Origin: Acidobacteriota bacterium
GTDB taxonomy: Bacteria > Acidobacteriota > Thermoanaerobaculia > Multivoradales > J023
Assembly: GCA_029263395.1 (NCBI GenBank)
Contig: JAJCXO010000276.1
Location: forward strand, 1-36,172
DNA length: 36,172 bases
Direction: 5' to 3'
Under the pieces are notes generated by a model, which was given only the letters and a program-made list of their open reading frames with translations, was not told where the DNA came from and made no database searches. The translations under genes were made by a program, and so were the position numbers. The stretch's first letter is position 1. Each line of letters opens with the position of its first letter. Below, piece after piece: positions 1 through 36,172 of the stretch.

Positions 1-111
1 CCGGGTGGGTGTGAAGGGTGGGTGGGAGAGGGGGACCCGAGGGGGTGAGGGGTCCTGGGCTTGGGTGCCGGCCGTGTCGGTCACAGCCCTGGGCTTCGGA
101 ATGGAAGCCAC

Positions 112-147
112 CGTCAGCCGAAGACCTGTCGTCAGCCGAAGACCTGT
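112..147. repeat. 18-bp perfect tandem repeat, two copies
   Basis: CGTCAGCCGAAGACCTGT occurs at 112-129 and again, identical, at 130-147. A partial third start (TGTCGGCC) follows. It sits in the gene-free left end, with no coding explanation. Confidence 0.85.
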
Positions 148-280
148 TGTCGGCCTCAACGCCTCCGAAAGCGGCGGCAGTTAGCCATCCCCTAGCCTTA
201 ACTCGCGTCCTGCCGGCGGGACAAGACCTCTCCAGCCTTTCAACTCTCGCTCCGAGCCCACCAGGAGACGTGTTGTGACG

Positions 281-430
281 ACGGAAACGTCTTCTCCCGC
301 CGTTGGACCCCCTGAACCTGCGCACGACAGGCGTTCTCCCGCCGTTGGACGCGATACATGACGATCGAATGGCGTCCTCCCGGTGGGAGAGCCCTTGTTT
401 TGACGACGGAAAGGTCTTCTCCCGGGTGCA
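281..430. repeat. Imperfect dispersed direct repeats
   Basis: The block 'GTTCTCCCGCCGTTGGAC' (332-350), nearly identical to 290-308, and the block 'GACGACGGAAACGTCTTCTC', seen near 278 and again near 401 with one change, are repeated within 150 bp. They look like decayed tandem or minisatellite DNA. No function is assigned. Confidence 0.5.
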
Positions 431-509
431 GTTTTCTGGGCTTCTCCGGCGAGTCACCCAGAACGGGTCGCAATTCGCCCGATACGGACGAATTACGCCT
501 CGAAAACAG

Positions 510-596
510 GGTGACGGTGACGCTCACCGTCACCGTCACTGGCGTCACCGTCACCGTCACCGAGCGTCACCGTCACCGTCACCAAGCGTCACCGTG
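510..596. repeat. GTCACC hexanucleotide array with a 12-bp hairpin
   Basis: Blocks of CGTCAC hexamers run at 528-539, 543-560, 565-582 and 587-592, separated by 3-4 bp. The left end is inverted: GTGACGGTGACG (511-522) pairs perfectly with CGTCACCGTCAC (528-539) around a 5-nt loop. On the minus strand this lies at and just after the stop codon of the gene ending at 589, so transcripts of that gene could fold here. No T-run follows, so a classical intrinsic terminator is not shown. Confidence 0.75.
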
Positions 597-1965
597 CGCA
601 CGATGCCCCGGTGCAATCCGTCCCTGCTAAACGTATTCCCTCGACGCTAGGAGCAATTTCGATGCTCTGGGGAAGGTGTCGACCCTCCAACCAAACGATG
701 CGCTGAGCATTCAGACTGTCCCGCAGGGGTTGAAACGACTTCTGCAACCGTTTCAACGCCCCCTTGACATCCGGCGAAATACTCTCGACTGGCCCCCACT
801 CAGGGTGGTGTTCGATCTCAGCGGTCGACAGCACGATCAGTGGCACCTGGAGCTGCGCCAGGTAACCCTGCACGGCTGGGATGGATAACTCATCGTCCAC
901 CGTCGGCTCGTCCGACGCCGCACCGTCGCCCAGCAACAGCACCACGGCTCGCGGTCGTTTACTGGCGTGAGCGTACATGCCAGCTAGGGCAACCGCACGC
1001 TCGAGTTGAACTCTGAAACGTTGTGGCGGCACCTCACGGACCAGCGACAAAAGACTGGTGTTGGCGGCATCATGACTCGGCGAGTGTAGGAAGGAGCTGG
1101 CGGCCACGGCCGTCGGACCGAGTGGCACGGCCTGCGACGCCACGAACCGCACCCGCGCCTGCCAGGCGACATGGTCGGGCAAGGCAAACCCCGGCACGTT
1201 GAAGCGGGTGGTGCGAGTCCGTTCCCGCGATGTCACAAGCTCCGTCACCTGGCGCAGCTTCCGACGGGCCGCCGGTTCGCGCACCACCACGATCTCCGGC
1301 GATCCCTCTTCGACTCCATGCACCGTCAGCGGCTGCCCGTCCCGGACAAACCAAGCATCCATCTCCCGCGCCGCGGGTAGGCGAACACCCTTGTCGACGG
1401 TCACCGCAACTGCCGTCAGCTCGGTCGCAATCTCGCTGCCACTACCACCGCCGAATGCGAGCTCCGCCCCCGCCACCCGGTCACCGGGAAACCTGAGGGT
1501 TGCCCGGACAAAATGTAGCGCTCCGGGATCGTAGTCCGGCAGCCGGATCCGGGTCGTGTCGTCAACGTGCAACGGTTGGCTATCGAAAGTCACCTCAATC
1601 GCTTCGGGGCGCACCGCCCCGAGGCTCTCCCACGCCAGATGGATCGCCCGGGGAGGCCGCCCCGGCTCACCGCTCAGGGCCATCGAGACCTCAACCACCT
1701 GTTGCGGTTCCAAGTTGATCCAACGCCGCACCCGGTCGAGCTCTCGGCCTTTGGTGTCACGTGCCATCGCCTCCAAGAGCTGCGGACGCAGACGGGGCCC
1801 AAAATCGATCGGGATGACCAAGCTTGGCGAGCCGGTGGCGGAGACGTTGGCCACTTGCTCGCCGTTGAGATGGATCTCGACCGCTGCCACCTCGCCAGCG
1901 AGCTCGAGGGTCACCGGTACCACGCCGACAATCAAACCGAGCAGCCATGTGGTGAGCTCGATCAT
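589..1965 (-). CDS. VWFA-like exported protein, paralogue B
   Basis: 458 aa. The N-terminus has a short hydrophobic stretch (about residues 5-22) that could be a signal sequence. An Ig-like module follows, ending in 'DRVRRWINLEP', the usual lead-in of Acidobacterial VWFA-related proteins. The C-terminal half alternates like a von Willebrand A fold, including a strand 'RAVVLLLGDG'. The DxSxS metal site expected after the first strand is not visible; the equivalent stretch reads 'IVVVREPAARR'. The last about 30 residues match the upstream paralogue (RIVWLEGRHLPQ versus RIVVLSGRHLPQ). The ATG overlaps the stop of the upstream gene as ATGA, indicating an operon and translational coupling. The stop codon lies inside the GTCACC array. 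The specific function is unknown; the VWFA assignment rests on overall pattern, not on intact motifs. Confidence 0.7.
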   Translation of the reverse strand: MIELTTWLLGLIVGVVPVTLELAGEVAAVEIHLNGEQVANVSATGSPSLVIPIDFGPRLRPQLLEAMARDTKGRELDRVRRWINLEPQQVVEVSMALSGEPGRPPRAIHLAWESLGAVRPEAIEVTFDSQPLHVDDTTRIRLPDYDPGALHFVRATLRFPGDRVAGAELAFGGGSGSEIATELTAVAVTVDKGVRLPAAREMDAWFVRDGQPLTVHGVEEGSPEIVVVREPAARRKLRQVTELVTSRERTRTTRFNVPGFALPDHVAWQARVRFVASQAVPLGPTAVAASSFLHSPSHDAANTSLLSLVREVPPQRFRVQLERAVALAGMYAHASKRPRAVVLLLGDGAASDEPTVDDELSIPAVQGYLAQLQVPLIVLSTAEIEHHPEWGPVESISPDVKGALKRLQKSFQPLRDSLNAQRIVWLEGRHLPQSIEIAPSVEGIRLAGTDCTGASCAR

Positions 1966-3035
1966 GACTCGCCTCGCCCACTCAGCGAGCCCGCCAAGCG
2001 GACCCCCTCGACATCACTTCGCAGGTGGATATCTTGCGGGAGATGCCTCCCCGACAACACCACGATCCGCTGGCGTGCGAGCTGTGCGCGCAAATCTCTG
2101 ACCGCCGCGGCGAGGGCCTCGCCGCCGTTCCAACCGAAGGACTTGGGCGGTAGCTCGATGGTGTAGCTCGGGTCCCACACCGCCCAATCCCGCGCCGGTC
2201 CGAAAGACAACAGAACACTCGGGACCTGAAGGTCCCGCAAGTACGCCCGAGCCTGACGTGCGGTGAAGAAGCTGTCGTCGACACTTTTGGCCGCCGCCAA
2301 CAAAAGTACCGCCCGGCGCTGGGCGCCGGCTTGGAGCTCCATCCCGGCGAGGGCCACCGCGTCTATGATCCGCGCAGTAGGCCCGTCGTCGTAACGGTCG
2401 ACGTGGGCCAGCAACCCGCGCTCCAACGGCAAACTCGGGGACGCTGAGAAAAAGTGACGCATGCCTCGAATCTTTGAAGGCGGTGCCGCGAGCGGCGACA
2501 GGAATCGGACTCGGGTATCGGCCTCGAATCGCAAGGCCCGCGTCGCCGGGTCGGCCTTTTGTCGATTGGCCAACAGCTCGAGATACACCTGGGTGGCGGG
2601 ATCGCGGACCACAACAAGTTCCGCCGGCCCTTTGTCGACCCTCAGAACCCGTAACGCTTGGCCGGCGGCATCGACGAACCAGTCTTGCATCTCGTCAACG
2701 GTGAGCGCTCGGTCGCGCACCGTCTCGATCGCGATCACCGTGCGATCCGTGGCACCCAGCTCTGTACCGTCCGAGGCATTGATCCATCGTCGCACCCGAC
2801 CGAGCTCACGCCCCGCGTCGTCGAACGCAATGGCCTCGAGCTCGTGCGCTCTCAGACCCTCGCCAAAGTCACCATCAAACCGCCAAGGCGGTCGGTCGAG
2901 TGTTGCCACAACGTCCTGATCGAGCCGAACCTCGACCACTGCAACCTCCGGAGCCACCTCCAACTCGACGGTCTGCACACCGCTGACCAGGCCCCAAAAC
3001 GCCGTCAGAACACGGATCGCCTCAAATCTCCCCAC
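1962..3035 (-). CDS. VWFA-like exported protein, paralogue A
   Basis: 357 aa, reading from a GTG at 3035 preceded by GAGGAG about 7-8 nt upstream. It has a short hydrophobic N-terminus, then an Ig-like module ending 'LGRVRRWINASDG', then a region patterned like a VWFA domain ('AELVVVRDPATQ', 'RRAVLLLAAAKS', 'LQVPSVLLSFG'). The MIDAS DxSxS signature is absent, so metal-dependent ligand binding is doubtful. The C-terminus 'GRHLPQDIHLRSDVEGVRLA' is shared with the next gene, showing a tandem duplication. It lacks the roughly 90-residue middle segment present in paralogue B. It is first in a two-gene minus-strand operon. The precise start is uncertain because the leader repeats the SD-plus-GTG unit several times. 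Confidence 0.7.
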   Translation of the reverse strand: MGRFEAIRVLTAFWGLVSGVQTVELEVAPEVAVVEVRLDQDVVATLDRPPWRFDGDFGEGLRAHELEAIAFDDAGRELGRVRRWINASDGTELGATDRTVIAIETVRDRALTVDEMQDWFVDAAGQALRVLRVDKGPAELVVVRDPATQVYLELLANRQKADPATRALRFEADTRVRFLSPLAAPPSKIRGMRHFFSASPSLPLERGLLAHVDRYDDGPTARIIDAVALAGMELQAGAQRRAVLLLAAAKSVDDSFFTARQARAYLRDLQVPSVLLSFGPARDWAVWDPSYTIELPPKSFGWNGGEALAAAVRDLRAQLARQRIVVLSGRHLPQDIHLRSDVEGVRLAGSLSGRGES

Positions 3036-3083
3036 GTCACGTCTCCTCAGATCACGTGTCTCCTCAAATCACGTGTCTCCCCA
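3036..3083 (-). repeat. 17-bp repeats of an SD-GTG unit in the leader
   Basis: Read on the minus strand, the leader contains GGGGAGACACGTGATTT, then GAGGAGACACGTGATCT, then GAGGAGACGTGACGTG. Each unit contains a Shine-Dalgarno-like GGAG and a GTG. The first two GTGs open two-codon frames (GTG ATT TGA and GTG ATC TGA). The third unit feeds the GTG at 3035 used as the gene start. The 17-bp period puts each GTG in a different frame. Confidence 0.7.
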
Positions 3084-3352
3084 AAGCACAGAGCCGTCCT
3101 CCACTCAGGACGCTCAAAACACCAGCAGACAGCCTCGAGTCACTCTATTGGCGGCCCTGAGCCATCTCTGGGACACTCAATGCAAACCATAAGCCGGGCC
3201 CCTGACGCCGAACCAGTTTTACACGATCGTTACCCCAAAGGTACATCTTCCGAGCCCGAGCCCCGTACTCTGTTTCGAGTTTCCATGGATTCCGGCCACG
3301 GCTCTGCACCACCCTGGCCATCTGACCGCCTCTACCGACAAGGAGAATGCCG
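3036..3352. other. Divergent intergenic region
   Basis: It separates the minus-strand VWFA-like pair from the plus-strand exported protein. The left edge holds 17-bp repeats of a ribosome-binding/start unit (3036-3083). The right edge holds AAGGAG at 3340-3345. No convincing promoter hexamer pair or gene was seen in between. Confidence 0.5.
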
Positions 3353-4489
3353 ATGTCTTCGACAGCGCGCCACGCTTTGATCTTCGTCGCTATGCTCGCG
3401 ATGGTCTCGTTCGCCTGGGCCGAGCCGGGCAAAGATGCCAGCCCCTCCCAGAAAGCCAGCGCCCCGGCGCTCGAATCTGCCGGCCAACTGACCTTTGGCC
3501 CCGACAACATCCTCTTTGCCGCCGATTCTCGCGGCACGGCAGTGTACGCCCTCGACCTGGGCGACAGCGATAAGCCGTCCGACGAAGAGATGGCTGGCAT
3601 CGAAGATGTCGACGAAAAAGTGGCCGGCCTGCTCGGCACCACGCCGCGCCAGGTCTTGATCCAGGACATCGCCGTCCACCCCAAGTCGAAGAACATTTAC
3701 CTCTCGGTGTCCCGGGGTCGCGGGGACGACGCCAAGCCGGCGATCGTCAAGGTCGACGGCAAGGGTAACCTGTCGTTGGTCGACCTGACCGGGGTCAGCT
3801 ACACCAAAGCGATGATTTCCAATGTGCCGGCGGAAGACGCCAAGGATCGCCGCGGTCGTCCGTTGCGTGCCATGGCGATCACCGACATCGCCTATTCCGG
3901 AGGCCATCTTTACGTCGCCGGACTGTCGAACGAAGAATTTGCCTCCAACCTGCGCAAGGTCCCCTACCCCTTCACCGGCGACATGACTGCCACCAGCGTC
4001 GAGATCTACCACGGTGCCCACGGTGCTTATGAGACGCATTCGCCGATCAGCACCCTGATGCCGTATGAGATCGAGGGCGAGGCGCATCTGCTAGCGGCCT
4101 ACACCTGCACACCGCTGGTGACCTTCCCGCTCGACAAGCTGGAGGACGGCAAACACCTCAAGGGCAAAACTATCGCCGAGCTCGGTTTCGGCAACCGCCC
4201 GCTCGACATGATCAGCTTCGACAAAGACGGTGAGCCCTACATCTTGGTGCTCAACTCGAGCCGCGGTGGCATGAAGATCGATCCTAAAGACGTCGAAAAA
4301 GCGGAAGCGATCGTCACCCACGAGCACATCACCCGCGACACTCCCGCCGCGGGTGTACCGTACGTCACCTTGCCGATGGCCGGAGTCTTGCGGGCTGACA
4401 ATTTCGACGACAAACACCTGGTGGTGCTGCGTCGTGATCTCAACACCGGTGGCCTACAGCTGCGGCTGTGGCGGACGGAGTGGATCTAG
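3353..4489 (+). CDS. Exported propeller-like protein, function unknown
   Basis: 378 aa from the ATG at 3353. The ATG six bases earlier lies only one base after AAGGAG (3340-3345), whereas 3353 is 7 nt away, so 3353 is preferred. A clear signal peptide ends near 'SFAWA|EPG' (about residue 23). The mature part has repeating strand-rich stretches ('LTFGPDNILFAADSRGTAVYALDL', shown shortened as LTFGPDNILFAADS; 'IQDIAVHPKSKNIYLSVSRG'; 'MAITDIAYSGGHLYVAGLS'), the cadence of a beta-propeller. I recognise no catalytic motif. The end overlaps the next gene by 22 bp, so the two are probably co-translated and work together in the periplasm. The product could be a propeller scaffold or a maturation partner; the function is not inferred further. 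Confidence 0.75.
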   Translation: MSSTARHALIFVAMLAMVSFAWAEPGKDASPSQKASAPALESAGQLTFGPDNILFAADSRGTAVYALDLGDSDKPSDEEMAGIEDVDEKVAGLLGTTPRQVLIQDIAVHPKSKNIYLSVSRGRGDDAKPAIVKVDGKGNLSLVDLTGVSYTKAMISNVPAEDAKDRRGRPLRAMAITDIAYSGGHLYVAGLSNEEFASNLRKVPYPFTGDMTATSVEIYHGAHGAYETHSPISTLMPYEIEGEAHLLAAYTCTPLVTFPLDKLEDGKHLKGKTIAELGFGNRPLDMISFDKDGEPYILVLNSSRGGMKIDPKDVEKAEAIVTHEHITRDTPAAGVPYVTLPMAGVLRADNFDDKHLVVLRRDLNTGGLQLRLWRTEWI

Positions 4490-5706
4490 CCTCCCGCGCT
4501 CTGAGAGCGCTGCGGATCAGCGCCGCGGTAGTCGCTCCGGTACTCGTCGCATCGCCTAGCCTGGGCCTCGGTGAGGTCCAGGCGGATGCTGGGCAGACCG
4601 CCGCACCGATAGCGATCCACCTCGACACCAACCCCTTGACGGCACCGAGCTCGGTGGTGGCCGTGGGTCTCGACCGCCGAGTGCTAGCAACGCTGGATAG
4701 CGCTGGTCCGACAGCGGAGGATTGGCAGAGGCTCTTCCCCATTTATACCGGTGCCGAGCTGCCGACCGATGGCCGGCCACCGGTCGCTGGCAAGTGGACG
4801 GTGGAGGGTGAGGTGCTGCGCTTTCGCCCACGCTTCCCCTTCGACCCTGGGCTGACCTATGTCACCCGGCTCGATCTGTCCGCTGGTCCATTAGCCCCAG
4901 TCGATCTCATACCGCCGGTGATCGCAACCTTCGCTCTACCGGCCGAGATCACCGAATCCTCGACGGTGGTCAGCCAGGTGTTCCCCACCGCCAGCGAGCT
5001 GCCGGAGAACCTGCTCCGGTTTTATCTCCATTTCTCGGCACCGATGAGCCGTGGAGAAGCTTACGCCCATATCCGCCTAATCGATGACCAGGGGCAGCCT
5101 GCAAATCGCCCTTTCCTCGAGATCGACGAGGAATTGTGGGACCCTGGCATGCGTCGCCTCACCCTCTTCTTTGATCCAGGGCGCATCAAACGCGGCCTGC
5201 GACCCCACTTCGAGGCTGGGCCCCCACTCACCGCCGGCACGACGTATCGACTGGTGATCGATGCCGGCTGGCGCGACGCCAACGATCAACCGTTGGCCGA
5301 AGGTTTCGAAAAAACGTTCCGTGTCACCGCCCCTGACCGCCAGGCTCCCAACCCCAGCGACTGGTCGATTGTTGCTCCCGCCGTCGCTAGTCGTGAGCCG
5401 CTCGAGCTGCGATTCCCCGAACCCCTCGACCATGGTTTGCTGCAACGCGTTCTGCACGTAGAAACCGCAGACGGCATACCGGTGATCGGGGAGGTGCGGG
5501 TCACCAACGGCGAACGTCGCTTCCGTCTCCTGCCGCAAGTCCCTTGGCGCGCTGGCAGCTACACGATCACCGTCGAGACGATTCTCGAAGACATCGCCGG
5601 TAACAACCTCAACACCGTCTTCGACGTGGATGTCAAGAACTCTGGCAGCCAGGTTGGCCGAGGGCGCAAGGTCTTCGAGCTACAGTTTGATGTCGACCCG
5701 AGGTAG
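4468..5706 (+). CDS. Exported Ig-like (SbsA/Big_5-type) protein
   Basis: 412 aa from a GTG at 4468; another GTG at 4480 is possible. It overlaps the upstream gene by 22 bp in a different frame, suggesting translational coupling. The N-terminus (about residues 15-35, 'ALRISAAVVAPVLVASPSLG') is a signal sequence. Repeated segments such as 'NLLRFYLHFSAPMSRGEAY' and 'PLTAGTTYRLVIDAGWRDANDQPL' fit bacterial Ig-like domains of the SbsA/Big_5 class: a 'sea-pMs' strand followed by 'L..gt.Y.v.v..g..D..Gn.l'. At least two such domains are seen, the last ending 'TVETILEDIAGNNL'. These domains are structural and found in surface or periplasmic proteins. No enzyme motif is visible. The gene converges on the CHAT gene with a 12-bp gap. 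Confidence 0.75.
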   Translation: MADGVDLASRALRALRISAAVVAPVLVASPSLGLGEVQADAGQTAAPIAIHLDTNPLTAPSSVVAVGLDRRVLATLDSAGPTAEDWQRLFPIYTGAELPTDGRPPVAGKWTVEGEVLRFRPRFPFDPGLTYVTRLDLSAGPLAPVDLIPPVIATFALPAEITESSTVVSQVFPTASELPENLLRFYLHFSAPMSRGEAYAHIRLIDDQGQPANRPFLEIDEELWDPGMRRLTLFFDPGRIKRGLRPHFEAGPPLTAGTTYRLVIDAGWRDANDQPLAEGFEKTFRVTAPDRQAPNPSDWSIVAPAVASREPLELRFPEPLDHGLLQRVLHVETADGIPVIGEVRVTNGERRFRLLPQVPWRAGSYTITVETILEDIAGNNLNTVFDVDVKNSGSQVGRGRKVFELQFDVDPR

Positions 5707-5718
5707 GCAACCCCAGGT

Positions 5719-8700
5719 TCAGCTCAGCCCGATCAATACGAAGCCGGCCCAGAAGAAGGGATCAGCGGTCTCGTCGTGACCACGCATCTCATGTTTGGCC
5801 GCACCTAGTGCTCGCACAACGTCGGCCCCTGGCCCCAGTGCCACAAGGTGGCGGTAGAAGGCGGACATCAGATCCGCGGTCGAGCTGTCGTCGACTGGCC
5901 ACAAGCTGGCCACAACCCGGTTAGCACCGGCGGCCAGGAATCCACGGGAAAGGGCATAGGCCCCTTCGCCGTCAAAATTACGCCCTCGGCTAGTATCGCA
6001 AGCAGACAACACCGCAAGATCGACCGCCAGATCCAGTTGATAGATCTCGTGCAGCTGAAGGAGTCCGTCGTCCATGGCCGACGTCACGGTCGGCGGCGGT
6101 GTCAGTGCGAGTGCGGCAAGTGACTCGTGTCGACCTGCCTCGACGATGCCGTGGGTTGCGACATGGAGGATAGCCGCCGGTTCGCGCAGTGCTCGTCGCA
6201 CGCTGGATTCACGAGCATCAGCCCCTAGCAAAGTCACGAGCTCGCGATCCCCCGCCGCGCTCAGCCATGCAGCGATCGACGACGCTTCCCGTGCCGTTCC
6301 GGGCAGCGTTCGCAGCGCCCCGGCAATCCATCCGCGATCGGTAGACGGCGCCGGATTCGCAACGATGATCACCCGGCGTGAAGCTTCGTCGCTCCGGCGG
6401 CGATCTTCGAGATTCAGCAACACTGTTGCTGACAAGCCGTACCGCAGCACCGGCCCTTCGTCCAGCCAATACCGCCGTGCCGTGCCGTCAGACACCAGTT
6501 CAGGGACCAACAGCTCGAACGGCAGTTGATGCAGTGCACCATCGGGAATCACGAGGATCTCCGCGATCTCGGCCACGTGGCCCGCGGTGCCCTCGAGGTA
6601 ACGGGCGAGCGGTCCTCCGACGAGAACCCGCCACAGGGCGTGCCGCGCCGCCTCCGATCCACCACCGACGAGCTCGTCTAGGCCACGGGTGGCACTCAGG
6701 CGCCAGGGCAACGCACGTGAGACGGCGTCTGCCAGCACCGCGGTGGTGAGCGGCCCCGGAGTAGTCGACAGGTGCTCCGCCGAAACCTCGTCAAGGACCA
6801 GGCGCTCAGCCAACATTGGCCCGTGCGGCGGCACCACGAAGACGTAGCTACTCTCAGGACCAATCTGGTATTCCACCAGCATCCGGTCGTCTTCTAATAG
6901 CCCACCCTGGACGTCGGCCGCAGTCGCCGGTTGGCCGCGTCGCGTCACCAGCTGTTGCCAGGCAGGACTGACGCCGCGTATCCGCGCCTCGACCGCCTGC
7001 AGCCGACCCGCAAGCTCAGTCGTCTGATGTTCCCAGCTTGCCAGCTGCGCCTTGGCCGAGGCCGGCTCTTGCCGGGCCAAAGCGAGTCTAGATTGGGTCT
7101 CGGCAAGCCGCTCACGCATCTCCCGCCGTTCGTCGTCAAGCCGCTGGCGAAGGTCCGCGGGTACACCTTCCAAAAGGTCAACGCCATTGACCGCTAGCTG
7201 GTCGAGAAAAGCCCGACCACGAGCACGCTCGGACGTTGCGAAGGCCAGATCCGGGCGCTGCTGAGCGATCCGCCACTCCACCATCAGGTGGTAGAGATCA
7301 CGATAACGTGCGAAGAACCCTGCCAACGAGCGATCCGACGCCGCCGCCGCCGAACGCAAGCTCTCGACCAAGGTCAAGGCTTCGGACAACACCGCGACCG
7401 CGCCGCTGCGATCCCCGCCACGGTCAGCTAGTCTTGCCCGCAGGTAGAGGGCGCGGGCGCGGGCATCGGGAAATAGCGTCGAGCCTCGTAAGCTGTGCAG
7501 AGCCTGCTCGAGCTCGCGCAGTGCATCGTCATCGGCGCCAGTGTCCGCCAACGCCTCCGCCAAGCCGGTGAGGGTGACCGCAACCTCGGGATGCTCACTA
7601 CCAAAGGCTACCTGACGAATATCCAGCGCCTCACGGTAGGCAGCGATCGCCTGCTCCGGGCGACCACGGAGGCGCTCCAGTGTGGCGAGATCATCGAGGG
7701 CCTGAGCGCGAAACGGATGGTTGGCGTCGAGCGCCGAACGAGCCAGGCTCGTCACCTCCACGAAGAGCTCAGCGGCGGCGCCGAGCAGGCCCGCTTCGGT
7801 GAGGTAGACGGCAGTCTGGTTGAGATGTAGCAGTAGACCCGGGTGGTCATTACCGTAGAGCTCGCGCGCTGCCTCGAGCTGGCTGCGATAGAGCGGCCCA
7901 GCGGCGTCTAGCTGGCCGCTTAGGCGCAGCAGCTCGGCGCGGTTGAGCTGCCAGGTCACCCGATCGGCTGGAGAGACTGTAGGATCGTCTGCGGACAATT
8001 CCAAGGCCCGTGTGAGATGGCGATCAGCCTCGACATATTGGCCGCGATCGCGCAGCAGCTTGCCCAGGCTGTTGCGGGTGGCGGCGTGCAGGTAGTCTGA
8101 TAGTTCACTCGACTGCCAAAGCGTGACCGAACGCCGCAGGGCTATCTCGGAATCGTCGAAGCGCCCCAGCTCGCGCAGGATCTCACCCTGGATATGCAGC
8201 GCCTCGGCGAGCTCCAGCGGATCACCCACCCCGCGGTCGAGCACCAACAGGGCTTCGTCAAGGAGCACAGCAGCGTCGCGAAATCGCGCCTGCTGCCATT
8301 GCACAACCGCCATCTGCACCAGGCTTTTCGCTACCGCGGGATGGTCGGGTGCCAGAACTCTACGCCGGATCTCGAGGGCCTGAGTTTCGAAATCGAAGGC
8401 TTCCGACCACTTCCCCTGATAAAACGTCGCAGTCGCGAGACCGGATAACAAATCGGCGACGGCATCGCCGTCAACCTGTGGTCGTCGCGCCAGAGCGCGC
8501 ATGAAGAGCTCAACCGCCTGATCGAGCTGGCCGGCGTCGACCGATCGGTGCGCAAGCCCTTCGATGTGAGCCAGAGCCGTCTCGGAACCCTCCCCCATCA
8601 CCGCGTCCACAGCTGCTATTGCTTCGGCAATCTGCGCGCTCGGGACATTCTGGTCACCGGCCTCGAGCGCCGCGATGAGGCGTGAAGTCTTCTCCCAGGC

Positions 8701-9102
8701 TCGGCTTTCCGCTACCGACGCCGGCCTCGATGTCACGTGGATGTCGACCGTCGTCGTGACGTTTGATCGCAAACTCAGGACGGCCTCCTGATCGACGCTA
8801 GCAACCCATCGTAGAGTGGACTCATGACCTGCTGGACACCGGATTCCGGTCTCGCTCCAACGACCGTCGCGCCATACCGACAGAGTGCTGCCCTCGACCT
8901 CGACCTCGACCTCGATGTCGGCGGTGGCAGGGACAATCGTCACCTGGCTAAAACGACCTGCTGCAAGCTCCAGCGTCAAGAGCCGTTCGGCCCCTGCCTC
9001 CAGGTCCCGGCTATCTGAGACGCGCAAAGCTCCTTGCGTCGCGCAGCCACAAAACAAGCCGACGACGACCCAAGGTGCGGCGAAGCATCTCAACGGGCTC
9101 AC
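5719..9102 (-). CDS. TPR-CHAT protease-like lipoprotein
   Basis: 1127 aa if started at the GTG at 9102, which gives a compact lipoprotein signal with hydrophobic core 'PWVVVGLF' and lipobox-like 'LFCGC'. An in-frame ATG at 9153 is the alternative. Going further to 9201 would need TTG and would overlap the divergent gene. After about 130 residues come many tetratricopeptide repeats (pairs of helices such as 'LAEALHIQGEILRELGRFDDSE'), then a coiled-coil-like Arg/Glu/Gln-rich stretch ('RLDDERREMRERLAETQSRL'), then a C-terminal CHAT domain. The CHAT catalytic pair is intact: His in 'LHVATHG' and Cys in 'VLSACDTSRG' (about residues 984 and 1035). CHAT domains are clan CD cysteine proteases related to caspases and separases. 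Here the lipobox predicts envelope anchoring rather than a cytosolic role. The substrate is unknown; the neighbouring exported caspase is a candidate partner. Confidence 0.85.
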   Translation of the reverse strand: MSPLRCFAAPWVVVGLFCGCATQGALRVSDSRDLEAGAERLLTLELAAGRFSQVTIVPATADIEVEVEVEGSTLSVWRDGRWSETGIRCPAGHESTLRWVASVDQEAVLSLRSNVTTTVDIHVTSRPASVAESRAWEKTSRLIAALEAGDQNVPSAQIAEAIAAVDAVMGEGSETALAHIEGLAHRSVDAGQLDQAVELFMRALARRPQVDGDAVADLLSGLATATFYQGKWSEAFDFETQALEIRRRVLAPDHPAVAKSLVQMAVVQWQQARFRDAAVLLDEALLVLDRGVGDPLELAEALHIQGEILRELGRFDDSEIALRRSVTLWQSSELSDYLHAATRNSLGKLLRDRGQYVEADRHLTRALELSADDPTVSPADRVTWQLNRAELLRLSGQLDAAGPLYRSQLEAARELYGNDHPGLLLHLNQTAVYLTEAGLLGAAAELFVEVTSLARSALDANHPFRAQALDDLATLERLRGRPEQAIAAYREALDIRQVAFGSEHPEVAVTLTGLAEALADTGADDDALRELEQALHSLRGSTLFPDARARALYLRARLADRGGDRSGAVAVLSEALTLVESLRSAAAASDRSLAGFFARYRDLYHLMVEWRIAQQRPDLAFATSERARGRAFLDQLAVNGVDLLEGVPADLRQRLDDERREMRERLAETQSRLALARQEPASAKAQLASWEHQTTELAGRLQAVEARIRGVSPAWQQLVTRRGQPATAADVQGGLLEDDRMLVEYQIGPESSYVFVVPPHGPMLAERLVLDEVSAEHLSTTPGPLTTAVLADAVSRALPWRLSATRGLDELVGGGSEAARHALWRVLVGGPLARYLEGTAGHVAEIAEILVIPDGALHQLPFELLVPELVSDGTARRYWLDEGPVLRYGLSATVLLNLEDRRRSDEASRRVIIVANPAPSTDRGWIAGALRTLPGTAREASSIAAWLSAAGDRELVTLLGADARESSVRRALREPAAILHVATHGIVEAGRHESLAALALTPPPTVTSAMDDGLLQLHEIYQLDLAVDLAVLSACDTSRGRNFDGEGAYALSRGFLAAGANRVVASLWPVDDSSTADLMSAFYRHLVALGPGADVVRALGAAKHEMRGHDETADPFFWAGFVLIGLS

Positions 9103-9174
9103 TGGACCTAGTAGTATACGGCGACAGATCCTGAGAGAGCGGGACCAAATCATCGGCAGACTGGGAGGAGTCGA

Positions 9175-11853
9175 ATGGTGACTGAGGAACCTCTTTGGCA
9201 ATTTCGAGGCTTAGGCTGCGGGCGGAGAAGCGGCACTTGGACTCTACTCATCGCGTTGGGTGTCTTGCTCGTGCCACCACCACCCGTCCACGGGGCGCGG
9301 ACGACAATCGTCCGGCAATATCCACCAGGATCAGAATGGCGCCCGGCGACGCCCTTGGTCGACGAGAATGCGCTGTTGACCGGAGCCGTCATCTTCTCAC
9401 CGTTGGCGGACGGTAGTGCTGAGATCACGATCGGCCCGGCCTCATGCCAGCCTGGGTTCCGGATCGACAATATTGTGATCTCTGAGCTCCCATCCTTCAA
9501 CATCCCCTGCACTCCCGATAGCGGTCTGCCATGCTCAATCGATGACACGGCGTGCCATCCGCAAAACGCGACTGCTCGTGTTCCAATGTTTGACGCTGAT
9601 TCGCCTCCCCTGGGTATGGTGCTGCTCGAGACATTCGACAATGGTATCCCTGAAGACTGGATTCTCCGCGGAGCACGTTATGTCGATGGCACTGCGCTCG
9701 ATCCGACTGCCCCACGAATCGTACCGGACGAATTCAACACCGTGTGTGGAGCCCCATCGGGCGGAGGCTCACTCTCACTCGAACCGACAACTTCGGTCAC
9801 CATCCCTCTCACCGGGCTCGATCCCACCAAGGAATACATCGTCCACCTATGGTGGGGATCGTCGGAGGAAATGATCGGTCAAGCGGAGATGCTCTTCATT
9901 GACACTCCTGGAGGAACCTCGACACCAGGATTCGAAGCCGGACCGATTCTGCTGGTCGACGATGACGATAACGATCCCGATTTGGTGGATACTTTCAAAA
10001 CAGCACTCTTCCTAGCCGGCTTCCCTGAAGTCGAAGTTCGCGACACTCAGAATAGCGACAGCGAACCAGACGGCGAGACGCTCTCGTGTTACGGCACAGT
10101 CATCTGGTTCAGCGGGGACGCATCGACCACTAATGGCTCTGCTCCGGCGGCTGGCCCCGGTCCAGCAGGCGAAGCTGCCCTCGCTCAATTCCTCGACACC
10201 GGCGGATGCCTGCTGATCGCTTCCCAGGAGTACAAAAACGATCACGGCACCACGCAGTTCATGCGAGACCACCTCGGTGTCTCTTTGATCCACAACAACT
10301 TCGGTCCGACTCGCGTCGAGGGCCGTGGACCGTTTCAAGGCATCCCAGCCACGAACCTGAATTTCGGAGAGTTGCAGAACCTTGGTGACGTCATCACACC
10401 GGACGCTTCGGCAGAGATTGCTTTCGACAGCGCCCAAGGCCCGGCCGCGATCGCCAAGATAGGTGGTGCTGGTCGAGCCACCTACTGGGGTTTCTCGTTT
10501 GCCGCCCTGCCATCCTCAGCGCGCAACGACGCGATGGCGCAGTTCCTCACTTGGTGCGGCGGCGATCTCAATTTGACCGTCACCCTGGAAGGCACTGGCG
10601 CCGGCAACGTGTCCAGCTCCGTCCCCGGCATAAACTGTGGCGAGGACTGCTTCGAGGAGTACCCGGCAGGCACCCAAATCACCTTGACTGCCACCGTCGA
10701 TATCGACTCGACGTTCACCGGTTGGAGCGGTGGCGGTTGCACCGGCACCGACGACTGCGTCGTCACCCTCACCGCAGACACCGACGTTGTCGCAACGTTT
10801 GATCTCATCCCTCCCGGCGTCGCCCTGACCCTAATCAAGAATGGCACCGGCACCGTGACCAGCACCCCGGCGGGTATCAACTGTGGCACAACTTGCACGG
10901 CGCTCTTCCCCCAGGCCACTCAGGTCAGCCTCAACGCTATCCCGGATTCTGGGTCGACCTTCGTCGGCTGGAGCGGAGGCGGCTGTAGCGGCACGGGCAC
11001 CTGCGTGTTGACTCTCGCCAGCGCCACGGACGTCACTGCAACCTTCCGCACCATCGACGACCCATGTACCGGAGCCCTCTGCCTCAACAGCGATCGTTTC
11101 CGGGTCGACCTGCAGTGGCGAACATCTGAGAACCTTACGGGCACCGCAGTAGCGGTGCCGGGAGTACGCTCCGACGACTCCGGAGTGCTCTACTTCTTTG
11201 ATCAAAGTAATTGGGAGATGTTGATCAAGGTGCTCGACGGTTGCGCCATCAATCATCACTTCTGGGTCTTTGCTGCCGTCACCACCGACGTCGCCTACCA
11301 ACTGACGGTGACCGACACCGTCACGGGAATGGCTGCGGTTTATGAGAATCCACTCGGTAACGCGGCCGACGCCATCACCGCGACTTCGGCCTTACCGGTT
11401 TGTGATGCAAACGCCAGCCCGAGAGCGTTACCCACCTTTGCGGTCGGCGCTGAGGCGTCCATCGTCCGTCAGTCTTCGACAGACATCACCCCCAAGCAGG
11501 GTAACTGCATCGAAACGCCAACCCGACGCTGCCTCACCGGCGACCGATTCCAGGTTGAGGTCGAATGGCGGACGGCTGACACTTCCGGATTGGGTCAGGT
11601 GGTGCCGTTTGGCTCAGAGGACTCCGGCCTCTACACCTTCTTCGAACCCGACAATTGGGAGATGCTGGTCAAGGTGCTCGATGGCTGCACCATCAACGGT
11701 CACTTCTGGGTGTTGGCCGCCGCCACCACCGATGTCGGCTACACCCTGACTATCACCGACACCGACACCGGCCTTGTCGATACTTGGAACAACCCGGTTG
11801 GCCGTGCCTCGCCGGCAGTGATCGAGATCGAAGCCTTCGCGACCTGCCCGTAA
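9175..11853 (+). CDS. Large secreted multidomain exoprotein
   Basis: 892 aa, with an excellent GGGAGGAG at 9163-9170 before the ATG. The signal peptide has core 'LLIALGVLLVPPPP' and ends near 'VHGA'. The order is: a strand-rich carbohydrate-binding-like region with 'ETFDNGIPEDW' (about 140-250); a class I amidotransferase-like fold starting 'PILLVDDDDNDPDLVDTF' (about 257-456), without an obvious catalytic triad; two Cys-rich InlB/'bacterial repeat' modules ending 'GWSGGGC.GT..CV.TL' (about 465-543 and 551-624); and two C-terminal copies of a module with 'DSG..FF...NWEMLVKVLDG..INGHFWV' (about 635-742 and 786-892). That last module is typical of Thermoanaerobaculia exoproteins. It is 12 bp ahead of the caspase gene, hence an operon. 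It may be an adhesin or a substrate of the adjacent proteases; this is inference. Confidence 0.85.
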   Translation: MVTEEPLWQFRGLGCGRRSGTWTLLIALGVLLVPPPPVHGARTTIVRQYPPGSEWRPATPLVDENALLTGAVIFSPLADGSAEITIGPASCQPGFRIDNIVISELPSFNIPCTPDSGLPCSIDDTACHPQNATARVPMFDADSPPLGMVLLETFDNGIPEDWILRGARYVDGTALDPTAPRIVPDEFNTVCGAPSGGGSLSLEPTTSVTIPLTGLDPTKEYIVHLWWGSSEEMIGQAEMLFIDTPGGTSTPGFEAGPILLVDDDDNDPDLVDTFKTALFLAGFPEVEVRDTQNSDSEPDGETLSCYGTVIWFSGDASTTNGSAPAAGPGPAGEAALAQFLDTGGCLLIASQEYKNDHGTTQFMRDHLGVSLIHNNFGPTRVEGRGPFQGIPATNLNFGELQNLGDVITPDASAEIAFDSAQGPAAIAKIGGAGRATYWGFSFAALPSSARNDAMAQFLTWCGGDLNLTVTLEGTGAGNVSSSVPGINCGEDCFEEYPAGTQITLTATVDIDSTFTGWSGGGCTGTDDCVVTLTADTDVVATFDLIPPGVALTLIKNGTGTVTSTPAGINCGTTCTALFPQATQVSLNAIPDSGSTFVGWSGGGCSGTGTCVLTLASATDVTATFRTIDDPCTGALCLNSDRFRVDLQWRTSENLTGTAVAVPGVRSDDSGVLYFFDQSNWEMLIKVLDGCAINHHFWVFAAVTTDVAYQLTVTDTVTGMAAVYENPLGNAADAITATSALPVCDANASPRALPTFAVGAEASIVRQSSTDITPKQGNCIETPTRRCLTGDRFQVEVEWRTADTSGLGQVVPFGSEDSGLYTFFEPDNWEMLVKVLDGCTINGHFWVLAAATTDVGYTLTITDTDTGLVDTWNNPVGRASPAVIEIEAFATCP

Positions 11854-11865
11854 ACATGTTCGGTC

Positions 11866-14088
11866 ATGAACGCTAGCGGTCCAAGAGACCGTGCTGCCGG
11901 TTTTCGAATCCTCCAGCAGGGCCACCGCCGGGCCTGCTGGCTGGTGATTCTGCTCTTGGTACCGATCCCAAGCTGGGCCAAAACCCATGCCCTGCTCGTG
12001 GGCGTCTCACACTACCCATATCTCGACTATCGCTGGCAGCTCGAGGGGCCGACGAATGACGTCGAGCTGTTCGCGGAGGTACTGACGGAGGTCTTCGGTG
12101 TCCAATCGCAGAATATGGTCCGCTTGGCGGGCTGGCCCAATGACGTAACCTCCCGTCCGACCCGCAACAACATTCGCCGCCAGTTCGCCCGGCTGGCGGC
12201 GGACGTTGAGCCTGGCGATCAGGTTGTGATCCTGCTCGGCGGCCACGGCAGCCGACAACCGGCGAACGACGAGACCAACGATCTCGAGCCCGACGGGCTC
12301 GACGAAATCTTCTTGCCGGCGGACGTCAAGGGCTGGAACGGGTCCGCCGGCAGGGTCGAAGGGGCTATCGTCGATGACGAGCTTCGGACTTGGTTGAGCG
12401 CTATCCGCGAGCGCGGCGCTTTCGTGTGGTGCTTGATCGATGCCTGCCACTCCGGCACCATGGTGCGTGGCGGCGGCGAGATCGATCGCCAACTGCCAGC
12501 CGCCGCTCTTGGTATCCCAAGCACAGCTCAGCCGAAGGTCGAACCCCAACGCGACGGGACCACGCTCGACCCGATCCGTGAGCGCCACAACCTCGGACTC
12601 GATGATGCTGCCGATGGCCTGGTCGCGATGTACGCCTCACAACCCTATGAGAGTGCCCCGGAGCGGATTTTGCCGTGGCCGGACGGGCGCCCGCATGGCC
12701 TCTTCACCTACACCGTGGCTGCCGCACTCCGCCAACACGCCGGACCGCTAACCTATCGTGAGCTGGCAGCGGCCGTCACTGTCCGCTACCGCGCCATGGG
12801 CCGTGCCCAGCCCACTCCACTGTTCGAGGGTGGCGGGCTGGATCGAGAGGTGTTGGGCCTGAGCGCGTGGCCGCAACGCCCAAGATGGCTGCTGGGTCCC
12901 GAGATCGCAACCCGCCCTGGTCACTACCCACTCGCCGTCGGCGCGCTCTTGGGACTTGCCGTGGGCACCAAGCTCACCGTCTTTCCACCAACGGGTCACA
13001 ATCACTCTGAGTCGGCGCTTGGCCAAGTCGAAGTGGTCGATGTTGATGCCTTGAAAGCGATCGTTCGCCAGCAACGCTTTTCAGAGGCCGGGAGCAACGG
13101 TCCGCCAGCCCTCCCGATCGGATCGCGCTGCACCCCCTTGGATCTGGATTTTGGTGATTTTGAGCTGCGCATCGGGCTGCAAGCGGACGACGGGACGCTG
13201 TGGCCAGCAGGCGCCGGACCAGCCGATCTCGAGGCAGCCCTGAGCCTCGCGTCGACGGCCCCCAACAACCTCACTCGGAGAGTCGATCAAACTGCAGACG
13301 CCGAGTGGTTTGTTCGCGTCCGCGGCGACGAGCTAGTCTTGGTGCCAGCCTCGGGATGGTCGGACTCGGCCGTCCCGGGTGAACCCATCGCCGAGGCCTT
13401 CCGCATCGGTCAGCGATCGCACCGTAAAGATCTGAGCCAGCGGCTCTCGACCGTGTTGCAGACGATTGCACGTGCTCATCACTTGACCAGTCTCGAGACT
13501 TCTCGCCAGGTCAACAGCGCCGCACTGTCGATCGCTCTGGAGATTTACCGTTTTCGAGATACAGACGACCGAACTGGCGAGTTGGTCGCCTGGGGGCCAC
13601 ACGGGCTAGTGCTCCACCCCGGAGAATGGATCGCCTTCTCGGCCACCAATCGCTCACCCCATACCGTCGACCTGACCTTGTTGTTCATCGACAGCAGTTA
13701 CGGCATCCGACCGCTCTTTCCACGCTCCAACCACAGTAATCGGCTACAGCCCGGGGAACGCGCCTTCCCGATCTATCGCACTCGCCTCAACGACGCCACC
13801 CTAGGTGGGGAAAGCGTGGTCGCAATAGCCGTCAAAGCAGCCGGCCCGATCCAGAGTTTTGTTGCGCTGGCCCAACCTTCCCTGGCGCGCTATCGTGCCC
13901 AGCAACAGACGCGCGGCCAACGTGCTGGTTCACCGCTCACCGAGTTACTGGAGCGGGCGCTCTACGGAGCCGCTCATCGACGGAACGTCGGAGCGATGCC
14001 AGCTGAGGACTACGCCATCGCCGTGCTACCGTGGATCACCCGGCGGCCGGCGCCAACGGCAGCACCACCGGCTTCGATCCCGAGGTAA
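11866..14088 (+). CDS. Exported caspase-family (C14) protein
   Basis: 740 aa. The signal peptide core 'CWLVILLLVPIPSWA' ends at about residue 43. The peptidase domain follows directly: strand 'HALLVGVSHYPYL', catalytic His127 in 'ILLGGHGS', catalytic Cys194 in 'LIDACHSGTM'. Both dyad residues and their contexts fit bacterial metacaspase-like (peptidase C14) proteins. The C-terminal part (about 540-690), with 'GEWIAFSATNRSPHTVDLTLLF' (shown in part) and 'GIRPLFPRSNHSNRLQPGE', resembles the DUF4384-type beta domain often fused to bacterial caspases. It begins 12 bp after the secreted exoprotein, so the two are probably co-expressed. Its 3' end overlaps the convergent minus-strand gene by 53 bp. 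Location should be periplasmic or extracellular, unlike the cytosolic death effectors of this clan. The substrate is unknown. Confidence 0.88.
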   Translation: MNASGPRDRAAGFRILQQGHRRACWLVILLLVPIPSWAKTHALLVGVSHYPYLDYRWQLEGPTNDVELFAEVLTEVFGVQSQNMVRLAGWPNDVTSRPTRNNIRRQFARLAADVEPGDQVVILLGGHGSRQPANDETNDLEPDGLDEIFLPADVKGWNGSAGRVEGAIVDDELRTWLSAIRERGAFVWCLIDACHSGTMVRGGGEIDRQLPAAALGIPSTAQPKVEPQRDGTTLDPIRERHNLGLDDAADGLVAMYASQPYESAPERILPWPDGRPHGLFTYTVAAALRQHAGPLTYRELAAAVTVRYRAMGRAQPTPLFEGGGLDREVLGLSAWPQRPRWLLGPEIATRPGHYPLAVGALLGLAVGTKLTVFPPTGHNHSESALGQVEVVDVDALKAIVRQQRFSEAGSNGPPALPIGSRCTPLDLDFGDFELRIGLQADDGTLWPAGAGPADLEAALSLASTAPNNLTRRVDQTADAEWFVRVRGDELVLVPASGWSDSAVPGEPIAEAFRIGQRSHRKDLSQRLSTVLQTIARAHHLTSLETSRQVNSAALSIALEIYRFRDTDDRTGELVAWGPHGLVLHPGEWIAFSATNRSPHTVDLTLLFIDSSYGIRPLFPRSNHSNRLQPGERAFPIYRTRLNDATLGGESVVAIAVKAAGPIQSFVALAQPSLARYRAQQQTRGQRAGSPLTELLERALYGAAHRRNVGAMPAEDYAIAVLPWITRRPAPTAAPPASIPR

Positions 14089-14587
14089 ACGTCCAACTCG
14101 TTTTCACCCCATCGACGGTGTAGACAACCGAGTTGATCTGCTTAGGCTCCCGGTGCAGCAGCACCCGGTGATCAAGGGTCGACTCGTGGGCCATATCGAC
14201 CGGCACTTCGAAGTAGAGCCAAACCGCCCGATAGGACACTTCCTTGCCCACCCAGTGAATCGGCTGGGGCTCACCGGACGGTCCCACAACCCGAAAGGTG
14301 GCCGCGAGGTAGCTCTGAATCAGCTGATCGATGTCTTCGGTGGCGTCGAGGTGGACCGCGCTACCCTGGACCTCTGCGAGGGCCGCTTCGAGATCTTCGG
14401 GAATCAGTTGCAGGGCAACTTCGAGCCGAGCCGTCTCGAGATTGAGCTCAATCTCGGCGGCGCTGGCATGATACTCGTGGGCTGCGGTGCTGCCATTTAC
14501 CGCCAGCGTCAACAACAGGGCGGCGAACACTTGCCCTATCGCTGCCGTCGGACGACGCTCAACGCTTGCTGCCGCCATCCTTCTCAC
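14036..14587 (-). CDS. DUF6702-like exported protein
   Basis: 183 aa from a GTG at 14587; an ATG at 14578 gives 180 aa but its GAGAAGG is directly adjacent. The signal peptide core 'VFAALLLTLAVNGSTAA' is followed by 'HEYHASAAEIELNLETARLE', the usual opening of DUF6702 proteins ('HEfHvS.teI..n..t..lei'). The rest fits too: 'EDLEAAL', a helical 'IDQLIQSYL', 'VGKEVSYRAVWLYFEV' and 'PKQINSVVYTVDG'. The biochemical role is unknown. It overlaps the end of the M1 aminopeptidase remnant by about 29 bp. My recollection is that DUF6702 genes often follow M1 peptidase genes in other phyla, so it probably served with that enzyme. Its own frame is intact although the partner is broken. Confidence 0.75.
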   Translation of the reverse strand: MRRMAAASVERRPTAAIGQVFAALLLTLAVNGSTAAHEYHASAAEIELNLETARLEVALQLIPEDLEAALAEVQGSAVHLDATEDIDQLIQSYLAATFRVVGPSGEPQPIHWVGKEVSYRAVWLYFEVPVDMAHESTLDHRVLLHREPKQINSVVYTVDGVKTSWTFTSGSKPVVLPLAPAAG

Positions 14588-15883
14588 CCGTCTCGCTCTG
14601 GCGCATGATGTTGGGTTCTTCCTTCACCTTGAAGAGCTTGAAGCGCGACTTGACCACCTCGCGTGGAAATTGATTGTTGGTGCGATCCGCATCGGCCAGC
14701 GCCAGGTGAGGATCGAGCGCAATCTTGACCATTTCCTTGTCGGTGACGAAGAGCTTGGAAACCTTCTCATTGTTATAGCGCCAGATCTCGGCAGGAATTG
14801 TCAGCTTCTCGACACTGCCGTCGCTGTAAGTGATCTCGAGTGGCAATGGCATCGGCAGCCCACCAACGTTGACGAAATCGACGACATAAAACAGCTCGTC
14901 CGTCGCCAACAAAACCTTCTCGCGTTTTTCTAACCCCTCGAGAAACTCCTGATACCTGGCGTAATCGTAAGGCGTGACGTCGAATTCGTCATAACTGTTG
15001 TAGAAATCCGCCAGCTCTTGGCGGCCGTTTCGGCCACCTCCAAACGCTCACGCTGGGTTGCAGTCAGTACTTCGTCTGTATTCTGAAGCACCCCGGTAGC
15101 GGTGACGATGTGGTCGCCAGGCACCGTGATCTCGAGCCGATAGTCGCCGAGTTCGAGAGTGAATTCACCACGTCCCAGGAACTGTTTGTTCACCCAGCCG
15201 TCATAGTCGGTGTATGCCGCAACTCGGGGATACCACTGCGCAATTTCGTAGATGTAATTATCGTCTTCTTCGAAGTACTCATAACCACCGCGGGCGCGGG
15301 AGGCGATGCCGTCGATGATGTTGTTTTCCCAGTCGATCTGGAACACGAATGACTCGCCGCTCGCCAGCGGTTCCGGCAGATCGATACGCATCATGGTTTT
15401 GACGATACGGTGCGACAACGGCTCGCCGTCACCATCCACCACCTTTTGGATATCGAAGCCACCTTCGAAGTCGCGACGACTGAGCAGTTGTTCGAGTGCC
15501 CGATAGGGAAACTCCTCGAAGTTGGGAGCCCGCGCAGTCAACATGTCGTCGGAATCGGGCCGAAAACGATTCTGTTCGAGCTGCACCCAGAGGTAGGTCA
15601 AGGCATGCGGGGAGAGGTTTTGATACGTGATGGTCTCGGAGCCGATCAACCGCTGCTTGGCGTCGTCGAGCTCAACCCGGATCACATAGTCGGCCCGTTG
15701 TTGCCAATATTCTGGCCCCGGAGCGCCGGAAGCGGTCCGGGCATCCCCGGGAGTCGGCAGCAGCTGTTCCAGCTGCGCAAAGGCTTCTGCACCCGTGCCT
15801 TCACCTTGTTTGGCCTGGGTGGCATTCGCGGCCAACAGCAGGCAAGTACTCAATAGTAGGCATGGAATCGCAAGTCGCTTCAT
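14559..15883 (-). pseudogene. M1 aminopeptidase remnant (internal deletion and frameshift)
   Basis: The 5' part (15883 down to about 15030) encodes a signal peptide (core 'CLLLSTCLLLAANATQA') and the N-terminal beta domain of a gluzincin M1 aminopeptidase: 'YVIRVELDDAKQRLIGSETI', 'LTYLWVQLEQNRF', 'AQWYPRVAAYTDYDGW', 'FTLELGDYRLEITVPGDH'. It then runs into 'RERLEVAETAAKSW' and nonsense. In another frame, from about 15019, the sequence resumes as 'ELADFYNSYDEFDVTPYDY', 'FYVVDFVNVGGLPMPLPLEI' and 'IWRYNNEKVSKL', the C-terminal tail of the same family, ending at 14559. The whole central catalytic region (GAMEN-type and HExxH zinc motifs) is absent. The two halves abut near 15008-15024, where CCGCCA and TGGCGG form an inverted repeat. 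The product cannot be an active aminopeptidase. Real decay is more likely than a single base error, but a misassembly could also delete the core. Confidence 0.8.
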
Positions 15884-16132
15884 GTCGTGTCCCCGGGGTT
15901 GGATAGGAGCGCCACCTTACCATCGACGATCGGCTATTTAGAGATCCGAGTTTCACTACCTACGCATCCCAGACCAGGTCGGCCTCACCGAGCTTGCGAT
16001 CACACCCATGCGCGGGATGATTCAGGCCGATCGGTTTTTTCGTGTCCGGCATTTTTTCGAGGCGGAACTGTTTTGGAAGAAGTCGTCTTCCTCGACTACG
16101 TCTGGCGGTCAGCCTATGTCCACTCCTGACCG

Positions 16133-16161
16133 TTGATCCACGATCTAGACAGGTGTATTCT
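16133..16161 (+). promoter_or_regulatory. Sigma70-like promoter of the AAA/DUF4143 gene
   Basis: TTGATC (16133-16138), a 17-bp spacer, and TATTCT (16156-16161). The predicted transcription start falls near 16168, at the left arm of the inverted repeat 16167-16203. The ribosome-binding site GGAAGG (16221-16226) follows, 6 nt before the ATG. Confidence 0.45.
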
Positions 16162-16166
16162 GGAAT

Positions 16167-16203
16167 CGCTACTTCCAATTTCGGCCCAAAAACGGAAGTG
16201 GCG
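16167..16203 (+). promoter_or_regulatory. Inverted repeat at the predicted transcription start
   Basis: CGCTACTTCC (16167-16176) and GGAAGTGGCG (16194-16203) pair over 10 positions with one T:G, around a 17-nt loop. Placed at +1, it could be an operator or a 5'-UTR hairpin. No regulator is identified. Confidence 0.5.
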
Positions 16204-16232
16204 AGTCCATTTCTTACACTGGAAGGTCTAGG

Positions 16233-17387
16233 ATGCAGTTTCATCGGCGCTTCTTTCAACTTCCCAAGAGCAGTTTCTTTCTCTTTGGCCCCCGTGGCAC
16301 CGGCAAGTCGACCTTCCTGCTTCAGGCTCTGCCCCAAGCACTTCACATCGACCTCTTGCAACCGGACCGTTATCGCGAGCTGAGCTCACGTCCCGAACGG
16401 CTGCGCGAGCTGGTTAGCGCCGAACCCGCCGAACGGCCGGTGGTGATCTACGAGGTGCAACGCATCCCTGAGCTACTGACGGTTGTGCACGCGTTGATCG
16501 AGCGTGACCGTGAACGACAGTTTGCGCTGACGGGCTCCAGCGCCCGCAAACTACGACGTGGCGGAGTTGACCTGCTTGCTGGACGCGCCGTCCGCGAGAC
16601 CTTGCACCCGTTCATGGCGGCCGAGCTCCCAAGCTTCGACCTCGACCAGGCGCTCACCTCCGGGATGCTGCCGCTGGTCCTGGCCGCCGCCGAGCCGCGG
16701 AAGGTTCTCGATGCCTACGCCAGTCTCTATCTGGATGAGGAGATCCGATTCGAAGGCTGGGCACGCAACGTCGGCGACTTCGCGCGGTTTCTCGAAGCCG
16801 TGAGTTTTTCCCATGCCGCGGTGCTCAACCTGACCGAGGTGGCACGGGAATGTGAGGTACAGCGCAAAACTGTAGCGAGTTATGTCGAGGTCCTCGAGGA
16901 TCTTCTGCTCGCCTTTCGCATTCCGGTGTTCACTCGCCGAGCTAAACGCAAGACCAGCGTTCACCCTAAACTGTATCTGTTCGACAGCGGAGTCTTCCGC
17001 ACCTTACGTCCCCGCGGTCCTCTCGACCGCAGCGAAGAGATCGACGGCGCCGCCTTCGAAGGTCTGATCGCCCAGCATCTGCGGGCGTGGATCGCCTATT
17101 CAGACAGCGATTGTCGTCTGTACTTCTGGCGTACTGCCAAAGGCAATGAGGTCGATTTCATCGTTTACGGTGGAGATGGTTTTTGGGCTCTGGAGGTCAA
17201 GAACTCCAACCGAGTGCGACCGCAGGATCTCCGTGGTCTCAGGGCCTTTCGGGCCGATTACCCAGAGTGCACCCCGGTGCTGCTCTATCGCGGGGATCAA
17301 AAACTTCTGATCGACGGCATCTCGTGCCTACCGGGTCACGACTTCCTGCGCCAGCTGCGGCCCTCTGAAGACCTCTTCATCCAGTAA
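16233..17387 (+). CDS. AAA ATPase with DUF4143 (PD-(D/E)xK-like) domain
   Basis: 384 aa, ATG preceded by GGAAGG at 6 nt. The N-terminal AAA_14-type ATPase has Walker A 'FGPRGTGKST' (Lys25). The Walker B strand reads 'PVVIYEVQRIPEL', so Tyr73 sits where the family normally has Asp ('DEvQ'). A single GAC-to-TAC change at 16449 would explain this. Sensor-like 'FALTGSSARKLRRGG' follows. A winged-helix-like region 'NLTEVARECEVQRKTVASYV' leads to the C-terminal DUF4143 with a PD-(D/E)xK-like pattern 'KGNEVDFIV...FWALEVKNS'. Such proteins are widespread, single-gene and poorly understood; many genomes carry several copies, some associated with toxin-like or mobile contexts. Because the Walker B acid is altered, ATP hydrolysis may be impaired. 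It stands alone with its own promoter. Confidence 0.88.
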   Translation: MQFHRRFFQLPKSSFFLFGPRGTGKSTFLLQALPQALHIDLLQPDRYRELSSRPERLRELVSAEPAERPVVIYEVQRIPELLTVVHALIERDRERQFALTGSSARKLRRGGVDLLAGRAVRETLHPFMAAELPSFDLDQALTSGMLPLVLAAAEPRKVLDAYASLYLDEEIRFEGWARNVGDFARFLEAVSFSHAAVLNLTEVARECEVQRKTVASYVEVLEDLLLAFRIPVFTRRAKRKTSVHPKLYLFDSGVFRTLRPRGPLDRSEEIDGAAFEGLIAQHLRAWIAYSDSDCRLYFWRTAKGNEVDFIVYGGDGFWALEVKNSNRVRPQDLRGLRAFRADYPECTPVLLYRGDQKLLIDGISCLPGHDFLRQLRPSEDLFIQ

Positions 17388-17530
17388 GACGAAACCAACC
17401 AACGCGCTGGACTGCGACAACATCGTTCCGCAACGAACGGCCCGAATCGCATCGCCTGAAAAACCAGGCACAGATCTCCACAGGATATGATCCCGACGCG
17501 GACGCTTCGATCCGCGGAAGGACATCCCCT

Positions 17531-17558
17531 ATGAAACTCAAGCCATGAAACTCAAACG
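17531..17558 (+). repeat. Duplicated start region with 5-codon mini-ORF
   Basis: ATGAAACTCAA occurs at 17531 and again at 17545, 14 bp apart. The first ATG follows AAGGAC at a good distance and encodes only MKLKP before a TGA that overlaps the second ATG as ATGA. The second ATG opens the 250-codon gene but has no close ribosome-binding site of its own. Translation may therefore enter by coupling from the mini-ORF. Confidence 0.7.
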
Positions 17559-18297
17559 ACTCGGTCTCTGGCTCGTCGAGCTTTTTGTTGCGATCTGCCT
17601 CCTCGGCTTGGCGCTGTTCTGGGTTTATGACAAGCCATTGCCGGAAGGCAGTGACGAAGCGGGTGCCGACGAGCTCGCACGACGCATGATGGCCGCGATC
17701 GACGACTCGGCTTGGCAGCGGACCGGAGCTGTCACCTGGACGTTTCGCGGTGCCCACCAACACCTTTGGGATCGCCAGCGCAACTTGGCGCGGGTGCGGT
17801 GGGATGACTATGAAGTCCTGCTCGATCTAGCGTCGAAGGAGGGCATCGCTCGCAACGGCGGTCAACCCGTCGGCGTCGACGCTCTCGAGCCTCTGCTTGC
17901 CAAGGCCTGGGCCCTGTGGTGTAACGATGCGTTCTGGCTCAACCCGATTTCGAAACTCTTCGACCACGGCACCCGCCGTCAGCTCTCTGGCTCGAAGCTA
18001 TTGGTGACTTACACCGAAGGTGGCGTCACCCCTGGTGACTCCTATCTCTGGACCGTCGGCGACGACGGCCTACCCACCGCTTGGCAGATGTGGACGTCGA
18101 TCATCCCTCTCGGTGGTATCAAGACGTCATGGGAAGACTGGATCACTTTGGAAACCGGCGCCAAAATCTCGACCCGTCACCACACCTTCGTCGGCGATCT
18201 CGATCTCGGGAACATACACGGTGGAACCACCCTGGCGGACTTGGAGCCAGGTCCAGATCCTTTTGCCGAGTTGGTAGCGATGCTTGAGGGCAACTGA
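17545..18297 (+). CDS. Membrane-anchored protein of unknown function
   Basis: 250 aa. One N-terminal transmembrane segment (about residues 7-28, 'GLWLVELFVAICLLGLALFW') anchors a periplasmic domain. Visible features include 'VTWTFRGAHQHLWDRQRNLA', then 'VRWDDYEVLLDL', 'ALWCNDAFWLNPISKLFD', 'LLVTYTEGGVTPGDSYLW' and 'KTSWEDWITLETG'. The Trp-rich strands recall a LolA-like or lipid-binding beta fold, but I do not recognise a named family and make no functional claim. It stands between the ATPase gene and the sensor kinase gene on the same strand. Its start depends on the duplicated ATGAAACTCAA region. Confidence 0.75.
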   Translation: MKLKRLGLWLVELFVAICLLGLALFWVYDKPLPEGSDEAGADELARRMMAAIDDSAWQRTGAVTWTFRGAHQHLWDRQRNLARVRWDDYEVLLDLASKEGIARNGGQPVGVDALEPLLAKAWALWCNDAFWLNPISKLFDHGTRRQLSGSKLLVTYTEGGVTPGDSYLWTVGDDGLPTAWQMWTSIIPLGGIKTSWEDWITLETGAKISTRHHTFVGDLDLGNIHGGTTLADLEPGPDPFAELVAMLEGN

Positions 18298-18601
18298 GCG
18301 CTGTTATCCACCCAAACATCCAGTTGACCCAGGAGAACCGGGCGGTATTCCTCAAGCTGGGATATGCCTGGGTGCTGTAAGCCACGACCCTTCGCCTCTC
18401 GCCAAAACAACCCGCACAACACGGGATTCGAGAACGTCCCACGGATCCCCAGACGCTCTCTGCCCTTCAACGAGCTCTCTGGGGGCAGTATATGATTGCG
18501 CGATTCGTCCGATCGATGTCGTGTGGCTCGTGGGCTCATTGGGCTCACGGCTGGCCTCGCGAGGAGTAGGCCGCATCACGGAGTCGCTCTGTTCAGGCAA
18601 G
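18298..18601. other. Spacer before the sensor kinase
   Basis: This lies upstream of the preferred kinase start. The kinase reading frame stays open through it back to 18284, but its translation has no signal or domain and would overlap the previous gene. A possible promoter, TTGACC (18324-18329), 16 bp, TATTCC (18346-18351), lies in it. Confidence 0.45.
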
Positions 18602-21600
18602 ATGTTGTTGGGCAAGATGTCGAGCCACCTGTTTCACCCTCATACGATCGCTAGGGAGCTTTCTCTGCAGATAGGCGGTTATCGACGAATTCGCTGTTGG
18701 CTAGGAGTTGGCGTCCTTTGCGTCTCGCTACCGCTTGTCTCGGAGCCTGTCTTCCCGACCGGCACGGCCTCCACCGTAACGACGGACTCGTCGTCCACGG
18801 GCGTCGAAACTGGGCTTCCCTTCATCACCAGCTACGATTCGCGGACGTATCAGGCCCATAGCCAGAATTGGGCCGCCGTCCAAGACGACCGTGGCGTCAT
18901 GTACTTCGGCAACAGTGACGGCATCCTGAGTTATGACGGCGTCGGCTGGCAGACGCTCGGCGTCTCCAACAACACGATTGTGCGGTCGCTCGCCAAAAGC
19001 GCCGATGGGACCCTCTACGTCGGTGCGGTCAACGAAATTGGCTACCTCCAACCGGATGCTACCGGCAACCAAACCTACGTCTCACTGAAAAGCTATCTCA
19101 CTCCGGAAGACGCCAACCTGACCGATGTTTGGCGCACCTTTGCGACCGACCACGGGATCTATTTCTGGACTGTTGGCAAGCTGCTGCGCTGGCATCAGCA
19201 GCGCTTCGAATCCTGGAGGCTCGACAGCCTCCGCGCCCCATGCTTGATTCGAGGCCAGATCTACAACAACCATCCCACCCAGGGACTCACGGTGTGGACC
19301 GGCGACAACTTCGAGCCGTTGGCGGGAGGTGAGAGCTTAGCCGGTACCGCCATCATGACCATGGCACCGATGGACGAGGACGCCATCCTGGTTGGCTCGA
19401 ACGACGGTCAGTTGTTCAAGTTATCCTTCGCGCCGGACCGATCGGTGACCCTCGAGGTCTTGGCGACCGAGGTGGCGTCTTACCTTTCCCGGCACCGACT
19501 CTACCAAGCGATTCGCTTGCCCGACGGTGACTTCGCCCTGGCCACCATGACTGGGGGCCTGGTAGTGATCGGTCGTCAAGGCCAGCTGCGATACCGCATC
19601 ACAAAATCCGAAGGATTATTGGACAACTCGGTATGGTCCCTGACCCTCGACCGCGAGCGAGGCTTGTGGCTCGGCCTCAATCGCGGCCTCTCCAGGATCG
19701 AGCTCGACTCCGCGATCACCACCTACAGTGAAGCCAACGGATTGGAAGGGACGGTAGAGGAACTGGCTCGTCACGATGGTTCACTGTATGCCGTGACCAG
19801 CGTCGGCCTCTATCGTCTGCGTCGGCAGGATGCGGAGAAGATTGCCGACCGTGCAGCTCCCTATTGGGCGCTGCTCTCGCTGAAGGACTCGGCGGGGACA
19901 CCACGGTTGCTGATCGGGGCTCAGACCGGAGTCTTCGAGCTGCTCGAGGATGGCCTGGTTCAACGCTCCCAGTCGCGCAATGCCTTTCATTTATATGCAT
20001 CGCGCAGCCAGCCCGGCCGGGTTTATGTTGGTGACCAGACCGGTGCACATGTTCTTGCGTTGCGCGACAACCGCTGGGTTGATGTCGGGCGGTTGCCCGA
20101 AGCCGACCACGAAGTCCGTAGCATCAGTGAGGACCCGGACGGTAACTTATGGCTCGGGACGCACTTCGACGGTCTCATGCGACTCACCCTCGCCCCCGGT
20201 CCAGAGCTCGAGGTGCTCACCGTCCAGCGGTTCGGCCACGAACACGGTTGGTCCAACCTACGCAGCATCAAGGCCCAAGTCTTCGGCGGTCGGCTGCTCT
20301 TCCCTAGTCCAGATGGGCTTTTTCAATTCGATCCAGAGGCGAGCACTTTTGCCCCCAGTCCACTGCTTCCGACCGATGACAGCGGCAACCCCCTCGGAAT
20401 TCTGCGAGCCAGCCCAGACGCCCAATCGAACTTATGGTTGAGTCTGCACGGAGGCCATCTGGTGCTGGCTCTCCATCAACCAGACGGCACCTACGAACTC
20501 GACCGCAACAGTCTGCGGCGGATCGAATCCAGTTCGACCCACACCATCCTGCCGGAAGCGTCTGGGGTAGTCTGGCTAGGGGGTGTCGATGGCCTCTTCC
20601 GCGTCGACACCCGACATCCTTCGTTTCAGCCGGGTGCCCCTGAACCGAGTGCAGCTCCGACCGGCACTCTGACCGCCACCCCGGCTGTCACCCCGGCTGC
20701 CACCCCGGCGGCCACCCCGCCACCTCAGTCGACTTTCTCGGCGATAATCCGCCGAGTCACCCTCGCCAATCCTGACCGCAGCGTGCTGTTTGGTGGCGAA
20801 CCTGTCTCTGAGAGCACGGGCACCAACGCAGAGATTCACCGACTCGCCGCGCCGCAACCTTTGACCTACGACCAAAGCTCGCTGCGCTTCGAGTACACGT
20901 TGCCACGCTTCGAGGGGATGACGGCCAATCGTTACCGCAGCCGGTTGGTGGGTCTGGAGGATGCCTGGACAGACTGGACGCACGAAACTTATCGCGACTT
21001 CACCGCTCTCAGGGAGGACCGCTACCGCTTCGAGGTCCAAGGACGCGACATTTACCATCAACCCAGTCGGATCGCAGCCTACGAGTTCCGAATCCTGCCA
21101 CCTTGGTATCGCACCTGGTGGGCCTACATCGTCTACACCCTGGCGCTGGCAATCTCGACCTTCGTCGGCGTCAGCTGGTTGTTGCGACGAGTCCGGCTCG
21201 AGATGCAGGTCCAACAGTTGGCGGAAGCCAACGCCTTGATGCAGCACAATGAGGCCGAGAGGCAACAATTCGTCCGCCAGCTGGAAGCCAAAAACGCGGA
21301 TCTGGAACGGGTCATCTACGGCGTCTCCCACGATCTCAAGAGCCCACTGATCACCATTCGCGGCTTCTTGGGGCTGTTGGAAAAAGACTTCTCTGAAGGC
21401 AAGCTCGACCGGGTCCCGCACGACATGGAGCGCATTCAGGGGGCTGCCGCCAAAATGAGCACGCTGGTCAACGAGTTGCTCGAGTTGTCGATGGTCGGCC
21501 GGGTCGCCAACGAGCCGCAAAAGATCTCGCTCACCGAGCTAGCCCAGGACGCGGTGGAGCAGGTTGCGGGACAGATCGAAGCGCGCGGTGTTCAGGTGAT

Positions 21601-21988
21601 CGTCTCACCTGAGCTGCCGATCGTGTATGGCGACCGACAGCGGCTGCTTGCCATGCTGCAAAACCTGATCGACAACGCGGTCAAATACATGGGTGATCAG
21701 CCCACCCCGCGAATCGAGATCTCGAGCCGCCTGGACGGCGAGTCTGAGGTCATCATGGTGCGCGACAACGGCCTCGGTATCGAGTCGGCTTACCACGAGA
21801 AAATCTTTGGGCTGTTCGAACGATTGAGCGCCGATGTCGACGGCACCGGCGTTGGACTGGCGCTGGTACAACGCATCGTTCGAGTCCACGGTGGCAAAAT
21901 CTGGGTCGAGTCTGAAGGGCATGGGCACGGTTCCACCTTCTGCTTCACTCTGTCGCTAGCCGCTTCACGCAACCCGGTCACCCGTTAG
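18602..21988 (+). CDS. Propeller-type sensor histidine kinase
   Basis: 1128 aa from the ATG at 18602, with CAGGCAAG just upstream; ATG 18617 is an alternative. The N-terminal signal or anchor is 'CWLGVGVLCVSLPLVSEPVF'. The large periplasmic sensor is a two-component-regulator propeller with repeats such as 'NWAAVQDDRGVMYFGNSDGI' and 'SVWSLTLDRERGLWLGLNRG' (two-bladed arrangement likely). A Pro/Thr/Ala-rich linker with a 12-bp DNA repeat (20672-20722) precedes a Y_Y_Y domain ('RYRFEVQGRDIYHQPSR'). A transmembrane helix follows ('TWWAYIVYTLALAISTFVGV'), then HisKA with phospho-acceptor His910 in 'SHDLKSPL', and HATPase_c with N box 'NLIDNAVKYM', 'DNGLGIE' and 'GTGVGLALV'. No receiver or DNA-binding domain is fused, and no response regulator gene is in the window, so the partner is elsewhere. 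The ligand is unknown. Confidence 0.88.
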   Translation: MLLGKMSSHLFHPHTIARELSLQIGGYRRIRCWLGVGVLCVSLPLVSEPVFPTGTASTVTTDSSSTGVETGLPFITSYDSRTYQAHSQNWAAVQDDRGVMYFGNSDGILSYDGVGWQTLGVSNNTIVRSLAKSADGTLYVGAVNEIGYLQPDATGNQTYVSLKSYLTPEDANLTDVWRTFATDHGIYFWTVGKLLRWHQQRFESWRLDSLRAPCLIRGQIYNNHPTQGLTVWTGDNFEPLAGGESLAGTAIMTMAPMDEDAILVGSNDGQLFKLSFAPDRSVTLEVLATEVASYLSRHRLYQAIRLPDGDFALATMTGGLVVIGRQGQLRYRITKSEGLLDNSVWSLTLDRERGLWLGLNRGLSRIELDSAITTYSEANGLEGTVEELARHDGSLYAVTSVGLYRLRRQDAEKIADRAAPYWALLSLKDSAGTPRLLIGAQTGVFELLEDGLVQRSQSRNAFHLYASRSQPGRVYVGDQTGAHVLALRDNRWVDVGRLPEADHEVRSISEDPDGNLWLGTHFDGLMRLTLAPGPELEVLTVQRFGHEHGWSNLRSIKAQVFGGRLLFPSPDGLFQFDPEASTFAPSPLLPTDDSGNPLGILRASPDAQSNLWLSLHGGHLVLALHQPDGTYELDRNSLRRIESSSTHTILPEASGVVWLGGVDGLFRVDTRHPSFQPGAPEPSAAPTGTLTATPAVTPAATPAATPPPQSTFSAIIRRVTLANPDRSVLFGGEPVSESTGTNAEIHRLAAPQPLTYDQSSLRFEYTLPRFEGMTANRYRSRLVGLEDAWTDWTHETYRDFTALREDRYRFEVQGRDIYHQPSRIAAYEFRILPPWYRTWWAYIVYTLALAISTFVGVSWLLRRVRLEMQVQQLAEANALMQHNEAERQQFVRQLEAKNADLERVIYGVSHDLKSPLITIRGFLGLLEKDFSEGKLDRVPHDMERIQGAAAKMSTLVNELLELSMVGRVANEPQKISLTELAQDAVEQVAGQIEARGVQVIVSPELPIVYGDRQRLLAMLQNLIDNAVKYMGDQPTPRIEISSRLDGESEVIMVRDNGLGIESAYHEKIFGLFERLSADVDGTGVGLALVQRIVRVHGGKIWVESEGHGHGSTFCFTLSLAASRNPVTR
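20672..20722 (+). repeat. 12-bp coding repeat, Pro/Thr/Ala linker
   Basis: Imperfect copies of GCCACCCCGGCT lie inside the kinase gene and encode a (A/V)TPA-type linker between the propeller and the Y_Y_Y domain. It is a flexible spacer and could vary in length by slippage. Confidence 0.7.
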
Positions 21989-22463
21989 CACGCACCACCG
22001 CTGAAAAGGGCCCGTAAGAACGCCGCTACCACCTCAACCTCGGGTTATCAGCGCGTACTCTAGAGAGTTCCCAACCCCTCGTGATCCCAAGACCGAAATC
22101 CTCCAACGCTCGCTGCAGGCCTCTATTTACGGGAGCAGGATCATCTCTTCTGTTACGACCTCCGAGCACCGACAGCGGCGACTCACTAGATTGCATCCAG
22201 CAGTAACGTCCGTTGGCGCTTCATCGCCAAGCAACAGAGTGCCACCTCCGCGCGGGACTGAAGTCCCGCGGCCAGTGATAAGGTACCTCCGGCTGCGCCT
22301 CCGCCTGACGGGACGAAGACAAAAAGAGGTCGGTAGCAATCTTGTTCCTTGTTGGACGAGATCTCACTAGGATCCAGGAATACCTGCCGATTCAGTGACG
22401 TTGTCATGATCGCTGGCTGCTGGACGGCCGGTGATCACGACCACTCGATCCGAGGAGATCTCC
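21989..22463. other. Intergenic region with REP-like hairpins
   Basis: No gene is supported. The region carries two hairpins: TTGGCG/CGCCAA (22213-22230) and the 'GGGACTGAAGTCCC' palindrome (22251-22270), the core of which recurs at 35127-35142. The right end holds GAGGAG (22452-22457), the ribosome-binding site of msrA. No convincing promoter was identified. Confidence 0.55.
22251..22270. repeat. REP-like palindrome, copy 1
   Basis: CGCGGGACT, GA, AGTCCCGCG: 9 bp of perfect inverted repeat. The core GGGACTGAAGTCCC is identical to that of the palindrome at 35120-35149, although the outer bases differ in a compensatory way. This is the hallmark of a dispersed palindromic element conserved for structure. 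Confidence 0.65.
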
Positions 22464-23168
22464 ATGGGCTTCGCCTTACGACGGCCGACCTCGCCAAACC
22501 AGGTCCCCAACAAGCTTCCGGCAATCGACCTCAAAGCACCCAGCAAGGTCCAAACTGCAACTTTCGCCCTTGGGTGATTCTGGGGTCCTGACTCCCAGTT
22601 TGGGAGTTTGCCAGGCGTCGTACGCACCCGCGTCGGTTACGCCGGCGGCACCACGTTGGATCCGACCTACCACGAGATCGGCGATCACGCCGAAACGTTG
22701 GAGATCCAGTTTGATCCAACCCTGACGTCGTATGACGAGCTGCTGGAAATCTTCTGGCGCAGCCATAGCCCAACACGCCAACCTTGGAAGCGACAGTACA
22801 TGTCGGCAATTTTTACTCACGGCGACGACCAACACGATAGAGCGCTAGCAACTCGCGATGCAGCCGCCGTTAAACTGGGTGAGATTCACACCGAAATCGA
22901 ACCGGCAGGGCCGTTCTATTTGGCCGAGGATTACCACCAGAAGTATCGATTGAGCCGCACCGGCAACCTCCTCATCGAATTGCAGGCAATGTACCCGCGG
23001 ATCGAAGACCTGGTGAGGTCTACGGCCGCGGCACGCATGAACGGCTTTGTCGCTGGTCACGGTCAACTCGAGGCTCTGCGCGCCGAGATCGACGACTACG
23101 GCCTGTCTCCGGATGCCAGACGTGTGCTGCTGAGGACCGCAGAACACAACCAGCGGCATCGCAGTTGA
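22464..23168 (+). CDS. msrA: Selenocysteine-containing methionine sulfoxide reductase A
   Basis: 234 codons from ATG 22464, with GAGGAG 6 nt upstream, read through an in-frame TGA at codon 38 (22575-22577). MsrA reduces methionine-S-sulfoxide in proteins using a catalytic Cys in the motif GCFWG. Here the frame reads 'TFALG-TGA-FWGPDSQFG', so TGA occupies exactly the catalytic position and is predicted to encode selenocysteine (GUFWG). The remainder is a well-kept MsrA: 'VVRTRVGYAGGTT', 'YHEIGDHAETLEIQFDP', 'WRSHSPTRQPWKRQYMSAIF', 'YLAEDYHQKY'. The reading frame is uninterrupted on both sides. There is no other Cys in the whole protein, so there is no resolving cysteine and reduction must rely on an outside thiol. 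A SECIS-like hairpin lies at 22587-22615. Standard calling would start at a TTG at 22608 and lose the active site. The alternative, an inactivating TGC-to-TGA mutation or base error, is less likely given the hairpin. Sec machinery (selA/selB/selC) is not in the window. Confidence 0.88.
22587..22615 (+). promoter_or_regulatory. Bacterial SECIS-like hairpin of msrA
   Basis: Upper stem ACTCCCA (22591-22597) pairs perfectly with TGGGAGT (22601-22607) around loop GTT. A lower stem, CCTG (22587-22590) with CAGG (22612-22615), continues after a 4-nt bulge on the 3' side. The stem starts 9 nt after the TGA and the loop 20 nt after it. As I recall the bacterial SECIS rules, the apical loop should lie roughly 16-37 nt downstream and carry a G in its first two positions; this one does. 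Confidence 0.75.
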
Positions 23169-23183
23169 TACCGCGTCGCCAGA

Positions 23184-24308
23184 TCAGCCCGCCAAGGCCT
23201 GCTCGAGATCCGCGATCAGATCGTCCACATGCTCCAGTCCAACCGACACCCGCAGCAGGTTCTGCGGAGTGGTCGACGTTGGGCCCTCGCTTGATGCGCG
23301 ATGTTCGATCAGGCTCTCGACGCCGCCGAGGCTAGTTGCATTGGTGAAGATCCGCACCCGCGAGGCAACCGCAACCGCCTGCTCCCTACCACCGCGGACC
23401 GACAGCGACAACATGCCGCCGAAGGCACGCATTTGTCGACGCGCGATGGTATGGCCGGGATGCTCCGGTAACCCCGGATAATGCACCGTCTCCAACTTGG
23501 GGTGGCCGGTCAGTGCCTCTGCAACAGCCAGGGCATTGGCGGCATGGCGCTCCACCCGGCAAGCCATGGATCGCAGGCCACGCAGCACCAACCAGGCATT
23601 AAACGGCGAACCCGCCGCCCCAAGTACCGAACGGATATGGAGCAACGCGTCATAGGTTGATCCGCGCTCCTTCAACACCAACGCTCCCCCCAGCACATCG
23701 CTGTGCCCGCCCATGTATTTAGTCGCCGAGTGCAGCACGATATCGGCGCCGAGCTCCAACGGTCGCTGCAAAATCGGGGTCGCAAAGGTGTTGTCCACCA
23801 CCAACATTGCACCGTGGCCATGGGCGATCTCGGCCAACGCTGTTAGATCGAGAACTTCGAGCAGTGGATTCGACGGCGTCTCCGCCCAAATCAGCCGCGT
23901 CTCCGGTGTCAACGCGGCTCGCACCGCGGCGAGATCTCCCATCTCCACCGTTGCCACCGAGCCGCCCCAACGCGGCACAAAATCGCGCCCGATTTCGCGC
24001 ACACCATGGTAGACATCGTTGGGCAGCAAGACATGGGAACCGGCCGGCAACGATTGCAGCACCGCCGCGCTCGCCCCCAAACCGGAGGCAAAAAACAGGG
24101 CCGTCTCACCACCCTCGGACGCCGCCAGCGCAGCTTCCAACCGAGTCTGCGTAGGATTGGACTCACGGATGTAAATGTGATCGTGTAGCGGCTCACGGTT
24201 GTCCGGAGCGTGTTCGAAGGTGGTCGATAGATGGATGGGTGGCGCTACCGCGCCGGTAGCAGAGTCGACTTCGGCACCGGCGTGGATCAGAAGAGTCTCG
24301 AGCTTCAA
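23184..24308 (-). CDS. Cystathionine gamma-synthase/lyase-family PLP enzyme
   Basis: 374 aa from a TTG at 24308, chosen because GGAGGA lies 6 nt upstream and the protein then starts MKLETLLIHAG, the usual start of the family. An ATG at 24338 has no ribosome-binding site. Trans-sulfuration enzyme hallmarks are present: 'PPIHLSTTF', 'YIRESNPTQTRLEAALAALE'-like region (actual: RLEAALAASEGG), 'FASGLGASAAVLQSL', 'WAETPSNPLLEVLDL', 'VVDNTFATP', PLP-binding Lys197 in 'HSATKYMGGHSD', and C-terminal 'SLGGVESLIEHRAS'. It acts in the cytosol on O-acyl-homoserine, cystathionine or homocysteine-type substrates. The exact reaction (synthase, gamma-lyase or beta-lyase) cannot be settled from motifs. It converges with the Sec-MsrA gene (15-bp gap), so both touch methionine metabolism, but they are not one operon. 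Confidence 0.9.
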   Translation of the reverse strand: MKLETLLIHAGAEVDSATGAVAPPIHLSTTFEHAPDNREPLHDHIYIRESNPTQTRLEAALAASEGGETALFFASGLGASAAVLQSLPAGSHVLLPNDVYHGVREIGRDFVPRWGGSVATVEMGDLAAVRAALTPETRLIWAETPSNPLLEVLDLTALAEIAHGHGAMLVVDNTFATPILQRPLELGADIVLHSATKYMGGHSDVLGGALVLKERGSTYDALLHIRSVLGAAGSPFNAWLVLRGLRSMACRVERHAANALAVAEALTGHPKLETVHYPGLPEHPGHTIARRQMRAFGGMLSLSVRGGREQAVAVASRVRIFTNATSLGGVESLIEHRASSEGPTSTTPQNLLRVSVGLEHVDDLIADLEQALAG

Positions 24309-24474
24309 GGCGTGTCCTCCGTGGGTTCGCTTTGCCATCAAGTATAGGGGGGGGCGGCTGGAGCACGGCACTCTCGTTTGCCGTCATCCAACGGATCTTG
24401 GAACACTACGGGCGGCAACCATAGGCGAAGGTGTTGGTGCCCGGTTACAATGCGGCCACCGAAAGGAGATTTCA

Positions 24475-25017
24475 ATGACCGCAACGCAACCTCGCCAAGG
24501 TAGTACCTTCGGCATGACGATCGGATTGATGGCCGTTGTCGGCGGCTTGTGGCTGCTACTCAACTCCATGGAAGTTGGGGTGCCGAGATTCAAAGACCTG
24601 TGGCCGATTCTGTTCATCGCCGCCGGTATCGGATCTCTAGTCGACTACTTTTTCCTCCTGCGTCGGCCGAGCTCGGCAGGTTGGGCGGTGGCGTGGATCG
24701 GTTTTGGTGTGCTCGCGTTTACGTTCACCTTCGACGTTGTCGAAGTCACTACTTTTGGCGTGATCCTCAACTGGTTGCCGAGCTTCCCCTTCATTATCGG
24801 CCTGGCGATGCTCGCCACCTGGCTCGCTGACAAACGACGCAACGACAACTTGATGATCGCCGGCGGTGTCCTCGTTGGCCTCGGTGTCATGGGCTACGCT
24901 GCACGGTTCGACTGGCTGAAGAAGTTCCTGCCGTCGGCACAGATGTTGTGGGCCTTCATCCTATTGGCTGGCGGCGGCTACCTGGTGTGGCGCACGGTGA
25001 TCAAGACGAAGAGCTGA
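24475..25017 (+). CDS. Small multi-pass membrane protein (LiaI/LiaF-TM-like)
   Basis: 180 aa from the ATG at 24475, with AAAGGAGA about 6 nt upstream. The longer frame back to 24199 is antisense to the PLP enzyme and has no ribosome-binding site. Hydrophobic segments: about 13-30 ('MTIGLMAVVGGLWLLLNS'), 38-60 ('LWPILFIAAGIGSLVDYFFL'), 69-100, 105-120, 130-145 and 155-170. The 'WPILFIAAGIGSLVDYFF' pair of helices resembles the LiaI/LiaF-like transmembrane region (DUF5668). The C-terminal DUF2154 domain of LiaF itself is missing. It is probably an inner-membrane protein with envelope-stress flavour; the function is not known. Confidence 0.75.
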   Translation: MTATQPRQGSTFGMTIGLMAVVGGLWLLLNSMEVGVPRFKDLWPILFIAAGIGSLVDYFFLLRRPSSAGWAVAWIGFGVLAFTFTFDVVEVTTFGVILNWLPSFPFIIGLAMLATWLADKRRNDNLMIAGGVLVGLGVMGYAARFDWLKKFLPSAQMLWAFILLAGGGYLVWRTVIKTKS

Positions 25018-25043
25018 CAGACCAAGCGCCAGCTGGTCATCGT

Positions 25044-26561
25044 TCAGAACGGCAAGATCAACTGGCCGGCAGACGGGTGAAGTCTGCCGGCGGCTCTGCC
25101 GGTTAGAAGCTCGTTACCACCGGGCCAATCGAAGGTTTCGAGCGGCTCCGGCGGACGGATACCATCACCCTGGGCATAATCAACCCCAATCGTCTCCAAC
25201 CGACGCAACACAGTATCGTTTTCGACCGACTCAGCGACCGTCCGTTTGCCCAAAACTCGGCCGATCTCCACGATCGAACGAATCACCGCCAGGTCGAAAC
25301 GATCATCAGCTAGGCCCCGGACAAACAGACCGTCGATCTTGAGAAAATCGACCGGCAGTTTTTTGAGATAAGCAAACGACGAGAATCCGGTGCCGAAGTC
25401 ATCGAGCGCAAAGCGACATCCCAACGAGCGCAGAGTCTCCAGGAAGTGAGTCGCCAGCGCCAGGTTGGCTATCGCCGCAGTTTCGGTGATCTCGAAACAG
25501 ACCTTGTGAGGTGGAATCTGAGTCTCCTCGAACTGGCGCAAGACGAAACGCAAGAAGTCGAGATCACCCAAGGATTGTCCAGAAAGATTGATCGAGCAGA
25601 GCGGGACTTGCCCCGGGTTGCTACGTACCCAGTCGAATGCCGACCTCAACACCCACTCGTCGAGACGGGTGGCAATCTGGTAACGCTCGGCAGCTGGCAT
25701 GAAGGCGTCGGGCGAGATGCGGTGGCCGGCCTCATCTTCCATCCGCAACAAGAACTCGACAAAACCCTCTGATCCGGGGGATCGCTGGATGCCGACAATT
25801 GGCTGGTAGTCGAGATAGAAGCGATTCTCTTCCAGCGCCCGCCGGATACGGTTGACCCAGCGCATCTCACCGGAGCGTCTGACCAGCTCCGCGTCGTCGA
25901 GCCGGTAGACGTGAATCCGATGACGCCCCCCATCCTTGGCGACGTAACAGGCGGAATCAGCAGCTCGTAGCAGACCGCTGGCGCTATCACTGGTCTCGTC
26001 GATCGACACCAGCCCGACGCTGGCTCCGACAGCAAACCGTTTACCCTGCCACAAAAAGCGGAAGCCCTCGATCCGTCGTAACAACCCTTCAGCGATTTGC
26101 CGCGCTCTGACCAGGCTACAGTTTTCGAGCAACAACCCAAACTCATCTCCGCCCAACCGAGCTACGGTGTGGTGATCCGTAGCAACCTCGGGTTGGGCCA
26201 CCTCGTCGCACAATTCGCCCGCCAACTGGCGCAACAGTTCATCACCGGCAACATGACCACACCGGTCATTGATGATTTTGAACTGATCGAGATCCATGTA
26301 ACACAGAGCGTGCTCCCGACTATGCTCTCGAGCATCCTGGAGCAAATACTCGAGACGATTTTCGAACTCATAACGATTGAGCAGCCCGGTCAGCGCATCG
26401 TGACTAGCCTGATAGGAGAGCATCTCGGCCAACTCATTGGCCTCGCCTTCCGCCAAGCGACGCTCAACCAACGCACGCTGCAACCGATCGTGAGTCCGCA
26501 ACGAAGGCCTGTGGGCCAGTGGCTCGTCGCGCTGATCGGCAGTGCCGATGAGCTCACTCAT
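25044..26561 (-). CDS. Cytosolic GGDEF-EAL protein (c-di-GMP turnover)
   Basis: 505 aa from the ATG at 26561; a TTG at 26591 would add 10 residues. No membrane segment is seen. After an N-terminal helix (about 20-50, coiled-coil-like) comes a diguanylate cyclase domain ('HDALTGLLNRYEFENRL', 'YMDLDQFKIIND') with intact signature 'RLGGDEF'. No RxxD inhibitory site is seen five residues upstream. The C-terminal phosphodiesterase domain has the signature as 'VEFLLRM' (EFL in place of EAL), with 'INLSGQSL', 'FEITET', 'DDFGTGFSS', 'KIDG', 'VAESVEN' and 'YAQG', so the metal and catalytic acids appear kept. Both activities are plausible, and it would set cyclic di-GMP levels. It is convergent with the membrane protein gene (26-bp gap) and transcribed alone. 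No input domain is recognisable. Confidence 0.9.
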   Translation of the reverse strand: MSELIGTADQRDEPLAHRPSLRTHDRLQRALVERRLAEGEANELAEMLSYQASHDALTGLLNRYEFENRLEYLLQDAREHSREHALCYMDLDQFKIINDRCGHVAGDELLRQLAGELCDEVAQPEVATDHHTVARLGGDEFGLLLENCSLVRARQIAEGLLRRIEGFRFLWQGKRFAVGASVGLVSIDETSDSASGLLRAADSACYVAKDGGRHRIHVYRLDDAELVRRSGEMRWVNRIRRALEENRFYLDYQPIVGIQRSPGSEGFVEFLLRMEDEAGHRISPDAFMPAAERYQIATRLDEWVLRSAFDWVRSNPGQVPLCSINLSGQSLGDLDFLRFVLRQFEETQIPPHKVCFEITETAAIANLALATHFLETLRSLGCRFALDDFGTGFSSFAYLKKLPVDFLKIDGLFVRGLADDRFDLAVIRSIVEIGRVLGKRTVAESVENDTVLRRLETIGVDYAQGDGIRPPEPLETFDWPGGNELLTGRAAGRLHPSAGQLILPF

Positions 26562-26888
26562 AGCTAGGCTTTTTGACAGATGTCGACACAAGGAGTCGAC
26601 CTGACCGGCCTACAACCCTCACTCTGCTGTCCATCGCTGTTACCCCATCGCGGTTGACCCATCGTATGTAAGCCCTATCTTACACATACCAGAGAGTGCG
26701 GCGACGATGACGGGGTGTTCGCACCAAATCCGTTATATAGAACAATTCGAACAACGGGTCAGGTCGACTCTAGGCCCAATGCAAGCGGCTTGCCCACCCA
26801 ATCGGATATAGCTTATTATCTATATACCGAGTCTCTTCATCGAGTTGGCCACTTCACCACGATCATGCCTCCCAGCTGCGAGGAGCTT
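26562..26888. other. Divergent intergenic region
   Basis: It separates the GGDEF-EAL gene (-) from the large di-heme gene (+). It contains two promoter-like pairs on the plus strand and the inverted repeat TGTAAG/CTTACA, listed separately. The long frame of the plus gene stays open back to 26715 but without a start signal. Confidence 0.5.
26654..26684 (+). promoter_or_regulatory. Possible promoter with overlapping inverted repeat
   Basis: TTGACC (26654-26659), 16 bp, TATCTT (26676-26681). The inverted repeat TGTAAG (26667-26672) and CTTACA (26679-26684), separated by 6 bp, overlaps the -10 element, so a repressor could bind there. A second possible pair is TTGCCC (26790-26795), 18 bp, TATTAT (26814-26819). 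No experimental support. Confidence 0.4.
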
Positions 26889-29800
26889 ATGAAACAAGTC
26901 TCTGGAATTGCTGCCGCTGCTTGCCTCACCTTGACTGGAATCGCCACCGCCCAGGGATTCCCCAACGTCGCGCAAACTCCCGGCGCTATTTTGAGCGGCC
27001 TCAACGCGCCCCAGCAGGGCCGCTTGGCGATCATCGCCTACCACAACGGCCTTCTCTTTACGATCCCCGAACAACCGTCGAGCCAGCCTGGCTCCGACTT
27101 TCAGGTCCGGACGTGGGACATCTCCGACCCCGCCAATCCTGCCATTCTCGACAGCCTGGGCATCACCCCGCAGCCGGTCAACGCCCACGGCTACTTCAAG
27201 AGTGGCGACTACCTGGTGATCGGCCCCAACTGGCCGCCGGAAGCTCCTTGGTCGTTCCGCGCCAACGGACCAGGAACGGTTGAGCGGACCGAGTTTCCCG
27301 GTCTGATGGGCCCCGGGGTACGCGGCCAGCTGTTTCAACCGTGGTATGTCGGCGACACTTATTGGAGTTATAACGCGGTGTCCGGCAACGCCTTCATCGA
27401 ATTCGAGGGCACTCGGCTGGCGGAATGGGATCATCTCGGTCTGACCGGCGTCATCGGGCACCCCTTTTTGCTTGGCGACCTGCTGATCTTCGCCTCGGAT
27501 CAAAGCCGCACCGGTGTCGCCACCTACAACGTCAGCGATCCGACCAACCCGGTTTTGCTCGACGTGCTGACCACTGGCGGCCCGGGTGGCTACTGGCCCG
27601 AGCTGTGGGGCGGTGACGGCAAGCTCTACATCGTTTTCCCCTATCGCACCGGCGGTAACGGTTTCCGCATCGTCGACGCCACCGACCCGACGGATCTGCT
27701 GTTTGTCACCGACCGTGCGCTGCCCGGCGAAGAGTCGATGTACATCCAATTCCAGGACGAATTTGCCTTCATGGGCGATCACAAGGTCGATATGCGGACC
27801 TTCGAGTCGGTGCTGCATCTGGACGGCGCCAACGTGGTCCGTCCCAACGACGGCGGCACCGGCGTCAGCACCAGCCAATTCGCCTTGCCGCTCGGCAACC
27901 TGCTGGTGACCGGCGGTATCGGCCCCAATCAAGGCATGGCGATCTGGGCCCATCAAGCGACACCGGACACCCGCGGCCCGTCGGTCGGCTACCACATCCC
28001 GCGGGCTGGACGCTCCAACTACCCGCTCGGCGCTCCGATCAGCGTGCTGATCCACGAGACCCTCGACACCACGACCCTCGTCAACGGCACCACGTTCATC
28101 GTGCGACCCCTCGGCGGTGCGTCGATCCCCGGCCGCCTGATCTACGCGTTCGACGACATCCTGACCTTCACTCCCGACGCCCCGTTACAAGCCGACACCA
28201 CCTATGAGGTTGTACTGCCCGCGGGCGGTATCCAAGACGCTGTCGGCAACGGCATGGAAGCGTATTCCTTCACCTTCTCGACCGGCTCGAGCGTCGGCGG
28301 TAATGCCCCACCCACCGTCCAGACCTTTACCGCGTCGAGTTATCCGGTACCGCCGGGCCAGACCGTCACTTTGGCGGCAACTGCCACCGACCCCGAAACT
28401 GATCCGGTGGAGTATCGCTTCGACTTCGGCGACGGCTCACCGAGTACAGTTTGGTCTAGTGCCGCTTCGGCGCCACACATCTATGCCGACCCAGGTCACT
28501 ACCAGGCCACCGTCCAGGCTCGCGACGACTCCGGCGCGCTCGCTACCGACACCCTGACTGTCACCGTGCTGACACCGCCAGCTGGCCCACTCCCCACCCA
28601 CAGCGCAGAGCTGACTTGCGACGCCACGGGACGACGCCTTTGGACCGTCAACCCCGACAACAACTCGGTGACCGCAATCGATGTCGACAGCCTCGCCAAC
28701 GAACTTGAGGTGGCGGTGTGCGGCGATCCTCGCAGTGTGGCGCAGTCCGCTGCTGGCGAACTCTGGATCACCTGCCATGACGACGACCGCGTCCGTGTGC
28801 TCGATGCCAGCGGCGGCTTTGTCACCGATCTGCTCACCGGTTACGGTAGCGCGCCGATCGGCCTGGCTGTCTCCCCCGACGGCAACACCGTTTACGTCAG
28901 CCTGCAAGGCAGCGGCGAACTGCAGCGATTCAACGCCGCCACCCGCCAACCCACGGGTACACTCACCCTGGGGCCAACGCCGCGCGCGATTGCAGTCAGC
29001 GGCGACGGCACGCGAGTGCTGGTGACCCGTTTCCTGTCGCCCCAACATCACGCCGAGGTTTACGACGTGGATGCCGGCAGCTTCACCCTCACCCGCACCT
29101 TGCGGCTCAATAAGTTCGGCGGCGAAGACAATCGTGACAGTACCGCCTCAGGCCGAGGCGTCGCAAACTACCTGGTCGGCATCACCCTCTCACCCGACGG
29201 CGAGAACGCCTGGGTTGCGTCCAACAAACCCAATGCCGAGCGTGGCCTGTTTTTTGCCGATGATCTCGATCAGGACAACACCGTACGCAACGTGTTGTCC
29301 CAGATCGATCTCACTACCAACACATTGACCGGCGCCATCGACCTCGACAACAGTGATTCCGCCGCCGCCGCCGGTTTCTCACCCCTCGGTGACTATCTTT
29401 TTGTCGCCCTCCAAGGGAATGACGAAATCGTGGTGTTCGACGCGCTGGCTACCGACCCGGCAAATGGCTTCGTCAGCCTCGTCACTCGCCTCGGCGGCGG
29501 TGCGGCCCCCCGGGGCATCTGCGCCGATCCTGTGACCAACCGGGTCTTCGTGAAGAACTTCATGAGCCGTGACGTCACCGCCTTCGAGACCGACGACCTG
29601 TTTCGTTTTGGCGACAAGACCGTCGCCGCCACCGACCTCGCAACGGTCACTACCGAAAACCTTTCCCCCACCGTGCTCAACGGCAAACGTATTTTCTACA
29701 ACGCCAGCGACCCGCGAATGAGCGCCGAGGGTTACATCAGCTGCGCCACTTGCCATCTCGACGGTGGCCACGATGGCCGGGTATGGGACTTCAATGGCCG

Positions 29801-30944
29801 GGGTGAAGGTTTCCGCAATACCACCACCTTGCGAGGACGCAGCGGCATCGCCCATGGCAACGTCCACTGGACTGCCAACTTCGACGAAATCCAGGACTTC
29901 GAAAACGATATCCGTGGTCCCTTCGGTGGTGCAGGCTTCATGGACGATGCCGACTTCGACGCCACCAGCGCCACCCTCGGGCCGCCCAAAACCGGTCTCA
30001 GTACCGACCTCGATGCCCTCGCCGCGTACGTCACGTCGCTGGCCAACGAATCCCTGCCGCGCAGCCCATTTCGCAGTGCCGATGGCATCTTGACTGCCGA
30101 AGCCATAGCCGGACGTTCCGTCTTCCAAAACTCTGGCTGCGCCACCTGCCATGCCGGAGCCAATCTCACCGACAGCACCCTGGGCAGCGCTACCCTGCAC
30201 GATGTCGGGACCTTGCGCACCACCTCGGGACAGCGGTTGGGCGGCCCACTGAACGGCATCGACACGCCTACGCTGCTCGGGGTCTGGAACACCGCACCGT
30301 ATTTCCACGACGGCTCGGCCCCAACCCTGGATGCCGTCTTTCGAGTGGCCGGTGGTGAGATTCTGCAAGCTGAAGACGGCACGGTCTCCGGCGGCGCCAC
30401 TATCACCACCGAATATGTCGACCTCAACAACGATGACACGGTCCACAATCGCGCTTACGTTGGACTCAACAACACCGGCGCACGGGTAACCTGGAGCAAC
30501 GTCGACGGCGGTGCCGGTGGCACCGGAGCGCTCGAGATCCGCTACAGCTCGTGGAACGGCCAGGACATTCAAGTCAGCGTCAACGGTGTGTCACGGACCA
30601 TGACGCTCACCGATCCGGGCAACGATCCCCGGTGGCGCCACACCAACTGGCTGCAGCTCCGAGTTGAAGACGTGACCTTCAACCCTGGTACAACCAACAC
30701 CGTGGCGGTTTTTACCAGCCACGAATTCCCCAACGTCAGCATCGATGACGTGGTGATCTCGACTCCAGACCTGTTGGCCACCGCCCAGCCCCACCGTACC
30801 GTGTTGGCGTTGTCGGCCACCGACCAGGCCAACCTGCTGGCCTATCTGCGTCAGCTCGACGGCCGCGCCGAGGACGGCGCCGAACCTTTGATCTTCGTCG
30901 ATGGCTTCGAGTCGGGAGACACCTCCGCCTGGTCAACTCCTTAG
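26889..30944 (+). CDS. Giant exported di-heme propeller protein
   Basis: 1351 aa from the ATG at 26889 (AGGAG 3 nt upstream), which yields a clean signal peptide 'MKQVSGIAAAACLTLTGIA' ending near TAQG. Order: an N-terminal LVIVD-like propeller region ('QVRTWDISDPANPAILDS'); an Ig-like Big_5 domain ('DTTTLVNGTTFIVRPLGG'); a PKD domain ('VEYRFDFGDGSPSTVW'); a YVTN-type propeller ('PIGLAVSPDGNTVYVSLQGS'); then a di-heme MauG/cytochrome c peroxidase-like region with CATCH at 952-956 and CATCH at 1084-1088, and 'PYFHDGSAPTLDAVF'. Between that motif and the closing helix 'LSATDQANLLAYLRQLDG' a carbohydrate-binding-like domain of about 130 residues is inserted ('GEILQAEDGTVSGGA'). The C-terminus 'FVDGFESGDTSAWS' is a lineage-typical end. 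It is likely periplasmic or extracellular and redox-active; the substrate is unknown. Confidence 0.85.
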   Translation: MKQVSGIAAAACLTLTGIATAQGFPNVAQTPGAILSGLNAPQQGRLAIIAYHNGLLFTIPEQPSSQPGSDFQVRTWDISDPANPAILDSLGITPQPVNAHGYFKSGDYLVIGPNWPPEAPWSFRANGPGTVERTEFPGLMGPGVRGQLFQPWYVGDTYWSYNAVSGNAFIEFEGTRLAEWDHLGLTGVIGHPFLLGDLLIFASDQSRTGVATYNVSDPTNPVLLDVLTTGGPGGYWPELWGGDGKLYIVFPYRTGGNGFRIVDATDPTDLLFVTDRALPGEESMYIQFQDEFAFMGDHKVDMRTFESVLHLDGANVVRPNDGGTGVSTSQFALPLGNLLVTGGIGPNQGMAIWAHQATPDTRGPSVGYHIPRAGRSNYPLGAPISVLIHETLDTTTLVNGTTFIVRPLGGASIPGRLIYAFDDILTFTPDAPLQADTTYEVVLPAGGIQDAVGNGMEAYSFTFSTGSSVGGNAPPTVQTFTASSYPVPPGQTVTLAATATDPETDPVEYRFDFGDGSPSTVWSSAASAPHIYADPGHYQATVQARDDSGALATDTLTVTVLTPPAGPLPTHSAELTCDATGRRLWTVNPDNNSVTAIDVDSLANELEVAVCGDPRSVAQSAAGELWITCHDDDRVRVLDASGGFVTDLLTGYGSAPIGLAVSPDGNTVYVSLQGSGELQRFNAATRQPTGTLTLGPTPRAIAVSGDGTRVLVTRFLSPQHHAEVYDVDAGSFTLTRTLRLNKFGGEDNRDSTASGRGVANYLVGITLSPDGENAWVASNKPNAERGLFFADDLDQDNTVRNVLSQIDLTTNTLTGAIDLDNSDSAAAAGFSPLGDYLFVALQGNDEIVVFDALATDPANGFVSLVTRLGGGAAPRGICADPVTNRVFVKNFMSRDVTAFETDDLFRFGDKTVAATDLATVTTENLSPTVLNGKRIFYNASDPRMSAEGYISCATCHLDGGHDGRVWDFNGRGEGFRNTTTLRGRSGIAHGNVHWTANFDEIQDFENDIRGPFGGAGFMDDADFDATSATLGPPKTGLSTDLDALAAYVTSLANESLPRSPFRSADGILTAEAIAGRSVFQNSGCATCHAGANLTDSTLGSATLHDVGTLRTTSGQRLGGPLNGIDTPTLLGVWNTAPYFHDGSAPTLDAVFRVAGGEILQAEDGTVSGGATITTEYVDLNNDDTVHNRAYVGLNNTGARVTWSNVDGGAGGTGALEIRYSSWNGQDIQVSVNGVSRTMTLTDPGNDPRWRHTNWLQLRVEDVTFNPGTTNTVAVFTSHEFPNVSIDDVVISTPDLLATAQPHRTVLALSATDQANLLAYLRQLDGRAEDGAEPLIFVDGFESGDTSAWSTP

Positions 30945-31204
30945 CGCTTGCTCCTGCGGTCCGAACAGCCTCGAACATCCCTTAGTTAGATCCAATCTAC
31001 AAACGCATCGAGAGTTCGGTCGATCTTGTGGGCTGCGCCGCAGCTCCAGAACTCGCCGGATCTCTTACAGTAAGCCTAAGTCCTTTTGGTGCTATCGGAT
31101 ACGAGATGCAGACAGGTGCGAAGCTCAAGCTCGCTGCTTGCTTGCTCCACAAGACCTCCCTCACCGAGCCGAAAATGGCAAAACTGGACGGGATCTAGTT
31201 AGTT

Positions 31205-31229
31205 AGGGATTCCGATCCCTAGAGGGATC
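31205..31229. repeat. Mutually exclusive hairpins AGGGAT/ATCCCT/AGGGAT
   Basis: AGGGAT (31205-31210), ATCCCT (31215-31220) and AGGGATC (31223-31229). The central arm can pair left (6 bp, loop TCCG) or right (7 bp, as GATCCCT with AGGGATC, 2-nt centre). It lies 45 bp upstream of the blaI -35 box. Confidence 0.6.
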
Positions 31230-31273
31230 ACTGCGCCCCGCCAACCCATTTTCTCCGACCAAGAGATATCCCC

Positions 31274-31321
31274 TTGACGGGCTCCAAAGTGGCCGCTATC
31301 TTAGATGCACAATAAAGTGCA
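31274..31321 (+). promoter_or_regulatory. blaI promoter with putative operator
   Basis: TTGACG (31274-31279), 17 bp, TATCTT (31297-31302) is the best sigma70-like promoter in the window. Directly at the expected start of transcription lies TGCAC (31306-31310), AATAAA, GTGCA (31317-31321), a perfect inverted repeat. Its position suits autorepression by BlaI, although it does not match the TACA/TGTA operators known from staphylococci. Confidence 0.6.
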
Positions 31322-31388
31322 CCCTGCGCGGAAACAAGCATCCGGGCAGACACGAATCAAAACACGGTGCACAGAAGAGGACATCTCG

Positions 31389-31763
31389 ATGAAAGAGCTC
31401 AGTGCGAGAGCCCGACAAGTGTTGGATGTTGTGTACCGGATCGGAGAAGTTTCAGCTGCTGACATTCTGCGCGAAGTGCCGGATGTCCCCAGCTATTCGG
31501 CCGTACGATCCATTTTGCGATCGTTAGAAAAGAAAGGGCTCGTGCAGCATCATGAAAAAGGACTCCGCTACGTCTACCTCCCCACCACCCCTAAGGAGGA
31601 GGCGTCTCGCTCGGCGATGGCACGACTGCTCGACACCTTTTTTGAGGGCTCCCCGGAGTATGCCCTGCAGGCGCTAATGGATGTCTCGCGAGATCGAGAG
31701 ACCAGAATCGACTTCGAGCAACTCGAAAAACTGATCGAAGCTGCGCACAAGGAAGGACGTTAG
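31389..31763 (+). CDS. BlaI/MecI/CopY-family repressor
   Basis: 124 aa from the ATG at 31389 (GAGGAC about 6 nt upstream), the usual length of the family. The winged helix is visible in 'ARQVLDVVYRIGEVSAADIL', 'SYSAVRSILRSLEKKGLV' and the wing 'HHEKGLRYVYLP'. The C-terminal half ('MARLLDTFFEGSPEYALQAL') is the dimerisation region with the protease-sensitive segment. BlaI-type repressors keep their operon off until a membrane M56 peptidase, activated by its ligand, causes their cleavage. The M56 gene starts 2 bp after this stop codon, so the pair is a standard repressor-sensor operon, probably controlled by the palindrome at 31306-31321. Confidence 0.92.
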   Translation: MKELSARARQVLDVVYRIGEVSAADILREVPDVPSYSAVRSILRSLEKKGLVQHHEKGLRYVYLPTTPKEEASRSAMARLLDTFFEGSPEYALQALMDVSRDRETRIDFEQLEKLIEAAHKEGR

Positions 31764-31765
31764 AC

Positions 31766-34237
31766 ATGGTGACGCTAGACATGGTGGGACTAAGTCCAGC
31801 GCTGCTGTTCGATGGATTGCTAGTGAGTTCGATCGGCGGGTCCATCCTTTTGCTAGGTGCGCGTCTTGTGATGCGCCATCTTCGCTCGCACCCCCACCCT
31901 GTCCTTTGCCAAGTTGCTCTCGGTGCCCTTCTGTGCTGCCTCGGAATCCTCTCCGTCGCTCTGACCGTCCAGCCAGAGCCGATCGGCTGCTTGACTACGG
32001 ATTGCCGCTCCGCCGCGAGTGAGGCCACGGGCCAAAGTCAGCGAGAGTTCACTTTCGCAGCCATGGGAAAATTTGCAGACGTTGCGGGCTCCGATCACAA
32101 AACGACCCTCGCTCCACCCGCGCCAATCTGGATTCGCGGTACCTTACTGATCTGGGGCCTGGGCTTGATCGTTCTGATAGCACGCATGATCGGTCGACGA
32201 ATCAAAACAGCACATTTGATAACCCAGGCCGTGCCCATCGAAGCGGGTCCTCTGGCCGAGGCCTTTCGCCGAGCGTGTAAAAAACATGGTGTCCGTTCAG
32301 TGCCACGGCTGCTGAGGCATGACGATATCGATGTACCCGTAGCAGGCGGTGTGTTGCGACCAGTGGTATTTCTACCAGCTGGTTTCGACAGCCAGTCTCC
32401 CGCCCGAGTCGAAATGATTCTTCTCCATGAGCTCGCTCATTTACTCCGCCGGGACCCACTTGCAACATTTGCCGCAGAGCTGACGACCGCCTGCTTTTGG
32501 TTCAACCCACTCGTTTGGAAAACGGCGAGCCGGATCCGCGAGCTGCAAGAGCTTGCCGCCGACAGCCTGGTGATCAACGTCGGCATCAAACCTTCACATT
32601 ACGCGCAGTGCCTGCTCAGAACCTTTCGAGAGTTCACTGGCTCACGACCGACGCTGCTGCCCACTGCCCACTCTATTTTAGGTAATTCTTTGCTCGAGAC
32701 ACGATTGCGCACAGTACTCGATTGCGCCCGACCGCACGGCGCACCAAGGCGATCTGTGACGTTCGGTATGGTCACACTATTCTGTATCTTGTCTGTTGCC
32801 ATGGCCATGGCGCCGCAGGCACTATCCACGGGGGCTCCTTCAGAGAGTACCGAGTCGTCAGAAATCGAACTCCAACAGTCGCTCCTGAATCGCACCGCCC
32901 TCGACGAGATACTCCGCCCCCTGTTCATCGACACGATGACTGAACATCACATTGCAGGGGCTGCGATTGCAATCGTCCACAAAGATAAGCTGGTGTATGA
33001 CCAGGGGTTTGGTAACCTGGAGGTTTACCAAGAAAAGCCTGTCGATTCTCGCAGCACCATTTTTAGAATCGGCTCGATTTCCAAAGTTGTCACCGGCGTC
33101 GCCGTGATGCAGCTTGTCGATCAAGGTTTGTTGGACCTGGACGCTGACGTCAACGACTACCTGACCAAATTCAAGGTTCCAGAAACCTTTGATGAACCCG
33201 TACGGGTGCGACATTTACTGACCCATACCGCAGGTTTTGACCAGATAGGCCTCGGCCGCCATGTGATGAAACTCGAAGAAGTGCTGCCTCTCGGCGAGTT
33301 CCTCGATGGCAACTTGATCAGAGTCCGGCCGCCGGGTGAGGTCAGCTGTTACGACACCTATGCGATTACCCTAGCGGGCTATTTGGTAGAGCAGTTATCT
33401 GGACAGTCGTTCGAGCAATACTTACAAGAACACCTATTCAAACCGCTAGAAATGATTCGAAGCGGTATCGCAGTACCTCCAGCCTTGGCAGCAGACACTG
33501 CGGTGGGATACGACTTCCGGGATCAGTGGCTGCCCATGCGATGGGAGTTCATGAACACGGCGCCAGCCTCTACAGTTAATGCCACAGTTACGGACATGGC
33601 CAACTTCGCCATCATGATGTTGCAAGATGGCCAGTTCAAAGGCCGGCAGATCCTGACGCCCGAGTCGGCACAGGCCATGCTGACGCAGCAGCACACCAAC
33701 CACCCTGATCATCCCGGTTACGGACTCACGTTCATCGAAGACCCCAGCCACGGCGTGCCGGCCTTCGGTCACGGTGGATCGATGACTGGATTCGGCGCCT
33801 ACTTGTATCTGGTGCCGGAACTCGAGCTCGGTATTTATCTATCTTACAACCAGGAATCGGGAGTACTTCCGGAAGCGGCCATCTCTCGTTTGATAGCCGT
33901 CTTGGCTCCGGGTCGATCCTCGACCCCAGAGCTGAGGCCTCGTTACGAACAGGCTGTCGACCTATCCCGATTTGCTGGCACCTACGCCAACAACATGCAT
34001 CACCACACCGATCCCTCAACCGGTTGGAGGCGCCGGCCGCTGATGGTTGAGACCAACGATCTCGGGGTTGTGTTCAAAGGCAAACAAGCCTACCCGGTAG
34101 GCCCTTTGGACTTTCAGCGTGACGACGGAGTCCTGTTGTCGTTCCGAGAAAACTCGCGAGGCGAGATCACCTACCTTTTGATCAACCAGACAGCGTACGA
34201 GCGAATCCGCGCTCCTACGCGGCTTGCTGGCGAGTGA
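31766..34237 (+). CDS. BlaR1-like M56 peptidase fused to class C beta-lactamase-like domain
   Basis: 823 aa, ATG with GGAAGGA 9 nt upstream. The N-terminal half is a multi-pass M56 metallopeptidase: hydrophobic segments at about 14-34, 46-66, 125-143 and 331-351, and zinc motif HELAH (His221, Glu222, His225) with 'ELAADSLV' (Glu262). The C-terminal half is a serine beta-lactamase/DD-peptidase of the class C/esterase type: nucleophile motif SISK (Ser437, Lys440) and 'HLLTHTAGF'. The second motif reads Tyr529-Asp-Thr where Y-x-N is usual. The third is His669-Gly-Gly in 'FGHGGSMTGF'. Classical BlaR1 carries a class D-like sensor, so this fusion uses a different penicillin-binding fold. It probably senses beta-lactams or peptidoglycan fragments and triggers BlaI cleavage; hydrolysis by the domain is also possible. 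The 3' end overlaps yaaA by 23 bp, convergent. Confidence 0.88.
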   Translation: MVTLDMVGLSPALLFDGLLVSSIGGSILLLGARLVMRHLRSHPHPVLCQVALGALLCCLGILSVALTVQPEPIGCLTTDCRSAASEATGQSQREFTFAAMGKFADVAGSDHKTTLAPPAPIWIRGTLLIWGLGLIVLIARMIGRRIKTAHLITQAVPIEAGPLAEAFRRACKKHGVRSVPRLLRHDDIDVPVAGGVLRPVVFLPAGFDSQSPARVEMILLHELAHLLRRDPLATFAAELTTACFWFNPLVWKTASRIRELQELAADSLVINVGIKPSHYAQCLLRTFREFTGSRPTLLPTAHSILGNSLLETRLRTVLDCARPHGAPRRSVTFGMVTLFCILSVAMAMAPQALSTGAPSESTESSEIELQQSLLNRTALDEILRPLFIDTMTEHHIAGAAIAIVHKDKLVYDQGFGNLEVYQEKPVDSRSTIFRIGSISKVVTGVAVMQLVDQGLLDLDADVNDYLTKFKVPETFDEPVRVRHLLTHTAGFDQIGLGRHVMKLEEVLPLGEFLDGNLIRVRPPGEVSCYDTYAITLAGYLVEQLSGQSFEQYLQEHLFKPLEMIRSGIAVPPALAADTAVGYDFRDQWLPMRWEFMNTAPASTVNATVTDMANFAIMMLQDGQFKGRQILTPESAQAMLTQQHTNHPDHPGYGLTFIEDPSHGVPAFGHGGSMTGFGAYLYLVPELELGIYLSYNQESGVLPEAAISRLIAVLAPGRSSTPELRPRYEQAVDLSRFAGTYANNMHHHTDPSTGWRRRPLMVETNDLGVVFKGKQAYPVGPLDFQRDDGVLLSFRENSRGEITYLLINQTAYERIRAPTRLAGE

Positions 34238-34988
34238 AGACCAATCGATCGTTGGCTGAGAGGTCGGGGTTGAAGCCGTAACCCTCTTCGGAAAACGCCT
34301 TCAGCCCCGCCGGCTCTTCCACCCGATGACGAACGACAAATCGAGCCATCAGTCCTCGGGCGCGTTTGGCAAAAAAACTAATCGTCCGTGGTTTACCGTC
34401 GCGAATCTCCTGGAAGACGGCGTGGACTAGGGGTGGCTCGAGACGTTTTGTCGGCACTGCCTTGAAATACTCGTTCGAAGCCAGGTTGAGCACTGTCATC
34501 GGCCGCGCCGCGTTCTCGGCATTCAAGGCGTCGACAAGGCGATTGCCCCAGAAGTTGTAGAGGTTCTTGCCTCGGGTGTTGGACAGCCTGGTACCCATCT
34601 CGAGGCGATAGGGTTGCATCAGATCAAGCGGGCGCAGCAAGCCGAAAAGACCCGAAAGAATGCGTAGCCGGTCCTGAGCCCAATGCAACTCTCGGCGCGA
34701 CAAGGTTCCGGCGTCGAGGCCCTTGTAGACATCCCCCTGGAATGCCAGCAGGCATGGTTTGGCGTTCTCGGGAGTGAACGGGAAGCTCATTTCCTGGAAG
34801 CGTTGGCGGTTGAGTTCGGCAAGCGGCTCACTCAGATCCATCAGCCGACGTAGCGACCGCACGCTCAGCCTCTTGCAGCGATTCATCAGCACCGCGGTAT
34901 CTTTCTCGAAACGTGGAACAGTCGTCGACAGGCCCTCGGGAGTGGCCGAAAAGTCGAGTGTTTTGGCAGGGGAAAGCAGGGTCAGCAC
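34215..34988 (-). CDS. yaaA: Peroxide stress protein YaaA (DUF328)
   Basis: 257 aa from a GTG at 34988, with GAGGAGG 5 nt upstream. This gives MLTLLSPAKTLDF, the conserved YaaA start, and the family's usual length. The longer open frame to 35255 runs through the GGGATC repeats and is not credible. Hallmarks: 'LLSPAKTLDF', 'LLAFQGDVYKGLDA', 'LRILSGLFGLLRPLDLMQPY', 'NLYNFWGNRL', 'NLASNEYFKAV' and 'ISFFAKRARGLMARF'. YaaA is a cytosolic protein that limits oxidative damage, thought to act by lowering free iron and reported to bind DNA. In this window it complements the Sec-MsrA as an oxidative-stress gene. It converges with and slightly overlaps the M56 fusion gene. Confidence 0.93.
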   Translation of the reverse strand: MLTLLSPAKTLDFSATPEGLSTTVPRFEKDTAVLMNRCKRLSVRSLRRLMDLSEPLAELNRQRFQEMSFPFTPENAKPCLLAFQGDVYKGLDAGTLSRRELHWAQDRLRILSGLFGLLRPLDLMQPYRLEMGTRLSNTRGKNLYNFWGNRLVDALNAENAARPMTVLNLASNEYFKAVPTKRLEPPLVHAVFQEIRDGKPRTISFFAKRARGLMARFVVRHRVEEPAGLKAFSEEGYGFNPDLSANDRLVFTRQQAA

Positions 34989-35119
34989 GGTGGCCTCCTC
35001 GAGATGCCGAGAGATGGGAATCCCTCGCTCAGTCATGACGTCCCTGGTGGGGTGACATTTGGAAATGCGGAGCGTCCTCGCGGTAATCGAGAATATCAGA
35101 AGCCGATCTGTCGCTCGGC

Positions 35120-35149
35120 GATCCCGAGGGACTGAAGTCCCTCGGGATC
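35120..35149. repeat. REP-like palindrome, copy 2
   Basis: GATCCCGAGGGACT, GA, AGTCCCTCGGGATC: a perfect 14-bp inverted repeat. It shares the core GGGACTGAAGTCCC with 22254-22267. Confidence 0.75.
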
Positions 35150-35191
35150 GGGATCGACTCGGGATCGGGATCGGGATCTTGACTCGGGATC
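35139..35191. repeat. CGGGATC short tandem repeats
   Basis: Copies of CGGGAT(C) occur in close succession after the palindrome (35144, 35150, 35160, 35166, 35172 and 35186), in the 250 bp between yaaA and the small His-rich gene. This is probably REP-associated satellite DNA. Confidence 0.6.
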
Positions 35192-35240
35192 GGTCAGGGA
35201 TCTGAACCTGATCCCGACCAATGACGTATGATGAGAGACA

Positions 35241-35573
35241 ATGAATGCCTGGCACTACAAGATCTGTGCTCTCGTGCTGGCCCTGGCCATGATGCCAGGC
35301 TCAGTCGAGTTCATAGAAAACGCTGGTCACTTGCTCGCCGAGGGCCATCTGGCCCACGCTGAGGCCCATGAGGACCACCACGAGCCGGCCGGCCCGGAAC
35401 ATGGCTGCACGCCGGTATTCCACGCTTGTGGTTGCCACGCTAGCCTGGCTTTTATGAGCTCCCGTGCCCCTGCCGCGATCAGTTTTCACGTCGTCGGATC
35501 TTTTGGTCAGCAGGGTCCAGGTGCTCAGGCTATCGGCTTCGGACCGTCGATCGATCATCCTCCTCAGGTCTGA
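35241..35573 (+). CDS. Small exported His/Cys-rich protein
   Basis: 110 aa, ATG at 35241 with a weak GAGAG upstream. A short hydrophobic N-terminus ('ICALVLALAMMPGSV') suggests export. The middle is strongly His-rich ('HLAHAEAHEDHHEP') and carries three Cys in 'HGCTPVFHACGCHAS', a likely metal-binding patch. It lies 210 bp upstream of an RND efflux adaptor gene on the same strand, a position where I have seen small His-rich proteins in heavy-metal efflux loci. A periplasmic metal-binding role is therefore inferred, not shown. The metal (Cu, Zn, Co or other) cannot be told. Confidence 0.7.
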   Translation: MNAWHYKICALVLALAMMPGSVEFIENAGHLLAEGHLAHAEAHEDHHEPAGPEHGCTPVFHACGCHASLAFMSSRAPAAISFHVVGSFGQQGPGAQAIGFGPSIDHPPQV

Positions 35574-35660
35574 ATTCGAGCCTCGGGTGATGGATCAGTG
35601 CGCCTTGCCGCACTGCCTACCCCTTTGACGGCTCAGTCCACCTGCAACCCGCGGCCTGCT

Positions 35661-35677
35661 GCCGTTTCCTAAACGGC
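35661..35677 (+). promoter_or_regulatory. Hairpin between the His-rich gene and the efflux adaptor
   Basis: GCCGTTT, CCT, AAACGGC: a perfect 7-bp stem with a 3-nt loop. There is no T-run after it, so it is not a standard terminator. It may modulate expression within the operon. Confidence 0.45.
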
Positions 35678-35783
35678 GCTGCCGCTGCGATGGCCCAAGG
35701 CTCAGGCCATCCGCGACGACAGATGGTGCCGAGTAGTTCCAACTGCTCGCTCCCCCAGACCTGGTTGATCGAAAGGATCTGTA

Positions 35784-36172
35784 ATGTTTCGCAACGAACC
35801 GCGCCGACAAAGTTGGCCAATCCACCGATACCTCGGACTGCTGCCCCGGATTTCCCTCCTTGCACTCCTAACCCTGCCGATGGCCTGCTCCGGTTCGGAG
35901 CAACTAAACCCCGCAACCGACAGCAAAACTTCGGAACCGACAGAACACAGCGCAGAGCGTGAAGCGACAGAACCAACGGACGAACACGAGGACGGGGTCA
36001 TCGAGCTGACGGCGGAAGCCGCTTCCCAGATCGACATCCAGACGGCGCCGGCTGAGCGTCGCGTGTTGGCGGCACAACTCGAAACCACTGGCCAGGTGGA
36101 CTTCGACGAAACCCGCCTGGCTCATGTCAGCCCGCGAATCTCCGGCCGTGTCCATCAGGTGGATGCCCTGCT
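35784..36172 (+). CDS. RND efflux periplasmic adaptor lipoprotein (partial)
   Basis: The 5' 129 codons are present, running off the window end with no stop. The ATG follows AAAGGA at 7-8 nt. The signal peptide has core 'ISLLALLTLPMAC' with lipobox LPMAC, so the mature protein is a lipid-anchored periplasmic protein. An acidic linker (Glu/Thr/Asp-rich) follows, then the start of the membrane-fusion fold: 'VIELTAEAASQIDIQTAPAE', then 'LETTGQVDFDETRLAHVSPR' and 'ISGRVHQVDAL'. This matches CzcB/CusB-type adaptors of tripartite metal or drug efflux pumps, which link an inner-membrane RND pump to an outer-membrane channel. The pump gene would be expected downstream, outside the window. Confidence 0.88.
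   Translation, partial: MFRNEPRRQSWPIHRYLGLLPRISLLALLTLPMACSGSEQLNPATDSKTSEPTEHSAEREATEPTDEHEDGVIELTAEAASQIDIQTAPAERRVLAAQLETTGQVDFDETRLAHVSPRISGRVHQVDAL

Follow-up and report, generated by a model that had tools for sequence, protein, structure and literature searches.

The window analysed here, a stretch of 36,172 nt of DNA, almost certainly carries the gene of a methionine-S-sulfoxide reductase (MsrA) with a single selenocysteine (Sec), in which the UGA at 22575 would be read as Sec through SelB and a hairpin in the message. We infer the insertion of Sec, the activity and the reductant from the reading frame, the conserved TGA, the Sec machinery, the constraint on the hairpin, the homology and the active-site residues. 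By sequence, the gene is a new member of the already known 1-Sec MsrA family, resembling CoMsrA of Clostridium oremlandii. The features of the gene are listed below.

22452..22457, + strand: GAGGAG, a Shine-Dalgarno-like sequence ahead of ATG 22464 (read directly)
22464..23168, + strand: msrA(Sec) coding sequence, 234 residues and stop (frame, Pfam PMSR, dN/dS)
22554..22952, + strand: MsrA catalytic domain, Pfam PMSR, residues 31-163 (Pfam)
22575..22577, + strand: in-frame TGA, the predicted Sec, residue 38, at the catalytic position of G[C/U]FWG (translation, relatives, CoMsrA alignment)
22590..22608, + strand: SECIS-type hairpin GACUCCC-AGUUU-GGGAGUU (fold, relatives, synonymous recoding)
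22608..23168, + strand: headless ORF under ordinary start and stop rules (mechanical ORF list)
23004..23108, + strand: C-terminal helical domain, Pfam MsrA_helical, residues 181-215 (Pfam, 4lwj match)

Reading and translating the sequence confirmed what a preliminary description of this DNA had claimed, namely an MsrA frame at 22464-23168 which is interrupted by TGA 22575-22577 alone, and a GAGGAG placed 6 nt ahead of its ATG. The frame is single up to the TGA stop at 23166-23168, and its sole internal stop stands in the context FALG-U-FWGPDSQFG. This TGA was also said to occupy the catalytic Cys position of GCFWG, which holds, catalytic residue 16 of CoMsrA being its counterpart in the alignment. 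Compared with the gene of G001, a genome of the same genus, the 196 codons after the TGA gave dN 0.11 and dS 1.01. The 32 codons before the TGA give a weaker coding signal (dN 0.29 and dS 0.72, 19/32 residues identical).

The mechanical ORF list does begin the gene at TTG 22608, as had been predicted for a plain gene call, and thereby reports 186 aa and loses 48 codons including the catalytic one. The gene is thus a clean example, from a little-studied lineage, of a predicted selenoprotein gene whose head ordinary gene calling would cut off, although the biology itself is already known. It is very improbable that the cell makes this headless ORF as its real product, with noncoding DNA ahead of it. 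The ORF is what ordinary rules produce, and GGGAG at 22602-22606 lies ahead of the TTG, but this GGGAG is an arm of the hairpin and only one base away from the TTG, closer than a ribosome site normally stands; the TTG start itself overlaps the final base of the hairpin. Such a product would have neither the catalytic residue nor the FW motif, while the upstream segment FALG-U-FWGPD is conserved in relatives and the GAGGAG lies 6 nt ahead of ATG 22464.

Further, the TGA was followed through related genomes. A search of 40 genomes, including the window's own (G000), covered the seven genomes of its family (G000-G006), and a Sec-MsrA gene with one TGA was found in six of them, belonging to four genera (G000, G001, G002, G004, G005 and G006). 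In all six the TGA is the codon directly before FW. The G001 protein is 80% identical to that of the window, and G002, G004, G005 and G006 are other species. Because the identical TGA occurs in these five further genomes, a chance stop or a sequencing error at 22575-22577 is very unlikely. The family genome search found no Sec-MsrA match in G003, though the Sec machinery is present there. Among the matches listed for 148 genomes of the class (down to about 121 bits), those bearing TGA came from the six family genomes and from G074, which belongs to another family of the same order. The G074 gene (L175) is a lone Sec-type MsrA frame with TGA; its C-terminal part is much diverged, and with an end branch of 4.21 its placement in the tree is unsure.

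Named genomes were scanned with the part after the TGA as query, which gave at least 581 relatives, and the best 80 were kept. Among these the TGA is in register in 78, one (L094) has the TGA followed by a one-base frameshift, and one (L118) has TGT. It should be noted that the resulting 79 of 80 with TGA, L094 counted, is no estimate of the frequency of Sec in the wider family, as the best 80 are those nearest to the Sec-type query, and that one of them (L133) is G006 itself. By their record titles the 78 loci placed in the tree come from ten phyla, with 12 or so rows lacking a phylum. The preliminary description had Sec forms of MsrA in a few algae and bacteria; their existence is borne out, but their rarity was overstated, given ten phyla among the 80 best-matching loci. 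The tree has 98 rows and was made by a quick method, 46 of its 95 inner branches being weak. The window gene pairs with G001, G006 with G002 and G005 with G004 (starred pairs), and the 12 Cys rows, all from other genomes, stand apart. Thus, when the codon of relatives was checked as had been proposed, the TGA was found to be kept, and the Cys MsrAs compared sit on other branches.

A gene that is intact but for one premature stop also looks like a young pseudogene, here an ancestral Cys MsrA whose catalytic codon had mutated to TGA. We consider this extremely improbable, as the same TGA recurs over the four genera and in nearly all of the best named loci, dN/dS is about 0.11 after the TGA, and the hairpin is constrained, as described below.

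A Sec codon requires its machinery, and the search for selA, selB, selD and a tRNA-Sec gene that had been suggested found all four in the same genome as the msrA gene. SelB, tRNA-Sec, SelA and SelD each scored over the family cut-off in 7/7 family genomes, and ARAGORN reported a tRNA-Sec(tca) in the window's own genome. In 14 control genomes the cut-off was passed by SelB in 2, tRNA-Sec in 5, SelA in 1 and SelD in 2. The tRNA-Sec model scores in all 14 controls, above or below the cut-off, and passes it at two places in some family genomes; hence only the top matches (67-74 bits) count.

An open frame cannot by itself separate Sec from another residue, and the TGA might in principle be read as some other amino acid, either Trp as in code 4 or through near-cognate misreading. 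This, too, seems extremely improbable: TGA also serves as the terminal stop of msrA, the internal TGA sits precisely at the catalytic position, the four components of Sec insertion are present, and the hairpin distinguishes genes with TGA (82/83) from those with Cys (4/43). The insertion of Sec at this codon, which the preliminary description had proposed, is accordingly well supported as a prediction by the conserved TGA, the machinery and the constrained hairpin.

The selD gene gives a second case. In 7/7 family genomes the top match (L147-L153) has one in-frame TGA in the context CGUAAK, and its hairpin, GAGCCC-GGUC-GGGCUC, has the same CCC-loop-GGG design as that of msrA. As selD also carries an internal TGA, the genome of the window probably encodes at least two selenoproteins, Sec-MsrA and SelD, the search having covered selD and glutaredoxin besides msrA.

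The hairpin of msrA, which the preliminary description had not mentioned, starts 12 nt 3' of the TGA. The fold tool adds one apical pair to the version listed above, leaving a loop of 3 nt. We compared it in 83 TGA genes, made up of 78 named loci and five family genes, which are related and not independent samples; L094 (frameshift), L118 (TGT), L011 (same record as L133) and L175 were left out of the counts. The three pairs adjacent to the loop form in 82 of the 83, as against 4 of 43 Cys MsrA genes. The fourth pair forms in 67/83 (T-A in 47, G-C in 15) and the fifth in 69/83, while the two outermost pairs are weakly kept (33/83 and 35/83). The loop is [AG]GTT[CT] in 82 genes and GGTAC in one. 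The Gly codon within the hairpin is GGG in 82/83, whereas of the 1041 Gly codons in the rest of these genes 211 are GGG.

The stability of the 24-nt hairpin segment was tested against 200 synonymous recodings per gene. The mean z was -2.67 for the 83 TGA genes, with 75 of them below -1.5, and -2.99 for the window gene, where 1 of 200 recodings was as stable. The 43 distinct Cys MsrA genes from the class had a mean of 0.16, none falling below -1.5; these genes were obtained from 47 loci by removal of three second copies and of L175, which has TGA. The Cys controls belong to other MsrA branches and have other residues at the hairpin site, so all that they establish is that MsrA genes in general do not carry the hairpin; it is the synonymous recoding that controls for the protein sequence. 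Synonymous sites within the hairpin are constrained. The signal emerges only from the comparison of the hairpin itself with synonymous recodings, as minimum-energy z scores of six 55-nt windows against dinucleotide shuffles were unremarkable (-1.3 to +0.5). An Rfam scan of 22300-23300 with E up to 5 matched no family. Lying directly 3' of the UGA, the hairpin appears SECIS-like in the sense used for bacterial selenoprotein genes.

The TGT locus L118 (Thermodesulfobacteriota bacterium DHS20C13, codon at 2998-3000) falls inside the Sec group with support 90 in the quick tree, and is the single Cys member found within that group. It keeps one of the three apical pairs and has lost two, which matches the prediction of a Sec-to-Cys change, and such a change is likely.

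When the TGA is translated as a residue, the protein matches Pfam PMSR with E 1.9e-38, and MsrA_helical (PF20939), which Pfam describes as a domain of selenoprotein MsrA, with E 9e-6 (25.8 bits, cut-off 23.7). NCBIfam TIGR00401 scores 117.6 bits against a cut-off of 108.1. The 234 residues contain no Cys, and there is thus no resolving Cys. Like the hairpin, the lack of Cys and the helical domain add to what the preliminary description contained. The nearest solved structure is 4lwj (E 3.2e-60, residues 27-227, 102/201 residues identical). This entry, along with 4u66 and 7c13, we take to be CoMsrA of Clostridium (Alkaliphilus) oremlandii, the structure table saying only MsrA.

Nine of ten mapped active-site positions agree with CoMsrA when Sec is counted for Cys. 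Tyr47, Glu55, Gln89, Tyr90, His137 and Tyr140 of CoMsrA are kept in the window protein, and the exception is Tyr48, which is replaced by His70. The window protein also resembles CoMsrA in the position of its catalytic residue within G[C/U]FWG, in having no further Cys and in its C-terminal helical domain. It differs in having 37 residues before Sec where CoMsrA has 15, and in its host, which is probably one of the Acidobacteriota, from the class Thermoanaerobaculia. In two papers, CoMsrA is described as a native Sec enzyme without Cys whose helical domain is required, as about 20 times more active in its Sec form than in its Cys form, and as reduced by glutaredoxin and not by thioredoxin (PMC4479559, PMC4333827).

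We propose that SelB with Sec-tRNA-Sec would bind the hairpin just 3' of UGA 22575 and bring in selenocysteine, whereas at the terminal UGA 23166, which lacks such a hairpin (fold energy -3.7 as against -10.8 kcal/mol at the internal TGA), translation would end. The selenol of Sec38 would attack methionine-S-sulfoxide, held and protonated by Tyr69, Glu77 and Tyr112. Glutaredoxin or a small thiol, acting from outside the protein, would then reduce the oxidised Sec, as has been reported of the C. oremlandii enzyme. Because the protein has no resolving cysteine, this external reduction of Sec38 is the most likely route. Three glutaredoxin-domain matches in the window's genome have no internal stop. 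The same genome holds two Cys MsrA paralogues (G000:C169 and G000:C18), with catalytic codons TGT and TGC, neither of which forms the three apical hairpin pairs. With these two paralogues in the genome, the retention of Sec can be studied within one organism.

Across the six proteins of the family, Tyr69, Glu77 and His158 do not vary. Four of the six also retain Gln111, Tyr112 and Tyr161; those of G005 (L013) and G004 (L014), which pair with each other in the tree (starred), carry Arg-Val instead of Gln111-Tyr112, and Phe instead of Tyr161. By eye, L013 and L014 also have a hydrophobic N-terminus resembling a signal peptide or anchor. Tentatively, the family may have two forms of Sec-MsrA, one with no apparent export signal (window, G001, G002 and G006) and one diverged and perhaps exported (G004 and G005), though we hold this division to be somewhat doubtful. 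If it is true, G004 and G005 would have a Sec-MsrA that is periplasmic or secreted and whose active site is altered, and we know of no report of such an enzyme.

The ordinary Cys MsrA (TIGR00401) shares the catalytic domain and has Cys where the window protein has Sec. In the algal (Chlamydomonas) Sec-MsrA, likened here by general description only, Sec is at the catalytic position as in the window protein; the SECIS there lies in the 3' UTR, where eukaryotic SECIS elements are located. The literature names Sec-MsrA for Syntrophobacter fumaroxidans in 2006 (PMC1794560) and in marine metagenomes (PMC2398784), likewise bacterial selenoprotein MsrAs, to which the window protein can be likened by these descriptions alone. 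Selenoprotein MsrA is mentioned there for both prokaryotes and eukaryotes (PMC2398784), and also appears in two reviews (PMC9312934, PMC13188914), the latter of which (2026) lists it as a selenoprotein family. For Acidobacteria, a passage of PMC1794560 counts three selenoprotein families with four proteins and does not give their names. A literature search for Thermoanaerobaculia and selenoprotein found no paper, which is not proof of absence.

Adjoining the Sec-MsrA gene, and convergent with it, is a gene for a PLP-dependent enzyme of Cys/Met metabolism (23184-24371, - strand). The enzyme is also next to Sec-MsrA in G001 (84% identical), and was not found beside it in the stretches of G002, G004, G005 and G006 examined. 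Elsewhere in the window, one frame at 31766-34237 (+ strand) combines a BlaR1-type M56 peptidase domain and a beta-lactamase-family domain (Pfam). A large protein at 26715-30944 (+ strand) contains PKD and Ig-like domains, a lactonase-type propeller and RoxA/MauG-like cytochrome segments.
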